The notes below the pieces were generated by a model. The model saw only the letters and a program-made list of their open reading frames with translations, was not told the DNA's origin and ran no database searches. Position numbers and translations under genes: made by a program. Positions 1 to 64,000 of a stretch of 64,000 nt of DNA are shown piece by piece; positions within the stretch are counted from its first letter, which is position 1; each line of letters begins with the position of its first letter. The stretch lies in contig NZ_CP076456.1 of assembly GCF_018866305.1 (NCBI RefSeq), positions 1,302,001-1,366,000 on the forward strand. The letters run 5' to 3'. Source of the stretch: Arthrobacter sunyaminii (GTDB taxonomy: Bacteria; Actinomycetota; Actinomycetes; Actinomycetales; Micrococcaceae).

Positions 1-920
1 AAGACACCGGCGAAGCACAGGATCTGCACGCGGCGCACCTGACAATTACCTTCGGGTTCGGCCGGACGCTGTTCGAGAAGGACGGCGAGGACCGTTACGG
101 AGTCCGCTCCCGCCTGCCCGCTGCGCTGATCGACCTTCCGCTCTTTTCCGGGGATGCCCTTGAGCCGAACCGGACCGGCGGGGACCTGATGGTCCAGGCC
201 TGCGCCGACGATCCCCAGGTGGCGGTGCATGCGGTGCGGAACCTCTCCCGGATTGCCTTCGGGCGGGCGCGGGTGCGGTGGTCGCAGCTCGGCTTTGGGC
301 GGACTGCCTCCACCTCGACGGGCCAGGTGACGCCGCGCAACCTGTTTGGTTTCAAGGACGGCACCGCCAACATCATGGCGCAGGATCGGGATCTGCTGGA
401 CAAACACGTGTGGGTGGGAGGCAGCCCGGCTGCTGAAGCATGGCTCGACGGCGGCACCTACGCGGTGATGCGCCGGATCCGAATGCACGTGGAGACCTGG
501 GACCGGACCACCCTGCGCGAGCAGGAACTGGTGGTGGGGCGCACCAAGCGAAAGGGTGCCCCGCTGTCCGGAGGGGACGAATTTACAGCACCGGATTTTT
601 CGCTTCCGGGCAGAAACGGGCCGCTGATCGACGCAGGGTCACACCTGGCGCTGGCCCATCCGGACCACAACGGCGGAGTGCACATGCTGCGCCGCGGTTA
701 CAACTATGCCGACGGCACGGATGACCTGGGCCGGTTCGACGCCGGACAGTTTTTCGTGGCCTATCTGGTGGATCCGCGCTCGCATTACGTCCCGATGCAG
801 TCGGCCATGGCCAAGAATGACCTCATGGCGGAATACCTGCGGCATACCGGCAGCGGGTTGTTTGCGGTCCCGCCGGGGATTCAGGCAGGGGAGTACATCG
901 GGCAGCCGTTGTTCAGCTGA
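1..920 (+). CDS. efeB: DyP-type peroxidase / EfeB-like deferrochelatase (5' partial)
   Basis: The reading frame is open from base 3 and ends at 920, giving the last 305 residues of a haem peroxidase. The DyP signature GFKDGTAN is present, with the distal Asp in it. Downstream, SHLALAHP supplies the likely proximal His region and MLRRGYNY the conserved Arg. EfeB-type DyPs are exported by Tat and act with EfeU/EfeO in iron uptake, or recover iron from haem. The N-terminus and any efeU/efeO genes lie outside the window, so the EfeB subtype rather than another DyP is inferred from the family and from the iron box of the converging operon. The stop codon lies inside a 22-bp tandem duplication. Confidence 0.85.
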   Translation, partial: DTGEAQDLHAAHLTITFGFGRTLFEKDGEDRYGVRSRLPAALIDLPLFSGDALEPNRTGGDLMVQACADDPQVAVHAVRNLSRIAFGRARVRWSQLGFGRTASTSTGQVTPRNLFGFKDGTANIMAQDRDLLDKHVWVGGSPAAEAWLDGGTYAVMRRIRMHVETWDRTTLREQELVVGRTKRKGAPLSGGDEFTAPDFSLPGRNGPLIDAGSHLALAHPDHNGGVHMLRRGYNYADGTDDLGRFDAGQFFVAYLVDPRSHYVPMQSAMAKNDLMAEYLRHTGSGLFAVPPGIQAGEYIGQPLFS

Positions 921-1016
921 TGTGGTTTTGAGGTTCAGCTGATGGGGTTGAACTGAATGGCCATCGGCACGGTAAGTGCCCCATATGTAAGCAGTCAGTG
1001 CCCCACATGCAAGCAG
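911..1016. repeat. Two successive 22-bp-period tandem duplications
   Basis: GTTCAGCTGATGTGGTT (911-927) recurs as GTTCAGCTGATGGGGTT (933-949), one mismatch, period 22. Directly after, a 20-base unit at 975-994 (starting AGTGCCCCA) recurs at 997-1016 with two mismatches, also period 22. The efeB stop codon is in the first unit, and the last copy runs into the terminator stem. Confidence 0.7.
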
Positions 1017-1049
1017 ACCGTCCGGCGGATTCCGCCGGACGGTCTGCTT
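1011..1049. terminator. Bidirectional terminator between converging genes
   Basis: A perfect 19-bp inverted repeat (1011-1029 with 1031-1049) that begins AAGCAGACC and ends GGTCTGCTT. It sits between the converging efeB and FG-GAP genes, so it can stop transcription from both sides. The flanking T content is modest (TATTTGTT on the + side). Confidence 0.8.
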
Positions 1050-1070
1050 ATTTGTTCCTGTAGTGGGTTG

Positions 1071-3038
1071 TTACGCCCTGCGCCTCTTCATGAGGAGCCA
1101 GGTTCCGGCGGCCAGGAGCAGAACTGCCGCTCCGCCGATCCAGGGCAGGCTCTTGCCCACGCCGGTTTCCGCCAGCGGAGCCTTCGAACCGGTGTCCGGC
1201 GTTGCCTCGGCTGCGGCTCCATCCGGCTCCTCCGTGCTCCCGTCAGAGTCTGAACCCGGTGTCCCCGTGTCAGCCGGTTCTTCTGCTGAACCCCCCGGGG
1301 CTGGAGTGCTGCCGGTGCCCGGTGACGGGGCCGCAGTAGGTTCAGCAGACGGTTCCGGAGCGGGAGCCGTAGGTTCAGCTGACGGTTCCGGCGTCGGTTC
1401 GTCGGTGGGCGCCGGTGCCGGATCTGTCGTCGGTTCAGGTGCCGGTGCTGCCGGGGCCGCCGAGAGGAGGTAGAGCGAAACCGCGTTCCCTCCGCCTGCC
1501 ACCACATCCGGGCTGCCGTCACTGTTGAAATCTCCGGCCACGCCGACAGACGTTCCGACGTCTGCTCCCAGCAGCTGTCCTGACTCAGCAGGCAGCCCGG
1601 CCAGGCCAAGGCGGCCTGAGCCGTTCGGCAGGCCGTTCACCGCCCAGAGTTCACCGTTTGCGGCCGAGCCCAGAAGCACCTCAGGTGTTCCGTCGCCGTT
1701 GAGGTCCGGGATGCCCGCCACGGAAGCGCCGGTCCGGCCTCCGTCGGCGGCTCCCTCAATCCAGTAGCCGCGTTCCTGCGTCTCGCCGTCGGTGCACGTG
1801 GCATCCGCCGAGCCTGAGCTGCAGCTGAAGACGGTGGCGGCGGAGGCTTCCGGAGCCGTCATGACAGGGGCAGACGACGCCGAGCCGAAGATCACGGCAG
1901 CTCCGCCGTTACGGGGCGCATCCGGCCGGGACACGCCGTCGGCTCCCACCGCAATGTCGGCGAACCCGTCATTGTTGATGTCGCCGACACCGGCAATGGA
2001 TGCGCCCAGCCGGTCCCGCTGGCGCTGCGGGCCATAGATCATAAAGCCGTCATCGGTCATCGCGGCGAGGTCCAGGCCACCGGTCCGGCCGCCCCACAGG
2101 GCGTAGGCGGCACCGGAGGATGAGACTTCCGCACCCCAGGGAGCAGCGGTGTAGGCGGACACCAGCAGGTCTGCGGCTCCGTCACCGTTCACGTCCCCCG
2201 CACCGCTGACCGTACCCAGGCGGTCCTGGGCGGCTGCACCGTCAATGGTGCGGATTACGCGGCCGGCATCCGTCTGGACGTTGACCGTGCGCACGGAGGT
2301 TTGTCCCTTGACGATCCAAACCCGACCGCTGTTGGTCCGGCCGTTGTAGTCGGCCAGAATGTCGCCAACCGCAATATCGTCCAGTCCGTCGCCGTCGACG
2401 TCGCCCACTGCTGCCACGGAGTAACCGAAGTTATCGGTGGAGTTGTCCGCTGCGGTTTTGTCAGCTGCGCCGGAATCCTCAATGACGAATCCCCGCGTGC
2501 CGAGGAAGTCCAGATCCACGGGGGAGAAGTCCCGCGCACCGAAGATCACGGTGGCCTGCTGGTAGCCGCGGCTGCCCGCCCCCAGGACAAAATCGTCAAT
2601 GCCGTCGCCGTTGGTGTCGCCCAGACAGGACACAGCCCAGCCAACCCATGCGCCGGCCGGAACGGTGACGGAGGGCCCGTCGATGCGGATGGTGCCTGAA
2701 GCGTCAGGATCAGCAACGTCGCCGCCTGACGGCGTTCCGGTGCCGAGAGCAACATAGGCGGCGCCGGTGTTGACGTAGCCGGGGCGGTCCCAGCCCCAGT
2801 CGCCCAGGATGGTGTCATCCATCCCGTCACCGTTGACGTCGCAGGAGGAGCTGCTCACGCTAAACCCCAGGGTGCCGTTGGCCTCGCCCTGCCAGACGCT
2901 CTTGCCCGCCAGCAGCGGATCCGTTTCTTCGGCGGCTGCGGCCAGCGGCCAGGCAACGGTCAGCGAACCAACGCCAACGGCCAGCGCTGCGGCGCCCGCC
3001 AGGAGGCGGCGCCGCGGTGATGAATTTTCATACAACAT
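1071..3038 (-). CDS. FG-GAP (integrin-like propeller) surface protein with LAETG sorting signal
   Basis: A 655-residue secreted protein. The N-terminus has SPRRRLLAG followed by a hydrophobic stretch, a possible Tat or long Sec signal. Seven FG-GAP/VCBS-like blades follow, each with a Ca-binding DxNxDGxxD loop (GDVNGDGAAD, GDINNDGFAD and others), predicting a beta-propeller. Then come a Pro/Glu/Ala/Thr-rich wall-spanning stalk, LAETG at about residues 622-626, a hydrophobic helix and KRRRA. LAxTG is the motif favoured by class E sortases of high-GC actinobacteria (established). The start at 3038 is chosen because it precedes the signal peptide and lies 22 bases after the stop of the upstream gene; an in-frame ATG at 3095 lies inside that gene. 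Ligand unknown. Confidence 0.85.
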   Translation of the reverse strand: MLYENSSPRRRLLAGAAALAVGVGSLTVAWPLAAAAEETDPLLAGKSVWQGEANGTLGFSVSSSSCDVNGDGMDDTILGDWGWDRPGYVNTGAAYVALGTGTPSGGDVADPDASGTIRIDGPSVTVPAGAWVGWAVSCLGDTNGDGIDDFVLGAGSRGYQQATVIFGARDFSPVDLDFLGTRGFVIEDSGAADKTAADNSTDNFGYSVAAVGDVDGDGLDDIAVGDILADYNGRTNSGRVWIVKGQTSVRTVNVQTDAGRVIRTIDGAAAQDRLGTVSGAGDVNGDGAADLLVSAYTAAPWGAEVSSSGAAYALWGGRTGGLDLAAMTDDGFMIYGPQRQRDRLGASIAGVGDINNDGFADIAVGADGVSRPDAPRNGGAAVIFGSASSAPVMTAPEASAATVFSCSSGSADATCTDGETQERGYWIEGAADGGRTGASVAGIPDLNGDGTPEVLLGSAANGELWAVNGLPNGSGRLGLAGLPAESGQLLGADVGTSVGVAGDFNSDGSPDVVAGGGNAVSLYLLSAAPAAPAPEPTTDPAPAPTDEPTPEPSAEPTAPAPEPSAEPTAAPSPGTGSTPAPGGSAEEPADTGTPGSDSDGSTEEPDGAAAEATPDTGSKAPLAETGVGKSLPWIGGAAVLLLAAGTWLLMKRRRA

Positions 3039-3060
3039 GTTAATTTGGCTCGTTCCGGGC

Positions 3061-4503
3061 TTAGTTGGGGGCGTGAACGCCGTTGTTCTTTCCAAAGTCG
3101 GCTGCAGTGTCGAACTTCTGCGTGCTCAGGGACACTGCACCTGTGGCGGTTCCTGCGACGAGGTGCTGCCGGATGCTGCCGGTGAACGCAGTTTCGGAGC
3201 CGCCCGTTCCGTAGGGGTCGGTGTACACGGCGGACGGGGTTCCGGGGGTGACTGAGTTCTGGTTCAGATAGAAGTCGCGCTGCGCGCCGTCGAACGGAGA
3301 GGCCGGATCCTGCCAGTCAAGCGGTGCCAGCGAATTCACGGTGCTCCAGGGGAACCCGGCGGCGGCGTTTTCTCCCCAGGCCAGGTCCACCGGGCGTGAG
3401 ATGCCGTTTTTGTTCTGCGCGGCGTCGCTGTTCGCCGGATCGTAGTAGCGGCTGGGGTTTCGCACGCCGAACCACGGGTCGAAATGCGCCAGCAGAGTGC
3501 CGTCAGCTGCTGTGATCCGGTTTTCGCCCTTCCACAGCTCATAGATTCCCCAAAGCGAGGCGGCCTCGCCGGTGGCATGCTCCGCAACGCACGCGGCATC
3601 GGGGATTTGCCGGGATCCGCCGTAGCCCGCCGGCAGCTTGCTGCCCATGGTGGCCACTGCTTCAAGTGCGCCGCAGTTCTTGTGGAATTCGTTGGAATTG
3701 CCGAACTTGCTCAGCGTCGTCGAAATGATTTCGGTGCCGTCAGAGCACTTGGACGCGTATATGGCTTCATGGGCATTGTTCGACGTGGCATCAGGGGACC
3801 AGCTGCCCTGATGCTGTTTGATGAGGAAATCGCAGGTGACAACCGCTCCCTGAGCGTCCAGTACCCATTCGCGGTTCTCGTCGATGAGTTCAACGTTGTT
3901 TTGCAGGAAGATTTTGTGGCCGGCATTGTCTTCGTGGCGCATGGCCATGCCTTCATGCTCGGCGCCGTACATCATCAGCGCCTCGCTGGCGTAGCCGAAC
4001 GGTATGCCGGTCTTCCCATCGGCCTCTGCCGGAGTCAGGTAATCCACCACCCAGTCGTAGATGTCCGAGGTGGCCGGGTCCGCGCCGTGCTCGTGCCCGA
4101 ACGTGCACATGCTGCCCGTGGTCGGATCAATGACCTGTGCCGGGTGCCAGGTCGGATAGATCTTTCCGTCCGGACCGAGCGCGGTGTACTCGGCGTGAAG
4201 TTCCGCCGAGCATGTGTCATAGGCGGTGGGCTTCCAGTTCCGCTCGAGATAGGCGGTGGAGTACTGCGGGTCGCCGCCGTGCTCGTGCCCCGGATCCGTT
4301 GGGGCGGTGGGCTCCGGCACGGTCATATCCGGCGTGGTGTGCTCTGGCGCGGTGTGGTCCATCGCCTCAGCCGGCGCGGCGGTGACGGAGAAGGCGGCCA
4401 GGCCTCCGGCCGCGAGTGCCGCTGCCGCGAGGGCGCCCGCCATTAGGCGCCATGTCCGCCTCCCGACGGCAGGGTCACGGTGGCTCTTTTGTTGGTTTTT
4501 CAA
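3061..4503 (-). CDS. Secreted protein of unknown function with GHEHG motifs
   Basis: I do not recognise the family. The 480-residue product has a Sec-type signal (charged N-region, hydrophobic residues about 21-43, predicted cleavage after AEA at 47). The mature part has six cysteines, which could form three disulfides, two GHEHG motifs and other histidines that could bind metal. The start is TTG at 4503 with AGG five bases upstream; the next ATG (4443) would cut off the charged N-region. It is the first gene of an operon with the FG-GAP protein (22-base gap) and lies 66 bases below an IdeR-type box, so iron-limited expression and an extracellular role in metal handling are plausible inferences. 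Confidence 0.75.
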   Translation of the reverse strand: MKNQQKSHRDPAVGRRTWRLMAGALAAAALAAGGLAAFSVTAAPAEAMDHTAPEHTTPDMTVPEPTAPTDPGHEHGGDPQYSTAYLERNWKPTAYDTCSAELHAEYTALGPDGKIYPTWHPAQVIDPTTGSMCTFGHEHGADPATSDIYDWVVDYLTPAEADGKTGIPFGYASEALMMYGAEHEGMAMRHEDNAGHKIFLQNNVELIDENREWVLDAQGAVVTCDFLIKQHQGSWSPDATSNNAHEAIYASKCSDGTEIISTTLSKFGNSNEFHKNCGALEAVATMGSKLPAGYGGSRQIPDAACVAEHATGEAASLWGIYELWKGENRITAADGTLLAHFDPWFGVRNPSRYYDPANSDAAQNKNGISRPVDLAWGENAAAGFPWSTVNSLAPLDWQDPASPFDGAQRDFYLNQNSVTPGTPSAVYTDPYGTGGSETAFTGSIRQHLVAGTATGAVSLSTQKFDTAADFGKNNGVHAPN

Positions 4504-4568
4504 GGCAACCTAATCCAGCCGGAACGTACCGTCCGGCTTCTTGTTCGGTGGAGTGGAAGTGTGCCGGC

Positions 4569-4587
4569 TTAGGTAAGGGAATCCTAA
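4569..4587 (-). promoter_or_regulatory. IdeR/DtxR-type iron box
   Basis: TTAGGTAAGGGAATCCTAA matches 15 of 19 positions of the DtxR/IdeR consensus. It lies at the centre of a 25-bp dyad (4566-4590) with perfect 8-bp arms GGCTTAGG/CCTAAGCC. It sits just downstream of the predicted -10 of the minus-strand operon, where a ferrous-iron repressor would block transcription. The + strand gene glyS starts about 300 bases away and is a less likely target. Confidence 0.75.
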
Positions 4588-4600
4588 GCCAGGCTCCTGA

Positions 4601-4630
4601 ATCGTATGAAGGTAGGGGGTTACGCAACAA
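4601..4630 (-). promoter_or_regulatory. Predicted promoter of the iron-box operon
   Basis: On the minus strand TTGTTG (-35, 4625-4630) and TACGAT (-10, 4601-4606) are separated by 18 bases. The predicted start falls within the iron box. The rest of the 4504-4883 gap shows no further gene; a glyS promoter must be there but I see no convincing match. Confidence 0.5.
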
Positions 4631-4883
4631 ATATGTGACCTAATTATTACCGGAGGCTAATTTATGGTTCCCGTCACGTTTCCGTGATCTGCCCCTCACA
4701 GCACACTGTGCCCACCGTGCCGCGTGCCGGGCTTTGGGTGCAGTGACCTTAAGCTGGTAGTTGTAGGTTTTTGCCCTTTGCAGTCCCTCGCCGCGCAACC
4801 TGCCGGTGCACACTGCGGACGGGACCATAAGCGGACCGCACCCAGCGGCCTGCGCAGACACGAAAGAACGGCGGTACCATTCC

Positions 4884-6272
4884 ATGGCTTCGACCAAATC
4901 CAAACTGGATCCGATCATCTCCCTCGCCAAGCGCCGGGGGTTCGTCTTCCAGTCGGGTGAGATTTACGGCGGGTCCCGCTCTGCATGGGATTACGGCCCC
5001 CTGGGTGTCGAACTCAAGGAAAACATCAAGAAGCAGTGGTGGCAGCACATGGTCCGCGGGCGCGACGACGTCGTCGGGCTGGATTCCGCCGTCATCCTCC
5101 CGCGCCAGGTCTGGGAGGCTTCCGGCCACGTTGAGGTCTTCTCCGATCCGCTGGTTGAATGCCTGAGCTGCCACAAGCGCTACCGCGCCGACCACCTCGA
5201 AGAGGCCTACGAGGAAAAGAAGGGCCACGCCCCCGAGAACGGCCTGGCGGACATTGCCTGCGCCAACTGCGGCACCAAGGGTCAGTGGACCGAGCCGCAG
5301 GAATTCTCCGGCCTGCTGAAGACCTTCCTTGGCCCGGTGGCCAATGAAGAAGGCATGCACTACCTGCGCCCCGAAACTGCCCAGGGCATCTTCGTGAACT
5401 TCAACAACGTGCTCACCACGTCGCGGAAGAAGCCGCCGTTCGGCATCGGCCAGATCGGCAAGAGCTTCCGCAACGAAATCACGCCGGGCAACTTCATCTT
5501 CCGCACCCGTGAATTCGAGCAGATGGAAATGGAGTTCTTCGTCGAGCCGGGCACGGACGAGGAATGGCACAAGTACTGGATCGAAAACCGGTTCAACTGG
5601 TACGTGAACCTGGGCATCGACCCGGAGAACCTGCGTCTGTTCGAACACCCGCTGGAAAAGCTGAGCCACTACTCCAAGGGCACCACTGACGTCGAATACC
5701 GCTTCGGCTTCCAGGGTTCCGAGTGGGGCGAGCTGGAAGGCATTGCCAACCGCACCGACTTCGACCTCGGCACACACTCCAAGCACTCCGGCACGGACCT
5801 GAGCTACTTCAACCAGGCCACCAACGAGCGCTTCACCCCGTACGTGATTGAGCCCGCCGCCGGCTTGACCCGTTCCTTCATGGCGTTCCTGGTGGACTCC
5901 TACACCGAGGACGAAGCCCCCAACGCCAAGGGCGGCGTCGACAAGCGCACCGTCCTGAAGCTTGACCCGCGCCTGGCGCCGGTCAAGGCAGCCGTGCTGC
6001 CGCTGAGCCGCAACGAGGACCTCTCTCCCAAGGCCAAGGACCTCGCTGCGCAGCTGCGCCGGAACTGGAACATCGACTTCGACGACGCCGGGGCCATTGG
6101 CCGCCGCTACCGCCGCCAGGACGAAATCGGCACCCCGTTCTGCATCACCGTGGACTTCGACACCCTCGAAGACCAGGCCGTCACCGTGCGCGAACGCGAC
6201 TCGATGGCCCAGGAACGCGTAAGCCTGGACAAGGTTGAGGGTTACCTCGCGCAGAGGCTGATCGGAGCGTAA
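4884..6272 (+). CDS. glyS: Glycine--tRNA ligase (dimeric, class II)
   Basis: A 462-residue class II aminoacyl-tRNA synthetase that charges tRNA-Gly. It opens with the family sequence [13 protein letters not shown], followed by a Cys pair (CLSC) and a second one (CANC) that form a likely zinc ribbon. Motif 2 is in [26 protein letters not shown] and the C-terminus is the anticodon-binding domain ([20 protein letters not shown]). Length fits the alpha2 type used by actinobacteria rather than the alpha2beta2 type. The ATG at 4884 gives the conserved N-terminus; an in-frame ATG at 4806 adds 26 unrelated residues. Its TAA overlaps the ATG of the next gene by one base. Confidence 0.95.
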
Positions 6273-7180
6273 TGGCACTGACTTTCCGCGAATGGCGCGA
6301 AGATGACGACCTGGCCCTGAACCAGCTGTGGGGCGATCCGGAAACGGTGCAGTCCGGCCAGTTCCGGGCTGTGCTGCGGCCGTCCTCCAATGAGCCCTGG
6401 AGCCGCTGCATCGTGGCCGAGGATGACGGGATTCCGGTGGCCGCCGGCGTCGTCTACGAAACCTCGCTGCATCCGGACCGGCTGTGGGTCTACGTGGAGG
6501 TGGCGCGGGAAAACCGGCGCTCCGGCCTCGGATCCACCCTGCTGGCCATGCTGCGCAAGGAAGCCGAGACGGCGCCGTCGGGAGTTACCGCCCTGCGGGC
6601 GAAGGTGGAGCCGGGCACTTCCGGTGCCGCGTTTGCCGAAGCCGCCGGATTCTCGCGGATCCAGCGTTCGCGGGTTGTCGTGGTGGAACCGGGCCGGATC
6701 AGCCTGCCCGTGTTCTCCGACGACGCCGGTCCCCAGCTGGAGGAAGCCGCCACCGGTTCGGTGGAGCTGACGCAGGCTGTGGCCGAGTTCTACAACAGCG
6801 TGCACGGCTGGGACCGGGCGGACATGACGCTGGGCCGCGCCCAGCAGATGCTGCTCAATGACGCCACCGGTGCCGCCGGCGCCGTGGTGCTGCGCGATGC
6901 GCCGAAGGCCAAGGGCGGAAAGATCGCTGCGTTTGCCGTGAGTTACACGCACAACCGCACCGATGAGCCCGCCGACGTGTTCCTGGGCTACGACACCAAG
7001 CTGGAACGGTCCGAGCAGGAAGCGGCACTGGAATCGCTGCTGGCCATGCTGACCTATCAGTATCCGGTGCAGCTGGAGGTGGACGAGTCCATGGCTCCCG
7101 TGGCCCGGATCATCCAGGCGCTGTTGGACAAGGGCGCGGCCCGCGAGGTCGGCCCGGCTACGGAGATCGTCAGCAGCTAG
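6272..7180 (+). CDS. GNAT-family N-acetyltransferase
   Basis: A 302-residue acetyltransferase-like protein translationally coupled to glyS (TAATG overlap). The first half holds the GNAT core: beta strand VYVEVARENRRSGLGSTLL with the acetyl-CoA pyrophosphate loop (R-R-S-G-L-G). The second half looks like a degenerate second GNAT domain. Substrate unknown. A hairpin follows the stop, so glyS and this gene probably form a transcription unit. Confidence 0.85.
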   Translation: MALTFREWREDDDLALNQLWGDPETVQSGQFRAVLRPSSNEPWSRCIVAEDDGIPVAAGVVYETSLHPDRLWVYVEVARENRRSGLGSTLLAMLRKEAETAPSGVTALRAKVEPGTSGAAFAEAAGFSRIQRSRVVVVEPGRISLPVFSDDAGPQLEEAATGSVELTQAVAEFYNSVHGWDRADMTLGRAQQMLLNDATGAAGAVVLRDAPKAKGGKIAAFAVSYTHNRTDEPADVFLGYDTKLERSEQEAALESLLAMLTYQYPVQLEVDESMAPVARIIQALLDKGAAREVGPATEIVSS

Positions 7181-7218
7181 AGAGTCTCTGTGGTCTTTGC
7201 CTCTGCCGGGGCATAACG

Positions 7219-7264
7219 ACGACGGCGGGCGCCGGTTCCTTCGGGGATCGGCGCCCGCCGTCGT
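7219..7264. terminator. Strong intergenic hairpin, likely terminator
   Basis: A 16-bp perfect stem (7219-7234 with 7249-7264), very GC-rich, with a 14-base loop, 39 bases after the GNAT stop. It lacks a long T run. The remainder of the gap to 7413 holds a perfect palindrome GCTTATAAGC (7334-7343) and no gene. Confidence 0.6.
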
Positions 7265-7413
7265 TGTGCGTGTGGGAGCCGGCGCCGTGCAGTGTGTCCG
7301 GTCCGTGGCCCGCGTCCCTGGAACACATAACGGGCTTATAAGCGACGTTTAGCCCCCGCATCTGTACTAGGGATGCATGCAGGTGTTCCATCAACACACT
7401 GGGCAGAACAAGC

Positions 7414-7986
7414 CTAGGCAGCCAGCCTGCCGGAGAGCCCGTACAGCACCGATTCGGTAACCTCATCCAGCGAGCGCTCCGGGCTGAACACCAGCCATTC
7501 AAGGCCGCCGGTCAAAGCTGCGCCAAACACGCTGCCGGCCACCAGCTCCAGCCTGCCGTCCATCTCCGCCGGGGGAGAGGTCTCCCGGATGGGGATGATG
7601 AACTCGCCCAGGACTTCACGGCGAAGCAGTTCCAGGGAGGGCTGCCAGGCGCGGTCGGTCCGGAAGATCTCCGCGGCCAGCAGCCGGGCCAGGGCGCGGT
7701 TGTCGGCCACCGTTTCCAGCAGCGCGCGGACCATGGCCTGCAGGGCCGGCCACCCCGTCAGTGCGGAGCGGGCACTGCGCACAGTTTCCGTCAGCACCCC
7801 CACGCCCTCCAGCAGCAGCTCCTCGAACAACCGGTCCTTGGACGTGAAGTTGTAATAGACGCTGCCCTTGGCGACTCCGGCCCGCTCGGCAACGTTCTCC
7901 ATAGTGGTTCCGGTGATGCCGTTGTCCGCCGCCAGCTCCAACGCGGCCTCGAGGATTGCGCGCTTGGTACCTGACTGGCGTGGCAT
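7414..7986 (-). CDS. TetR-family transcriptional regulator
   Basis: 190 residues. The N-terminal helix-turn-helix is clear (TTMENVAERAGVAKGSVYYNF at about 26-46, followed by the TetR-typical SKDRLFEELL), and the C-terminal ligand domain is unassigned. RBS GAAGGA lies 7-8 bases before the ATG. It is transcribed divergently from the YibE/F-like membrane protein, 218 bases apart, so that gene and itself are the probable targets. The inducer is unknown. Confidence 0.9.
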   Translation of the reverse strand: MPRQSGTKRAILEAALELAADNGITGTTMENVAERAGVAKGSVYYNFTSKDRLFEELLLEGVGVLTETVRSARSALTGWPALQAMVRALLETVADNRALARLLAAEIFRTDRAWQPSLELLRREVLGEFIIPIRETSPPAEMDGRLELVAGSVFGAALTGGLEWLVFSPERSLDEVTESVLYGLSGRLAA

Positions 7987-8204
7987 GGAAACGTTCCTTC
8001 TTCTTCGTGATGGCCTGCTTCGATCTTAGAGGTCCGGGCCGGCCGCGGCATTTCGGCACCCGGCCGCCCGGGGAGACCCAACTTGGGAGAAAGCGTCCGG
8101 ACTTGGGACAATGATGCCGATCCGAGTTTCCTGCGCCCGTCCTCCGGGCTGCAACCCCGCGCCACCTCCGTTGCAACTCCGTGCCAAAGCCGAAGGACCC
8201 TCCC

Positions 8205-9569
8205 ATGGGACACAGCCATTCCCCGCACTCCGATGAGCCGCCGTCCCCGGCAGCACTGGCCGCCCGGCGCCGCGCCAACCTCCTGCTGACCTGGATCCTG
8301 GTTCCGCTGGGGCTGCTGGCCGTTATCGGCATGGTCCTGCTCTGGCCTTCCGGGGACCGCACCGGCATCACAGTGTCCGATCCCTACGCCACCGCAGACG
8401 GCGTCACCTTCGAAACCGGCAAGGTCCAGCGCGTCAGCGAGGAGAACTGTCCGTCGTCGCAGGCCCTGGTTAATGCCGGCGGAACAGCCCAGCAGTGCCT
8501 GGTGGCGTACACGGTTCCGAACTCCGGGGGCTCCACCATCCAGGTGGAAGTTCCCCCGGAGGTCGCCAAGGGAGGCGCCATCGAAGCCGGCGACACCATC
8601 CGCTACCTGAATCTTGAAGCCATCATGGCGCAGGGCGGCGGCGCACCGCCCTACGTTTTCGTGGACTTTGTCCGTTCCATTCCCATGGCCGCGCTGACAG
8701 TGCTTTACGCGGGGGTGGTGATCGCCGTCGCTCGCTGGCGGGGGCTGCGTGCCCTGGTTGGGCTCGCCGGCGCCTACGCGGTGCTCGCCGGATTCATCCT
8801 GCCCGGGCTGGTGGAGGGCAAGCCGCCGCTGCTGCTGGGGCTGATCGGTTCAAGCGTGATCATGTTCGGTGTCCTGTACTTTGCGCACGGCTTTACGGCG
8901 CGGACGTCGACTGCGCTCCTGGGGACGTTGTTCGGACTGTCGATCACGGCCTGCCTGGCGGCCTGGGCGACCGATGCGGCACACCTGGTGGGGGTCGATG
9001 ACGAGAACGCGTACACGCTCATCAACTCCTCGGACAACATCTCCGTGTCCGGCATCATCCTGTGCGGGCTGATCATTTCCGGTCTCGGTGTGCTGAACGA
9101 CGTCACCATCACGCAGTCCTCTGCCGTGTGGGAGATGTACGAGCTGGCGCCCGGGGCGAGCGCCAAGCGGCTCTTCTCCGGGGCCATGCGGGTGGGCCGG
9201 GACCACATTGCGTCCACCGTCTACACCATTGCCTTCGCCTATGCAGGAGCGGCGCTTCCGGTGCTGATCCTTGTCTCGCTTTACGACCGGCCCTTCTTGG
9301 ACAGCATCACCAGCGGTGAACTGGCCGAGGAAGTAATCCGGACGCTGGTCGGCTCCGTAGGGCTGGTGGTTGCGATCCCGGTAACCACAGCCATCGCCGT
9401 TCTGGTGGTCAAGGCGGTGGGGATCAAGGGGATTCCGCACGGTACGGACGCAACGCACGACGACGGCGGGACGCTTCCGGCGCACGCAACGCCCGACGCC
9501 GGCGGGACGCCTTCCAGTCCCGCCGACGATGCACCGCCAACGCGGCGCTCGCTGCGCAACCGGTCCTGA
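8205..9569 (+). CDS. YibE/F-family multi-pass membrane protein
   Basis: 454 residues. An N-terminal cytoplasmic stretch (His/Ser/Pro-rich), one TM helix (about 28-50) and an extracytoplasmic domain of about 110 residues are followed by seven or eight TM helices ending near residue 415. Features match the YibE/F family (VFVDFVRSIPMAAL, SGLGVLNDVTITQSSAVWE), seen in Firmicutes and actinobacteria. Its transport substrate is not established. RBS GAAGGA lies 7 bases before the ATG at 8205; an in-frame GTG at 8181 has no RBS. Converges on the AtoE gene with only 15 bases between stops. Confidence 0.85.
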   Translation: MGHSHSPHSDEPPSPAALAARRRANLLLTWILVPLGLLAVIGMVLLWPSGDRTGITVSDPYATADGVTFETGKVQRVSEENCPSSQALVNAGGTAQQCLVAYTVPNSGGSTIQVEVPPEVAKGGAIEAGDTIRYLNLEAIMAQGGGAPPYVFVDFVRSIPMAALTVLYAGVVIAVARWRGLRALVGLAGAYAVLAGFILPGLVEGKPPLLLGLIGSSVIMFGVLYFAHGFTARTSTALLGTLFGLSITACLAAWATDAAHLVGVDDENAYTLINSSDNISVSGIILCGLIISGLGVLNDVTITQSSAVWEMYELAPGASAKRLFSGAMRVGRDHIASTVYTIAFAYAGAALPVLILVSLYDRPFLDSITSGELAEEVIRTLVGSVGLVVAIPVTTAIAVLVVKAVGIKGIPHGTDATHDDGGTLPAHATPDAGGTPSSPADDAPPTRRSLRNRS

Positions 9570-9584
9570 CCCTGCCGACGTAAC

Positions 9585-11039
9585 CTACGGCGCCGTCGGA
9601 GCCGGGGCCGGAATAACCGGCGGCTCGAACGTGAACGTCATCCCCAGCAGCCAGACCAGCAGCAGGACCACGGGCAAGTGGATGATGAACTGCAGGAAGG
9701 TGAATCCCACCAAATCCCGTGCCCGCAGCTTCAGTACGGCCAGCAGCGGGAGCATGAAGAACGGGTTGATCAGGTTGGGCAGTGCCTCGGCAATGTTGTA
9801 AATCTGCACCGTCCAGCCAAGGTTCATCTCCACATCGGTGGCGGACTGCATCACGTAGGGAGCTTCCACCAGCCACTTGCCGCCGCCGGAGGGCACAAAG
9901 ATGCCCAGAATGACGGTATAGAGCGCAATGACGACGGCGAATGCTCCGCCGGCGCCAATGTTGGTGAAGAACGTGGCCAGGTGCTCGGAGAGGGTGGTCC
10001 CGCTGCCGCCTTCGGCCTTTGTGAGGATCGCAGCCATTGCGGCGTAGAGCGGAAACTGGACCAGGATGCCGGCGGTGGCGGGAACTGCCTTGGTGACCGC
10101 CTGCAGGAAGTTCCTCGGCGTGCGGTGCAGCACCAGACCCAGGATCAGGAACACCAGCAGATAGCCGTTGAGGCTGGAGATCACGCTGAGGAACGGTTTG
10201 GTCACGAACTGTGAGACCAGCCACCCGGCGGTCAGCAAGCCCATGAGCATCGGCAGGATGGGGCTGTACTCCAGCCATTCTCCGGGACGCTCCCGGGTGG
10301 AGGCAGGCTCGGGCGTGTCATCCAGGTCCACGCCCAGTTCCGTAGCGGTGCGGATGGCTTCGCCCTTGGGCGCTGAGAGATGCGCGATCACCGTGGTCAG
10401 GACAATAAGGATGGCGCAGGTGAGCAGCGACTGCCAGGTGAAAATGGTCTTGCCGAAGTCCAGGACGCCGGTGACTTCCAGCAGGGCAGGAGGCAGCGAC
10501 GCCGCAGTGGCCTGGAGTTGTGCGGCCGAGGAAGACAAACCCAAAGCCCAGACGGCGCCGAGGCCCATGAAGGCGGCCGCGCCCAGCGCCCGGTAATCGA
10601 CGCGAAGGTCCGTGCGCCGGGCAATGGCACGTGCCAGCAGCCCGCCGAAGACAATGCTCAGGCCCCAGTTCAGGAAGGACACGGACATGGACAGGAACGC
10701 CACAAAGCTGACGGCGGTGGTGGCGGTCTGCGGAACCCGCGCCAGCCGGGCGATGAGCTTCGCCACCGGGGGAGAGGTGGCCACGACATAGCCGGTCAGG
10801 ACCACCATGGACATTTGCAGGGTGAAGGCGGTCAGGTCCCAAAAGCCGTTGCCGAAGGAGTCCGCCACGTCCTGCGGCGTGGATCCGTTGAGCAGGGCGG
10901 CCAGGGCAACAATGACCACTCCGGCCAGGGCGAAGATGTACGCATCGGGAAACCACTTCTCGGTCCAGCGGGCCAGGGCCTGGGCAACTCTGGCCAGGCC
11001 TTTCTCGGAGCCGGCCGAGCGGGTGGTGGCGGTAGACAT
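9585..11039 (-). CDS. atoE: Short-chain fatty acid transporter, AtoE family
   Basis: A 484-residue integral membrane protein with about 11-12 TM helices. It shows AtoE-type motifs (SFLNWGLSIVFGGLLAR, FVPSGGGKWLVEAPYVM, YNIAEALPNLINPFFMLPLL). In E. coli AtoE imports acetoacetate/butyrate. Here no ato catabolic genes are adjacent, but a 3-oxoacid CoA transferase is encoded at 56.5 kb. The start at 11039 follows a GAGG about 10 bases upstream; the in-frame codon at 11141 adds 34 unlikely residues. Transcribed divergently from dusB. Confidence 0.88.
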   Translation of the reverse strand: MSTATTRSAGSEKGLARVAQALARWTEKWFPDAYIFALAGVVIVALAALLNGSTPQDVADSFGNGFWDLTAFTLQMSMVVLTGYVVATSPPVAKLIARLARVPQTATTAVSFVAFLSMSVSFLNWGLSIVFGGLLARAIARRTDLRVDYRALGAAAFMGLGAVWALGLSSSAAQLQATAASLPPALLEVTGVLDFGKTIFTWQSLLTCAILIVLTTVIAHLSAPKGEAIRTATELGVDLDDTPEPASTRERPGEWLEYSPILPMLMGLLTAGWLVSQFVTKPFLSVISSLNGYLLVFLILGLVLHRTPRNFLQAVTKAVPATAGILVQFPLYAAMAAILTKAEGGSGTTLSEHLATFFTNIGAGGAFAVVIALYTVILGIFVPSGGGKWLVEAPYVMQSATDVEMNLGWTVQIYNIAEALPNLINPFFMLPLLAVLKLRARDLVGFTFLQFIIHLPVVLLLVWLLGMTFTFEPPVIPAPAPTAP

Positions 11040-11270
11040 GACAGAGACCTCATTCTGGTTGCGGCAGTGAAACCGAAGGGGTACGGATGGATGGCCTGCC
11101 CAGTACTGAAAAACCATCATTGTGATGCAGGCCACCTGCACGCTAGGGGGTGCTCCCCGGGCCTGTCAATCGGCGTCGGGGGCCGGTCTGCAGCGGTGTC
11201 CGCACGACACGCTGCCGGAGGTTCCCCACAACCCGCAGCAGGATTTGCACCGGCTTGCGAGAATGGGGGT

Positions 11271-12443
11271 GTGACTGTTTCATCTCCAGAACTCAAGCTC
11301 GAGCTGCCGCCGCTGCAGCTGGGCCCCATTACCGTGGACACGCCGGTGATCCTGGCTCCCATGGCCGGCATTACCAACAAGGCCTTCCGGCGGCTCTGCC
11401 GCGAATACGGCGGCGGCCTGTACGTCTCCGAAATGGTCACCTCGCGTGCCCTCGTGGAGCGCTCGCCGGAGTCCCTGCGCATCATTGAGCACGACGACGA
11501 CGAATTGGTCCGCTCCGTCCAGCTGTACGGCGTGGACCCGGTGACCGTCGGCGCAGCTGTCCGGATCCTGGTGGAGGAAGACCGCGCCGACCACATTGAC
11601 CTGAACTTCGGTTGCCCGGTGCCCAAGGTCACCCGCAAGGGCGGCGGCTCGGCCCTGCCCTGGAAGCTGGACCTGTTCACCGCCATCGTGCAGACCGCGG
11701 TGAAGGAAGCCTCCCGCGGCAACATCCCGCTGACCATCAAGATGCGCAAGGGCATCGACGAGGACCACCTCACGTTCCTGGAAGCCGGCCGCATCGCCCG
11801 CGACTCAGGGGTTGCCGCCGTCGCCCTCCACGGCCGCACCGCATCCCAGTTCTACTCCGGCAAAGCCGACTGGAACGCCATCGCGGAGTTGCGCGAAGCC
11901 CTGCCGGACGTTCCGGTGTTGGGCAACGGCGACATCTGGTCCGCGGAAGACGCCATCGCCATGGTGCGCCAGACCGGCGTCGACGGCGTCGTCATCGGCC
12001 GCGGCTGCCAGGGCCGGCCGTGGCTCTTCGGCGACCTGCAGGCGGCGTTCGAGGGCAGCGACACCCGGCACCGCCCGGGCTTGAAGGAAGTCTCCGACAG
12101 TGTGTACCGGCACGCCGAACTGCTGGTGGAGACCTTCGGCGGGGAAATGATGGCGCTGCGGGACATCCGCAAGCACATGGCCTGGTACTTCAAGGGCTAC
12201 GTGGTGGGCGGAGACCTCCGCGCCCAGCTCGCCACCGTGCCCACCCTCGCCGTGCTGCGCGAGCTGCTGGACCAGCTGGATCCCGAGGCTCCGTATCCCG
12301 GCGTTGACGCCGAGGGTCCGCGTGGCCGGGCCGGCTCACCCAAAAAGACAGCGCTGCCGGAGAACTGGCTGGAATCGCGGGAGCTTAACGCCGCGCAAAA
12401 GTCCATCATCTCCGCAGCGGAACTCAACATCTCAGGCGGCTAA
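11271..12443 (+). CDS. dusB: tRNA-dihydrouridine synthase B
   Basis: A 390-residue flavoenzyme that reduces uridine in the tRNA D-loop. FMN-barrel motifs are visible: APMAGITNKAFRRLCREYGGG, the catalytic Cys in LNFGCPVPKV (C115), and GNGDIWSAEDA. The N-terminus is set at GTG 11271 (VTVSSPELKL); the frame stays open far upstream but that part overlaps the divergent atoE and has no family similarity. The dgt gene follows after six bases, so the two are co-transcribed. Confidence 0.93.
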   Translation: MTVSSPELKLELPPLQLGPITVDTPVILAPMAGITNKAFRRLCREYGGGLYVSEMVTSRALVERSPESLRIIEHDDDELVRSVQLYGVDPVTVGAAVRILVEEDRADHIDLNFGCPVPKVTRKGGGSALPWKLDLFTAIVQTAVKEASRGNIPLTIKMRKGIDEDHLTFLEAGRIARDSGVAAVALHGRTASQFYSGKADWNAIAELREALPDVPVLGNGDIWSAEDAIAMVRQTGVDGVVIGRGCQGRPWLFGDLQAAFEGSDTRHRPGLKEVSDSVYRHAELLVETFGGEMMALRDIRKHMAWYFKGYVVGGDLRAQLATVPTLAVLRELLDQLDPEAPYPGVDAEGPRGRAGSPKKTALPENWLESRELNAAQKSIISAAELNISGG

Positions 12444-12449
12444 ACACCC

Positions 12450-13733
12450 ATGACCTTTCCGCAGGCTTTCCAAACCGCAGGCTATACCGATGTTGACCTT
12501 GCACGCTGGGTCACCGAGCCTGCCAAGAACACCAACCGCACCCAGTTTGGCCGGGACCGTGCCCGGGTGCTGCACTCCTCGGCGCTGCGCCGGCTCGGCG
12601 CCAAAACCCAGGTGGTGGCTCCGGACACTGATGACTTTGTCCGGACCCGGCTGACGCATTCCCTCGAGGTGGCCCAGGTGGGGCGCGAACTCGGGAATGC
12701 GCTGGGCTGCGATCCCGACGTCGTCGACGCCGCCTGCCTCTCGCATGACCTGGGCCATCCGCCGTTCGGGCACAACGGCGAGACGGCGTTGAATGACATT
12801 GCCCATGCCATCGGCGGGTTCGAGGGCAATGCGCAGACCCTGCGCCTGCTGACCCGGCTGGAACCCAAGATCATCGCACCGGACGGCAGCCCGGCCGGCC
12901 TTAACCTGACACGGGCCTCCCTGGATGCGGCCTGCAAATACCCGTGGTCCATCGCCGATGCGCCGCTGGTGAACGGCCACCGGACCACCAAGTTCGGTGT
13001 CTATGAAGATGACATGCCTGTCTTCAGCTGGCTGCGCGACGGCGCCCCCGCCGGCCGTTCCTGCCTCGAGGCACAGGTCATGGACCTGGCTGATGACATT
13101 TCCTACTCCGTGCATGACGTTGAGGACGCCATAGTGGCCGGCCACGTGCAGCTCAAGTGGCTGGACAATCCGGACCAGCGCGCCCGGGTCATCGGTTACA
13201 CCCAGCAGTGGTACCTGCCCGGCACCGAGGGCGCGGCGATTGAGGAAGCCCTCAAACGGCTCGAAACTGATCCGGTGTGGGTCCGCGAGTCCGACGGCAG
13301 CCGCAGGTCCATGGCCGCACTCAAGGACATGACCAGCCAGCTGATCGGCCGGTTCTGCAACAGCGCGCTGGAAGCCACCCGCCTCATCTACGGCACCGAT
13401 CCGCTGACCCGCTACAACGCCGAGATGGTGGTTCCGGAAGAGACCAAGCTGGAGATCGCCGTCATGAAGGGACTGGCCACCACCTTCGTGATGACCACCG
13501 ACCAGCGCCAGCCGCTGTATGAACGCCAGCGCGAGATCCTCACCGCCCTGGTAGCCCAGCTGGCCGCCACGGGGGATCGGCACCTGGAGCCCATGTTCGC
13601 TGCCGATTGGCGGGAAGCGGCCGACGACGGCGCCCGGCTTCGCGTGGTCGTGGACCAGGTCGCTTCACTCACTGACGGGTCCGCGTTGGCACTGCACGAG
13701 CGGCTGGTGGGCCCGGTTCCGGCGCTCTGGTAA
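12450..13733 (+). CDS. dgt: Deoxyguanosinetriphosphate triphosphohydrolase-like protein
   Basis: A 427-residue HD-domain dNTPase that removes triphosphate from dNTPs. Metal ligands are visible in RLTHSLEV (H70) and SHDLGHPPFGHNGE (H99-D100), and the QVMDLADDISYSVHDVED segment supplies the last Asp. Substrate preference cannot be read from sequence. The dusB-dgt-(insert)-dnaG order resembles actinobacterial core neighbourhoods, here with the adhesin gene between dgt and dnaG. Confidence 0.93.
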   Translation: MTFPQAFQTAGYTDVDLARWVTEPAKNTNRTQFGRDRARVLHSSALRRLGAKTQVVAPDTDDFVRTRLTHSLEVAQVGRELGNALGCDPDVVDAACLSHDLGHPPFGHNGETALNDIAHAIGGFEGNAQTLRLLTRLEPKIIAPDGSPAGLNLTRASLDAACKYPWSIADAPLVNGHRTTKFGVYEDDMPVFSWLRDGAPAGRSCLEAQVMDLADDISYSVHDVEDAIVAGHVQLKWLDNPDQRARVIGYTQQWYLPGTEGAAIEEALKRLETDPVWVRESDGSRRSMAALKDMTSQLIGRFCNSALEATRLIYGTDPLTRYNAEMVVPEETKLEIAVMKGLATTFVMTTDQRQPLYERQREILTALVAQLAATGDRHLEPMFAADWREAADDGARLRVVVDQVASLTDGSALALHERLVGPVPALW

Positions 13734-13889
13734 AAATATCTGGTTGTCCCGGATGAAAAAGGCCCGTTAACTCTGGTGGACCCCGGTGTGTCTCGTTAGT
13801 GTTTCGGCTCTGAGGTGTAACATCCACCCCTTCGGTTACCACTGGCCGCAGGAGCACCTCTACCGGACAACTCTCACGGGGGACTCTTC

Positions 13890-16800
13890 ATGAGCGACCA
13901 GCCACACGTCAACGTCCGTCGCCGCCGCCGCGGGTCGCCCCCGCAGCCTTCCCGTATGCGGATCTGGGCGGGGATACTCCTGGCGCTGCTGCTGGTGGGA
14001 GCCCCGCTGAGTGCTCCGGCCAACGCCGCCGTCGATCCGGAACCGCCGCGCGGGGAAGCTCCCACCTCGGACGCCGGCACCGACATTGTGATCACGTCCC
14101 TGGGTGAAGGACGACGGAACATCTCCGGGGCGCTGCCGCCACTCGGGGACACCTGGCCCATTGACGCCTATCCCACCACCCGTCCGGCGGGCTACGAGCC
14201 AGAGACCGTGGGTTTCGCGGGGGTCATTAATACCCAGGAAGTGGGCGGGACCACGACGGCCCAGATGTACTGCATCGATCTGCGCACCTCCACACGGGTG
14301 GGCATCGGGTACGAAAACGGCACCTGGGACGAGTCCAACGTTCCCAATATCGGATATGTGAACCGGATCCTGAATACCTATTATCCGAGTACGAATCTCC
14401 CTACCGGTGTCAACAACAATGACAAGGCCGCGGCCGTGCAGGCAGCCATCTGGTTCTTCACGGACGGCTACGTTGTCGACCGCGGTGGTAACAATCTGTA
14501 TTCAACCGTTGCCTCGATCGTGAACGCCACCATCGCGGCCGGGCCGCTGGAGGAACCGGACGCCCCGGATATTTCGATCACTCCCGCCACTGCCGAAGCC
14601 GCAGTGACCGGTGTCGCCGGACCCTACACCGTGACCTCTGAAGCAGATCAAATCACCGTGACGGTCGACGACGGGTTCGGTCTCTTCGCAGATGCCGCAG
14701 GCACCGTGCCGCTCACCAACCCCGTTGCCAGCGGTACGCAGGTGTGGGTGCGGAGCGAGGACGGAGGCACCGGGCCGGCCGCCATTAGTGCCCGGGCGGT
14801 GGTGACCGTTCCCACCGGCAGTGTGTACCTCTATGACGGCGCCACCTCCGGGGTGGACACTGCCCAGAAGCTGATCCTCGCGGACACCCGGGAACTGAGC
14901 TCCGCAGCCAGTGCCACGGCGACCTTCTTCGAGGTCGGAGCGCTGACGGTTACCAAGTCGATAGAGGGTCCGGCCGCCGGCAGCCAGGGTGCGGTGGTCA
15001 TCAGTATCGATTGCGGACCGGGATACCAGTTCACCTTCAACATCGACGCCGGAACCACCGGAACGCCGTCGGAGACCTTTATCGACATTCCGGCGGGAAC
15101 CGCCTGCACCATCACCGAGCCCACCAACGGCACCAATGAAAGTGTGCAGGTCAGCACTACCATTGTGCCGACCGCCGTCACCATCCCCTCGGGGTCAACG
15201 GCAACGGCAACCGTCACTGACACCTACACCTTCACTCCGGGAACGCTGGTGGTCACCAAAACCAACACCGGCGAGGCAGACGGCGCCCAGGGCGAGGTGA
15301 TAATTTCCGTGGTCTGCACCCTGGACGGTGCCACCGTACTGGACACCACTGTCACCATTCCGGCGGGAACCCTCACTCCGGAGGCAGCCGAATTCCCCAA
15401 CCTCGCCGCCGGCACCAGCTGCACCGTGACGGAAACCGCCACGGGGGAGACCACTTCCGTGTCAGTCGAGGTGGCCGGGGAAGGGACCGTGACGATTCCG
15501 GCCGCAGGAAGTGTCACAGCAGCACTGACGAACACCTACACCTTCACTCCCGGAACCCTGGCGGTCCGCAAGGACATCGCCGGCACCGGTGCGGGGCGGC
15601 AGGGCACCGTCACTTTGCAGGTGACCTGCTCCTCCGGCCTGAACCAAACCATCACGATCCCGGCCGGAACCATCGAAACCACCACTGAGGAATTCCCGGG
15701 CCTTCCCGCCGGGACCACCTGCACGGTCACAGAGACGGCGGACGGCGCGACCACGGAGGTCAGCGTCACCACGGTGGTTGACCCGGCAGGCGGAGCAGTA
15801 ACCGTCCCGGCCGGCGACGGCGTTGAGGTGACCTTTACGGACACGTACACGGTCAACCCCGGAGCCCTGGTCGTGAACAAGGCCATCGCGGGGGTGGCTG
15901 CGGGCCAGCAGGGCGATGTCACCCTGCAGGTCACCTGCACTTTGGAGAGCGCAGTTGTCGCAGAGGAGACCTTCACTGTCACTGCCGGCACCACCGGAAC
16001 CGTTCCGGCGGGCACCCTGACGGGGATTCCGGAAGGTGCCAGCTGTGCCGTCACCGAACCCGTCACGGGCGAGACTACTGAAATAGGCGTGGTGGTGGAT
16101 CTGCCCGATTCCGTAACCATCACCGCAGGCGCCACTGCCACGGCCACAGTGACGGACACCTACAGCGAGAATCCCGGCACCCTGATCGTCACCAAGGTGA
16201 TTACCGGGGAGGCTGCCGGAAACCAGGACGCCGTGGAAATTGATGTCCTGTGCACCCTGGGCGGTGAAACCGTGTTCGAGGAGACCTCCCAGATCCCCGC
16301 CGGAGAAACAGGGGAGGTAGGGGCGCAGTTCCTGAACATTCCGTCGGGCGCATCCTGTGCCATTACTGAACCGGTTACCGGAGCTACCGAAGTTGTCCAG
16401 GTCAGCAGCGAGATCCCAACACCGGTGACCATCACCCCCGGTGGCACGGAGAGCGCGACGGTCACGAACACGTACACCTTCGCTCCGGGCACGTTGACGG
16501 TTACCAAGTCCATCACCGGTGAAGCTGCCAGTGAGCAGGGTGAGGTTGTCCTGCAAGTCCAGTGCGGCCCGGACGGGTCGGTGCTGGATGAGACGGTGAC
16601 GATTCCGGCGGGGTCCACGGGGGATGTTCCCACGACGTTTGAGGACCTTCCCGCGGGAACCGAGTGCACGGTCACGGAACCGACCAGCGGCGCCACTGAG
16701 ACCGTCCTGGTCTCGACGGAACTGCCGGACCCGGTGACCATTCCCGCCGCCGGGGGCTCCGAAGCTACGGTGACCAACACCTACACCTTCGCTCCGGGCA

Positions 16801-19148
16801 CGTTGACGGTTACCAAGTCCATCACCGGTGAAGCTGCCGGTGAGCAGGGTGAGGTTGTCCTGCAGGTTCTGTGTGGTCCGGACGGGTCGGTGCTGAGCGA
16901 GACGGTGACGATTCCGGCCGGATCCACGGGGGATGTTCCCACGACGTTTGAGGACCTTCCCGCGGGAACCGAGTGCACGGTCACGGAACCGACCAGCGGA
17001 GCCACCGAGACGGTCCTGGTCTCGACGGAACTGCCGGACCCGGTGACCATTCCGGCAGGCGACGGAGCCGAAGCTACGGTGACCAACACGTACACCTTCG
17101 CTCCGGGCACGTTGACGGTCACCAAATCCATCACCGGTGAAGCTGCCGGTGAGCAGGGCGAGGTTATCCTGCAGGTTCTGTGTGGTCCGGACGGGTCGGT
17201 GCTGGATACGACAGTGACTATTCCGGCCGGGTCCACGGGGGATGTTCCCACGACGTTTGAGGACCTTCCCGCCGGCACCGAGTGCACGGTCACGGAACCG
17301 ACCAGCGGAGCCACCGAGACCGTCCTGGTCTCGACGGAACTGCCGGACCCGGTGACCATTCCGGCAGCGGACGGAGCTGAAGCTACGGTGACCAACACGT
17401 ACACCTTCGCTCCGGGCACGTTGACGGTTACCAAGTCCATAGCCGGTGAAGCTGCCGGTGAGCAGGGCGAGGTTGTCCTGCAGGTTCTGTGTGGTCCGGA
17501 CGGGTCGGTGCTGAGCGAGACGGTGACGATTCCGGCCGGATCCACGGGGGATGTTCCCACGACGTTTGAGGACCTTCCCGCCGGCACCGAGTGCACGGTC
17601 ACGGAACCGACCAGCGGCGCCACTGAGACCGTCCTGGTCTCGACGGAACTGCCGGACCCGGTGACCATTCCGGCAGCGGACGGAGCTGAAGCTACGGTGA
17701 CCAACACGTACACCTTCGCTCCGGGCACGTTGACGGTTACCAAGTCCATAGCCGGTGAAGCTGCCGGTGAGCAGGGCGAGGTTGTCCTGCAGGTTCTGTG
17801 TGGTCCGGACGGATCCGTGCTGAGCGAGACGGTGACAATCCCTGAGGGGTCCACGGGGGATGTTCCCACCACGTTTGAGGACCTTCCCGCGGGAACCGAG
17901 TGCACGGTCACGGAACCGACCAGCGGAGCCAGCGAGACCGTCCTGGTCTCGACGGAACTGCCGGACCCGGTGACTATTCCGGCAGGCGACGGAACCGAAG
18001 CTACGGTGACCAACACCTACACCTTCGCTCCGGGCACGTTGACGGTCTCCAAGACCATCACCGGTGAAGCAGCAGGCCAGCAGGGAGAAATTGTCCTTCA
18101 GGTCCGGTGTGGCCCGGACGGGTCGGTACTGGCTACGACAGTGACGATCCCGGCCGGTTCAACGGATCCGGACAGCACCACGTTTGAGGACCTTCCGACC
18201 GGCACCGAATGCACGGTCACGGAGCCCACCAGCGGAGCCACCGAGACGGTCCTGGTCTCGACGGAACTGCCGGACCCTGTGACTATTCCGGCTGGGGGAG
18301 GATCCGAAGCCGCGGTAACCAACACCTACACCTTCGCACCGGGCACGTTGACGGTTACCAAGTCCATAGCCGGTGACGCCGCCGGGCAGCAGGGTGAGGT
18401 TGTCCTGCAGGTTCTGTGCGGTCCGGACGGATCCGTGCTGAGCGAGACGGTGACAATTCCGGCGGGAACGACCGGGGATGTTCCCACGACGTTTGAGGAC
18501 CTTCCCGCCGGCACTGAGTGCACGGTCACGGAACCGACCAGCGGAGCCAGTGAGACCGTCCTGGTCTCGACGGTCCTGCCGGAGCCGGTAACAGTGGTCG
18601 GTGCTCAGACTGTCGCGGCCACGGTTACCAACACCTACACCCTGGCGCCGGGGACGTTGACGGTTACCAAGGTCATCACCGGTGATGCATCGGGCGCGCA
18701 GGGTGAAGTCGTCCTGCGGGTTATGTGCGGACCGGATGGCACGGTTCTGGATGAAACGGTGACCATTCCGGCCGGAACCACGGGTGCTGTCAGCACCGGG
18801 TTCGAGGACCTCCCCACCGGCACCGAGTGCACCGTTACCGAACCTGTTAGCGGAGCAACCAGTACCGTGAACGTGGCGGCGGATCTGCCGGATCCGGTAA
18901 TGATTCCTGCCGGCGGCGGGGCTGAAGCTACCGTGACCAACACCTACAGTTCGGTGGTCGCTCCGACGCCGAAACCCACCCCGGCACCGGTCAAGCCGGC
19001 CCGTCCGGATCTGCCCTCCACCGGCGCCAACGGAACCGTCGGCTTCCTCGCCGCCGGAGCCGGACTGCTCCTGGCCGGTGGCATCGCAATGGCGGCCAGC
19101 CGCCGCAGGGCAAACAGTGCGGAGGATGACAGCAGCCATCAGCAGTAA
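13890..19148 (+). CDS. Thioester-domain adhesin with 13 DUF5979-like repeats and LPSTG anchor
   Basis: A 1752-residue cell-wall protein. The N-terminus is an Arg-rich n-region, a hydrophobic stretch (about 25-43) and a signal peptidase site near ANA. Residues about 80-210 form a TED (TQXA-type) thioester domain: Cys128 in MYCIDL and Gln184 in VQAAIW are the expected Cys-Gln cross-link pair that can bind host or surface amines covalently. From about 350 to 1686 there are 13 repeats of about 103 residues, each with two cysteines (LCGPDG and TECTVTEP), probably a disulfide-stabilised stalk. Then a Pro/Lys linker, LPSTG (1708-1712), a TM helix and RRR. RBS GGGGGA precedes the ATG at 13890. It stands alone between dgt and dnaG with a terminator after it. 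Confidence 0.93.
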   Translation: MSDQPHVNVRRRRRGSPPQPSRMRIWAGILLALLLVGAPLSAPANAAVDPEPPRGEAPTSDAGTDIVITSLGEGRRNISGALPPLGDTWPIDAYPTTRPAGYEPETVGFAGVINTQEVGGTTTAQMYCIDLRTSTRVGIGYENGTWDESNVPNIGYVNRILNTYYPSTNLPTGVNNNDKAAAVQAAIWFFTDGYVVDRGGNNLYSTVASIVNATIAAGPLEEPDAPDISITPATAEAAVTGVAGPYTVTSEADQITVTVDDGFGLFADAAGTVPLTNPVASGTQVWVRSEDGGTGPAAISARAVVTVPTGSVYLYDGATSGVDTAQKLILADTRELSSAASATATFFEVGALTVTKSIEGPAAGSQGAVVISIDCGPGYQFTFNIDAGTTGTPSETFIDIPAGTACTITEPTNGTNESVQVSTTIVPTAVTIPSGSTATATVTDTYTFTPGTLVVTKTNTGEADGAQGEVIISVVCTLDGATVLDTTVTIPAGTLTPEAAEFPNLAAGTSCTVTETATGETTSVSVEVAGEGTVTIPAAGSVTAALTNTYTFTPGTLAVRKDIAGTGAGRQGTVTLQVTCSSGLNQTITIPAGTIETTTEEFPGLPAGTTCTVTETADGATTEVSVTTVVDPAGGAVTVPAGDGVEVTFTDTYTVNPGALVVNKAIAGVAAGQQGDVTLQVTCTLESAVVAEETFTVTAGTTGTVPAGTLTGIPEGASCAVTEPVTGETTEIGVVVDLPDSVTITAGATATATVTDTYSENPGTLIVTKVITGEAAGNQDAVEIDVLCTLGGETVFEETSQIPAGETGEVGAQFLNIPSGASCAITEPVTGATEVVQVSSEIPTPVTITPGGTESATVTNTYTFAPGTLTVTKSITGEAASEQGEVVLQVQCGPDGSVLDETVTIPAGSTGDVPTTFEDLPAGTECTVTEPTSGATETVLVSTELPDPVTIPAAGGSEATVTNTYTFAPGTLTVTKSITGEAAGEQGEVVLQVLCGPDGSVLSETVTIPAGSTGDVPTTFEDLPAGTECTVTEPTSGATETVLVSTELPDPVTIPAGDGAEATVTNTYTFAPGTLTVTKSITGEAAGEQGEVILQVLCGPDGSVLDTTVTIPAGSTGDVPTTFEDLPAGTECTVTEPTSGATETVLVSTELPDPVTIPAADGAEATVTNTYTFAPGTLTVTKSIAGEAAGEQGEVVLQVLCGPDGSVLSETVTIPAGSTGDVPTTFEDLPAGTECTVTEPTSGATETVLVSTELPDPVTIPAADGAEATVTNTYTFAPGTLTVTKSIAGEAAGEQGEVVLQVLCGPDGSVLSETVTIPEGSTGDVPTTFEDLPAGTECTVTEPTSGASETVLVSTELPDPVTIPAGDGTEATVTNTYTFAPGTLTVSKTITGEAAGQQGEIVLQVRCGPDGSVLATTVTIPAGSTDPDSTTFEDLPTGTECTVTEPTSGATETVLVSTELPDPVTIPAGGGSEAAVTNTYTFAPGTLTVTKSIAGDAAGQQGEVVLQVLCGPDGSVLSETVTIPAGTTGDVPTTFEDLPAGTECTVTEPTSGASETVLVSTVLPEPVTVVGAQTVAATVTNTYTLAPGTLTVTKVITGDASGAQGEVVLRVMCGPDGTVLDETVTIPAGTTGAVSTGFEDLPTGTECTVTEPVSGATSTVNVAADLPDPVMIPAGGGAEATVTNTYSSVVAPTPKPTPAPVKPARPDLPSTGANGTVGFLAAGAGLLLAGGIAMAASRRRANSAEDDSSHQQ
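16473..18950 (+). repeat. Eight-unit 309-bp tandem DNA repeat inside the adhesin gene
   Basis: The junction sequence TACACCTTCGCTCCGGGC or a close variant recurs at 16473, 16782, 17091, 17400, 17709, 18018, 18327 and 18636 (the last three diverging), with the closing TACA at 18945. Spacing is exactly 309 bp throughout. Units 16782-18018 are nearly identical at DNA level; upstream copies (from about 14.94 kb) are diverged and vary by a codon. This indicates recent in-frame expansion by unequal recombination. Confidence 0.9.
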
Positions 19149-19165
19149 TCCGCAGTAGCAGTCAG

Positions 19166-19206
19166 AGAGGATCCCGTGCGGCCGGTGGCTGTGCGGGATC
19201 CTCTTT
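19166..19206 (+). terminator. Terminator after the adhesin gene
   Basis: Stem AGAGGATCCCG (19166-19176) with CGGGATCCTCT (19194-19204), 17-base loop, then a short T run. It separates the adhesin from dnaG. Confidence 0.75.
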
Positions 19207-19291
19207 GTGCGGAGCCTTTCTGCACTGGATCCCTGGGCGTGCCGCGCGTGACCAGCCACAGCGGTTAGGACAGGAAGAATAGACTGGGATC

Positions 19292-21301
19292 ATGGCCGGC
19301 CTGATTAAACGCGAAGACATTGACGAAGTACGCTCCCGCACCGACATCAAGGCCGTGATCGACGGCTACGTGACCCTCAAGTCCGCCGGCATCGGTTCGT
19401 ACAAGGGTCTGTGCCCCTTCCACGACGAACGTTCCCCGTCCTTCCACGTCCGGCCGCAGGTAGGCACCTACCATTGCTTTGGCTGCGGCGAGAGCGGCGA
19501 CGTCATTTCCTTTGTCCAGAAGATGGACCACGGCACCTTTTCGGAGACAGTGGAAAAGCTCGCCGCCCGGCTCGGCTACGAGCTGCACTATGAAGACGGT
19601 GGAACCGGACCGCGCCGCGAAGACGTCGGCAAGCGCCAGCGGCTGCTGGACGCCCACAAGATCGCGGCAGAGTTCTTCGCCGCGCAGCTGCGCACCCCCG
19701 GAGCCCAGGCGGCCCGGGACTTCCTGCAGGAACGCGGCTTTAACCCGGCAGCCGCAGCCCACTTCGGCGTGGGCTATGCACAGCAGGGCTGGGACACCCT
19801 GCTCAAACACCTCACGGACAAGGGATTCACCCGCGAGGAACTGGCGGGCACCGGCATGTTCTCCACCGGGTCCGACGCCTCTCGCTTCTACGACCGGTTC
19901 CGCGGCCGGTTGATCTGGCCCATCCGCGACCTGACCGGAGCCGTGATCGGGTTCGGCGCCCGCAAGCTTTACGAGGATGACCAGGGACCCAAATACCTGA
20001 ACACCCCCGAGACTGCGCTCTACAAGAAATCGCAGGTCCTCTACGGCATTGACCTGGCCAAGCGGTCCATCGCCAAGGACCGGCAGATCGTCGTCGTCGA
20101 AGGTTATACGGACGTTATGGCTTGCCACCTCGCGGGGATCACCACCGCCGTCGCCACCTGCGGCACCGCCTTTGGCGAGGACCACGTCAAGATTGCCCGC
20201 CGGCTGCTGTCCGACGACGGTTCCGGGGGAGAGGTGATCTTCACCTTCGACGGGGACGCCGCGGGACAGAAGGCAGCGCTGAAAGCCTTCGATCTGGACC
20301 AGCGCTTCACAGCTCAGACCTATGTGGCCGTAGACCCGGAGGGCATGGATCCGTGCGACATCCGGCAGAAACACGGCGACACCGCCGTCGCTGAGCTCAT
20401 CCGCTCCCGGCGTCCGCTGTTCGAGTTCTCCATCCGCTCCACGCTGCGCAAATTCGACCTCAATACGGTTGAAGGCCGGGTTCAGGCGCTGCGTGCCGCA
20501 GCACCGGTGGTGGCGGAAATCCGCGATCCCGCCATGCGCCCGGCCTACGCCCGCGAGCTCGCCGGCTGGCTGGGCACCGACGTCGACGACGTCACGCGCG
20601 CCGTCTCGTCGGCTGCCAAGCGGCTGCGGGAAGGCGGTACGCACGGCAAGTCCGCACCGTCCGCTGCGGGGCGCGACGACGCCCGCGGCTCCCAGCACGA
20701 GTCCCGGGACCGCAGAGGCCAGCAACAGGCCCAGGAGGGGAGCCGCCAAGGCTACCAGCAGCCTCAGGACAACGGCGGCGGTTACGGTCAGTCCGTGCCG
20801 GAACCGGTACTGGAGGAGCCGGTCTTTTCCCGGCCGGACCCGAGGGATCCCGCCGCCCGCATGGAGCGGCAGGCACTGGAAGTGGCCCTGCAGCAGCCGG
20901 GACTGCTGGATGAGGGGCAGTGGGAACGCTTCAAAGCGGCCCGCTTCTCTGTTCCGGCCTACCTTGCCGTGCACAACGCCATCATTGCCGCCGGGCATGC
21001 CGGCACGGCACCGGCACAATGGGTGGAACAGGTCCGTCAGGAACTGCCGGACACCCTCCGCGACTTCGTCAGCGAACTTGCCGTAACACCGCTGCACGCC
21101 CGGGACAACGATGCCCTGCAGCGGTACTGCCGGGACATCCTCAACCGGCTGTTCGAACTCCAGGTGACACATCTGAAAGCCGAGAAACTGGGCCAGCTGC
21201 AGCGGCTCGATCCGTCGGCGGACCCGGCCCTGTTCCAACAGTTGAACCGTGAGCTGATGGAGCTGGAAATGCAGCGCAGGGCGTTGCGGGGAGACCAGTA
21301 A
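19292..21301 (+). CDS. dnaG: DNA primase
   Basis: A 669-residue primase that makes RNA primers at the replication fork. The N-terminal CHC2 zinc ribbon is intact (C41, H44, C62, C65), followed by the Toprim catalytic core (VVVEGYTDVMACHLAG; EVIFTFDGDAAGQKAAL). A low-complexity Gln/Gly/Arg linker (about 450-515) leads to the DnaB-binding C-terminal helical domain. The gene ends 63 bases before a tRNA-Asn. No rpoD or rpsU is in view, so it stands outside the classical macromolecular-synthesis operon. Confidence 0.95.
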   Translation: MAGLIKREDIDEVRSRTDIKAVIDGYVTLKSAGIGSYKGLCPFHDERSPSFHVRPQVGTYHCFGCGESGDVISFVQKMDHGTFSETVEKLAARLGYELHYEDGGTGPRREDVGKRQRLLDAHKIAAEFFAAQLRTPGAQAARDFLQERGFNPAAAAHFGVGYAQQGWDTLLKHLTDKGFTREELAGTGMFSTGSDASRFYDRFRGRLIWPIRDLTGAVIGFGARKLYEDDQGPKYLNTPETALYKKSQVLYGIDLAKRSIAKDRQIVVVEGYTDVMACHLAGITTAVATCGTAFGEDHVKIARRLLSDDGSGGEVIFTFDGDAAGQKAALKAFDLDQRFTAQTYVAVDPEGMDPCDIRQKHGDTAVAELIRSRRPLFEFSIRSTLRKFDLNTVEGRVQALRAAAPVVAEIRDPAMRPAYARELAGWLGTDVDDVTRAVSSAAKRLREGGTHGKSAPSAAGRDDARGSQHESRDRRGQQQAQEGSRQGYQQPQDNGGGYGQSVPEPVLEEPVFSRPDPRDPAARMERQALEVALQQPGLLDEGQWERFKAARFSVPAYLAVHNAIIAAGHAGTAPAQWVEQVRQELPDTLRDFVSELAVTPLHARDNDALQRYCRDILNRLFELQVTHLKAEKLGQLQRLDPSADPALFQQLNRELMELEMQRRALRGDQ

Positions 21302-21364
21302 GGGCCTCTGACAGGCACCGATTTCGCTTCCCCGCAAAACCTCTGTAGAGTAGTACTCGCGCTT

Positions 21365-21437
21365 TCCTCCGTAGCTCAATTGGCAGAGCATTCGACTGTT
21401 AATCGAAGGGTTACTGGTTCAAGTCCAGTCGGAGGAG
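21365..21437 (+). tRNA. tRNA-Asn (GTT), copy 1
   Basis: A 73-base cloverleaf: acceptor TCCTCCG/CGGAGGA, D-arm GCTC..GAGC, anticodon GTT at 21398-21400, T-arm CTGGTTCAAGTCCAG. CCA is not fully encoded (CA follows the discriminator G). A -10-like TAGAGT lies at 21346-21351. Identical in the mature region to the copy at 24811. Confidence 0.97.
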
Positions 21438-21446
21438 CAAATGAAT

Positions 21447-21486
21447 GAGGCCCGAACCGGGAATACCGGTTCGGGCCTCATTTTTT
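21447..21486. terminator. Rho-independent terminator after tRNA-Asn copy 1
   Basis: Perfect 14-bp stem (21447-21460 with 21466-21479), 5-base loop GAATA, then six T. It may also end the xylanase transcript coming from the other strand. Confidence 0.9.
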
Positions 21487-21504
21487 ATGTGGGTGATGCG
21501 GCGG

Positions 21505-24492
21505 TCAGCGCCGTCCGGAGTGCCTGTGCTTCTTCACCACCACGTCGAAGCTGTTGGTCCTCGTGTTCCCGGCTGCATCCGTGGCTGTGCAGGTGACCGT
21601 GGTTGTTCCCACGGCAAAGGAACCGCCGCGTCGCGGAGAGCAGTTCACCGGCACCTTTCCGTCAAGGGTGTCGATGGCCGAGGGTAGCGGGTAGGACACT
21701 TTTGCCCGGCCGGCCCGCTTCGCGTAAACCACCACGTCCGGCTGGTCGGCGATCCGCGGAGCCAGGACGTCGGCAGGCCGGGCCGGCAGTTTCGCGGGAT
21801 CCACGATGCCCCAGTAAGCCGGTGTGACCTGCAGGTCATCGTCGAACGGGAGCGGCTGCTCCCACGGCCGGGCCATCGGCCAGGTCCGCAGCCAGCTGCG
21901 TGCGTTGCTGATGCCCCAGAACGTGACCGAATCGATCGCCGAACTTTGCCTGCGCAGCATGGCGAACAGGTCGCGGTAGTAATAGCCCACTTCGGCTGCG
22001 GCATCGGCGTCGTTCTCGAAAGCCGGCGAGTATGGGTCCACGGGTGCTCCGCCGACGTCCGCGCCCTGGTTCTCGGTGGAGGCGTTTACGTCGAGCTCAG
22101 TGATCGCCTGAAGGAGATCCGGATTGACCTTCTCAACAGCCCGTATTGAGTCCTCGAGCCACTGGACCGGACGGGCGACGTCGACGTGGGCCTGATGGCC
22201 CACACCGTCGATGGGCACGCCGCGGGCTTCCAGCGCACGGATCAAGTCGAGATAGTCCGCACGTTTTGAGGGCATTTCAGTGTTGTAATCGTTGATGAAG
22301 AGCTTGGCCTCCGGGAAGTACCGGTCGGCCAGTCGGAACGCCTCGTCGACATAGCGCTCACCAAGGATCTGGAACCAGCGGCTGTCCCGCATATCGTGCG
22401 GGTTGGCGGTGTCACCGTCAGCGATCGTCTCGTTGACAACATCCCAGGCCCAGACGGGGCTGTCCCCGTTCGGGTAGCGGGCATTGATGTGATCCGCGAT
22501 GCCCTTGATGTGGGCCTCCATGCGCGCCTTCAACAGGGCCCGGTCGGCTGGATTGCCGGTCAGGTCCCGGGAACCGTCCTTGAAGAACCATTCCGGGGTT
22601 TGGGAATGCCAAACCAGCACATGCCCGTACACCTGAACATTGTTGGCGTCCGCGAAATCCAGCAGCTGGTCAAGCTGGGTGAAGGTGAACTGTCCTTCGA
22701 CGGGCTGCACACTCTCAGGCTTGCCGGCGTTCTCAGGCGTAAAGGCGTTGAAATGCTTCCGCATGAGGTTAGCTGCGCTGCCTGCTGTCTCGCGCGCGTC
22801 GATCGCTGCTCCCACATGTTCGATTCCCTGCGCACCGAGGACATCCTTCAACGAGGGGACATCGGTTTGGATGGGGATCTCCGGAACCGCCGCGAGACTG
22901 AAGTCATCGAGCAAATAATCCACTCCGGCCGTCCCTTCGACGTATACCTGAGCTTTGTCCGCAGCCGCACCGAGGGTGTATGTGCCCGTAAGCTCGGTCC
23001 AGCCGTCGGCGGTGACAGTGGCGGCCGCACCAGCAACGCCCTCGAAGGCGCTGCCGCCCCCGTTGTCACGCTGAACGGAGATCTTCAGCGAAGCCGGCTG
23101 CTGTCCGGGGGCGAGTTTGGCCCACACGGAGATCCGAACGGCGGCACCGACAGGCAGGGCGCCGGTGACATCGAGGGCGGCGCCGTGCCAGTCCTGGGAA
23201 CGGTTCGTGACCAGCAAGCTACCGGTCCCGGTGCGGGCATCAGAGCTTTGGGCAATCAGGACGCCGTCCCCGCGGGCAGCCCATCCGTCGGTCCCCGTCT
23301 CGAAGCCGGATGACACGCCGCCGGGAGTCTCGCCGGCAGGCGGCGGCTGCGACCCGCCTCCATCGTCAGGGACAGAAGAGGGATCCTTCAAGGTTTTCCG
23401 CAGGGCGTAGTACGCGGGCTTCCGCGTGAAGTCCTCCTCCATGACTGTTGCCTCACCCTCACCCGCGAAGAACACCGGAACCCAGGAGTACTTGTCCGTA
23501 AAACCCCAGATGGTAAATGAGTTGCAGTCCTCGACTGACAGGCAGGCCTTGAGGGCACGCTGGTAGTAGTCCGCCTGCTGCGCGAGCTGCTCAGAGGTCG
23601 GCTCGGTGCCGGCAACAATGTCCATGCGGACATCGATTTCGGTAATGGCCGTTTCCAGGCCCAAATCATCAAAGCGCTGCAGGTTGGCCTGAAGGGCGTC
23701 GGGGAAGCCGTACCGGGTGCTTAGATGCCCCTGGATGGCGAAGCCGTCAACCTTCACGCCCTGTGCCTGCAGCCGGGGGATGAGTTCAAGGTAGGCGTTG
23801 CTCTTCGGGTTGATGTCCTCGACCCCGAAGTCGTTGAAGAAAAGCTTCGCCGAAGGGTCGGCCTCATGTGCCCACTGGAAGACGTCGGCAATGATGTCCG
23901 GTCCCAGCTCCCGGAGCCAGATGTTTTCAGTGGTGCGCAGGGTTCCGTCGTCGTTGAAGATCTCATTGGCTACGTCCCATTGCTGGATTTTTCCGGCATA
24001 CCTGCCCACCACGGTCTGCACATGGTCCTTGAGGATCCCGCGGAGCTCCTCTTTCGAAAAGTTTCCCTGCTCCAGCCACTGCGGATTCTGGCTGTGCCAG
24101 AAGAGTGTGTGGCCGCGCACTGCCTGTTTGTTCTTTTGGGCGAACCGAACAATCGAATCCATTTCGGCGAAGCGGTAGACATCCTTTTCCGGATGGATGA
24201 ATTCCCACTTCGCCTGGTTCTCCGGTGACACTGAATTGAACTCAGCGGCAAGCTCCCTGCGGTATTCCTTGTCGAAGGTAAAGGGATCGGGGTAGTCCTG
24301 AGTCTCGTGGTGACCGCCGCCGGCAACGGCTGAACCAATGTTGAAGTCCTTCGGTGCGGCTCGGCGCAGGGTGTCTTGTTTGGACTGTCCCGGTGGACGC
24401 TTTCCATCCTGCTGCACGGCCACCGCCGGAACCGTCGGCAGGACCAGCGCCGAGGTCAGAAAAAGAGCGGTGAGTAAACGCGGTACCTTCAT
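21505..24492 (-). CDS. Secreted endo-1,4-beta-xylanase with two GH10 domains
   Basis: 995 residues: Sec signal (1-26); GH10 domain A (about 46-370) with acid/base E177 in WDVANE and nucleophile E285 in TEID; a CBM4/9- or CBM22-like beta-sandwich (about 392-535); GH10 domain B (about 545-900) with E688 in WDVVNE and E799 in TELD; and a C-terminal HYR-like domain (about 930-988) with two Cys. Both catalytic pairs are intact, so both domains should cleave xylan. RBS GGGAGAG stands 5-6 bases before the ATG at 24492; the open frame continues upstream through the tRNA and is not coding. The gene lies alone between two identical tRNA-Asn genes and opposite to them. Confidence 0.93.
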   Translation of the reverse strand: MKVPRLLTALFLTSALVLPTVPAVAVQQDGKRPPGQSKQDTLRRAAPKDFNIGSAVAGGGHHETQDYPDPFTFDKEYRRELAAEFNSVSPENQAKWEFIHPEKDVYRFAEMDSIVRFAQKNKQAVRGHTLFWHSQNPQWLEQGNFSKEELRGILKDHVQTVVGRYAGKIQQWDVANEIFNDDGTLRTTENIWLRELGPDIIADVFQWAHEADPSAKLFFNDFGVEDINPKSNAYLELIPRLQAQGVKVDGFAIQGHLSTRYGFPDALQANLQRFDDLGLETAITEIDVRMDIVAGTEPTSEQLAQQADYYQRALKACLSVEDCNSFTIWGFTDKYSWVPVFFAGEGEATVMEEDFTRKPAYYALRKTLKDPSSVPDDGGGSQPPPAGETPGGVSSGFETGTDGWAARGDGVLIAQSSDARTGTGSLLVTNRSQDWHGAALDVTGALPVGAAVRISVWAKLAPGQQPASLKISVQRDNGGGSAFEGVAGAAATVTADGWTELTGTYTLGAAADKAQVYVEGTAGVDYLLDDFSLAAVPEIPIQTDVPSLKDVLGAQGIEHVGAAIDARETAGSAANLMRKHFNAFTPENAGKPESVQPVEGQFTFTQLDQLLDFADANNVQVYGHVLVWHSQTPEWFFKDGSRDLTGNPADRALLKARMEAHIKGIADHINARYPNGDSPVWAWDVVNETIADGDTANPHDMRDSRWFQILGERYVDEAFRLADRYFPEAKLFINDYNTEMPSKRADYLDLIRALEARGVPIDGVGHQAHVDVARPVQWLEDSIRAVEKVNPDLLQAITELDVNASTENQGADVGGAPVDPYSPAFENDADAAAEVGYYYRDLFAMLRRQSSAIDSVTFWGISNARSWLRTWPMARPWEQPLPFDDDLQVTPAYWGIVDPAKLPARPADVLAPRIADQPDVVVYAKRAGRAKVSYPLPSAIDTLDGKVPVNCSPRRGGSFAVGTTTVTCTATDAAGNTRTNSFDVVVKKHRHSGRR

Positions 24493-24606
24493 GGAACTCT
24501 CCCTTGAGTACATTGCGGGGCCACCACGACGGCAGCCACAGTTGGCGCTTGGGTTCGAAGCCTGCCTGAAGCGGCGTGGGGAACGGTATGAACGTCCCCG
24601 GACGGG

Positions 24607-24631
24607 GTCAACAGCAATAGCCGCTGTTGAC
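24607..24631. promoter_or_regulatory. Dyad upstream of the xylanase gene, candidate operator
   Basis: GTCAACAGC (24607-24615) and GCTGTTGAC (24623-24631) form a perfect 9-bp inverted repeat with a 7-base spacer, 115 bases above the xylanase ATG. No regulator gene is adjacent. The rest of the 24493-24810 gap has no gene. Confidence 0.5.
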
Positions 24632-24810
24632 GGGCAAATCCATGCTTCCCATTGCACTTCCACCGGCGGGACTGATATGGAGGTTGTTGGCCCGCACCGG
24701 TGTTTTGGCGCAGTGCCGGTGGTTGGTCGGGGGAACGGGATCATGAGATCCGGAACACACCCGGATGTGCATATACACACCAAAAACCCTGTATAGTAGA
24801 ACTCGCGCTT

Positions 24811-24883
24811 TCCTCCGTAGCTCAATTGGCAGAGCATTCGACTGTTAATCGAAGGGTTACTGGTTCAAGTCCAGTCGGAGGAG
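24811..24883 (+). tRNA. tRNA-Asn (GTT), copy 2
   Basis: Identical over all 73 bases to copy 1; anticodon at 24844-24846. The identity continues in weaker form 29 bases upstream (25 of 29), including the -10 region (TATAGT at 24792-24797). Downstream sequences differ. Confidence 0.97.
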
Positions 24884-24888
24884 CAAGA

Positions 24889-24932
24889 GACCCCCTGCGA
24901 GGCTGAAAATGCCTCCCAGGGGGTCATTTTTT
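24889..24932 (+). terminator. Rho-independent terminator after tRNA-Asn copy 2
   Basis: Stem GACCCCCTG (24889-24897) with CAGGGGGTC (24917-24925), then a T run. Confidence 0.88.
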
Positions 24933-25043
24933 ATATCTTCTGCGGTTACAGTGGGTCGATAGTTTGCCGACGACGGCCAGTCCCGGACATTCCCCGCCGG
25001 CCGTCTCACTGCCTTTTCCGGCAATCTCGGCAGGAGACTCGTC

Positions 25044-26213
25044 ATGACAGCACACGCACATGCCCGGCAGCCCATCAGCACCGGGGACATCTTCGGTTCG
25101 CATGAGGGCGGCAAGCTATCTGTTGAATCACGGCTTCCGCTGGACAGCATCAGGAACCTGTCCATCGCCTACACCCCCGGGGTCGCCGAGGTGAGCCGGG
25201 CGATCGCCGCAGATCCCGAACTGGCGGACACCTACACCTGGGCCTCCCGGCTGGTGGTTGTGGTCAGCGACGGTACGGCAGTGCTGGGACTCGGGAACAT
25301 CGGTCCCTCTGCTTCCCTGCCGGTGATGGAGGGAAAATCTGCACTGTTCAAAGCCTTTGGCAAGCTGAATTCCATCCCGCTGGTTCTAAACACCACCAAC
25401 GTTGATGAAATTATCGAAACGCTGGTCCGGCTGCGGCCCAGCTACGGTGCCGTGAACCTCGAAGACATTGCCGCACCGCGCTGCTTCGAGTTGGAACAGC
25501 GGCTCATCGAAGCCCTGGACTGCCCGGTCATGCATGATGATCAGCACGGCACCGCCATCGTGGTTCTCGCCGCGTTGCGCAATGCTGCGCGCGTCGTCGA
25601 CCGCCCGCTGGAGGGCCTGCGGGTGGTGATCTCAGGCGCCGGCGCCGCGGGAGTGGCCTGCGCCAACATCCTGCTGGAGGCCGGAATCCGGGACGTTGTG
25701 GTCCTCGATTCGCGCGGGATCCTCTCTGAGCGACGAACGGATCTCACCGGAGTCAAGGCTGACCTGGCCGCCAGGACCAATCCCCGAGGCGTGGACGGCG
25801 GAGCCGCTGAAGCCCTCAACGAGGCGGACGTCTTCATCGGAGTATCCTCCGGCACTGTGGATGAGGCAGTTCTGGCGACCATGGCCCCGGATGCGGTGAT
25901 TTTTGCCCTCTCCAATCCCGATCCGGAAGTCCATCCCGAGGTGGCTGCACGCTATGCCGCCGTGATTGCCACCGGGCGCAGCGACTTCCCGAACCAGATT
26001 AACAACGTGCTGGCCTTTCCGGGGGTGTTCCGCGGCGCCCTGGACAGCGGCGCGCGGCGGATCACCCCGGCCATGAAGGTGGCCGCCGCTGCAGCCATCG
26101 CAGACCTGGTGGGAGCCGATCTCAGCGCCCGCTGCATCGTTCCCAACCCGCTGGACCACCGAGTCGCGCCGGCCGTCGCAGCAGCAGTGGCCGCCGCCGC
26201 GCGGGACCGCTAG
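25044..26213 (+). CDS. NAD(P)-dependent malic enzyme
   Basis: A 389-residue short-form malic enzyme: oxidative decarboxylation of malate to pyruvate. Signature parts are AYTPGVAEVSRAI, the metal-binding NLEDIAAPRCFELE, DDQHGTAIVVLAA and the Rossmann loop ISGAGAAGVACA. The cofactor (NAD or NADP) cannot be settled by eye. RBS GGCAGGAGA precedes the ATG. It lacks the phosphotransacetylase-like C-terminal domain of long MaeB forms. Monocistronic, closed by a bidirectional terminator. Confidence 0.93.
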   Translation: MTAHAHARQPISTGDIFGSHEGGKLSVESRLPLDSIRNLSIAYTPGVAEVSRAIAADPELADTYTWASRLVVVVSDGTAVLGLGNIGPSASLPVMEGKSALFKAFGKLNSIPLVLNTTNVDEIIETLVRLRPSYGAVNLEDIAAPRCFELEQRLIEALDCPVMHDDQHGTAIVVLAALRNAARVVDRPLEGLRVVISGAGAAGVACANILLEAGIRDVVVLDSRGILSERRTDLTGVKADLAARTNPRGVDGGAAEALNEADVFIGVSSGTVDEAVLATMAPDAVIFALSNPDPEVHPEVAARYAAVIATGRSDFPNQINNVLAFPGVFRGALDSGARRITPAMKVAAAAAIADLVGADLSARCIVPNPLDHRVAPAVAAAVAAAARDR

Positions 26214-26220
26214 CCTTACG

Positions 26221-26277
26221 GAAAAACGCCCCTGCAGGCCGCCGCACGCAGGACATCGGCGGCCTGCAGCGTTTTTC
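26221..26277. terminator. Bidirectional terminator after malic enzyme
   Basis: CTGCAGGCCGCCG (26232-26244) pairs with CGGCGGCCTGCAG (26257-26269); outer GAAAAACG (26221-26228) and CGTTTTTC (26270-26277) extend the dyad and give T runs on both strands. Confidence 0.88.
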
Positions 26278-26349
26278 GGCGGTTGTAAAGTCCGCCCCGG
26301 CACTGCTTTCGCCGCAGCGGCAAGGCCTCTGCTTCTCGGCCTGTTCCCA

Positions 26350-26370
26350 CCTAGGCCCTTCGTGCCTAGG
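26350..26370. promoter_or_regulatory. CCTAGGC-N7-GCCTAGG dyad before the sugar porter
   Basis: Perfect 7-bp inverted repeat (26350-26356 and 26364-26370), 70 bases above the transporter start, a size and spacing typical of a dimeric repressor site. No adjacent regulator. Confidence 0.45.
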
Positions 26371-26439
26371 GTTATGCGTAGGATTAGTAGGTTTGGGGCG
26401 GGACTTTCACAACATCTACGAGAGACAGAGGAACCTTCA

Positions 26440-27876
26440 ATGGGCGCAAGCCAGCCAGAGCCTCACCCGGGTGAATCCGACAAGGTGGCCCACCCGTTCA
26501 AGGTGATTGCAGTTACCGTGGCGGCAGCAGTGGGCGGCCTGCTGTTTGGGTTTGACACGGCGGTGATCAACGGCGCCGTGGACGCCATTGGCGAAGAATT
26601 TACACTGAGCCCCGGGATTCTGGGCTTTACGGTCGCCATCACTCTTTTGGGTTGCGCAGCGGGTGCCTGGTTTGCCGGTCAGCTGGCAGACCGGCTGGGG
26701 CGCAAGAAGGTCATGGTGGGCGCTGCCATTCTGTTCGCCGCCAACTCCGTGGGTTCCGCCTATGCCTTCAGCGAGTGGGACCTGATGTGGTGGCGTCTGG
26801 TGGGAGGCCTCGCCATCGGCACCGCGTCCGTCATCGCACCGGGCTACATCGCTGAGGTTGCCCCCAGCAAGTGGCGCGGAGCGCTGGGCTCGGTCCAGCA
26901 GCTGGCGATCACCCTGGGCATCTTTGCCGCGCTGCTGTCCGACGCTTTCCTGGCTGATACCGCGGGCAGCGCCCTCGGAGAACTGTGGTGGGGCTTGGCG
27001 GCGTGGCGCTGGATGCTGCTGGTTGGTGTCCTTCCCGCCATCGTTTACGGTGTGCTGGCCCTGACCATTCCGGAATCTCCCCAGTATCTGGTTCGCCACA
27101 ACCGGGACGAAGACGCGGCGAGGGTGCTGCGCTCGGTCTCCGGGGTTCAGGACACGGACCTGAAGATCCGACAGATCAGGGAGAGCTTCAACAGCAAGAA
27201 GCCCACTTTCAAGGACCTGCGCGGCCCGAAGTTCGGACTCCAGCCGATCCTCTGGGTTGGCATGGCCATCGCCGCTTTCCAGCAGCTGGTGGGCATCAAC
27301 GCCATCTTCTACTACTCCACGACACTGTGGAAGTCCGTGGGATTCAGCGAAAGCGACTCGTTCACGACGTCGGTCATCACCTCCGTCATCAACGTCGTTA
27401 TGACCATTGTGGCCATTGCCTTTGTCGACAGGATCGGTCGCCGCAAGCTGCTGATGATTGGTTCTGCGGGCATGTTCGTGGGCCTTTTGATGGCAACGGT
27501 CTCCTTCTCCCAGGCCGAAGGTATTGGCGACAGCGTGGAACTGACCGGTATTTGGGGACCGGTGGCGCTCGTGGGCGCGAACCTCTTCGTCATCTTCTTT
27601 GCCGCTACCTGGGGACCGGTCATGTGGGTCACCCTCGGCGAGGTCTTCCCGAACAACATCCGCTCGCTGGCCCTTGGGCTGGGAGCGATGGTCAACTGGA
27701 TCTTCAACTTCATAGTCACCCTTTCCTTCCCCTGGGTGAGCGACAACTTTGGGGTCTGGATCATGTACGCCATCTTCACCATCTTTGCCGTGATCTCGTT
27801 CTGGTTCGTCAAGACAAAGCTGCCGGAGTTCTCGGGCCGGGACCTCGAAGATCGGGAAGGTCTGGAAACCACGTAG
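26440..27876 (+). CDS. MFS sugar porter (sugar:proton symporter)
   Basis: A 478-residue major facilitator of the sugar porter family with 12 predicted TM helices. Motifs: GLLFGFDTAVINGA in TM1, DRLGRKK after TM2, PESPQYLV after TM6, QQLVGINAIFYYS in TM7, DRIGRRK after TM8. These match xylose/arabinose/galactose symporters (XylE, AraE, GalP type). The substrate is not certain; xylose would suit the xylanase 2 kb away. The ATG at 26440 has GAGG 9 bases upstream; an in-frame ATG at 26362 would add 26 residues overlapping the operator dyad. Confidence 0.9.
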   Translation: MGASQPEPHPGESDKVAHPFKVIAVTVAAAVGGLLFGFDTAVINGAVDAIGEEFTLSPGILGFTVAITLLGCAAGAWFAGQLADRLGRKKVMVGAAILFAANSVGSAYAFSEWDLMWWRLVGGLAIGTASVIAPGYIAEVAPSKWRGALGSVQQLAITLGIFAALLSDAFLADTAGSALGELWWGLAAWRWMLLVGVLPAIVYGVLALTIPESPQYLVRHNRDEDAARVLRSVSGVQDTDLKIRQIRESFNSKKPTFKDLRGPKFGLQPILWVGMAIAAFQQLVGINAIFYYSTTLWKSVGFSESDSFTTSVITSVINVVMTIVAIAFVDRIGRRKLLMIGSAGMFVGLLMATVSFSQAEGIGDSVELTGIWGPVALVGANLFVIFFAATWGPVMWVTLGEVFPNNIRSLALGLGAMVNWIFNFIVTLSFPWVSDNFGVWIMYAIFTIFAVISFWFVKTKLPEFSGRDLEDREGLETT

Positions 27877-27890
27877 GCGGGTTCCCCCTG

Positions 27891-27903
27891 TTCACAATGT
27901 GAA
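27891..27903. promoter_or_regulatory. TTCACAATGTGAA palindrome
   Basis: A perfect 13-bp palindrome in the 54-base gap between the sugar porter and the holin-like gene. It could be an operator or a weak processing hairpin; nothing else supports either. Confidence 0.3.
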
Positions 27904-27930
27904 AGGTGAGGACAATGGTAATTTTGGGTA

Positions 27931-28761
27931 ATGGCAACGGCGAAGAATAATCAGGGGACGGAGGCTGGGCGCATGAAACGCTCCGCTAGTACAAGAAGGA
28001 CCGCAGGGAACTCCTCGCTGGTCGGTTTAGCGAAAGTAATGGCCCGGCTGACCCCCCGCCAGCTGACGGATGAGCTTGGCTTGGCCACTGCCGAAATGAA
28101 GCAGAAGGGCATCAAGGCAGGAATCGCCGCAGCATTCATGGTGATTGCGCTGCTCTTCATCGCCGGTCTGGCCGTTGCGCTGGTTGTCGCCGCGATCCTT
28201 GGCCTGGGCACCATCATGCCGGGGTGGCTTGCCGCGCTGCTGGTGGCCCTGCTGTTCCTGATCATCGCCGCAGTGGGTGGTTTGATCGGATACAGCCGGT
28301 TCAAGAAGACCCTGCCGCTGCTTCCCGAGGAAGCCATCTATGGCCTTCGGTATGACCTCGGGGTCCTCAAGGAAGGACGCAGCTTCGACCCGGCCACGCT
28401 GGAGAAGAAGCCTGCGGAGCCCAAGGACAAGAACAAGGACAAAGACAAGAAGAAGAACGACGACGACGCCCCCAAGCAGGCCACGCCCGAGGAACTGCGC
28501 ACCCGCACCCGGCAGCGCCGCGAGCACATGGCCGCCGTCCGGGACGGACTGGGCGAGAAAGCCGACGTCAAGGAACAGATCCGGGAGCTCAAGGCGCGCC
28601 GCGCCGCTCAGCACCGCAGCTCCGGCACTGACGGGCAGGGCGCCGCGTCGTCCAGCGACGAAATCATGGCCCTGATCAAGGAACGCTGGCAGCCGCTGAC
28701 GGCGCTGGCGGCATCACTGCTGGCCATGGTCATCATGATGCGCAGGCTCTCGCAAAAATAG
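27931..28761 (+). CDS. Phage-holin-superfamily (PF07332-like) membrane protein
   Basis: 276 residues. After about 60 cytoplasmic residues with an amphipathic stretch (LTPRQLTDELGLATAEMKQKGIKAG) two TM helices (about 65-90 and 97-122) form the actinobacterial holin-3_6-like core. A Lys/Asp/Glu-rich, highly charged linker follows (about 150-190). The C-terminal part (AVRDGLGEKADVKEQIRELKARRA) recalls DUF3618-type proteins and ends in a third TM helix. Such proteins are housekeeping membrane proteins in actinobacteria, not phage lysis genes. Start taken at ATG 27931; ATG 27973 is possible. Thirty-one bases before the CDP-alcohol transferase gene. Confidence 0.75.
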   Translation: MATAKNNQGTEAGRMKRSASTRRTAGNSSLVGLAKVMARLTPRQLTDELGLATAEMKQKGIKAGIAAAFMVIALLFIAGLAVALVVAAILGLGTIMPGWLAALLVALLFLIIAAVGGLIGYSRFKKTLPLLPEEAIYGLRYDLGVLKEGRSFDPATLEKKPAEPKDKNKDKDKKKNDDDAPKQATPEELRTRTRQRREHMAAVRDGLGEKADVKEQIRELKARRAAQHRSSGTDGQGAASSSDEIMALIKERWQPLTALAASLLAMVIMMRRLSQK

Positions 28762-28792
28762 GTCCCATCATCGCTGACAAGGGGAGTGGGCC

Positions 28793-29413
28793 GTGATCAG
28801 AGTGATCGGTGCGGGAACGCGTCCGGGCCGTGCGCCAGCGGAACTGGACACCTTCTGGACCCTTCCGAACCTGATCACGGTCCTTCGCTTTCTCGGAGTG
28901 CCGCTGTTTGTCTGGTTCATCGTCCGTGACGAGTACGGGCCGGCGTTCATCACCCTCGTGACCGTGGGTTCCACCGACTGGGTGGACGGATATCTGGCGC
29001 GCCGGCTGGGGCAGGTGTCCCGGGTGGGCAAGTGGCTGGACCCGGTGGCTGACCGGTTGGCCCTGATCGTTGTTGCAGTAACCTTCGTGGTGGATGGAAT
29101 AGCTCCGTCATGGCTGGTCCTGGCCATCGTGATTCCGGACGCCGTCCTCATCATTAACGCCCTCGTGCTGTTCCGGGGCAGTCCCAATCTCCCCGTAAGC
29201 AACATCGGCAAGATACGGACTGCCCTGCTTCTGCTCGGCGCCCCGATGCTGCTGCTCCAGCGGGTCCCGGGATTTGAATACGCCTGGCTGTCCGCCGCGG
29301 GGACGGCCGTGCTTCTGCTCGGCTGCATTGGCCACATTCTTGCAGCGGCAGGTTATCTGCGCGCGTCCTGGAATAAGCATGCCCGGGAACGCGCTGCGGC
29401 CGGGAACGGCTAA
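28793..29413 (+). CDS. CDP-alcohol phosphatidyltransferase family protein
   Basis: 206 residues with about six TM helices. The family motif D-x2-D-G-x2-A-R-x8-G-x3-D-x3-D is complete (TDWVDGYLARR...GKWLDPVAD). The enzyme moves a phosphatidyl group from CDP-diacylglycerol to an alcohol acceptor; PgsA-like or cardiolipin-synthase-like activity are the main candidates. GTG start at 28793 with AAGGGGAG upstream. Its stop overlaps the next ATG by one base, so it is coupled to the DMT gene. Confidence 0.9.
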   Translation: MIRVIGAGTRPGRAPAELDTFWTLPNLITVLRFLGVPLFVWFIVRDEYGPAFITLVTVGSTDWVDGYLARRLGQVSRVGKWLDPVADRLALIVVAVTFVVDGIAPSWLVLAIVIPDAVLIINALVLFRGSPNLPVSNIGKIRTALLLLGAPMLLLQRVPGFEYAWLSAAGTAVLLLGCIGHILAAAGYLRASWNKHARERAAAGNG

Positions 29414-30354
29414 TGGTCGGCATCGCCATCACGTGTGCCCTGGCCAGCGCGGTGTTCCTGGCCTTTGGTGCCCAGCGCCAGGGAAGCGCGGTCAGCGCCG
29501 ACACGGGCGGACTGGAGCTGCGTTCTTCGCAGCTGCTGCGGCTGCTGCGCAATCCCCGCTGGCTGCTGGGACTGTTCCTGCTGGGGGTGGGTACCGCCCT
29601 GAATGTCACGGCGCTGACCCTGGCTCCGCTGACCGTGGTCCAGCCCATCGGCTCGATCGCGCTGGTGATCACCACCATCGTGAATTCCAGGGACCAGGGC
29701 CTGCGGATGAACCGCATTACCGTCGTCTCCATCGTGGCGTGCGTGGTGGGCAGCGCACTGTTTGTCTCCCTCGCCGTCGGCGTCACCCGGGACCAGCAGG
29801 AGGTGCGGCCCGCACAGGAGCTGACCATCGTGTTGATCCTGGCGGTGGCAGTGGTGTTCTTCGGCACACTGAACGCACTGTTCGGGCGGCGGATCGGGGC
29901 CATCGGCTTCATCGTGGGCGCCGGAGTCCTGTTCGGTTTTGTGGCGGTACTGACCAAGGTCATTGCGGCGGATCTGCTGAATCCCAACGGCCGGTTCCTG
30001 TTCAACGTCCCGTGGTACACGCTTCTGGGCATCGCCGTCGCCGGCGGGCTCGGGGCCTGGTTTGTGCAAAGCGCCTACTCCAGCGGCCCGCCGGATCTTG
30101 TGATTGCCGGGCTCACGGTGATTGATCCGATGGTGGGCATCGCCATCGGCATCGGAGTGCTTCATGAACTGGTGCCCGATGTGCCTGCTGTTGCGGCCGT
30201 TGCCATGGGGGTCGCAGCTTTGATTGCTATCGTGGGGGTCGTTGCCCTGTCCCGGTACCATCCGGACGTCATCCAGAGGCGGGCAGAGGCACGGCGCCGG
30301 CAAAAGCAAGGTGCCGCAAAAACTTCGAAAGACCAAAAGAGGGGCTCCCTGTGA
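29413..30354 (+). CDS. DMT-superfamily (NIPA-like) membrane transporter
   Basis: 313 residues, nine or ten TM helices in the two-fold DMT pattern, with a basic C-terminal tail (RRQKQGAAKTSKDQKRG). The GTALNVTALTLAPLTVVQPIGSIAL segment is typical of actinobacterial DMT proteins related to NIPA magnesium transporters. Being sandwiched between a phospholipid synthase and a glycosyltransferase, it might instead move a lipid intermediate; that is inference from position. Overlaps both neighbours (1 and 4 bases). Confidence 0.8.
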   Translation: MVGIAITCALASAVFLAFGAQRQGSAVSADTGGLELRSSQLLRLLRNPRWLLGLFLLGVGTALNVTALTLAPLTVVQPIGSIALVITTIVNSRDQGLRMNRITVVSIVACVVGSALFVSLAVGVTRDQQEVRPAQELTIVLILAVAVVFFGTLNALFGRRIGAIGFIVGAGVLFGFVAVLTKVIAADLLNPNGRFLFNVPWYTLLGIAVAGGLGAWFVQSAYSSGPPDLVIAGLTVIDPMVGIAIGIGVLHELVPDVPAVAAVAMGVAALIAIVGVVALSRYHPDVIQRRAEARRRQKQGAAKTSKDQKRGSL

Positions 30355-31550
30355 CCGACGACGCATCGGCCGACAAACCGCTGACCATCCTCATTGCGTG
30401 CGACACCTACCCGCCGCACCTGAACGGTGCCGCCCAGTTCGGCTACCGGCTGGCGCGCGGATTGAACGGACGCGGCCATGACGTGCACGTTCTCGCGCCT
30501 AACGACGTCGACGGCGGCAGCCGCAGCGACTTGGACGGAGACTGGCCCGTGCACCGGCTCCGGTCACACGGTGTCCCCACCCACGAGTACTGGCGCATCT
30601 GCCTGCCGTGGGAGATCAAAAAGGAAATCAGCCTGCTCTTCGACCGGGTGCAGCCCGATGTGGTCCATATCCAGTGCCATTACATGGTGGGGGAGTACAC
30701 GCTGTACGAGGCGGAAAAGCGGGGGATCCGCGTCATTGCCACCAACCACTTCATGCCCGCAAACCTCGATCCTTTCCTGCCGTTCCCCCGCTGGTTCAAG
30801 AACATCGTTGCCAAGAACTCGTGGAAGGACATGGGCAAGGTCATGGGCCGTGCCGCGGTTGTCACCACCCCCACGCCGCTGGCTGCGAAGGCCATGCATG
30901 ACCATGCCTTCCTGCCCGACGTGCTGCCCCTCTCCAACGGCATCGATGCATCGGTCTACGAACTGCAGCCCGGCGAGGTAATCGAACCGCACGAACACCC
31001 CACCGTGCTTTTTGTTGGCCGATTGGCGGAGGAAAAGCACGTTGACGTGCTGATCGATGCCGTGGCGAAGGTGCCGTCCCATTTGAACGTCTGCGCCGAC
31101 ATTATTGGCGGCGGCGAGGTCAAGAGCAGCCTGCAGGCACAGGTGAAGCGGCTGGGACTGGAGGGCAGGGTTGTCTTCCACGGCCTGGTTTCCGACGCTG
31201 ACCTGCGGCGGGCCTATCAGCGGGCCGATGTGTTCGTCATGCCCGGGACCGCTGAACTTCAGTCGCTGGTGACCCTTGAAGCGATGTCGGCGTCCACCCC
31301 GGTACTGCTGGCCGATGCGATGGCACTGCCGCACCTCGTGGACCCGGGGCGCAACGGTTACCTGTTTGAACCAGGCAACAGCGATGAACTCAGCGACCGG
31401 CTGACGTCCATCCTCGAACTGGGCTCCGCCGAGCGGGCCGCAATGGGCGCGCACAGCCGCTCGATGGTGGAGCGCCACAGCCTGGACGCCACTTTGTCCA
31501 CCTTTGAGGACCTGTACTACGGGCGGCCTCTGGACCAGGGAACCCTCTAG
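30351..31550 (+). CDS. GT4-family glycosyltransferase
   Basis: A 399-residue GT-B enzyme. The N-terminal glycine loop is DTYPPHLNGAAQFGYRLARGL and the C-terminal nucleotide-sugar site includes VGRLAEEKHVDVLI, E in AELQSLVTLEAMSASTPVL and the EX7E-like pair. It resembles mannosyl- or glucosyltransferases acting on membrane lipids (PimB/MgdA type). GTG start at 30351 overlaps the upstream stop by four bases. Together with the two preceding genes this suggests a glycolipid (for example mannosyl-diacylglycerol) pathway; acceptor and sugar are not known. Confidence 0.88.
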   Translation: MTDDASADKPLTILIACDTYPPHLNGAAQFGYRLARGLNGRGHDVHVLAPNDVDGGSRSDLDGDWPVHRLRSHGVPTHEYWRICLPWEIKKEISLLFDRVQPDVVHIQCHYMVGEYTLYEAEKRGIRVIATNHFMPANLDPFLPFPRWFKNIVAKNSWKDMGKVMGRAAVVTTPTPLAAKAMHDHAFLPDVLPLSNGIDASVYELQPGEVIEPHEHPTVLFVGRLAEEKHVDVLIDAVAKVPSHLNVCADIIGGGEVKSSLQAQVKRLGLEGRVVFHGLVSDADLRRAYQRADVFVMPGTAELQSLVTLEAMSASTPVLLADAMALPHLVDPGRNGYLFEPGNSDELSDRLTSILELGSAERAAMGAHSRSMVERHSLDATLSTFEDLYYGRPLDQGTL

Positions 31551-31559
31551 CTCGCCGTG

Positions 31560-31590
31560 TGTCCCTCCCGCCGGATTGGTGGGAGGGACA
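31560..31590 (+). terminator. Hairpin after the glycosyltransferase gene
   Basis: TGTCCCTCCC (31560-31569) with GGGAGGGACA (31581-31590), 11-base loop, nine bases after the stop; no T run follows. Confidence 0.55.
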
Positions 31591-31651
31591 TGCCTGCCAC
31601 TAGGATGTCCATGTTGCGTTCGTCGCAGCACTGCCCGCGTGCGGGCGTCGA

Positions 31652-31725
31652 GGGGCTGTAGCTCAGCTGGTCAGAGCAGCGGACTCATAATCCGTGGGTC
31701 GTGGGTTCAAGCCCCACCAGCCCTA
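31652..31725 (+). tRNA. tRNA with CAT anticodon (elongator Met or Ile2)
   Basis: A 74-base cloverleaf: acceptor GGGGCTG with CAGCCCT (G1-U72 wobble), D-arm GCTC, anticodon CAT at 31686-31688 in the loop CTCATAA, T-arm GTGGGTTCAAGCCCCAC. No CCA encoded. CAT without initiator features means elongator Met or the lysidine-modified Ile (AUA) tRNA; identity elements do not let me decide with confidence. Confidence 0.93.
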
Positions 31726-31732
31726 CTACGTG

Positions 31733-31769
31733 ATGAGTCGAGACATCATTTCCGAATGAGTCGCGACAT
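31733..31769. repeat. Direct repeat ATGAGTCG(A/C)GACAT
   Basis: ATGAGTCGAGACAT (31733-31746) and ATGAGTCGCGACAT (31756-31769), one mismatch, period 23, seven bases behind the tRNA. The first copy is itself flanked as TGATG...CATCA. It resembles the ends of IS481-like elements of actinobacteria from memory; no transposase remains. Confidence 0.5.
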
Positions 31770-31773
31770 AGGT

Positions 31774-31807
31774 AACACCCCGGTCTTCGGACCGGGGTGT
31801 TTTCTTT
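31774..31807. terminator. Rho-independent terminator
   Basis: AACACCCCGGTC (31774-31785), loop TTCG, GACCGGGGTGTT (31790-31801), then TTCTTTT. Ends the tRNA transcript. Confidence 0.92.
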
Positions 31808-31860
31808 TGCACCGCAGGCCGGCAGTCCTGCACCCGCAGAATGCGATCGTGTTGTACATC

Positions 31861-31880
31861 ATGTTACTGATGGGTAACAT
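31861..31880. promoter_or_regulatory. TetR-type operator (GTTA-N8-TAAC) before the acyl-CoA dehydrogenase
   Basis: ATGTTAC-N6-GTAACAT is a perfect 20-bp dyad, 60 bases above the ATG. Its core GTTA-N8-TAAC is the same as in the two sites in the TetR/leucine-operon promoter at 51.4 kb. Confidence 0.65.
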
Positions 31881-31939
31881 GAATGAGACCGGCTTCACAG
31901 CCTACAGATCACTGATGATCAGCAGCGAAGGATATTTCC

Positions 31940-33124
31940 ATGGCAACTATCGACGTCGACAATCTCCCGTACGCGGACGGCGACTTCTACGCATTTGAGG
32001 AGCTTCTCTCGGACAAGGAGCGGGACCGCCTCCTTGAGGTCCGCGCCTGGTTGAAGGCAGAGGTCACTCCGCACGCTGCGGACTGGTGGAATGCCGGTGA
32101 ATTCCCGCACCACATGATCCCGAAAATCGCCGAGCTGGACGTCATGAGCCCGGTTTACCGCCAGGGCCACTCCAACCTCTTCGCAGGTCTCTGCCACGCG
32201 GAGTTCACCCGTGCTGACACCTCCTTTGCAACATTCCTGGGTGTGCACGACGGCCTGTTCACCGGCTCCATCGAAGCGCTGGCTTCAGAGGAGCAGAAGG
32301 CTGCCTGGCTGCCCGACATCTATGCGATGAAGAAGATTGGCGCCTTCGGACTGACCGAGCCGCTGGGCGGCTCCGATGTTGCCGGCGGTACCCGCACCAC
32401 GGCCCGCCGCGACGGCGACAACTGGATTCTGAACGGCGAAAAGCGCTGGATCGGCAACGCCACGTTCTCCGACTGGGTGGTCATCTACGCCCGCGACGTT
32501 GCAGACAACCAGGTCAAGGGCTTCCTCGTGGACACCAAGACCGAGGGCTACAGCGCCACCAAGATCGAGAACAAGATTGCCCTCCGCACGGTGCAGAATG
32601 CCGATATTGTCCTGGACAACGTGGTGGTTAGCGATGACTTCCACCTGAAGGGCGCCAACAGCTTCAAGGACACCAACAAGGTCCTCAAGGTCACCCGGCT
32701 TGCCGTGGCCTGGCAGGCTGTGGGCCAGCAAATGGCCGCCTTCGATGTGGCCCGCAAGTACGCCGTGGAGCGCCAGCAGTTCGGTAAGCCGCTTGCGTCC
32801 TTCCAGCTCGTCCAGGAGCAGCTCGTCAAGATCCTGGGAAACACCGTCAGCTCCATGGGCATGATGGTCCGTTTGGCGCAGCTGGAAGACCTGGGCCGGG
32901 CCAAGGATGAACAGTCCGCGCTGGCCAAGGCCTTCACAACGGCACGCATGCGCGAGTCGGTGGCGCTGGGCCGCAGCATCCTTGGCGGAAACGGAATCGT
33001 TACGGACTACGGAATGGCCAAGATCTTCGCCGATGCCGAAGCGATCTACTCCTACGAAGGAACGTACGAGATCAACACGCTGGTCACCGGCCGTGCCATC
33101 ACCGGGGTAGCCGCGTTCGTCTAA
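31940..33124 (+). CDS. Acyl-CoA dehydrogenase, glutaryl-CoA dehydrogenase-like
   Basis: A 394-residue FAD enzyme. The catalytic base is E373 in SYEGTYEINTL; FAD/substrate motifs include FGLTEPLGGSDVAGGTRTTA and RQQFGKPLASFQLVQ. The N-terminal ADWWNAGEFPHHMIPKIAELDVMSP and overall pattern are closest to the glutaryl-CoA dehydrogenase branch (lysine/tryptophan breakdown, glutaryl-CoA to crotonyl-CoA), but the substrate is not proven. RBS GAAGGA before ATG 31940. Monocistronic, controlled by the dyad at 31861. Confidence 0.88.
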   Translation: MATIDVDNLPYADGDFYAFEELLSDKERDRLLEVRAWLKAEVTPHAADWWNAGEFPHHMIPKIAELDVMSPVYRQGHSNLFAGLCHAEFTRADTSFATFLGVHDGLFTGSIEALASEEQKAAWLPDIYAMKKIGAFGLTEPLGGSDVAGGTRTTARRDGDNWILNGEKRWIGNATFSDWVVIYARDVADNQVKGFLVDTKTEGYSATKIENKIALRTVQNADIVLDNVVVSDDFHLKGANSFKDTNKVLKVTRLAVAWQAVGQQMAAFDVARKYAVERQQFGKPLASFQLVQEQLVKILGNTVSSMGMMVRLAQLEDLGRAKDEQSALAKAFTTARMRESVALGRSILGGNGIVTDYGMAKIFADAEAIYSYEGTYEINTLVTGRAITGVAAFV

Positions 33125-33308
33125 AGCAGAGGATGCGGGCGGTCCGGCCTGGCGGTTTCCGCCGGGAGTTCTTCGGGCCTGGCGCTGTTCCTGACATGTG
33201 GTCAGTCCCTCCGGGGGCTGGCCACAGTGCGTTAACGGAACGGCTAATGGACCACTGAGTTGACGGACCCGCGCGTTCACGGATCAGTCCTCCCTCGAAG
33301 CGGACAGG

Positions 33309-33884
33309 TCAGCGGCCCCGCTGCAGCGGCAGCAGCACCGAAGGTCTGCGGTCCGTCACGTAGATCAGCGGATTGACGTAGTTGCCGTTCAGCCGCACGC
33401 CCCAGTGCAGGCAGGACACCGCGCAGTGGCCCGGAGACGGTGCCTCCGCCAGCACGCCGATAACCTCGCCTTCAGTGACCGAGTCCCCGGTGGACACGGA
33501 AGCGTCCACCGGTTCAAAGCTCGCCAGCAACCCTCCGCCCACATCAACCGTCATGACCGGCCGGTTCACCACCCAGCCGGCAAAGACCACGGTCCCTGCT
33601 GACGGGCTGAGCACCTGCGCCCCGGGCAGTGCCGCGAGGTCAGCTCCCCGGTGACCGGCCAGCCAGCGCTGCGGCGGTGCCCGAAAATCCCGGATAACCT
33701 GGGGGGCAGGGGAGAGGGGCCAGCTCCACGCAGGCTCGTAGGCTGTCGTGGCGACGCGGGAGGCGCCGGCCCGGGGTTCTGCGGCCGGCGTCGGAGGGCT
33801 CAGGGCTTGGATCGGCATCGAGGCGGACACGGGCAGTATGAGAAGAGCAGTCAGTAAGCTGCGGCCCCGGGATCGCGTGATCAT
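33309..33884 (-). CDS. Secreted M23 (LytM-type) peptidase
   Basis: 191 residues. A Sec-type signal (about 8-28) is followed by the M23 fold: GHRGADLAA (first zinc His and Asp), the beta core VLSPSAGTVVFAGWVVNRPVMTVD, and CLHWGVRLNG with the last zinc His. The usual second His of the HxH motif (position of Cys in SCLHWGV) is replaced, so catalytic competence is uncertain; it may be a degenerate, regulatory LytM protein. An M23 gene divergent from rpsB is common in actinobacteria. Confidence 0.85.
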   Translation of the reverse strand: MITRSRGRSLLTALLILPVSASMPIQALSPPTPAAEPRAGASRVATTAYEPAWSWPLSPAPQVIRDFRAPPQRWLAGHRGADLAALPGAQVLSPSAGTVVFAGWVVNRPVMTVDVGGGLLASFEPVDASVSTGDSVTEGEVIGVLAEAPSPGHCAVSCLHWGVRLNGNYVNPLIYVTDRRPSVLLPLQRGR

Positions 33885-34314
33885 GCCCCATCATGAACCG
33901 GCGGCGGGGCCCCGTCGGGGGCTTTCTGGACGGCGGTGGAAAACCTTGCCGCTCCGGCCGCGGTGCCGGACCCTGGGGAGGGCGGAACGTCCCCCGAGCT
34001 GGTGTATAGTTGACGAAGCAGTTTGCTGTGCCATGTTCCCTGCCCGCAGGGGGGGTGCCGCCCGTGTTTCACCGAAACGCAAGCGCGTGTCCGGCACTGG
34101 AATCTGACTACGCGTGCCCCAATTATCCCGACCTTTCCCATGGAAAAGCCGGGGTGCCTCTCCATCGGTCCGGTAAGCCGGCAGGAGATGCATGCTGTTT
34201 CAGCTGATGGGCACCAGGAGCTTCACCCGCCCGGGTGTACAGCTATCAACCGTCAATTGGCAGCAGGAAACATGTGCTTCGGCACGCCGATCCGCTGCCG
34301 GAAGGAGTGACGAC
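33885..34314 (+). promoter_or_regulatory. Promoter and long leader of rpsB
   Basis: 430 bases without a gene. TATAGT at 34005-34010 is a good -10 for the + strand and would give a 5' leader of about 300 bases before rpsB. The leader includes small hairpin-forming parts (for example CCTGCCCGCAGG near 34038). A long leader fits autoregulation by protein S2, known in other bacteria, but I cannot identify a defined motif. Confidence 0.45.
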
Positions 34315-35184
34315 ATGCCCGTCGTTACAATGCGCCAGCTGCTCGACAGCGGCGTCCACTTTGGACACCAGACCCGTCGCTGGAACCCGAAGATGAAGCG
34401 TTTCATCTTCACCGAGCGCAACGGCATCTACATCATCGACCTCCAGCAGTCGCTGTCCTACATCGACCGCGCCTACGAGTTCGTCAAGGCCACCGTTGCC
34501 CACGGCGGAACCGTACTGTTTGTCGGTACCAAGAAGCAGGCTCAGGAAGCCATCGCCGAGCAGGCCACCCGTGTTGGCCAGCCGTACGTGAACCAGCGCT
34601 GGCTCGGCGGTATGCTCACCAACTTCCAGACCGTTGCCAAGCGCATCCAGCGTCTGAAGGAACTCGAAGAGATCGACTTCGACGACGTTGCCGGCTCCGG
34701 CCACACCAAGAAGGAACTGCTGCTGCTGAAGCGCGAGCTCACCAAGCTGCAGACCAACCTCGGCGGCATCCGCAACCTGACCAAGGCTCCGTCCGTGGTC
34801 TGGATCGTTGATACCCAGAAGGAACACCTCGCCATTGACGAGGCCAAGAAGCTGAACATCCCCGTTGTTGCCATCCTGGACAGCAACTGCGATCCCGATG
34901 ACGTCGACTTCCCGATCCCGGGCAACGATGACGCCATTCGCTCCGTCAACCTGCTGACCCGCGTTATCGCTGACGCTGTTGCTGAGGGCCTCATCGCCCG
35001 CCACAACAAGTCCGGCAACACGGAAGCTGCGGCTGAGCCGCTGGCTGAGTGGGAGCGCGAGCTCCTCGAAGGCGCCGCAGCACCCGCCGCCGAAGCCGCT
35101 CCGGCTGAGGCCGCACCGGCTGCTGAAGAAGCTCCGGCCGAGGCCGCTGCCGAAGCTCCCGCCGCGGACGCAACAGAGAAGTAA
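34315..35184 (+). CDS. rpsB: Small ribosomal subunit protein uS2
   Basis: 289 residues. The S2 signature begins [27 protein letters not shown], and [11 protein letters not shown] and [26 protein letters not shown] are conserved. The last 45 residues form an Ala/Pro/Glu-rich tail typical of actinobacterial S2. The ATG at 34315 has GAAGGAG 7 bases upstream; an earlier in-frame ATG lies in the leader. First gene of the rpsB-tsf block. Confidence 0.97.
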
Positions 35185-35193
35185 ATAGAAGTT

Positions 35194-35270
35194 CCTTGGG
35201 TTCCGGCTGCCTGCCAGCGGGAACCCAAGGGTATCTGCTGGCGCGGCTGGCCGGAACTTTCCGGCCAGCC
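35194..35270 (+). promoter_or_regulatory. Two consecutive hairpins between rpsB and tsf
   Basis: CCTTGGGTTCC (35194-35204) pairs with GGAACCCAAGG (35220-35230), loop 15. GGCTGGCCGG (35245-35254) pairs with CCGGCCAGCC (35261-35270), loop 6. Neither has a T run, so RNA processing or attenuation between S2 and EF-Ts is more likely than full termination. Confidence 0.7.
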
Positions 35271-35319
35271 GCTCTGGCGGAATCTCACCAAAACTTATAA
35301 CGGGAGGACTGGAGTCCAA

Positions 35320-36159
35320 ATGGCGAACTACACCGCTGCTGACATCAAGGCACTGCGCGAGCGCACCGGCGCCGGCATGATGGATGTAAAGAAAGCTCTG
35401 GACGAGGCCAACGGCGATGCCGACAAGGCCATGGAGCTCATCCGCATCAAGGGCCTCAAGGGCGCAACCAAGCGCGAAGGCCGTTCCACCGCAGAGGGCC
35501 TGGTTGCTGCCAAGGTTATCGACGGCACCGTCGGCGTCATGATCGAGCTGAACTGCGAAACTGACTTCGTTGCCAAGTCCGCCAAGTTCATCGAACTGGC
35601 CGACAAGGTTCTGGCTGCCGCTGTTGAGTCCGGTGCTGCCGACGCAGAAACCCTCCTCGCCTACAACGTTGACGGCAAGCCGCTGTCCGAGGTTGTTGTC
35701 GAAGAAGGCGCAATCCTGGGCGAGAAGGTTGTTGTCCGCCGCGTGGCACGCATCGAGGGCAAGTCCGTTGATGCTTACCTGCACAAGACCTCCAAGGATC
35801 TGCCTGCTCAGGTTGGCGTCCTGTTCGCCGTCGACGGCGACAGCGATGCTGCCAAGACTGCTGCACATGACATCGCCGTGCACACCGCTGCTTACGCTCC
35901 CACCTACCTGACGCGGGACGAAGTCCCCGCCGAGACCGTGGAGAACGAACGCCGCATCGCAGACGAGACGGCACGCGCCGAGGGCAAGCCCGAAGCCGCG
36001 CTGACCAAGATCGTCGAAGGCCGCCTGACCGGTTTCTTCAAGGAAATCGTTCTGCTGGACCAGCCGTTCGCGAAGGACGCAAAGAAGACCGTTGCGAAGG
36101 TCCTCGAAGAGGCCGGAACCGCACCGTCCGGTTTCGCCCGTTTCCGCGTAGGCGCCTAG
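35320..36159 (+). CDS. tsf: Elongation factor Ts
   Basis: A 279-residue guanine-nucleotide exchange factor for EF-Tu. The N-terminal UBA-like domain has the signature RERTGAGMMDVKKALDEANGD, and the EF-Tu contact motif TDFVAK is at ELNCETDFVAKSAKF. Full length for actinobacteria, with a strong RBS GGGAGG. Separated from rpsB by two hairpins and closed by a terminator. Confidence 0.97.
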   Translation: MANYTAADIKALRERTGAGMMDVKKALDEANGDADKAMELIRIKGLKGATKREGRSTAEGLVAAKVIDGTVGVMIELNCETDFVAKSAKFIELADKVLAAAVESGAADAETLLAYNVDGKPLSEVVVEEGAILGEKVVVRRVARIEGKSVDAYLHKTSKDLPAQVGVLFAVDGDSDAAKTAAHDIAVHTAAYAPTYLTRDEVPAETVENERRIADETARAEGKPEAALTKIVEGRLTGFFKEIVLLDQPFAKDAKKTVAKVLEEAGTAPSGFARFRVGA

Positions 36160-36198
36160 CCCACAAGGCACTGGACCTGACGGACACGTCATCATGAG

Positions 36199-36237
36199 CA
36201 AAAGGGGCAGTCACCAAGGTGGCCGCCCCTTTTGTTT
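36199..36237 (+). terminator. Terminator after tsf
   Basis: CAAAAGGGGC (36199-36208) with GCCCCTTTTG (36225-36234) and TTT; the inner part (GTCACC/GGTGGC) extends the stem. Confidence 0.88.
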
Positions 36238-36294
36238 GCCCAAAACCTTTCTCAAAATTCTGTACTAAGAACTTTCCTAAGCCCGGGAGGCACC

Positions 36295-37026
36295 ATGGCC
36301 CACGTCCTGAAAGACACCGATTTGACGCGACGACGCGTACTGCTCAAGCTGTCCGGGGAAGTCTTCGGCGGAGGGAAGCTGGGTGTCGACCCCGACACGG
36401 TCCGCGCCGTCGCCAAGCAGATCGCCGCCACGGTCGGTGAAGTGGAAGTCGCCATCGTTGTGGGCGGGGGAAACTTCTTCCGCGGCGCTGAACTCTCACA
36501 GAGCGGCATGGACCGTTCGCGTGCGGACTACATGGGCATGCTGGGCACCGTCATGAACTGCCTGGCTCTGCAGGACTTCCTGGAGCAGGCCGGCGTCGAA
36601 ACGCGTGTCCAGAGCGCCATCACCATGGGCCAGGTTGCCGAGGCCTACATTCCGCGGCGCGCCATCCGGCACCTGGAAAAGGGCCGCGTGGTGATTTTCG
36701 GTGCGGGAGCGGGGCTGCCGTACTTCTCCACCGATACCGTGGCGGCCCAGCGGGCCCTTGAGGTGCACGCCGATGAGGTCCTGATGGCCAAGAGCGGGGT
36801 GGACGGTGTCTACACCGCCGACCCCAACAAGGATCCCGAGGCCACCCGCCTGGAAACGCTGACATACGACGACGCCCTGCGCCAGGACATCCGCGTCATG
36901 GACCAGACTGCCATGACCATGTGCAAGGACAATGACCTGAACATGGTGGTCTTTGGCATGGAAGGCGAAGGAAACGTCACCCGCGCCATCCGCGGTGAGA
37001 AGATCGGCACCGTCGTTTCGAACTAG
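36295..37026 (+). CDS. pyrH: UMP kinase
   Basis: A 243-residue hexameric UMP kinase (UMP to UDP), of the amino-acid-kinase fold. Motifs: [21 protein letters not shown], the [21 protein letters not shown] helix, and [13 protein letters not shown]. The start ATG 36295 follows GGGAGG at 36285-36290; the frame is open further upstream into the terminator but without an RBS. Confidence 0.96.
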
Positions 37027-37044
37027 CCTGCTGTGCCCGGCGGT

Positions 37045-37140
37045 GTCCCTTCGGGACCTGGAACGGCGGCAACGATATTCCCTCGGCCGCGGACGGCCTC
37101 CGGAATAATAAAGCCGCCTTCCTCCAGGTCCCTACGGGAC
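37045..37140 (+). promoter_or_regulatory. Large interrupted inverted repeat between pyrH and frr
   Basis: Left arm GTCCC-TTC-GGGACCTGG with CGGCGGC (37045-37070) mirrors the right arm GCCGCC and CCAGGTCCC-TAC-GGGAC (37113-37140). Each arm also folds into its own small hairpin, so two exclusive folds are possible. It starts 18 bases after the pyrH stop. Confidence 0.6.
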
Positions 37141-37270
37141 CCGACGGGTAGTCATGCTGCCCCCTCCGCCTCGCAAGCTCGGTGCAGGGAACCCTGACCC
37201 TTTTGGCTTAGGATGAATAAGAGAGCCCAGCCACCACAGCGTGGACATTTTTTGTGTGTTAGGAGACACC

Positions 37271-37828
37271 ATGATCGACGAAACCTTGAAAGAGGCCACC
37301 GACAAAATGGACAAGGCGGTGGAAGTGGCCAAGGAGGATTTTTCGACGATCCGCACCGGCCGTGCCACCCCCGCATTGTTCTCGAAGGTTCTGGTGGATT
37401 ACTACGGATCTCCCACCCAGCTGCAGCAGCTGGCGTCCTTCGCGACGCCTGATGCCCGTACCCTGCTGATCACCCCCTATGACGTCACTGCGCTCCGGGC
37501 CATTGAGCGGGCACTGAGCGATTCCGAGGTGGGCGCCAACCCGTCCAATGACGGCAAGGTCATCCGGGTGATCATGCCGGAGCTGACGCAGGACCGCCGC
37601 AAGGAATACGTCAAGATCGTGAAGACCAAGGGCGAAGACGCCAAGGTTTCGGTCCGGAACATCCGCCGCAAGGCCAAGGACGCCCTGGACCGCCTGGTCA
37701 AGGACGGCGAAATTGGCGAGGATGACGGCGCCCGTGCCGAGAAGGACCTCGATGCGCAGACGAAGGCCCACACCGAGGCCATCGACGATCTGCTCAAGCG
37801 CAAGGAAGCCGAGCTGCTCGAGGTCTGA
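37271..37828 (+). CDS. frr: Ribosome recycling factor
   Basis: A 185-residue RRF that, with EF-G, splits post-termination ribosomes. Typical start [24 protein letters not shown], then [12 protein letters not shown] and the helical [29 protein letters not shown] 7 bases before ATG 37271. The TGA overlaps the cdsA ATG (TGATG). Confidence 0.97.
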
Positions 37829-38802
37829 TGAGCAACGACCAGCCTCACAGCAAGGCTGGCGGTGCGTCCCTTGAGACTGATCCGGCAGCAAAGGCCACGG
37901 ACATGAGTGCTACCGAAGGAACCGGTTCCCCTGAACCGGGAAAGCCATCCAAGCGCGGACGGGGCAAAGCGCCCAAGGCCCCGGCGAAACCTTCCAAAGC
38001 CGGGCGTAACCTGCCCGCCGCGATTGGGGTCGGCGTCGTCCTGCTCGGGGCACTGCTGGCCGGGCTGCTCTTCTTTCCCTTCGCGATCGTAGCCATCGCC
38101 ACGGTCTTTGCGGCCGTGGGCGTCTGGGAGGTGAGCCGGGCGCTGGAAGTCCGGAGCATCAAGGTGCCCATGGTTCCGGTCCTGGTCGGAACCGTGGCAT
38201 TGCCCTTTGCTGCCTACTTCGGCGGCAGCGAGGCCCTGGCTTTTGCCCTTGTGGCGTCCGTCGTCGCGCTCCTGCTCTGGCGCACCATCGACACCGCGGA
38301 CGACGCCGTGCGCAGCATCCTCGCCGGCATTTTCGTGCTGCTCTGGGTGCCCTTCATGCTGAGCTTCGCCATGCTTTTGCTGGGGGAGCCCGGCGGCCAG
38401 GTCCGTGTTGCCGTGCTGCTGCTGCTGGTGGTTTCCAACGACACCTTCGGATACCTCGTGGGGGCAATCTTCGGAAAGCACCCGATGGCTCCCAAGATCA
38501 GTCCGAAAAAGTCCTGGGAGGGATTTGCGGGCTCGGCCGCCGGCGCCACCGTAGTGGGCATTATTGCTGCGCTCTATTTCCTGGACCAGCCGTGGTGGTT
38601 TGGCCTTGTCCTCGCTGTTGCCACGGTTGCCGCGGCAACGGCGGGAGACTTTTCCGAGTCCATGATCAAACGCGAACTCGGCGTCAAGGACATGTCCAAC
38701 CTGCTGCCCGGGCACGGAGGCATCATGGACAGGCTGGACTCCGTGGTCTTTGCCTCACCCGTGGTCTTCATGCTTTCGGTGCTGCTGGTGCCTGGGGCTT
38801 AG
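37828..38802 (+). CDS. cdsA: Phosphatidate cytidylyltransferase
   Basis: A 324-residue membrane enzyme making CDP-diacylglycerol from phosphatidate and CTP. The first 60 residues are a charged, disordered extension common in actinobacteria. Seven or eight TM helices follow, and the C-terminal signature is LPGHGGIMDRLDS with the preceding SNDTFGYLVG and ISPKKSWEGF. Coupled to frr by a one-base overlap. It supplies the substrate used by the CDP-alcohol transferase at 28.8 kb. No rlmN follows, although that is a frequent neighbour in related genomes. Confidence 0.95.
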   Translation: MSNDQPHSKAGGASLETDPAAKATDMSATEGTGSPEPGKPSKRGRGKAPKAPAKPSKAGRNLPAAIGVGVVLLGALLAGLLFFPFAIVAIATVFAAVGVWEVSRALEVRSIKVPMVPVLVGTVALPFAAYFGGSEALAFALVASVVALLLWRTIDTADDAVRSILAGIFVLLWVPFMLSFAMLLLGEPGGQVRVAVLLLLVVSNDTFGYLVGAIFGKHPMAPKISPKKSWEGFAGSAAGATVVGIIAALYFLDQPWWFGLVLAVATVAAATAGDFSESMIKRELGVKDMSNLLPGHGGIMDRLDSVVFASPVVFMLSVLLVPGA

Positions 38803-38936
38803 CGGCAGCGGATTGATCCGCAGCCATCAGGCACCGGTGGCGGGCCGAACAGGTCCCTGAGGTGCGGCAACGTAGGATAGTGACAGGTTTTCCATCAGTC
38901 TCGGCAAGCGGCATGACCACAGAGGAACAGTAAGAC

Positions 38937-39515
38937 ATGGACGAAGCGCGGCAGGCCAGCGCCCCTTTCGAGCGTGTGGGGCGTCGGGAATACGGGTACA
39001 ACACACGCCAGGTTGACGAGTTTCTGGCGAAGGCCCGCAGCTACTACAACGGCGAAAATCCAGCCGCAACGGCCATCACCAGCCGTAACGTCCGGTCCAT
39101 GGCGTTTGATCCGGCCAAGGCCGGATACGAACCGCAGGCCGTGGACGCCGCGCTGGACCGGCTCGAAGACGTCTTTGCACAGCGTGAAAGAGATGAGTTG
39201 ATTCAGGACAAGGGCGAAGAAGCCTGGCTGATGCAGATTGGCCGCACCTCGGCCGTCCTGCGGGGCCGGCTTCACCGGAAGCCCGGGGAACGGTTCCGCC
39301 GCCCCAGCCGGCGCAAGGTGCCCAGCTACAACGTGCAGGACGTCGATGCGCTCTGCAACGAACTGCTCGGATACTTTGAAAATGACAAGCCCTTGAGCGT
39401 CGACGTGGTGCGGCGTGCCGTCTTCCGCGAGGCCAAAGGCCCCGAAGGGTATGAAGAAACGCAGGTTGACGTGTTCCTTGACCGCGTTGTGGAACTGATG
39501 GCGTCGATCGACTAG
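38937..39515 (+). CDS. DivIVA-domain protein with repeated DivIVA-like motifs
   Basis: 192 residues. Three short DivIVA-domain (TIGR03544-type) motifs are visible: F.RVGRREYGYNTRQVDEFLAKA (about 11-33), FDPAKAGYEPQAVDAALDRLEDVF (about 57-80) and FREAKGPEGYEETQVDVFLDRVVELM (about 162-188). The pattern F-x-G-Y-x3-V-D-x-F/A-L is shared. These motifs bind curved or polar membranes in DivIVA/Wag31, but the long coiled coil of true Wag31 is missing. Role unknown, probably linked to envelope growth. RBS GAGGAA before the ATG. Confidence 0.85.
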   Translation: MDEARQASAPFERVGRREYGYNTRQVDEFLAKARSYYNGENPAATAITSRNVRSMAFDPAKAGYEPQAVDAALDRLEDVFAQRERDELIQDKGEEAWLMQIGRTSAVLRGRLHRKPGERFRRPSRRKVPSYNVQDVDALCNELLGYFENDKPLSVDVVRRAVFREAKGPEGYEETQVDVFLDRVVELMASID

Positions 39516-39527
39516 CTTCGCCTGAAG

Positions 39528-39553
39528 GGCGGCGGAACGGCTGGTCCGCCGCC
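39528..39553. terminator. Hairpin between converging genes
   Basis: GGCGGCGGA (39528-39536) with TCCGCCGCC (39545-39553), 8-base loop, between the converging DivIVA-domain and symporter genes. Confidence 0.6.
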
Positions 39554-39565
39554 GCAGTTCCGTCC

Positions 39566-41050
39566 TCAGCCCCGGCGCTTAGGGGCATGCGGCCGTTCCG
39601 GCGTGTGCAGCCGTGCCAGGATCTTCGCGGCACCCGCAGGTGCGAGGTCCGGCCGCAGCCTGGAGGCCACCACGGTCATCAGAAACGCAGCGGGCACGGT
39701 CCAGGCCGCCGGTTGCTCCAGCCACACGGGCACCGGCCCGCCAGCAGTGGCCAGCACGCCGCCGGCCACCATGGCGCCTCCGCACAGCACAGCTCCGGTG
39801 ACCATGCCCGCCACGGCTCCGGGGGCTGTGAGCCCCCGCCACCAGATGCCCAGCACCAGCAGGGGACACAGGGTTGATGCGGTGAAAGCGAACACCATGC
39901 CCACGCTGCCCGCCAGTGCCTGCGAGCTGGTCAGCAGCGCCAGCCCCAGGGGTACGACGGCGGCCAGAACAGCTGAGAGCCGGAACCCGCCGACACTGCC
40001 GCGGAAGAGATCCTGGCTGAGCACTCCGGCCAGTGACACTACGAGCCCGCTTGTGGTGGACAGGAAGGCCGCAAAGGCCCCCGCCGCAACCAGTGCCGAC
40101 AGCAGGTCTCCCAGGGCGCCGTCGAACACCCGGCCCGGCAGCAGCAGCACTGTGGAATCTGAACCGCCGGCGGCCAGATCCGGAGTGTAGATGCGGCCGA
40201 GCACCCCATAGATGATGGGAAACACGTAGAACAGCGAGAGCAGGCCCAGCACGATCAGAGTGGTCCGCCGGGCCGAGCTTCCGTCGGGATTCGTGTAAAA
40301 ACGCACCAGGACGTGCGGCAGGCCCAGGGTGCCGCAGAGCAGTGCGATGCTCAGCGATATGTTGCGGTAGAGGGACGCATGCGTCTGTGGGTCCAGCGCA
40401 GCGGCAAAGGCCGCACCGCCGTCGGTCCAGGGCAAACCTTCGCGGGAAAGCCGAAAGAGGACAAAGAGAACGGGCACCGCGATGGCCACCAGCTTGAGCC
40501 AGTATTGGAAGGCCTGGACAAAGGTGATGGAGCGCATTCCGCCGGTCATCACGCTCAGGCAGACCACCACTACCACGGCCACGGATCCCACCCATCCCGG
40601 CAGCCCGGTGGTGATCCGGATGGTCAGGGCCGCTCCGTGCAGCTGCGGCACAATGTACAGCCAGCCGACGGCGATCACCAGGAGAGTGGTGATGCGGCGG
40701 GCGGGCAGCGATTCGAGCCGGGCCTGGGCAAAGTCGGCGATGGTGTACGCCCCTGACCGGCGCAGCGGTGCGGCTACGAACAGCAGCAGCATCAGGTAGC
40801 CGGCCGTGTAGCCGATGGGGAACCAGAGGGCATCCACGCCGGAGACCAGGATCAGCCCTGCCACACCCAGGAAGCTCGCGGCCGACAGATACTCGCCGCC
40901 GATGGCTGAGGCATTCCACCACGGACGCACGGTGCGGGAGGCAACATAGAAGTCCCCGGTGGTGCGGGAAATGCGCAGCCCGTAGACACCGATCAGCAGC
41001 GTGGCGGCGGTGACCGCTGCCAGGGCCGCATAGCCTGCCGCCGGGCTCAT
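39566..41050 (-). CDS. Sodium:solute symporter (SSS family, ActP-like)
   Basis: 494 residues, about 13 TM helices. SSS features: TTGDFYVASRTVRPWWNASAIGGEYLSAASFLG and the TM core GLPHVLVRFYTNPD. It resembles the acetate permease ActP and is a paralogue of the protein at 44.1 kb, but shorter. It is the last gene of a four-gene operon with LytS, LytTR and a small membrane protein, so the two-component system probably senses or controls uptake of a related acid. Substrate not proven. Confidence 0.88.
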   Translation of the reverse strand: MSPAAGYAALAAVTAATLLIGVYGLRISRTTGDFYVASRTVRPWWNASAIGGEYLSAASFLGVAGLILVSGVDALWFPIGYTAGYLMLLLFVAAPLRRSGAYTIADFAQARLESLPARRITTLLVIAVGWLYIVPQLHGAALTIRITTGLPGWVGSVAVVVVVCLSVMTGGMRSITFVQAFQYWLKLVAIAVPVLFVLFRLSREGLPWTDGGAAFAAALDPQTHASLYRNISLSIALLCGTLGLPHVLVRFYTNPDGSSARRTTLIVLGLLSLFYVFPIIYGVLGRIYTPDLAAGGSDSTVLLLPGRVFDGALGDLLSALVAAGAFAAFLSTTSGLVVSLAGVLSQDLFRGSVGGFRLSAVLAAVVPLGLALLTSSQALAGSVGMVFAFTASTLCPLLVLGIWWRGLTAPGAVAGMVTGAVLCGGAMVAGGVLATAGGPVPVWLEQPAAWTVPAAFLMTVVASRLRPDLAPAGAAKILARLHTPERPHAPKRRG

Positions 41051-41081
41051 GCCGCCCGTCCTGGATTAGAAAGCACCGGCA

Positions 41082-41510
41082 TCAGGCGTCATCAACCAAA
41101 TCCAGGAACCGCTGCTCGTTCCGGGCCGCACTGCGGACATACAGTGCGCCGCAGATGATCACCAGCGGGTATACGCCCACCCCGAGCAGGAACCAGGGCA
41201 GCGGGACAGTGAAGAGACTCAGGCCGGAAACTACCGGGAGGAACGCCAGCAGCACCGGCACGCCCAGCAGGATCACCATGAAACCCCCGCCCACCACCAG
41301 CGCGAGCCGCAGCTGGGAACGGATCAGTGAACCGATAAACAGCTCACCCACTTCGGTCTGCTCGTCCAGTTCCCGCGAGACGGTGTAGGCCGCAGCGGAA
41401 GCCGGAGCGGACCGCGCAGCCCTCACCCGCACGCGCTGCGGTTGTCCGCCGGCCGCAGGGGAAGCGTTGGTGGAGGAAGCGGAGGTGTCCGCACCGGGTT
41501 CACCGTTCAT
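41082..41510 (-). CDS. Small two-TM membrane protein in symporter operon
   Basis: 142 residues. A disordered N-terminus leads to two TM helices (about 76-98 and 108-130) and a charged C-terminal tail. It occupies the position that DUF485 proteins have before ActP genes and has similar topology, so it is probably an accessory subunit of the following symporter. The ATG at 41510 overlaps the regulator stop by four bases (ATGA); longer frames run into the regulator gene. Confidence 0.75.
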   Translation of the reverse strand: MNGEPGADTSASSTNASPAAGGQPQRVRVRAARSAPASAAAYTVSRELDEQTEVGELFIGSLIRSQLRLALVVGGGFMVILLGVPVLLAFLPVVSGLSLFTVPLPWFLLGVGVYPLVIICGALYVRSAARNEQRFLDLVDDA

Positions 41511-42259
41511 GAGCGGGCACGCACCCGGCTGGCTGAGAGCGTGCTGCGTACTCCCGGCAGGTGGCGCCTGCTGACCGGCAGTTCGGCGGATCCCACAGTG
41601 ATGCCGGCGCGGCCGCCGGCTACCCGCACCTGCCGGATGTGCGCACGGGACACCAGATAGGAGCGGTGGATGCGGACAAAACCCGCCTCCGCCCACTGTT
41701 CTTCAAGCTCGGTGAGGGGAACCCGGATCAGATAGGACGCAGTGTCCGTGTGGAGCCGGGCGTAATCGCCCTGCGCCTGCACATACAGGATGTCTTCCCG
41801 GCGGATGATGCGGGTGGTGCCGCCCTGAACCACCGTGACGACGTCGCTGTCCCCGGCTGCCGCTTCCGCCACCAGGTCACAGATTCGGCGCACTGATTCA
41901 GCCAGGCGCACCGGACGGACCGGCTTGAGCAGATAGTCCACAGCGGCGAGGTCGAAGGCGGCCAGCGCCTGTTCCTCATCCGCCGTGACAAACACCAGTG
42001 CCGGCGGACGTTCCATGGCCCCCAGCACGCGCGCAATATCCAGCCCGGACAACGCCGGCATGTGAATGTCCAGGAACACCGCGTCCACGGCATGGCTTTC
42101 CACGAGTTTCAGCGCCTGGGCGCCGCTGGAGGCCCGGTGGATTTCGCCAACCCGGGAATCCTTGCCCAGGAGGAACGCCAGCTCGTTGACGGCAGGCAGT
42201 TCATCATCGGCCACAACCACGGAAATCTGCCGGGAACCGGGTTTACCAAGAGCTGACAT
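41507..42259 (-). CDS. LytTR-family response regulator
   Basis: 250 residues. The receiver domain (about 12-128) has the acidic pair DDE, phospho-acceptor D64 in FLDIHMP and K in KPVRP. The C-terminal LytTR DNA-binding domain (about 140-245) shows ILYVQAQGDYARLHT and FVRIHRSYLV. Partner of the LytS-like kinase 10 bases upstream in the same operon. Its targets probably include one or both flanking symporter modules. Confidence 0.93.
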   Translation of the reverse strand: MSALGKPGSRQISVVVADDELPAVNELAFLLGKDSRVGEIHRASSGAQALKLVESHAVDAVFLDIHMPALSGLDIARVLGAMERPPALVFVTADEEQALAAFDLAAVDYLLKPVRPVRLAESVRRICDLVAEAAAGDSDVVTVVQGGTTRIIRREDILYVQAQGDYARLHTDTASYLIRVPLTELEEQWAEAGFVRIHRSYLVSRAHIRQVRVAGGRAGITVGSAELPVSRRHLPGVRSTLSASRVRARS

Positions 42260-42269
42260 GTGAATCAGG

Positions 42270-43481
42270 TTACAAGACTCGGGTGCGGTGGCCCGGCTGC
42301 GACTTGGGGATGCGCATGGTAATCAGGGTGCCGGCGCCCGGGGCGGTGTCGATGACTAGCCCGTGATCCTCGCCGTATACCTGGCGCAGTCTGACGTCGA
42401 CGTTGCGCAGGCCAACGTGGTCGCCCTCAGCATGCCCGGCGAGGACGGACCGCAGATAATCGGGGTCCATGCCTACGCCGTTGTCTTCGACGGTAATGAC
42501 CGCCATGGCGCCTGCATCCGTGGCCGTGATCGTGATGTGTCCCTCGCCGTCGGCGGCTTCCAGCCCGTGGCGCACCGAATTCTCGACCAGCGGCTGCAGG
42601 GACAGGAAGGGGATGACGGTGCCGAGGACCTCCTGGCCGATCTGCAGGCTGATCTTCAGGCGTTCACCGAAACGGGCACGCTCCAGGAGCAGATAGCGGT
42701 CGATCGCCTGCAGCTCTTCGGCGACAGTGGTGAAGTTTCCGCTGCGCCGGAACGTATAGCGGGTGAAATCCGCGAACTCCACCACCAGCTCCCGCGCCCG
42801 CACCGGATCCGTGGTGATGTAGGAGGCAATCGCGTTGAGCGAGTTGTAGATAAAGTGCGGGCTGATTTGCGCCCGCAGCGCGCGCACCTCCGCCTCCATC
42901 AGCAGGGTGCGTGAGGTGTCCAGCTCTGCCAGCTCCATCTGGGCAGCCACCCAGCCGGCCACGTCGTTGGCGGCCCGGACCAGTCCGGCGCTTACAGCGG
43001 GCGCAAAAACGGCCAGCGTGCCCACGGTCTGCCGGTTTACCTGCAGCGGGCACAGCAGCAGCTGTCCGGTGTCGTCGTCGAACCCCAGCGTGCGCAGTGA
43101 TGCGCCGCGGAAGACCCGGGTGCGGCCGCTCTCCAGCACCGCGGCGGAGGCTGCCAGCAGCCGGGCGCGTGGGGCAGGGCCGTCCGGCAATGTTCCCTCC
43201 CAAGCCAGGACGGCAGTCGCGTCGGCAAGGATCAGCGTGTCGCAGCCCAGCAGTGCGCGCAGGTGCCGGGCGGCCTTGCCGGCGCCGGAGGCCGTGAGTC
43301 CGGTACGCAGATGGCGCGAGGCAAGGGTGGCGGTGTGGAGCGCGGCATAGGCGGCCCGTTCAGTATCAGAGCCGAGGTCCCGCTGCGAGCGGCTGAGGCG
43401 GTAGCCCAGCGCAGCGATGGCCGCCACCGTGAGCACTGCGAAGGCGCAGATCACGGCGATATCGACGGCGGGGCTGAACAT
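42270..43481 (-). CDS. LytS-like sensor histidine kinase
   Basis: 403 residues. One N-terminal TM helix (about 6-27), a GAF-like region (about 45-180), then the His_kinase domain with H209 in QISPHFIYNSLNAI, and HATPase_c with VENSVRHGLE and VEDNGVGMD. The multi-TM 5TM-5TMR sensor of classical LytS is absent, so sensing is by the GAF-like domain or via the symporter. The start ATG 43481 follows AAAGGGC; the frame runs on upstream without features. Confidence 0.9.
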   Translation of the reverse strand: MFSPAVDIAVICAFAVLTVAAIAALGYRLSRSQRDLGSDTERAAYAALHTATLASRHLRTGLTASGAGKAARHLRALLGCDTLILADATAVLAWEGTLPDGPAPRARLLAASAAVLESGRTRVFRGASLRTLGFDDDTGQLLLCPLQVNRQTVGTLAVFAPAVSAGLVRAANDVAGWVAAQMELAELDTSRTLLMEAEVRALRAQISPHFIYNSLNAIASYITTDPVRARELVVEFADFTRYTFRRSGNFTTVAEELQAIDRYLLLERARFGERLKISLQIGQEVLGTVIPFLSLQPLVENSVRHGLEAADGEGHITITATDAGAMAVITVEDNGVGMDPDYLRSVLAGHAEGDHVGLRNVDVRLRQVYGEDHGLVIDTAPGAGTLITMRIPKSQPGHRTRVL

Positions 43482-43610
43482 GCCCTTTAGCCTAGCCGCC
43501 GGCGCCGGCAGCACCGCTCGCCGCGGCAGGCCGGACCGCTTACCGCAGGGGAATGACCGTTCAGCGAGGCAACGCCGGAGAATCTGGTGCACCGGCGCCA
43601 TTCGTAGCAG

Positions 43611-43626
43611 GGTGATGCTGATCACA
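43611..43626. promoter_or_regulatory. CRP/GlxR-type site before the DUF485-actP operon
   Basis: GGTGATGCTGATCACA matches TGTGA-N6-TCACA at 9 of 10 defined positions. It lies 78 bases above the DUF485 start and in the region shared with the divergent kinase operon. GlxR, the CRP homologue of corynebacteria, controls acetate genes (established); the regulator gene is not in this window. Confidence 0.6.
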
Positions 43627-43703
43627 ATTTGTACGTGCGTGCTGTCCGGAGCCGGTTGTCCCAAGGGACGGTTGCCGGGACGTGCCCAACTCAAGGAGGA
43701 GCG

Positions 43704-44075
43704 ATGGCAAAACAGCAACCCGCCGGATCCGGTGCCCATGCGGCGCCGGTCGATTTCACGGAGGTTCAAAAATCTCCGGAGCTGCAGGAGCTGCGCAAGC
43801 GGCAGCGCAGTTTCATTTTCCCGATGGCCGTGGTCTTCCTGCTCTGGTACTTCGCGTACGTGCTGCTGGCGGATTACGCCCACGACTTCATGTCCACCCA
43901 GGTCTGGGGCAACATCAACATCGGGCTGATCCTGGGCCTGCTGCAGTTCGTCACAACCTTCGGCATCACCATGTGGTACGTCAGCTACGCCAACCGCCGG
44001 ATGGACCCCATTGCTGCGGACCTGCGCGAAAAACTTGAGGCCAAGGGCGTCCGCCGTCCGGAGGAGACCAAATGA
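43704..44075 (+). CDS. DUF485 membrane protein
   Basis: 123 residues with two TM helices (about 35-57 and 70-92). The DUF485 pattern LRKRQRSFIFPMAVVFLLWYFAYVLLADYA...GLLQFVTTFGITMWYVSYAN is clear. DUF485 (YjcH in E. coli) is co-encoded with ActP acetate permease, as here: the ATG of the symporter overlaps this stop by four bases. Very strong RBS AAGGAGGA. Confidence 0.92.
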   Translation: MAKQQPAGSGAHAAPVDFTEVQKSPELQELRKRQRSFIFPMAVVFLLWYFAYVLLADYAHDFMSTQVWGNINIGLILGLLQFVTTFGITMWYVSYANRRMDPIAADLREKLEAKGVRRPEETK

Positions 44076-45697
44076 GCACGGTGAACATCATGGCGGCCGA
44101 GGTGTCCGCCGAGGCCGTCCGGGAAACCGGCTGGCTGAATATGCTGATCTTCGGCCTGTTTGTGGCAGTGACGCTCATTGTCGTGCTGCGGGCCAGCCGC
44201 AACAACAAAACTGCGGCCGATTACTATGCTGCAGGCCGGTCCTTCACCGGACCGCAGAACGGCACTGCCATTGCCGGCGACTACCTGTCGGCGGCGTCCT
44301 TCCTGGGCATCGTGGGAGCCATCGCCATCAACGGCTATGACGGCTTCCTCTACTCCATCGGTTTCCTGGTGGCCTGGCTGGTGGCACTGCTCCTGGTGGC
44401 CGAAATGCTCCGCAACACCGGCAAGTTCACCATGGCCGACGTGCTGTCCTTCCGCCTGAAGCAGCGCCCGGTCCGGATTGCTGCGGCCATCACCACGCTC
44501 GCCGTCTGTTTCTTCTACCTGCTGGCCCAGATGGCCGGCGCCGGCGGGCTGGTCTCCCTGCTGATGGGCATCGACTCGAAGATCGGCCAGTCCCTGGTCA
44601 TCACCGTGGTTGGCGCCCTGATGATCATCTACGTACTGATCGGCGGCATGAAGGGCACCACCTGGGTGCAGATCATCAAGGCCTGCCTGCTCATTGCCGG
44701 CGCCGGCATCATGACCATCTGGGTCCTGGCGATCAATGGTTTCAACCTGTCCGAACTGCTCGGTTCCGCAGTGGAAATGTCCGGCAACCCGGAGCTCCTG
44801 AACCCGGGCCTGCAGTACGGCAAGACCGGCACCACCCGCCTGGACTTCGTGTCCCTGGGCATGGCCCTGGTGCTGGGAACTGCCGCCCTGCCGCACGTGC
44901 TGATGCGTTTCTACACAGTGCCCACGGCCAAGGAAGCCCGCCGCTCCGTGGTGTGGGCCATCTGGCTGATCGGCATCTTCTACCTGTTCACCCTGATCCT
45001 GGGCTACGGTGCCGCTGCGCTGATCCCGGCCGAGACCATCACCTCCGCTCCCGGCGGCGTGAACTCTGCGGCCCCGCTGCTGGCGTTCGCCCTCGGCGGC
45101 CCGGTGCTGCTGGGACTGATCTCCGCAGTGGCCTTCGCGACCATCCTGGCTGTGGTGGCCGGGCTCACCATCACGGCGGCGGCATCCTTTGCCCATGACA
45201 TTTACGCCAACGTCATCCGCAAGGGCAAAGTGGACGCGGACGGCGAGGTTAAGGTTGCCCGCCGCACGGTGCTGGTGATCGGCGTGGTCTCCATCCTCGG
45301 CGGCATCGGCGCCCAGGGGCAGAACGTTGCCTTCCTGGTGGCCCTGGCCTTCGCCGTGGCGGCCAGCGCCAACCTGCCCACCATCCTGTACTCGCTCTAC
45401 TGGCGCCGCTTCAACACCCAGGGCGCCATCTGGAGCATGTACGGCGGGCTGATCTCGGCCATTGTGCTGATCATTCTGTCGCCGGTCTTCTCCGGTGCCG
45501 AGACATCCATGGTTTCGGGGATCGACATCTCCATCTTCCCGTTGAACAACCCGGGACTGGTTTCCATCCCGCTGGCCTTCTTCCTTGGCTGGCTCGGAAC
45601 TGTCCTGGGCAAGGACGACGAGTCGCCGCAGAAGCAGGCGGAAATGGAAGTCCGCTCGCTGACCGGCGTCGGCGCGGAAAAGGCAGTGGACCACTAA
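44072..45697 (+). CDS. actP: Cation/acetate symporter
   Basis: 541 residues, 13 or 14 TM helices, SSS family. ActP features: NGTAIAGDYLSAASFLGIVGAIAINGYDGFLYSIGF, MKGTTWVQIIKACLLIAGA, and ALPHVLMRFYTVPTAKEARRSV. Preceded by DUF485 in the ActP arrangement. Predicted to import acetate or a similar short-chain acid with sodium. A perfect terminator ends the unit. Confidence 0.92.
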   Translation: MSTVNIMAAEVSAEAVRETGWLNMLIFGLFVAVTLIVVLRASRNNKTAADYYAAGRSFTGPQNGTAIAGDYLSAASFLGIVGAIAINGYDGFLYSIGFLVAWLVALLLVAEMLRNTGKFTMADVLSFRLKQRPVRIAAAITTLAVCFFYLLAQMAGAGGLVSLLMGIDSKIGQSLVITVVGALMIIYVLIGGMKGTTWVQIIKACLLIAGAGIMTIWVLAINGFNLSELLGSAVEMSGNPELLNPGLQYGKTGTTRLDFVSLGMALVLGTAALPHVLMRFYTVPTAKEARRSVVWAIWLIGIFYLFTLILGYGAAALIPAETITSAPGGVNSAAPLLAFALGGPVLLGLISAVAFATILAVVAGLTITAAASFAHDIYANVIRKGKVDADGEVKVARRTVLVIGVVSILGGIGAQGQNVAFLVALAFAVAASANLPTILYSLYWRRFNTQGAIWSMYGGLISAIVLIILSPVFSGAETSMVSGIDISIFPLNNPGLVSIPLAFFLGWLGTVLGKDDESPQKQAEMEVRSLTGVGAEKAVDH

Positions 45698-45726
45698 CCC
45701 GGTCCGGCCTCAAAACGTTGGGGGGG

Positions 45727-45766
45727 CACCCGGGTTCCGTACTTCGGTACGGAACCCGGGTGTTTT
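45727..45766. terminator. Rho-independent terminator after actP
   Basis: A perfect 16-bp stem (45727-45742 with 45747-45762) closed by TTCG and followed by TTTT; converging actP and the Lrp gene share it. Confidence 0.95.
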
Positions 45767-45770
45767 GGGT

Positions 45771-46244
45771 TCAGGCTCCGGCCTCGCCGCGCTCCAGAAG
45801 CGGCGACACCCGGAAGGGAATGAGTTCGCCCATGGCGAGGTTCGTGTCGCAGCGCTCGACGCCGGGGACGGCCAGGATCGCTTTGTTCACCCGGAACAGG
45901 TCCTCGGCATCTTCGGCCACCACCCGCAGCAGGATGTCTGCATCGCCCGTCAATCCGTGCGCTTCCACCACCTCGGGGATGCCGGCCAGCTGCGCCGTAA
46001 TCTCGGCGAGGCGCTGCTGCTGCACATGCACGTGAACAAAGGCCATCAGCGGATAGCCCAGGGCAGCCGGGCTGATCCGGCGCTCAAAGGACAGGAACAC
46101 CGACTTCTTTTCCAGCTGCGTCAGCCGCGCCTGGACGGTGTTGCGGGAGATGCCGAGGGCGGTGGCCAGCGCAACGACAGTGCGCCGGGGATCCTTTGCC
46201 ATCGCCAGAAGCAGTCGGGTGTCGGTACTGTCCAGCAGGCGCAT
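45771..46244 (-). CDS. Lrp/AsnC-family regulator, BkdR-like
   Basis: 157 residues. The N-terminal winged helix is MRLLDSTDTRLLLAMAKDPRRTVVALATALGISRNTVQARLTQLE; the C-terminal RAM ligand domain includes HVHVQQQRLAEI and EVVEAHGLTGDADILLRVVAED. It is divergent from the 2-oxoacid dehydrogenase operon, the usual arrangement for BkdR, which responds to branched-chain amino acids. Start at ATG 46244; a GTG six codons upstream (46262) is possible. Confidence 0.9.
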   Translation of the reverse strand: MRLLDSTDTRLLLAMAKDPRRTVVALATALGISRNTVQARLTQLEKKSVFLSFERRISPAALGYPLMAFVHVHVQQQRLAEITAQLAGIPEVVEAHGLTGDADILLRVVAEDAEDLFRVNKAILAVPGVERCDTNLAMGELIPFRVSPLLERGEAGA

Positions 46245-46327
46245 AGTGCGAAAGATTAGCACGGCCCGCCAGCGACTCGTAGGGCATAGTGCTCAGCAAT
46301 AGCGCTGATGGTTGTGCCACCTGATGA

Positions 46328-46345
46328 GTGTGAGTAGTGTCACAC
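46328..46345. promoter_or_regulatory. Perfect CRP/GlxR-type site before the 2-oxoacid dehydrogenase operon
   Basis: TGTGA (46329-46333), GTAGTG, TCACA (46340-46344) is an exact consensus match within an 18-bp palindrome. It lies 66 bases above the E1-alpha ATG and 84 bases above the Lrp start. Confidence 0.75.
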
Positions 46346-46410
46346 CTATCCGGGCAACGTCGCCCGGGCATCGGTTCGGTCCCGCCACCCCTGGGGCCCA
46401 ACACGGAAGG

Positions 46411-47592
46411 ATGCGTACCGACGTGTCTCTGCATACTCCTGTTCGACCCCCACATGATGCCGGCGCCACCGCGGCCGGCCCCTACGTCCAACTGGTTCGC
46501 CCCGACGGCTCCCGGACACCCTCCCCGTACGACCACTGGGTTTCCGATGTCGACGCCGATCAGCTGCGCAGCCTCTATGAGGACATGGTCGTCATCCGCC
46601 GGATCGACACGGAGGCCACAGCGCTCCAGCGCCAGGGCCAGCTGGGCCTCTGGCCGCCGCTGCTCGGCCAGGAAGCCGCCCAGATTGGCTCCGCACGCAC
46701 CCTTCGCCCCAGCGACTTCGTGTTTGGCAGCTACCGTGAAAACGGCGTTGCCTGGTGCCGCGGCGTGGACCCGGAATCGCTCATGCGTGTCTGGCGCGGC
46801 AATGCCGCCGCCGGCTGGGATCCCTTCAGCGTCAACATGGCTCCCACCCAGGTAATCATCGGTGCGCAGGCACTGCATGCCGCCGGTTACGGCATGGGCG
46901 TGGTTGCGGACGGAACGGACGACGCCGTCATCACCTACTTCGGTGACGGCGCCACCAGCCAGGGAGACGTGAACGAGGCTATGGTCTTCGCGGCCAGTTT
47001 CCACACGCCCGTCGTCTTCTTCTGCTCCAACAACCAGTGGGCCATCTCCGAGCCGGTGGGGCTGCAGGCACAGGTTCCGATCGCCAATCGTGCTCCGGGC
47101 TTCGGGATTCCCTCCGTCCGGGTGGACGGCAACGATGTCCTTGCCGTTATGGCGGTGACCCGTGAAGCCCTGGACCGGGCACGCACCGGCGGCGGCCCCA
47201 GCTTCATCGAAGCCGTGACTTACCGGATGGGTCCGCACACCACCGCCGACGACCCCACCCGGTACCGTGACGCCGCCGAGCTGGAGGAATGGCGTGCCAA
47301 AGATCCCATCAGCCGGATCGAGGCGCTGCTGCGGGCCGAAGGTCACTTCACCGACGATTTCGCGGCCTCTGTGGCCGCCACGGCTGATGCCGTCGCCGCC
47401 GAACTGCGCAGCTCCTGCATCAACATGCCCGCGCCTCCGGCGCTGGACATCTTTGCCCACGTTTACGCCGAGCCCAACTCCTGGCTGGAAACCCAGCGGG
47501 CGGACTACGAACGCTACCTCGCCCTGTACGGCGCGGAGGGGGACGGCGGCACCCCGGCCGGGCACGCCGGAGCGAACGGAGAATCAGCATGA
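46411..47592 (+). CDS. Branched-chain 2-oxoacid (or pyruvate) dehydrogenase E1 alpha
   Basis: 393 residues. The ThDP motif starts at YFGDGATSQGDVNEA and ends NNQWAIS; the phosphorylation-loop-like YRMGPHTTADDPTRYRD is conserved. E1 alpha and beta together decarboxylate 2-oxoacids and acylate the E2 lipoyl group. The PdhA-type and BkdA-type cannot be separated by eye; the divergent Lrp gene and nearby leucine operon favour the branched-chain role. GGAAGG directly abuts ATG 46411, which is too close, so GTG 46423 may be the true start. Confidence 0.88.
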   Translation: MRTDVSLHTPVRPPHDAGATAAGPYVQLVRPDGSRTPSPYDHWVSDVDADQLRSLYEDMVVIRRIDTEATALQRQGQLGLWPPLLGQEAAQIGSARTLRPSDFVFGSYRENGVAWCRGVDPESLMRVWRGNAAAGWDPFSVNMAPTQVIIGAQALHAAGYGMGVVADGTDDAVITYFGDGATSQGDVNEAMVFAASFHTPVVFFCSNNQWAISEPVGLQAQVPIANRAPGFGIPSVRVDGNDVLAVMAVTREALDRARTGGGPSFIEAVTYRMGPHTTADDPTRYRDAAELEEWRAKDPISRIEALLRAEGHFTDDFAASVAATADAVAAELRSSCINMPAPPALDIFAHVYAEPNSWLETQRADYERYLALYGAEGDGGTPAGHAGANGESA

Positions 47593-48626
47593 GCACCATG
47601 ACATTTGGCCGGGCCATCAATGCCGGCCTGCGCGCCGCCATGGAGGCCGATCCCAAGGTGGTCCTGATGGGTGAAGACATTGGCACCCTGGGCGGAGTCT
47701 TCCGCATCACCGACGGACTCAAGAAGGATTTCGGCGGACAGCGGGTGATCGACACACCGCTGGCGGAATCCGGGATCATGGGAACCGCCGTCGGACTGGC
47801 ATTCCGCGGCTACCGCCCAGTGGTGGAAATCCAGTTTGACGGGTTCATCTATCCGGCCTTCGACCAGATTGTCTGCCAGGTGGCCAAGATGCACTACCGC
47901 AGCCGCGGAACGGTCAACATGCCGCTGACCATCCGGGTGCCGTTTGGCGGCGGCATCGGTTCGCCCGAGCACCACTCGGAATCCCCGGAAGCCTATTTCA
48001 CCCACACCTCGGGCCTGCGCGTTGTCAGCGTGTCCAACCCCCAGGACGCCTACACCATGATCCAGCAGGCCATCGCCTCGAATGATCCGGTGCTGTACTT
48101 CGAACCCAAGCGCCGGTACCACGTCAAGGGCGAAGTCAATGAGACGCTCGACGGCGCAATGCCGCTGGGATCGGCACGCGTTGTTGCCCAGGGCACCGAC
48201 GTCACCCTGGTGACCTACGGTCCGCTGGTCATGACCGCTGTCGACGCGGCGGTGGCAGCCTCGGACGAGGGCGTTTCCGTGGAGGTCATCGACCTGAGGT
48301 CGCTGTCGCCGGTGGACTTCGCCACGGTGGAGGCATCCGTCCGCAAAACCGGGCGCCTTGTCATCACCCATGAGGCCGGCCAGTCCGGCGGCGTGGGTGC
48401 GGAGATCTCCGCCAGCATCACCGAGCGGTGCTTCGACTATCTTGAACACGCTCCCGTGCGGGTCACCGGCTTCGATGTTCCGTACCCGTCCTCCAAGCTG
48501 GAGCACCACCATCTGCCGGACCTGGACCGGATTCTGGACGGCGTGGACCGCGCCATGCGCCGGCCCAACTCGCAGAGTCCGTTCGGTGCTGCCGCCGCTC
48601 CCGCACTGGAAGGGGCCGGTCTGTGA
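47589..48626 (+). CDS. 2-oxoacid dehydrogenase E1 beta
   Basis: 345 residues, transketolase-like. It begins TMTFGRAINAGLRAAMEADPKVVLMGEDIG and has DTPLAESGIMGTAVGLAFRGYRPVVEIQF and the C-terminal VIDLRSLSPVDFATVEASVRKTGRLVI. Forms the alpha2beta2 E1. The ATG overlaps the E1 alpha stop by four bases, and its own stop overlaps the E2 GTG by four. Confidence 0.93.
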   Translation: MSTMTFGRAINAGLRAAMEADPKVVLMGEDIGTLGGVFRITDGLKKDFGGQRVIDTPLAESGIMGTAVGLAFRGYRPVVEIQFDGFIYPAFDQIVCQVAKMHYRSRGTVNMPLTIRVPFGGGIGSPEHHSESPEAYFTHTSGLRVVSVSNPQDAYTMIQQAIASNDPVLYFEPKRRYHVKGEVNETLDGAMPLGSARVVAQGTDVTLVTYGPLVMTAVDAAVAASDEGVSVEVIDLRSLSPVDFATVEASVRKTGRLVITHEAGQSGGVGAEISASITERCFDYLEHAPVRVTGFDVPYPSSKLEHHHLPDLDRILDGVDRAMRRPNSQSPFGAAAAPALEGAGL

Positions 48627-50110
48627 TCAAGGAATTTTTGCTGCCGGATTTGGGCGAAGGCCTCACCGAGTCTGAAATCGTCAGCTGGCACGTGGCCGTG
48701 GGCGACATCGTCACCCTGAATCAGGTCATTGCCGACGTCGAAACCGCCAAAGCCGTGGTGGAACTGCCCTCACCCTATGCCGGAAGGGTTGCCCAGCTGC
48801 ATGAACAGGCCGGCACCGTGGTGGAGGTGGGCGCACCCATTGTGTCCTTCGAGGTAGCGGGAACCGATACGGGCAACGGAGGCGATGCAGGCAGCAGGGC
48901 CGGTGCGTCAGGCGCAACAGCCGAGGGCACTGCTCCTGCGACGTTCTCCCCGGAGGAACCGCAAAAGCGTACGCCCAACCTCGTGGGTTACGGCGCCGTG
49001 CCCGAAAGGACCGGCAGGCCGGCCCGCCGGCGCTGGCTGACTGACGGCCAGGCGCAGGCTCCTGCGGCTGCTGCTTCAGCACCTGCGCCAGCGCCCGCTT
49101 CGCCGAACGCCGGCGCAGCGGAGCCGGACGTCGCGGCAGAGTCTTCAGTGTCACCGACAGCTGAACGTCCGAGGTCCACCCCTCCGGTGCGCAAACTCGC
49201 CCGGGACCTGGGGATTGACCTGGCCGACATCAGCGGAACGGGTCCCCACGGTCTGATCGTCCGCTCCGACGTCACCCGTGCGGCGGTAGAAGACGCAGCC
49301 GATGTAGCCGATGTGCTGGGGGATGCGACCCAGCCGAACGTTGGCGCCCGGCTGCTGCCGCCGTCGTCGGCTGACCCGGGTCCGGCGCCCGGGGCCGGAA
49401 CGTCCGGCGTACGCGAGGAACGGGTTCCCATTGCCGGGATGCGCAAACACACTGCTGCGGCCATGGTTGCCAGTGCCTTCACCGCTCCGCATGTGACCGT
49501 CTTCCTGACCGTTGATGTCACCGAGTCGATGGAGCTGCTGGCACGGCTTCGCGGGCAGGAGACGTTTGAGGGCGTCAAGCTGACCCCGTTGACACTGGCG
49601 GCAAAAGCCGTGTGCCTGGCGCTTCAGCGGCATCCGTCGCTGAATTCGCGGTGGGATGAGGCTGCCCGCGACATCGTGCAGTACCGGTACGTGAACCTCG
49701 GGATCGCGGCGGCCACGCCGCGCGGACTGATGGTTCCCAACGTCAAGGATGCCCAGGCACTGGGGCTGCGTGAGCTGGCCGCTGCACTGGGAACGCTGGC
49801 GCAGACCGCGAGGGCCGGCAAAACGACGCCGGCGGACCTTTCCGGCGGAACGTTCTCGATTTCCAATGTGGGGGTTTTCGGCATTGATGCCGGTACGCCC
49901 ATCCTCAATCCCGGGGAGGCTGGCATTTTGGCGCTCGGCGCCGTCCGCCAGCAGCCCTGGGTGCATGACGGCGCGCTCGCAGTGCGCCAGGTCATGACCC
50001 TCAGCCTGTCCTTTGACCACCGGCTGGTGGACGGAGAACAGGGTGCCCGCTTCCTGAGTGATGTGGGAGCGGTGCTGGAGGAACCGGCGATGGCGCTTGC
50101 GCTGATGTAG
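48623..50110 (+). CDS. 2-oxoacid dehydrogenase E2 (dihydrolipoamide acyltransferase)
   Basis: 495 residues. One lipoyl domain (about 1-76) with K43 in DVETAKAVVELPS; an Ala/Pro-rich linker (about 80-180); a peripheral-subunit-binding domain (RKLARDLGIDLADISGTGPHGLIVRSDV); and the catalytic domain ending in SFDHRLVDGEQGARFL with the active-site His. Transfers acyl groups to CoA. GTG start. E3 is not encoded here and must come from another locus. Confidence 0.93.
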   Translation: MIKEFLLPDLGEGLTESEIVSWHVAVGDIVTLNQVIADVETAKAVVELPSPYAGRVAQLHEQAGTVVEVGAPIVSFEVAGTDTGNGGDAGSRAGASGATAEGTAPATFSPEEPQKRTPNLVGYGAVPERTGRPARRRWLTDGQAQAPAAAASAPAPAPASPNAGAAEPDVAAESSVSPTAERPRSTPPVRKLARDLGIDLADISGTGPHGLIVRSDVTRAAVEDAADVADVLGDATQPNVGARLLPPSSADPGPAPGAGTSGVREERVPIAGMRKHTAAAMVASAFTAPHVTVFLTVDVTESMELLARLRGQETFEGVKLTPLTLAAKAVCLALQRHPSLNSRWDEAARDIVQYRYVNLGIAAATPRGLMVPNVKDAQALGLRELAAALGTLAQTARAGKTTPADLSGGTFSISNVGVFGIDAGTPILNPGEAGILALGAVRQQPWVHDGALAVRQVMTLSLSFDHRLVDGEQGARFLSDVGAVLEEPAMALALM

Positions 50111-50123
50111 CTCCGCAGGACAG

Positions 50124-50166
50124 CAGAAACCCGCAGCCCCTGGCAGGGGCTGCGGGTTTCTGTTTG
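50124..50166. terminator. Terminator after the E2 gene
   Basis: CAGAAACCCGCAGCCCC (50124-50140) with GGGGCTGCGGGTTTCTG (50146-50162) and TTTGG; it lies between converging genes and serves both. Confidence 0.9.
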
Positions 50167-50182
50167 GTTGTTGCCGGTGCGG

Positions 50183-50650
50183 CTAGCGCAGTTCGAGCTC
50201 GAGTTCGCGCACCACGGCGCCGCGGGCATTGGAGAAACCCTGGGCCTCGCCCACCACGGTGAAGCCGTACTTTTCCAGGATGGCGATGGAGCCGGCGTTG
50301 TCCGCAACAGCCCGGGCCCGGATGGGCCGCTCCGAGAATTCCTCGAGGAACTGCCCAACAGCCTTGGTGGTGATGCCCTGGCCCCAACGGTCGGTGTCAA
50401 TCCAATAGCTGATCTCCGGGACGCCGCCGTCGCGGTAGGCCATGATGCCGCCAACCACGTCACCGTCGGCCACGATGGTGCGGACTGTCACGCTGGGATC
50501 GTTCAGGATGGTCTGCCAGTGGTGGTCAAACACACCGCGGTCCGACGGATTCTTGGCGGCGAACGCTGCCATATGGTTTGCACTTGGGTCCAGCTGATGG
50601 GAGAAGAATTCATCCAGGTCGGCGGGAACTACGGCACGAAGCTCAATCAC
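50183..50650 (-). CDS. GNAT-family acetyltransferase (RimJ-like)
   Basis: 155 residues from GTG 50650, which gives the common family start VIELRAVVPADLDEFF. GNAT features are IDTDRWGQGITTKAVGQFLEEF (acetyl-CoA loop) and ARAVADNAGSIAILEKYGF. Substrate unknown. An ATG at 50695 would add 15 residues and overlap the end of the TetR gene by eight bases. Confidence 0.85.
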   Translation of the reverse strand: MIELRAVVPADLDEFFSHQLDPSANHMAAFAAKNPSDRGVFDHHWQTILNDPSVTVRTIVADGDVVGGIMAYRDGGVPEISYWIDTDRWGQGITTKAVGQFLEEFSERPIRARAVADNAGSIAILEKYGFTVVGEAQGFSNARGAVVRELELELR

Positions 50651-50687
50651 AGCAGGTCTTTCTGCTCGAGGGGTTTGAATCAGACTA

Positions 50688-51344
50688 CTAGGCATTCAGG
50701 GCGGCCCAAGCCATTGTTTCGAGGAGTGAACGAAGCCGCAGCGTCTCCCGGGGCTTCATCTTGTCGTGCAGGGTATGCGAGGTGGAGTTGATCAGTCCGA
50801 AGACCGCCTGGGCCCGGTGCCGCAGCAGCGGAAGGCCGCAGTCGGGGTGCAGGGCGGACAGTGCGTCAACCCACACCTCCACGTACTGGCGCTGGAGGGA
50901 CCGCACCGTGCGTTCATCCTCGGCGGGCAGGCTGTTGAGGTCCCGGTCCTGGACCCGGATCACGTTGGCCTGTCGCAGGGCGAAGTCCACCTGGAATTCC
51001 ACCAGTCCCCGCAATGCCGCTTCAGCGGTGGCGGACTCGGCCATGACAGCTTTCCCGCCCTCCAGGAGGTCCTCGCTCACTCCCACGAGCAAGGCGGACA
51101 GAACAGCGGGTTTGCCGCTGAAATGCCGGTACACGGCCGGGCCGCTGACACCGGCGGCTGCACCGAGTTCTTCAATGGAAACTCCGTTGTAGCCGCGTTC
51201 AGCGAAAAGCGAGGCAGCGGCCTCAAGCATGGCTGCCCTGCGGGATGCCTTGGCGAGGCTGCGTCCGGTGGTTCGGGCGGCGGACACAGGTTTTCCGTGT
51301 TTCGAAGGAGCTGCTGGGGTTGTTCCTTCTTTGGCTGCGTTCAT
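50688..51344 (-). CDS. TetR-family regulator of the leucine-catabolism operon
   Basis: 218 residues: a basic, disordered N-terminus (about 1-32), the TetR HTH (FAERGYNGVSIEELGAAAGVSGPAVYRHF, about 47-75) and an alpha-helical ligand domain. It is divergent from the carboxylase operon, with two GTTA-N8-TAAC dyads between, so it very probably represses both directions, with an acyl-CoA as likely effector (inference). RBS GGAAAGG before the ATG. Confidence 0.9.
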   Translation of the reverse strand: MNAAKEGTTPAAPSKHGKPVSAARTTGRSLAKASRRAAMLEAAASLFAERGYNGVSIEELGAAAGVSGPAVYRHFSGKPAVLSALLVGVSEDLLEGGKAVMAESATAEAALRGLVEFQVDFALRQANVIRVQDRDLNSLPAEDERTVRSLQRQYVEVWVDALSALHPDCGLPLLRHRAQAVFGLINSTSHTLHDKMKPRETLRLRSLLETMAWAALNA

Positions 51345-51401
51345 GCCAACCTTTCCGGCAGATTCGATTCACAAACAGCTTCCATTGTGGTGGACAGCTG
51401 A

Positions 51402-51442
51402 GTTAATAACCAATAACCTGATTTGAGTTAGCCGTCATTAAC
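51402..51442. promoter_or_regulatory. Paired GTTA-N8-TAAC operators between TetR and the leucine operon
   Basis: Site 1 at 51402-51417 and site 2 at 51427-51442 share GTTA, eight bases and TAAC, with 25 bases between site starts, i.e. about the same DNA face. They lie midway between the two divergent genes. Confidence 0.7.
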
Positions 51443-51503
51443 TGGCGATGGAGCTTCCGGCACATGTGCCGAACAGCTGCCCGCACCAAGCAGAGAGACG
51501 TCA

Positions 51504-53108
51504 ATGGAGACCCTTGCAACCCGGCTGGATCCCGCCTCACCCGACTACTCGACAAACGCCGTTGCCCAGGCGGAACTTGCCGAGGACCTTCGCAAACGGC
51601 TGGCGCAGGCTGCTCTGGGCGGACCGGTTCGCTCCAGGGAACGCCATGCCGCACGCGGGAAGCTGCTGCCGCGTGAACGCGTGGACCGGCTGCTGGATGA
51701 AGGAAGCCCGTTCCTGGAGATTTCGCCGCTGGCAGCCAACGGCATGTACGACGACGAGTGCCCGGGGGCAGGCCTGATCGCAGGGATCGGCCTCGTGCAG
51801 GGCCGCCACGTGATGGTGCTGTCCAATGACGCCACCGTCAAAGGCGGCACGTACTATCCGATGACGGTCAAGAAGCACCTGCGGGCCCAGGAGATTGCGC
51901 TGGAGAACCGCTTGCCGTGCATCTACCTGGTGGATTCCGGCGGTGCGTTCCTGCCCAAGCAGGACGACGTTTTCCCGGACCGGGAGCATTTTGGCCGGAT
52001 CTTTTTCAATCAGGCACAGATGTCCGCCCGGAAGATCCCGCAGATTTCCGCGGTGCTGGGTTCCTGCACCGCCGGCGGGGCCTACGTCCCGGCCATGAGC
52101 GATGAAACCGTGATCGTGCGCAACCAGGGCACCATCTTCCTCGGCGGGCCGCCCCTGGTGAAGGCAGCCATCGGCGAAATCGTCACCGCTGAAGAACTTG
52201 GCGGCGGAGACCTGCACTCGCGTATCAGCGGCGTGACCGATCATCTGGCCGACAATGACGCCCACGCACTGGAAATCGTGCGCACCATCGTGGAAACCCT
52301 GCCCGAACAAACCCCGGCCTGGGAAATCCTGCCGACCCGGCCGCCGTCGTACTCCGAAGAGGAGATCTACGGGGCGGTGCCCGCGGACCTGCAGACCCCC
52401 TATGACGTGCGGGAACTGATCGCCCGCCTGGTGGACGGCAGCGAGTTCTCCGAGTTCAAGAAGGAATACGGCGCCACCCTTGTCACCGGTTTTGCCCGGC
52501 TGCACGGACACCGCGTGGGCATCGTGGCCAACAACGGGGTCCTGTTCTCCGAATCCGCCCTCAAGGGCGCGCACTTCATAGAGCTGTGCGACCAGCGCGG
52601 CATCCCGCTGATCTTCCTGCAGAACATCTCCGGCTTCATGGTGGGCCGGGACTACGAGGCCGGCGGCATTGCCAAGAACGGCGCCAAAATGGTCACCGCC
52701 GTCGCCACCGCCCGGGTTCCCAAGCTCACCGTGATTGTGGGCGGCTCCTTCGGTGCCGGCAACTACTCGATGTGCGGCCGCGCCTACTCACCGCGCTTTC
52801 TGTGGATGTGGCCCGCCGCCCGCATCTCGGTCATGGGGGGAGCACAGGCCTCCTCGGTCCTGGCCACCGTCAAGCGCGACCAGCTTGAAGCCCGCGGCGA
52901 GGAATGGGCCGCGGACGCCGAAGAAGCATTCAAGGCACCCATCCGCGACACCTACGAAACCCAGGGCAGCCCGTACTACTCCACGGCCCGGCTGTGGGAT
53001 GACGGCGTCATCGACCCGGCGGACACCCGCACCGTCCTGGGCCTGGCCCTGGACGTCTGCGCCAACGCCCCGCTGCCGGAGACCTCCTTCGGCCTCTTCC
53101 GGATGTGA
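51504..53108 (+). CDS. Acyl-CoA carboxylase beta subunit (methylcrotonyl-CoA carboxylase type)
   Basis: 534-residue carboxyltransferase. Both crotonase-like halves are present: [45 protein letters not shown], and [30 protein letters not shown] with [18 protein letters not shown]. These fit 3-methylcrotonyl-CoA carboxylase (LiuB/AccD1) rather than propionyl- or acetyl-CoA forms. First gene of a seven-gene leucine operon. Confidence 0.92.
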
Positions 53109-53115
53109 GCCACTA

Positions 53116-55248
53116 ATGACTGAACAGCGCTTTGACACCGTCCTGGTAGCCAACCGCGGCGAAATTGCGTGCCGCATCATCGCCACGCTGCGGCGGATGG
53201 GCATTCGTTCCGCTGCCGTTTACAGCGACGACGACGCCGGCGCCCGCCATGTGCGTGAAGCGGACGTTGCGGTGCGGCTGGGTCCGGCCGCGCCGCGCGA
53301 GAGCTACCTCAACGTGGAGGCCGTCCTGGCCGCCTGCCGTGCCGCCGGCGCGCAGGCGGTCCATCCCGGCTACGGCTTCCTCAGCGAGTCCCTGGATTTC
53401 GCCCGCGCGCTGGAGGAGGCGGGAATCGTGTTCATCGGCCCCGGGGTAAAGGCCCTGGAACTGATGGGGGACAAGATCCGGTCCAAGAACCATGTCTCCT
53501 CCCACGGGGTTCCCGTGGTTCCCGGCATCGCCGAGCCCGGCCTGACCGATGAGCAGCTCATCGCCGCAGCGGCCGGGGTGGGGTTCCCGCTGCTGATCAA
53601 GCCCTCCGCCGGCGGGGGCGGCAAGGGCATGCATGTGGTGGAGCAGGCGGATCAGCTCCCTGCCGTGCTGCCCACCGCACGCCGGGTGGCGGCTTCGGCC
53701 TTCGGCGATGACACCCTCTTTCTGGAACGGCTGGTCGCGGTGCCCCGGCACATCGAGGTCCAGATCCTGGCGGACACGCACGGCAACGTCATTCACTTGG
53801 GGGAGCGGGAGTGCTCGCTGCAGCGCCGGCACCAGAAAGTCATTGAGGAAGCGCCCTCCGTCCTGCTGGATGAGGCCACGCGTGCCCGCATCGGAGAGGC
53901 CGCGTGCGACGCCGCCCGGTCGGTGGATTACACCGGTGCCGGCACGGTGGAGTTCCTGGTCTCTGATGCCGCGCCGGGTGAGTTCTTCTTCATGGAGATG
54001 AACACCCGGCTCCAGGTGGAGCATCCGGTGACTGAAATGGTGACCGGACTGGATCTGGTGGAATGGCAGGTGCGCATTGCCGCCGGAGAAAAGCTGGACC
54101 TGGACCAGGGTGACGTCCGCCTGGACGGGCACGCCGTGGAGGCACGGGTCTACGCCGAAAATCCCGCCCGTGACTTCCTGCCCACTTCCGGGCGGGTGCA
54201 TGTCCTGCAGGAGCCGGCGGGGGAGGGCATCCGGGTGGATTCCTCCCTGCTGCCCGGCCTGAGGGTGTCTTCCAGCTACGATCCGATGCTGGCGAAGATC
54301 ATCGCCTGGGGGCCGGACCGGGACACCGCACTGCGCCGGCTGGACGCGGCTCTGGCACAGACGGTCATCCTGGGCATCGGCACCAACATTGAATACCTGC
54401 GCCTGCTGATTAATGACCCGGACGTGCGGGCAGGGCGCCTGGATACCACCATGATCGAGCGCAAGCTTCCGGACCTGGATTTCCGCCGGCCCGGCGAGGC
54501 TGAACTGGCTGCCGCAGCACTGGCGACGGCGGAGGATCTCGCGGCGGGACCGTCTCCCTGGGGCCGGGCCGACGGCTGGCGGCTGGGGGTGCGGGCACCG
54601 CTGACCCTCGTGTTCGCCGCGGCGGATCCCGAGCTGCCCGACGACGTCGTCATCCTCCGCGGCAATGCCTCCGACGCTGCGGTCACCGTCAACGGCGGAC
54701 CCGAGCGCAGCGCCTCGCTGCGCCGGGACGGGCACCATGCCCTGGTGACGCTGAACGGCGTCATATATCCGCTGATGCTGGCCTCTCTTCCCGGCGAGGA
54801 CGGTGCAACGCCGACCCTGTGGACCGCCGATGCCGGTTACGCCGCACCCCTGCGGCGCAGGACCCGGACTGAACTGCTGGCCGCGGACCGGGCGTCGGCC
54901 GGCAGGGCCGAAGGCGCTGCCGATCCGGTGCTGCGCTCGCCGATGCCCGGCACCGTGGTGGCCGTGGCAGTGGCCGACGGCGACAGGGTCACCGCCGGCC
55001 AGCCGCTGCTCAGCGTGGAAGCGATGAAGATGGAGCACCAGCTTGTTGCTCCGGCAGGCGGCGTCGTCTCCCTCAACCTGCGCCCCGGTGACCTGGTCAA
55101 GGCCGACCAGGTGCTGGCCGTGGTAACGCCCGATCCTGAACCTGCTGAACCTGAAGAACCCGCAGCGCCCGAAGAACCCGTAGCATCCCCGGCCGCAGCT
55201 TCCGCCGCCGGGACCGCCGAACCGCTCGAAGGAGCAGGACATGCCTGA
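53116..55248 (+). CDS. Biotin-dependent acyl-CoA carboxylase alpha subunit
   Basis: 710 residues. Biotin carboxylase domain (about 1-450): [13 protein letters not shown], the ATP-grasp loop [13 protein letters not shown] and [14 protein letters not shown] middle BT-like region joins to the C-terminal BCCP domain with biotinyl K638 in [10 protein letters not shown] Pro/Glu/Ala-rich tail of about 45 residues follows. With the beta subunit it carboxylates 3-methylcrotonyl-CoA (AccA1/LiuD role). The ATG is seven bases after the upstream stop; its end overlaps the next gene by eight. Confidence 0.93.
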
Positions 55249-56416
55249 TTTTGAACTGAGTGAGGATTACCAGGACCTGGTGGACATGGTCCGTGACTTC
55301 GCGGACACCGTGGTGGCCCCCGTCTCCGCCCAGCACGACGAGGAACACAGCTTCCCCTACAAGGTGGTGGCGCAGATGGGCGAGATGGGGTTGTTCGGCC
55401 TGCCGTTCCCGGAGGAATACGGCGGCATGGGCGGCGACTACTTTGCCCTCGCCCTGGCGCTGGAGCAGCTGGCCCGGGTGGACCAGTCGGTGGCCATCAC
55501 CCTGGAGGCCGGCGTTTCCCTGGGCGCCATGCCCGTCTACCGGTTCGGCACCGAGGAGCAGAAGCAGCAGTGGCTGCCCATGCTGGCCTCCGGTGAAGCG
55601 CTCGCCGGCTTTGGCCTGACGGAGTCCGAAGCCGGCTCCGATGCCGGCGGCACCCGGACCAAGGCCTACCGGGACAACGGAGAATGGGTGATCAACGGAA
55701 GCAAGCAGTTCATCACCAACTCCGGCACCGACATCACGCGCCTGGTCACCGTCACTGCCGTCACCGGCACCTCCGAAGTCCCGGACGGGCAGGGCGGAAC
55801 CCGGGTCAAGAAGCAGATCTCCACCATCATGGTCCCCACTGACACGCCGGGATTCACCGCGGAAAAGGCCTATAACAAGGTCGGCTGGAACGCCTCGGAC
55901 ACCCATCCGCTGACGCTGGAGAACGTGCGCGTCCCGGAAGCAAACCTGCTCGGCGCCGAGGGACGCGGTTATGCGAACTTCCTGCAGATCCTCGATGAAG
56001 GGCGCATCGCCATCGCCGCCCTGGCCACGGGAGCGGCACAGGGCTGCGTGGAGGAGTCCCTGCGCTACGCCAGGGAGCGGGAGCAGTTCGGCGCCGCCAT
56101 CGGCACCAACCAGGCTATTTCCTTCAAGATCGCCCGCATGCAGACCCGCGCCCACACCGCCCGTCTGGCCTACTATGACGCAGCGGCGCGGATGCTGGCC
56201 GGCAAGCCGTTCAAGACCCAGGCTGCCATGGCCAAGCTGGTTGCCGGTGAGGCGGCCATGGACAACGCCCGCGACGCCACGCAGATTTTCGGCGGCTACG
56301 GCTTCATCAACGAGTACCGTGTGGCCCGGCATTACCGCGATTCCAAGATCCTGGAAGTCGGCGAGGGCACCACAGAGGTCCAGTTGATGCTCATTGCCCG
56401 CGAACTGGGGCTCTAG
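55241..56416 (+). CDS. Acyl-CoA dehydrogenase (isovaleryl-CoA type by context)
   Basis: 391 residues. FAD/substrate motifs [19 protein letters not shown] and [14 protein letters not shown]; catalytic base E375 in [11 protein letters not shown]. By operon position it should oxidise isovaleryl-CoA to 3-methylcrotonyl-CoA. Classical isovaleryl-CoA dehydrogenase has its base elsewhere (helix G), whereas here the short-chain-type Glu is kept, as in the mycobacterial FadE19 position, so substrate range may be broader. Confidence 0.9.
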
Positions 56417-56484
56417 GATAGGCGGAACACTCCGGTGGGGTGCAGGTCAGGTTGGTCAAGGACGATTAACGAACGGACAAATTC

Positions 56485-57264
56485 ATGATTGACAAGGTGA
56501 TAGCCACGGCCGCCGAAGCCGTGGCAGATATCCCCGACGGCGCGTCGCTGGCTGTGGGAGGCTTTGGGCTGTGCGGGATCCCCGTGGCGCTGATCGACGC
56601 CCTGCATGATCAGGGGGCCACCGACCTGGAAACGGTGAGCAACAACTGCGGCGTGGATGACTGGGGCCTGGGCCGGCTCCTCGCCGATCACCGCATCCGC
56701 CGCACGGTGAGTTCCTACGTCGGAGAGAACAAGGAGTTCGCCCGCCAGTTTTTGGCCGGGGAGCTGGAAGTCGTTCTGACGCCGCAGGGCACCCTGGCTG
56801 AAAAGCTGCGGGCCGGCGGCGCCGGAATTCCCGCCTTCTATACGAGCGCCGGAGTGGGCACGCAGGTGAGCGAGGGCGGTTTGCCGCAGCGGTACGACGC
56901 CGACGGCGGGGTTGTGCAGGCATCGGAGCCCAAGGAGGTGCGCACCTTCCGGGACGCTCCGTTTGTGCTGGAAGAATCCCTCACTCCGGACTACGCCCTG
57001 GTCCATGCCTGGAAGGGGGACCGGCACGGAAACCTGGTGTTCTCCGCCACCGCCATGAACTTCAACCCGCTCTGCGCCATGGCCGGGCAGATCACCATCG
57101 CCGAAGTTGAAGAGCTGGTGGAACCCGGAGAACTGGACCCTGCATCCGTCCACGTTCCCGGAATCTTTGTCCAGCGCGTGGTTGAGGTGGGGCCGGGAGA
57201 AAAACGCATTGAAAAACGCACCGTGACCCCGGCAGCTGCCTCAACTTCCCCGAAGGAGGCCTGA
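56485..57264 (+). CDS. scoA: 3-oxoacid CoA-transferase subunit A
   Basis: 259 residues. CoA-binding motif [17 protein letters not shown] and later [15 protein letters not shown] mark family I CoA transferase A. Moves CoA from succinyl-CoA to acetoacetate, the end product of leucine breakdown. Stop and next ATG are one base apart. Confidence 0.94.
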
Positions 57265-57265
57265 C

Positions 57266-57907
57266 ATGGCCCTGACCCGTGAAGAACTGGCCGCCCGGGT
57301 GGCCCGCGAACTGGAAAACGGACAGTACGTCAACCTCGGCATCGGCATGCCCACCCTCATCCCCAACTACATTCCCGGGGGAGTGGAAGTGGTGCTGCAC
57401 TCCGAAAACGGTGTGCTCGGCGTCGGGCCCTATCCGCTGGAAGAAGACCTGAACCCGGACCTGATCAACGCCGGCAAGGAAACCGTGACGGTGAACGCCG
57501 GTGCCTCGTTCTTCGATTCCGCGGCCTCGTTTGGCATGGTCCGCGGCGGGCACGTGGATGTGGCCGTGCTGGGAGCCATGGAAGTGGCTGCCAACGGAGA
57601 CCTGGCCAACTGGATGATTCCCGGCAAGATGGTCAAGGGGATGGGCGGGGCCATGGATCTGGTGTTCGGCGCCAAGCGGCTGATCGTGATGATGGACCAT
57701 ACGGACCGCAGCGGCAATCCGAAAATCGTCTCTGAATGCTCCCTGCCGCTGACCGGCCGAGCCTGCGTGAACCTGATCGTCACCGACCTCGCCGTCATCG
57801 AGGTGGGTCCGGAGGGACTGATGCTGCGCGAAACAGCGCCCGGAGTGAGCGTGGACGAAGTCCTTGCGGCCACCGGTGCACCTCTGGAGGTTCGCCTTGA
57901 CGTATGA
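57266..57907 (+). CDS. scoB: 3-oxoacid CoA-transferase subunit B
   Basis: 213 residues. The catalytic glutamate E47 lies in [14 protein letters not shown], followed by [32 protein letters not shown]. Partner of ScoA. RBS GAAGGAGG lies inside the scoA end. Confidence 0.95.
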
Positions 57908-57938
57908 GGAACCGGACGCCGGAACCGAGGAGCGGGCC

Positions 57939-58433
57939 ATGGCGCCACGTGTCGTTGAGCAGCGCGGTCTTTGGTTTGAGGAGTTCGAGCCGGGCACGGT
58001 GTACCGGCACCGGCCGGGCCGCACCGTCACCGAGGCGGACAACGTCCTGTTCACCACCCTGACCATGAACGCCCAGGGACTGCACCTGGACGCTGCCTAC
58101 AGTGCGGACCAGCCGTTTGGACAGCGGCTCGTGAACTCCATGTTTACCCTGGCCACCATGGTGGGACAGTCCGTGGGGCAGCTGACCCAGGGCACTCTCG
58201 TGGCGCAGCTGGGACTGGGGGATATCAGCTTCCCGCATCCGCTGTTCCACGGCGACACCCTGTATACGGAAACCGAGGTACTGGACAAGCGGCTCTCCGG
58301 TTCCCGGCCGGGGCAGGGGATTGTCACCCTGGCCCACACGGGCAGGAACCAGGACGGCGAGGTGGTGGGACGGTGTACCCGGACCGCCCTGGTGTGGACC
58401 CGGGCCGCCGGAACGGGCGCTGAGATAGGTTGA
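57939..58433 (+). CDS. MaoC-like acyl-CoA hydratase
   Basis: 164 residues, single hot-dog domain. Typical features: [29 protein letters not shown] (D-x4-H active-site segment with N/H) and [21 protein letters not shown]. By position it should hydrate 3-methylglutaconyl-CoA, replacing a crotonase. ATG 57939 has GAGGAG six bases upstream; TTG 57897 with GGAGG is an equally good Shine-Dalgarno and would add 14 residues overlapping scoB. Confidence 0.88.
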
Positions 58434-58464
58434 AGCAACGAACCAAACTCAAGGAGATCTCCGC

Positions 58465-59277
58465 GTGACTACATTCCCCATGGGACCTGCACTGCTTTTC
58501 TGCCCGGCGGACCGGCCGGAACGGTTCGCCAAGGCGGCCGACCGGGCAGATGCCGTGATCCTGGATCTGGAAGACGCCGTCGCACCCGCAGACAAGGACG
58601 CCGCCCGCAGGAACCTCATCGCCTCCACTCTTGATCCGGCCACCACCATGGTGCGCGTGAATCCCGTGGGAACCGAGGACTTCGAAAAGGATCTTGCGGC
58701 CGTGCGGCAAACCCCGTACCGGACCCTGATGGTCGCCAAATCCGAAGACGCTTCCGCCATGGGGCAGGCGCTCGCCGACTTCACCGTCGTCGCGCTGCTG
58801 GAAACCGCCCTGGGCGTGGTCCGGGCGGCAGAGATTGCCCAGCTTTCCTGTGTTGCCGCTCTGATGTGGGGCGCCGAGGACCTGATGGCGTCCCTGGGCG
58901 GAGACTCCAGCCGCGGTCCGGACGGCACCTACCGCGGTGTTGCCCTGCACGCCCGCGCTGCCGTGCTGCTGGCCGCCGGCGCGTTCGGCAAGGGAGCCAT
59001 CGATTCGATCTACGGCAACATTGCGGATACCCGGGGACTGGAAGTGGAAGCGCGCGACGCCGTGGCTTCCGGATTCGCTGCGAAGGCCTGCATCCATCCC
59101 GGGCAGGTGGCGGCGGTCCGGTCTGCCTATGCGCCGTCCGCAGATGAGGTGGCTTATGCCGCGGATGTGATTGCCGAAGCCGCTAACCACGGAGGAGTCT
59201 TTAACTTTCGCGGCGAGATGATCGACGGCCCGTTGCTGAAGCAGGCACGCCAGACCCTGGACCGGGCCGGCCGCTGA
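58465..59277 (+). CDS. CitE-like CoA-ester lyase (HMG-CoA lyase role by context)
   Basis: 270 residues, TIM-barrel of the HpcH/HpaI/CitE family. Mg-binding AVILDLEDAVAP and LMWGAEDLMASLGGDSS, and the C-terminal KACIHPGQVAAVRSAY, are conserved. In M. tuberculosis the gene at the same place in the same cluster (Rv2498c) cleaves (R)-HMG-CoA and citramalyl-CoA, so a lyase for the last carbon-carbon bond in leucine breakdown is likely. GTG start, RBS AAGGAGA. Confidence 0.88.
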   Translation: MTTFPMGPALLFCPADRPERFAKAADRADAVILDLEDAVAPADKDAARRNLIASTLDPATTMVRVNPVGTEDFEKDLAAVRQTPYRTLMVAKSEDASAMGQALADFTVVALLETALGVVRAAEIAQLSCVAALMWGAEDLMASLGGDSSRGPDGTYRGVALHARAAVLLAAGAFGKGAIDSIYGNIADTRGLEVEARDAVASGFAAKACIHPGQVAAVRSAYAPSADEVAYAADVIAEAANHGGVFNFRGEMIDGPLLKQARQTLDRAGR

Positions 59278-59387
59278 TCCTGTCCCCACCTTCGCCGGCT
59301 CAGATGCCTGTGTACGACTGCGGTACCTGAACCGGATTTGCGATGTCCACCCGGGACACCTGCGGTGCGCTGCGCTACCTTCGAAAG

Positions 59388-60062
59388 ATGCGCATAGTCA
59401 TTGCAGGAGCCCATGGACAGATTGCCCGCGAACTGGGCCGGTTGCTCGTCGCCCATGACCACGATGTGGCCGGTCTGATCCGCAACCCCGATCAGGCAGG
59501 GGACCTTGAGGCCGACGGAGTGGCACCAGTGGTGATCGATCTGGAGAACAGCATCCTGGACGATGTCATCCAGGTGCTGACCGGAGCCGATGCGGCCGTG
59601 TTCGCCGCCGGTGCGGGACCGGGCAGCGGGGCGGAGCGGAAGGACAGCGTTGACCGGGGCGCCGCTGTACTGCTGGCCGAGGGAGCAGAGCAGGCCGGTG
59701 TGGTCCGGTTCGTTCAAATCTCCTCCGTGGGATTGGACGCGGTCCGCGACGGTGCCAGACCGGAGGGTCTGGACGACGTCATGTATGCCTACCTCACCGC
59801 AAAGCTGGCAGCCGAGGAGGACCTGATGACCCGGGACCTGGACTGGACCATTCTTCGGCCCGGCCGGCTGACGAATGACCCGGCCGTGGGGCGGGTGGAT
59901 CTGGCGCCCTCGGTGGAGCAGGGCAGCATTCCCCGGCACGACGTCGCCGCCGTCCTGGCGGAGCTGATCAACAGCGGCCGCGGAAGCCGGCAGATCCTGG
60001 AAGTGGCGTCCGGAACGTCGAACATTCCGGACGCTGTGGCGTCGCTGCCCATCACTCTCTAG
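59388..60062 (+). CDS. NAD(P)-binding NmrA/SDR-a-like oxidoreductase
   Basis: 224 residues. The Rossmann loop MRIVIAGAHGQIARELGRLL and the atypical-SDR pattern AVFAAGAG, VRFVQISSVG, YLTAKLAAEEDL (Y-x3-K) and WTILRPGRL are present. YwnB/NmrA-like proteins bind NAD(P)H; no substrate can be named. Monocistronic. The ATG 59388 fits the domain start; a longer frame from 59343 lacks an RBS. Confidence 0.87.
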   Translation: MRIVIAGAHGQIARELGRLLVAHDHDVAGLIRNPDQAGDLEADGVAPVVIDLENSILDDVIQVLTGADAAVFAAGAGPGSGAERKDSVDRGAAVLLAEGAEQAGVVRFVQISSVGLDAVRDGARPEGLDDVMYAYLTAKLAAEEDLMTRDLDWTILRPGRLTNDPAVGRVDLAPSVEQGSIPRHDVAAVLAELINSGRGSRQILEVASGTSNIPDAVASLPITL

Positions 60063-60153
60063 CGGCGTTCCTGCGCTGTCAGGCCACGTGTGCGCAGATA
60101 TGGTGACTACGAACGCCGCCAAAGCTGCACCCTCGTTGGCTGTGCCGGATCTC

Positions 60154-60290
60154 TCGTGCAGATAACGGGCCTTGCCAAAATCCTTCGTGCAGATCAGGGG
60201 CTTATTCGGGCCGAATACCCATGAATGGGCCCGTTATCTGCACGAAGGATTGGTGCGGTGCCTGTTTGAGCCCGTTATCTGCACGAAGGT
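60154..60290. repeat. Cluster of four short repeats, two in each orientation (REP-like)
   Basis: The unit TCGTGCAGATAACGGGC occurs forward at 60154-60170 and, diverged, at 60182-60201 (CCTTCGTGCAGATCAGGGGC), then reversed at 60229-60250 and 60270-60290 (GCCCGTTATCTGCACGAAGG). A small palindrome ATTCGGGCCGAAT lies in the middle. The whole can fold into a nested cruciform just upstream of dxr. Confidence 0.75.
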
Positions 60291-60334
60291 TCCGGGGGAA
60301 GCCGCTGCCCGTCCGGGTGGGCGATACTGGAAGC

Positions 60335-61579
60335 ATGCAGCTTCCCGGAACTTCAGGCACCCCGTCCGCAGCCACCCACCGGCCCTTCGGCAGCACTGAG
60401 GGCGTGCCCCGCCGCGTAGTGCTCCTGGGGTCCACCGGTTCCATCGGCACCCAGGCCATCGATGTGGCGGACGCCGCCCCGGACCGCTTCACCATCGTCG
60501 CCCTGGCAGCCGGCGGGTCCAACCTGGAGCTGCTCGCGCAGCAGGCCGTCCACACCCGGGCCGCCGCCGTCGGTTGCGCCCTGGCGGACAAAGACACCCT
60601 GCACAAAGCGGTGCAGGACGCCGCCCGCGATGCCGGAGTGAGCGACTACGATCCGGAGCTTTTCACCGGCCCTTCCGCCGCCACCGCCATTGCCGCCTGG
60701 CCCGAAGCCGAAGTGGTGCTCAACGGCATCACCGGTTCCATCGGCCTGGAACCCACCCTCGCGGCCCTTGCCGCCGGACACCTGCTGGCACTGGCCAACA
60801 AGGAATCCCTGATTGTCGGGGGAGAGCTGGTCAAGAAGGCCGCCGCCCCCGGACAGCTGGTCCCCGTGGACTCCGAACACTCCGCCCTGGCCCAGGCACT
60901 GCGTTCGGGCACACCGGAGGAAGTGGACCGGCTGGTGGTCACCGCCTCCGGCGGCCCGTTCCGCGGCATGAAGCGTGCGGAACTGCAAAATGTCACCCCC
61001 GGCCAGGCGCTGGCCCACCCCACCTGGAAGATGGGCCGGATGGTCACCACTAATTCGGCATCCATGGTCAACAAGGCCCTCGAAGTCATCGAGGCACACC
61101 TGCTCTTCGATATCCCGCTGGAACGGATCGACGTCGTTGTCCATCCCCAGTCAGTGGTCCATTCCATGGTCCAGTTCGTGGACGGCTCCACCATTGCCCA
61201 GGCGTCGCCCCCGGACATGCGCCTGCCGATCGCGCTGGGCATGGGCTGGCCGCACCGCGTTCCCGGAGCGGCAAAACCCTGTGACTGGACCCGGGCCGCG
61301 GAATGGACCTTCGAGCCGCTGGATGAGGAGGCCTTCCCCGCCGTCGCGCTGGCCAAGCGCACCGCGGCGGCCGGAGGAACCGGAATGGCGGTCTACAACG
61401 CCGCTAACGAGGAAGCCGTGGATGCCTTCCATGACGGTCTCATCGGATTCACAGACATCGTTGATACGATCGCCGCCGTACTGGCTGAACACACCGACAC
61501 TGCGCCGCTGACGCTGGAGTCGGTCCTGGCAGCCGAGAAATGGGCCCGCACCGCCGCACGCAAACGGTGCGGACGCTAA
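60335..61579 (+). CDS. dxr: 1-deoxy-D-xylulose-5-phosphate reductoisomerase
   Basis: 414 residues, second enzyme of the MEP isoprenoid pathway. NADPH motif [17 protein letters not shown], the [18 protein letters not shown] and [11 protein letters not shown] segments, the metal site [14 protein letters not shown] and [18 protein letters not shown] are conserved. The ATG 60335 has GGAAG upstream; the frame is open through the repeat cluster but that part is not conserved. Followed by rseP after 39 bases. Confidence 0.95.
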
Positions 61580-61618
61580 AGCCATGACCCGCAGTTCCGC
61601 TGAACCGAAGGAAAACCG

Positions 61619-62965
61619 TTGACCGTTCTGCTCTTCATCCTGGGCGTCTTGTTCGTGGCGGTGGGTATCGCCGTGTCCATTGCGCTGCACGAGGTGGGCC
61701 ACCTGGTGCCGGCGAAGGCCTTCAAGGTCCGGGTGACGCAGTACATGATCGGTTTCGGTCCCACTGTGTTCTCCCGGCGCCGCGGTGAAACCGAATACGG
61801 CGTCAAAGCACTGCCGCTGGGCGGTTACGTCTCGATGGTGGGCATGTACCCGCCGAACAAGGCCGACGACGCCGATGGCACCGTCCGCAGTTCAAGCACC
61901 GGCATGTTTCAGCAGCTGGCCACGGATGCCCGTGCAGCGGCCGCCGAGCAGCTTCAGCCCGGCGACGAAAACCGCATGTTCTACAACCTGCCGATCTGGA
62001 AGCGCATCATCGTCATGCTCGGCGGGCCCTTCATGAACCTGCTGATCGGCGTCGTGCTTTTCGCCGTGCTGCTCATGGGGTTCGGGACGGCCCAGAGCAC
62101 CACCCGGCTCGCCGAGGTCAACCAGTGCGTGATCACCTCCGACCAAGCCGCCCAGGGACAGACGGAATGCACCGACGCGGACCCGGCCGCACCCGCCTAT
62201 GAAGCGGGGCTGCTGCCCGGGGACACCATCACCGCCTTCGACGGACAGCCGGTGGACGGCTGGAACGATCTCTCAGCTCGCATCAAGGAAGCGGCCGGCC
62301 GGTCGGTGCCCGTCACCTACGTGCGCGACGGCGTGGAGCAGGACACGATGATCACGCCGCTGCTGACCAAACGTCCCGTGACGGACGACGACGGCGCCCC
62401 CGTCACCGACGACGCCGGCAACCCGGTGACCAAAGAAGTCGGATTCATCGGCGTGGCTGCCGCCACGGAACTGGTCCGGCAACCTGGTACTGAGGTCCTG
62501 CCTGCAGTGGGGGACAACCTGCGCAGCATTGCGGGTGTGGTTATCAACCTGCCGCAGCGGGTGGTGGACGTGGCACAGGCAGCATTCTCCTCGGAGGAAC
62601 GTGACCCGAACGGGCCGATCAGCGTGGTGGGGGTCGGCCGCATCGCCGGTGAAATTTCAGCCCTGGAGGAAGTTCCGGTAGCCAGTAAGGTGGCCACCCT
62701 CGTTGGCCTGGTGGCCAGCGTGAACCTGGCCCTGTTCGTCTTCAACCTGATTCCGCTGCTGCCGCTGGACGGCGGCCACGTTGCCGGAGCCCTTTGGGAG
62801 GGGCTGCGCCGGCGGGTAGCGAAGCTGTTCAAGCGTCCGGACCCGGGACACTTTGACCTGGCGAAAATGCTGCCGGTCACGTACGTGGTCTTCGCCCTGC
62901 TGATGGGGATGAGCGTGCTGCTGATCTATGCGGACATCGTGAAACCGGTAAGCCTCTTCAACTAG
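61619..62965 (+). CDS. rseP: M50 site-2 protease (RseP/RIP1 family)
   Basis: 448 residues. Zinc motif H24-E25-x2-H28 (ALHEVGHLVPA) in the first TM helix; a PDZ domain (about 190-280: YEAGLLPGDTITAFDGQPVDG); and the C-terminal FNLIPLLPLDGGHVAGAL with the third zinc ligand Asp. It cleaves anti-sigma factors or other proteins in the membrane. TTG start at 61619 with GAAGGA 7-8 bases upstream. The usual next gene ispG is absent. Confidence 0.93.
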   Translation: MTVLLFILGVLFVAVGIAVSIALHEVGHLVPAKAFKVRVTQYMIGFGPTVFSRRRGETEYGVKALPLGGYVSMVGMYPPNKADDADGTVRSSSTGMFQQLATDARAAAAEQLQPGDENRMFYNLPIWKRIIVMLGGPFMNLLIGVVLFAVLLMGFGTAQSTTRLAEVNQCVITSDQAAQGQTECTDADPAAPAYEAGLLPGDTITAFDGQPVDGWNDLSARIKEAAGRSVPVTYVRDGVEQDTMITPLLTKRPVTDDDGAPVTDDAGNPVTKEVGFIGVAAATELVRQPGTEVLPAVGDNLRSIAGVVINLPQRVVDVAQAAFSSEERDPNGPISVVGVGRIAGEISALEEVPVASKVATLVGLVASVNLALFVFNLIPLLPLDGGHVAGALWEGLRRRVAKLFKRPDPGHFDLAKMLPVTYVVFALLMGMSVLLIYADIVKPVSLFN

Positions 62966-63020
62966 GGTGCGCCAACCCCGGAACACCTGAGCCGGGTCGC
63001 CGGAGAATTGAATCCGAAAA

Positions 63021-63052
63021 CGGTTGTTATTTCAATTACAACCGCATACGGT
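63021..63052. promoter_or_regulatory. AT-rich dyads before the satD-like gene
   Basis: CGGTTGT (63021-63027) and ACAACCG (63038-63044) with a 10-base spacer, overlapped by ACCG-CATA-CGGT (63041-63052). The stretch is unusually AT-rich for this genome and ends seven bases before the satD-like ATG, so it is probably promoter plus operator. Confidence 0.5.
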
Positions 63053-63058
63053 TTCAAT

Positions 63059-63736
63059 ATGTTTGTGTTGACGATCGATCAAAAGGGCAGCCGCAAAGGC
63101 CGGGACCGGGTGCCGGAGCTGCTGGAGCTGCTCGGGACGGTGCCGATGGACCGGCCTTTTGAGCGGTCGGTCGGCGATGAAGTCCAGGGCATCACCAACG
63201 ATGCCGGTGCGGCGGTGGAAGCCGCCCTGCTCGCCCTGCGCAACGGCCACTGGTCTGTGGGAATCGGGGTTGGGGCGGTTGATCTGCCCCTGCCGGCCAG
63301 CACCCGGGAAGCCTCCGGCCCCGCCTTTGTGGCAGCACGCGAGGCCGTGGACCGGGCCAAGAAGACCGGCGACCGCCCGCCCCTGGCAGTCGCCGGAGCG
63401 CCGGGAGCAGCTGAGGCTGAAGCCGTATTGGTGCTGATTGGACGGCTGATTCGGGACCGCACCCCCGAGCAGTGGCGCATCCTGGAGCATGTGGAACCCG
63501 GAACCTGGGGCTCCCAGAGTGCGGCCGCCCGCAAGCTCGGGATCAGCCCGCAGTCCGTGGGGAAGACTACGGCGCGCGCCGGATGGCAGGAAGAATGGGC
63601 TGCCCGTCCGGCAGCAGCCGTGCTGCTGGCCCGTGCCGATGAACAGGCCGGTCCGGACGATCCGGCCCGCCCTACTGACCCGGCCCGAACTAACACCACG
63701 CCGGGTTCGGCAACCGGCGAAGGAGTGCTCCCGTGA
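63059..63736 (+). CDS. SatD-family protein
   Basis: 225 residues. The N-terminal part (MFVLTIDQKGSRKGRDRVPELLELL, then ERSVGDEVQGI) matches the SatD family, named after a streptococcal acid-tolerance operon; biochemical role unknown. Residues about 150-190 form a helix-turn-helix-like segment (SQSAAARKLGISPQSVGKTTARAGWQEE), suggesting autoregulation. A Pro/Asp/Ala-rich tail follows. ATG 63059 is chosen over the in-frame codon at 63008, which would put the dyads inside the gene. Its stop overlaps the next ATG. Confidence 0.75.
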   Translation: MFVLTIDQKGSRKGRDRVPELLELLGTVPMDRPFERSVGDEVQGITNDAGAAVEAALLALRNGHWSVGIGVGAVDLPLPASTREASGPAFVAAREAVDRAKKTGDRPPLAVAGAPGAAEAEAVLVLIGRLIRDRTPEQWRILEHVEPGTWGSQSAAARKLGISPQSVGKTTARAGWQEEWAARPAAAVLLARADEQAGPDDPARPTDPARTNTTPGSATGEGVLP

Positions 63737-64000
63737 TGGACTTTCTGTGGGTTGTCCTGGCCCTGCTGGCAGCAGCAGCATTGGGCTGGCCGGTCACAGC
63801 CGCCGTGCTGAGGCTGGCCCGTGCCGTGGAAAATTCCGGACCGCCGTTCTCCGAAGCCGATCCGGCGGCCGATCAGAACCTCGATGCCGAACTCGTGGCC
63901 GGCAGCCGGGCAGCCCCGGGCGGAATCCGGTCCGGAGGGTCGGCAGCCGGCCCCCGGGTACGGGCAGGCAGCACCCCGGCTCCGGGTTCCGTGCTCCGCG
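63736..64000 (+). CDS. Membrane protein downstream of satD (3' partial)
   Basis: Open from ATG 63736 (sharing the A of the satD TGA) to the window end, 88 codons. It starts MDFLWVVLALLAAAALGWP, one TM helix, followed by a Gly/Ala/Pro/Ser-rich soluble part. In other actinobacteria a multi-pass membrane protein often follows satD; only the first helix is visible here. Confidence 0.7.
   Translation, partial: MDFLWVVLALLAAAALGWPVTAAVLRLARAVENSGPPFSEADPAADQNLDAELVAGSRAAPGGIRSGGSAAGPRVRAGSTPAPGSVLR

Follow-up and report, generated by a model that had tools for sequence, protein, structure and literature searches.

Which surface function would be governed by an iron box that precedes two genes, one of them belonging to no recognized protein family? 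The question is posed by the window, meaning the whole 64-kb stretch of DNA that was analyzed (G000:C1:1302001-1366000 of a 3.9-Mb genome; relatives carry handles of the same type). A comparison at the level of sequence supports a predicted iron box in front of a surface-protein operon whose function is unassigned. Herein, the elements are arranged as follows (window coordinates unless a contig is given):

1..920 (+), 3' part of efeB (DyP peroxidase); the whole gene is above the cut-off of TIGR01412
1011..1049 (no strand), terminator-like hairpin with an 18-bp stem where efeB and the FG-GAP gene converge
1071..3038 (-), FG-GAP beta-propeller protein (PF01839, PF13517) with a LAETG sortase-type tail
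3061..4503 (-), 480-aa exported protein with a TTG start; its C-terminal domain of ~400 aa (residues 82-480) ends in VHAPN
4569..4587 (no strand), putative IdeR/DtxR-type box, 19-bp core TTAGGTAAGGGAATCCTAA
4601..4630 (-), putative promoter read from the sequence: -35 TTGTTG at 4630-4625, -10 TACGAT at 4606-4601, 18-nt spacer
4806..6272 (+), glyS-like gene, flanking the box opposite the 480-aa gene, its ATG ~300 bp away
G000:C1:1299601-1300449, efeU, outside the window and upstream of efeB, above the NCBIfam EfeU cut-off
G000:C1:1300482-1301636, efeO, outside the window and upstream of efeB, above the NCBIfam EfeO cut-off

Boxes were scored by their identity to the IdeR/DtxR consensus TTAGGTTAGSCTAACCTAA, as given in an excerpt of PMC8464063. 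The core at 4569-4587 agrees with it at 15 of 19 positions and is the top-scoring 19-mer of the window; the best scores in 60 dinucleotide shuffles of the window were 12-14, and 15 was reached in none of them. The core is embedded in a 25-bp palindrome (4566-4590) with the outer arms GGCTTAGG and CCTAAGCC, which are perfect over 8 bp. The box is thus a palindrome near the consensus and above chance, and the 15/19 match and perfect 8-bp arms given in the first-pass annotation are confirmed. A chance origin was rejected on account of these shuffles together with the recurrence of the site in relatives (see below). The box is, in addition, the sole exact TTAGG-N9-CCTAA of the window. With up to 2 mismatches, this motif occurs 7 times in the window compared with 6.15 expected—meaning no enrichment—and the full consensus at ≤3 mismatches has no match in the window because the box itself differs from it at four positions.

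The gene 4806-6272, which we take from its sequence to encode a glycyl-tRNA synthetase, was weighed as the target of the box and is disfavored: the start of the 480-aa gene is only ~66 bp away, as opposed to ~300 bp for the ATG of glyS, and similar sites also precede FG-GAP genes in other neighborhoods. The operon had initially been described as facing the efeB gene. efeB is indeed a neighbor, but the FG-GAP gene converges with it tail to tail, and the box is not located beside efeB but between the 480-aa gene and the glyS-like gene.

The box lies just downstream of the putative promoter, over or just past the expected transcript start. This promoter, part of the earlier reading, is weak: a sigma-70 consensus scan found no site for the operon promoter at TTGTTG-N18-TACGAT, and the argument in its favor is its likeness in three relatives, G001, G009, and G010, which retain the stretch TTGTTGCGTAA. 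Within the same region, TTGCGTAA at 4621-4630 also appears in the leader of efeU (L012 ~9534-9541), with offsets of -122 to -127 from the 480-aa gene and -65 to -67 from efeU in G000, G001, and G010; it is possibly a second element common to both operons. Directly 5' of the TTG start of the 480-aa gene, GGATTAGGT (4508-4516) is retained as GGATYAGGT in G001 and G010. This element may serve in ribosome binding and is at the same time similar to half an IdeR site.

A regulator to match the box is encoded in the own genome. Two genes with a DtxR-family domain were found, one of which (L039:1309-2007) is a DtxR by NCBIfam, with 300.3 bits against the cut-off of 290 of NF053665; the best model for the other is MntR, below cut-off. 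A pattern fitted to the box at 4569-4587 matched four places in the genome with ≤3 mismatches. The box itself shows 0 mismatches because the pattern was fitted to it, and the remaining three sites (2 mismatches each) all lie ahead of iron-transport or ABC-transport genes. At the first site, the next gene encodes a Peripla_BP_2 protein, with a divergent gene for a 2OG-Fe(II) oxygenase. At the second it encodes an ABC ATPase, and a gene for a binding protein comes after it (this gene and the divergent gene were assigned by eye). At the third it encodes a FecCD permease. There is no enrichment of the pattern as such, since its reversed form gave 7 matches in the genome compared with 6 for the pattern at ≤3 mismatches.

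The efeUOB operon that adjoins the window genes is complete—FTR1 permease, EfeO of the M75 type, and DyP-type EfeB all pass the NCBIfam equivalog cut-offs—and efeU is preceded by a 15/19 box of its own (L012:9493).

The identity of the FG-GAP propeller was confirmed by six stretches matching PF01839 (99.9 bits, E 5.8e-29) and by PF13517. Its gene more likely starts at ATG 3038 than at TTG 3095 (open frame 1071-3095), judging from the sequence, and with this start the gap to the 480-aa gene is ~22 bp. The C terminus shows LAETG, a hydrophobic stretch, and RRR (RRRA), and TIGR01167, the LPXTG anchor, recognizes it with 17.3 bits (cut-off 15.9), as anticipated for a sortase substrate. Three LAxTG models stay under their cut-offs for this protein, among them NF041528 (25.6 <30) and NF058582 (23.6 <27). 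The 480-aa protein is rich in His and contains six Cys and an N terminus that, by eye, resembles a signal peptide.

By its sequence, the 480-aa protein belongs to a new family for which no Pfam, NCBIfam, or PDB relative was found, and the description of it as unrecognized is thus borne out. No Pfam or NCBIfam family was above cut-off for the protein or the other members, nothing of use came from PHROGs and the PDB with either the protein or its profile as query, profile A3 had no match in the PDB, and the plasmid collection gave no match. Three PDB hits were dismissed as chance: 6f0t, the designed propeller Pizza6 (E 4e-4), in which no single stretch passed alone; 9uh3 (E 0.19); and 6nnj (profile A2, E 1.2).

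Matches to the 480-aa protein or its profile were obtained in 4/29 genomes of the own genus including the own genome, 6/395 of the own family (one judged low-complexity), 2/394 of the own class, 2/196 of the order of G539, 6/199 of the class of G1082, 7/121 of the family of G1459, and 1/4 of the genus of G090, as well as in three named contigs including Nakamurella silvestris DSM 102309. The phylum search gave 14/396 genomes at E ≤1, from which the own genome, G1082, and G835 were accepted and eleven weak ones (E 0.05 to 0.63) were left out. Also dropped were G219 (E 2.8e-5) and short N-terminal matches in G009 and G010, all taken as low-complexity, and G1381, which had two partial matches. 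The set consists of 20 domains of full length, each with VHAPN at its end, and is drawn from 19 genomes (G1501 contributes two), with G009/G010 and G1593/G1604 as near copies; the latter two came from the propeller search. It was filtered for FGHEHG and the C-terminal VHAPN, whose invariance among the 20 is therefore by construction. G1082 and G835 possess FGHEHG, lack VHAPN, and were kept apart as two distant rows. In G835 (L037:8523-10865), FG-GAP-like GDWDGDGIDT repeats are seen by eye in the same polypeptide, so that this protein is possibly a natural fusion of both partners.

Each relative was scored by its highest-matching 19-mer in the 250 bp ahead of the unit's first gene:

16/19: G1593, G1604
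15/19: G000, G001, G539, G1501a
14/19: G009, G010, Nakamurella, G1296 (before efeU), G1509, G1501b
13/19: G1459, G1486
Below 13/19: G1419 (12), G1531 (11), G1522 (10), G090 (10 before efeU, 11 before the family gene), G1365 (9), G1380 (9)

A site of at least 13/19 hence precedes 14 of the 20 loci, including four loci of another class, and shuffles of these 14 stretches reached the observed score in at most 2/300 or 4/1000 cases. The first-pass annotation had named the lack of a box before orthologous operons as an argument against its proposal; the box does recur before them, though six of the 20 are without one. The comparison loci without an FG-GAP partner score 9 (G1365, G1082, G1380) and 10 (G835). 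All scores depend on the chosen start. For G1501b this is position 11195, which precedes the first ATG of the open frame by 51 bp, and for G1380 it is the open-frame start; the one taken for G1522 may truncate a site. In G001, G009, and G010, the box is positioned at -83 to -88 relative to the start with a diverged core; within the genus, the arms of the box are largely kept while core and surroundings differ.

An FG-GAP gene lies adjacent on the same strand in 17/20 loci (15/18 without G1593 and G1604), and all nine partner proteins that were run against Pfam, from 8 loci, match FG-GAP. The stop and start of the pair overlap by 4 bp in G539 and G1593. The family gene leads in the own genus as well as in G090 and G1296, and the propeller gene leads elsewhere. 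A reverse search with the propeller alone (E 1e-30 or better) retrieved 7/247 genomes, each with the family gene adjacent. The question raised initially, namely whether homologues always co-occur with an FG-GAP/LAxTG gene, can thus be answered with mostly but not always. Both partner and box are missing in G1365 and G1380, which implies that the domain can work without either. The second family copy of G1501 (L065:9303-11144) likewise has no propeller match, shows a 14/19 site upstream, and contains a GAGDDRLRARGGDD stretch resembling RTX repeats. In G1296 (L054:3332-8972), the run with efeUOB continues past the family gene into two different FG-GAP genes.

The suggested cell-wall location fits the own lineage, and it does not extend to the family at large. 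Among 12 inspected partner tails, a clear LAxTG or LPxTG motif was found in three (G000 LAETG, G010 LAATG, G1593 LPRTG); G001 shows no clear motif, and none was seen in G090, G539, G1296 (both proteins), G1459, G1419, G1509, and Nakamurella.

Genes for EfeUOB or FTR1 proteins are linked to 9/20 loci. efeUOB adjoins in six of these, with convergent orientation in G000, G001, G009, and G010 and as a same-strand run in the order efeU-efeO-efeB-family-FG-GAP in G090 and G1296. In G1459, G1509, and G1501a, a lipoprotein-like protein and a protein with an FTR1 domain follow, and EfeB has no match in these three loci. No efe or FTR1 match was found in the other 11 loci within ~10 kb to each side (for G1531, 8.7 kb altogether). 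On the best tree, the linkage label requires three changes, of which the well-supported branches force only one. One of the linked neighborhoods (L049:5565-9298) comprises a 394-aa lipoprotein-like protein without a Pfam match beside an 846-aa protein with a C-terminal FTR1 domain. A 15/19 site (L049:9280-9298) is located here between the lipoprotein-like gene and the family gene; it overlaps the chosen start of the lipoprotein open frame, so that the upstream score is only 9/19. Taken from these sequences, regulation by the predicted box and the linkage to efeUOB/FTR1 appear well supported.

FG-GAP propellers, like Big_3_5 Ig domains, typically occur in proteins of the cell surface and of adhesion. 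With Pfam matches to both in the partners, the sortase tail in the own genome, and the 11 loci without a nearby efe/FTR1 match, the pair might be an adhesin of iron starvation: an attachment or structural complex made at low iron that handles no iron itself. We regard this as unlikely, given the nine linked loci, two of them same-strand efeUOB runs, whose label changes three times on the best tree though well-supported branches force a single change, and given that six His are kept in all 22 rows of the alignment.

These His belong to a conserved core. Over the 20 rows, 66/406 positions are invariant, including 7/15 His and 6/6 Cys, and the 11-row alignment A3 gives the same invariants. Invariant in 22/22 rows are H22, H39, H56, H58, H150, H164, E57, E110, E241, C17, and C52, with the limitation that the invariance of H56, E57, and H58 is partly due to the FGHEHG filter. 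Because six His are invariant, binding of a metal, and of iron in particular, is suggested; the invariant His/Glu residues are a natural guess for a metal site, and the His may instead be catalytic or structural. C143 and C172 are lost together in G1082 and G835, as are C196 and C224 in G835. Such paired losses are what disulfide partners would show, and disulfides are thus presumed.

The catalytic role corresponds to an iron-repressed secreted metalloenzyme, whose His/Glu site would cut or oxidize an organic iron ligand, a polymer, or a haem source outside the cell to free iron while the propeller holds the substrate or tethers the enzyme. The further polar residues invariant in the 20 rows (R108, E110, K116, Y240, E241, W243) look enzyme-like, several partners contain Ig-like domains, some relatives have N-terminal parts that appear repeat-like by eye, and the distant members in L036 and L037 are without a partner or efe match. 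Pfam, NCBIfam, and PDB searches, on the other hand, revealed no known enzyme family or catalytic signature, and no shared substrate gene was noticed in an unsystematic look at the loci. A metalloenzyme is hence a possibility of clearly minor weight.

The His could also be axial ligands of haem, which the pair would capture for EfeB to yield its iron—a reading that overlaps with capture of iron for EfeU. In favor of this, excerpts of PMC9174327 and PMC3577903 report that EfeB extracts the iron of haem with the ring left intact and that FepA/FepB drive haem iron use in S. aureus, respectively. Neither protein nor the scanned members of the 480-aa family, however, contain a NEAT, HtaA, or other haem-binding Pfam domain, and the three FTR1-linked loci G1459, G1509, and G1501a have no match to EfeB. 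Haem capture as such is accordingly rated as quite improbable.

The reading we favor, at roughly even credence, is an iron-repressed two-gene surface cassette that binds iron and serves FTR1-type uptake (EfeU/FTR1). With iron in good supply, iron-loaded DtxR would sit on 4569-4587 at the transcript start and block the operon; under iron scarcity, both this operon and the neighboring efeUOB with its own box would be expressed together. The 480-aa protein would be exported, braced by disulfides, and hold a metal, most likely iron, on the invariant His/Glu cluster. The propeller—tethered by sortase in the own genome—would display or dock it at the wall, and the pair would collect iron outside the membrane and hand it to EfeO, EfeB, and EfeU. 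Weighing against this reading are the 11 loci with no efe/FTR1 match nearby, the six that lack a 13/19 site, the single forced change on the tree, the unenriched pattern, and the presence of the gene in only 4/29 genomes of the genus. A further-reaching proposal is held only tentatively: that the VHAPN protein and its propeller represent a new class of extracellular iron receptors for the FTR1-type permeases of single-membrane actinomycetes, with a metal site in an unseen fold, carried across no fewer than two classes of the phylum and more than once joined to efeUOB/FTR1 operons.

To our knowledge, little is understood of the route that iron takes from outside a Gram-positive cell to the FTR1/EfeU permease. 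Should the pair act at the surface as a receptor or holder of iron for this permease, outer parts are added to a widespread system, and a family for which no Pfam, NCBIfam, or PDB relative was found gains a testable function with the six invariant His as targets for mutation. The pair recurs in distantly related bacteria, frequently accompanied by such a site or by genes for iron import, and might therefore be a hitherto undescribed outer component of iron uptake; no description of it was found in searches of an open-access library.

Compared with known systems, the operon shares with the DtxR/IdeR regulon the 19-bp box with TTAGG/CCTAA arms, a DtxR equivalog, and boxes before transport genes. 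Its content differs, and no match for this content was found in open-access texts. With LAxTG-anchored FG-GAP surface proteins, the window protein has the FG-GAP repeats, LAETG, hydrophobic stretch, and basic tail in common, whereas most of the inspected partners in relatives are without such a tail. Wall-anchored capture of haem and iron is carried out by Isd NEAT and HtaA proteins. The pair would act alike—being iron-repressed, exported, and wall-anchored—yet it is not a member of these families, and Pfam finds no cupredoxin or multicopper oxidase domain in either protein or the family members at the sequence level. The own efeUOB is of the standard type, and the two operon proteins match no EfeU, EfeO/M (M75), or EfeB model. 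FTR1-type permeases are encoded with extracytoplasmic partners in EfeUOB or EfeUOB-M, FetMP, and P19-cFtr1, according to an excerpt of PMC9174327. The pair described here would work like these partners of an FTR1-type permease, with the difference that a propeller is the companion and that the genes often lie away from the permease (11/20).
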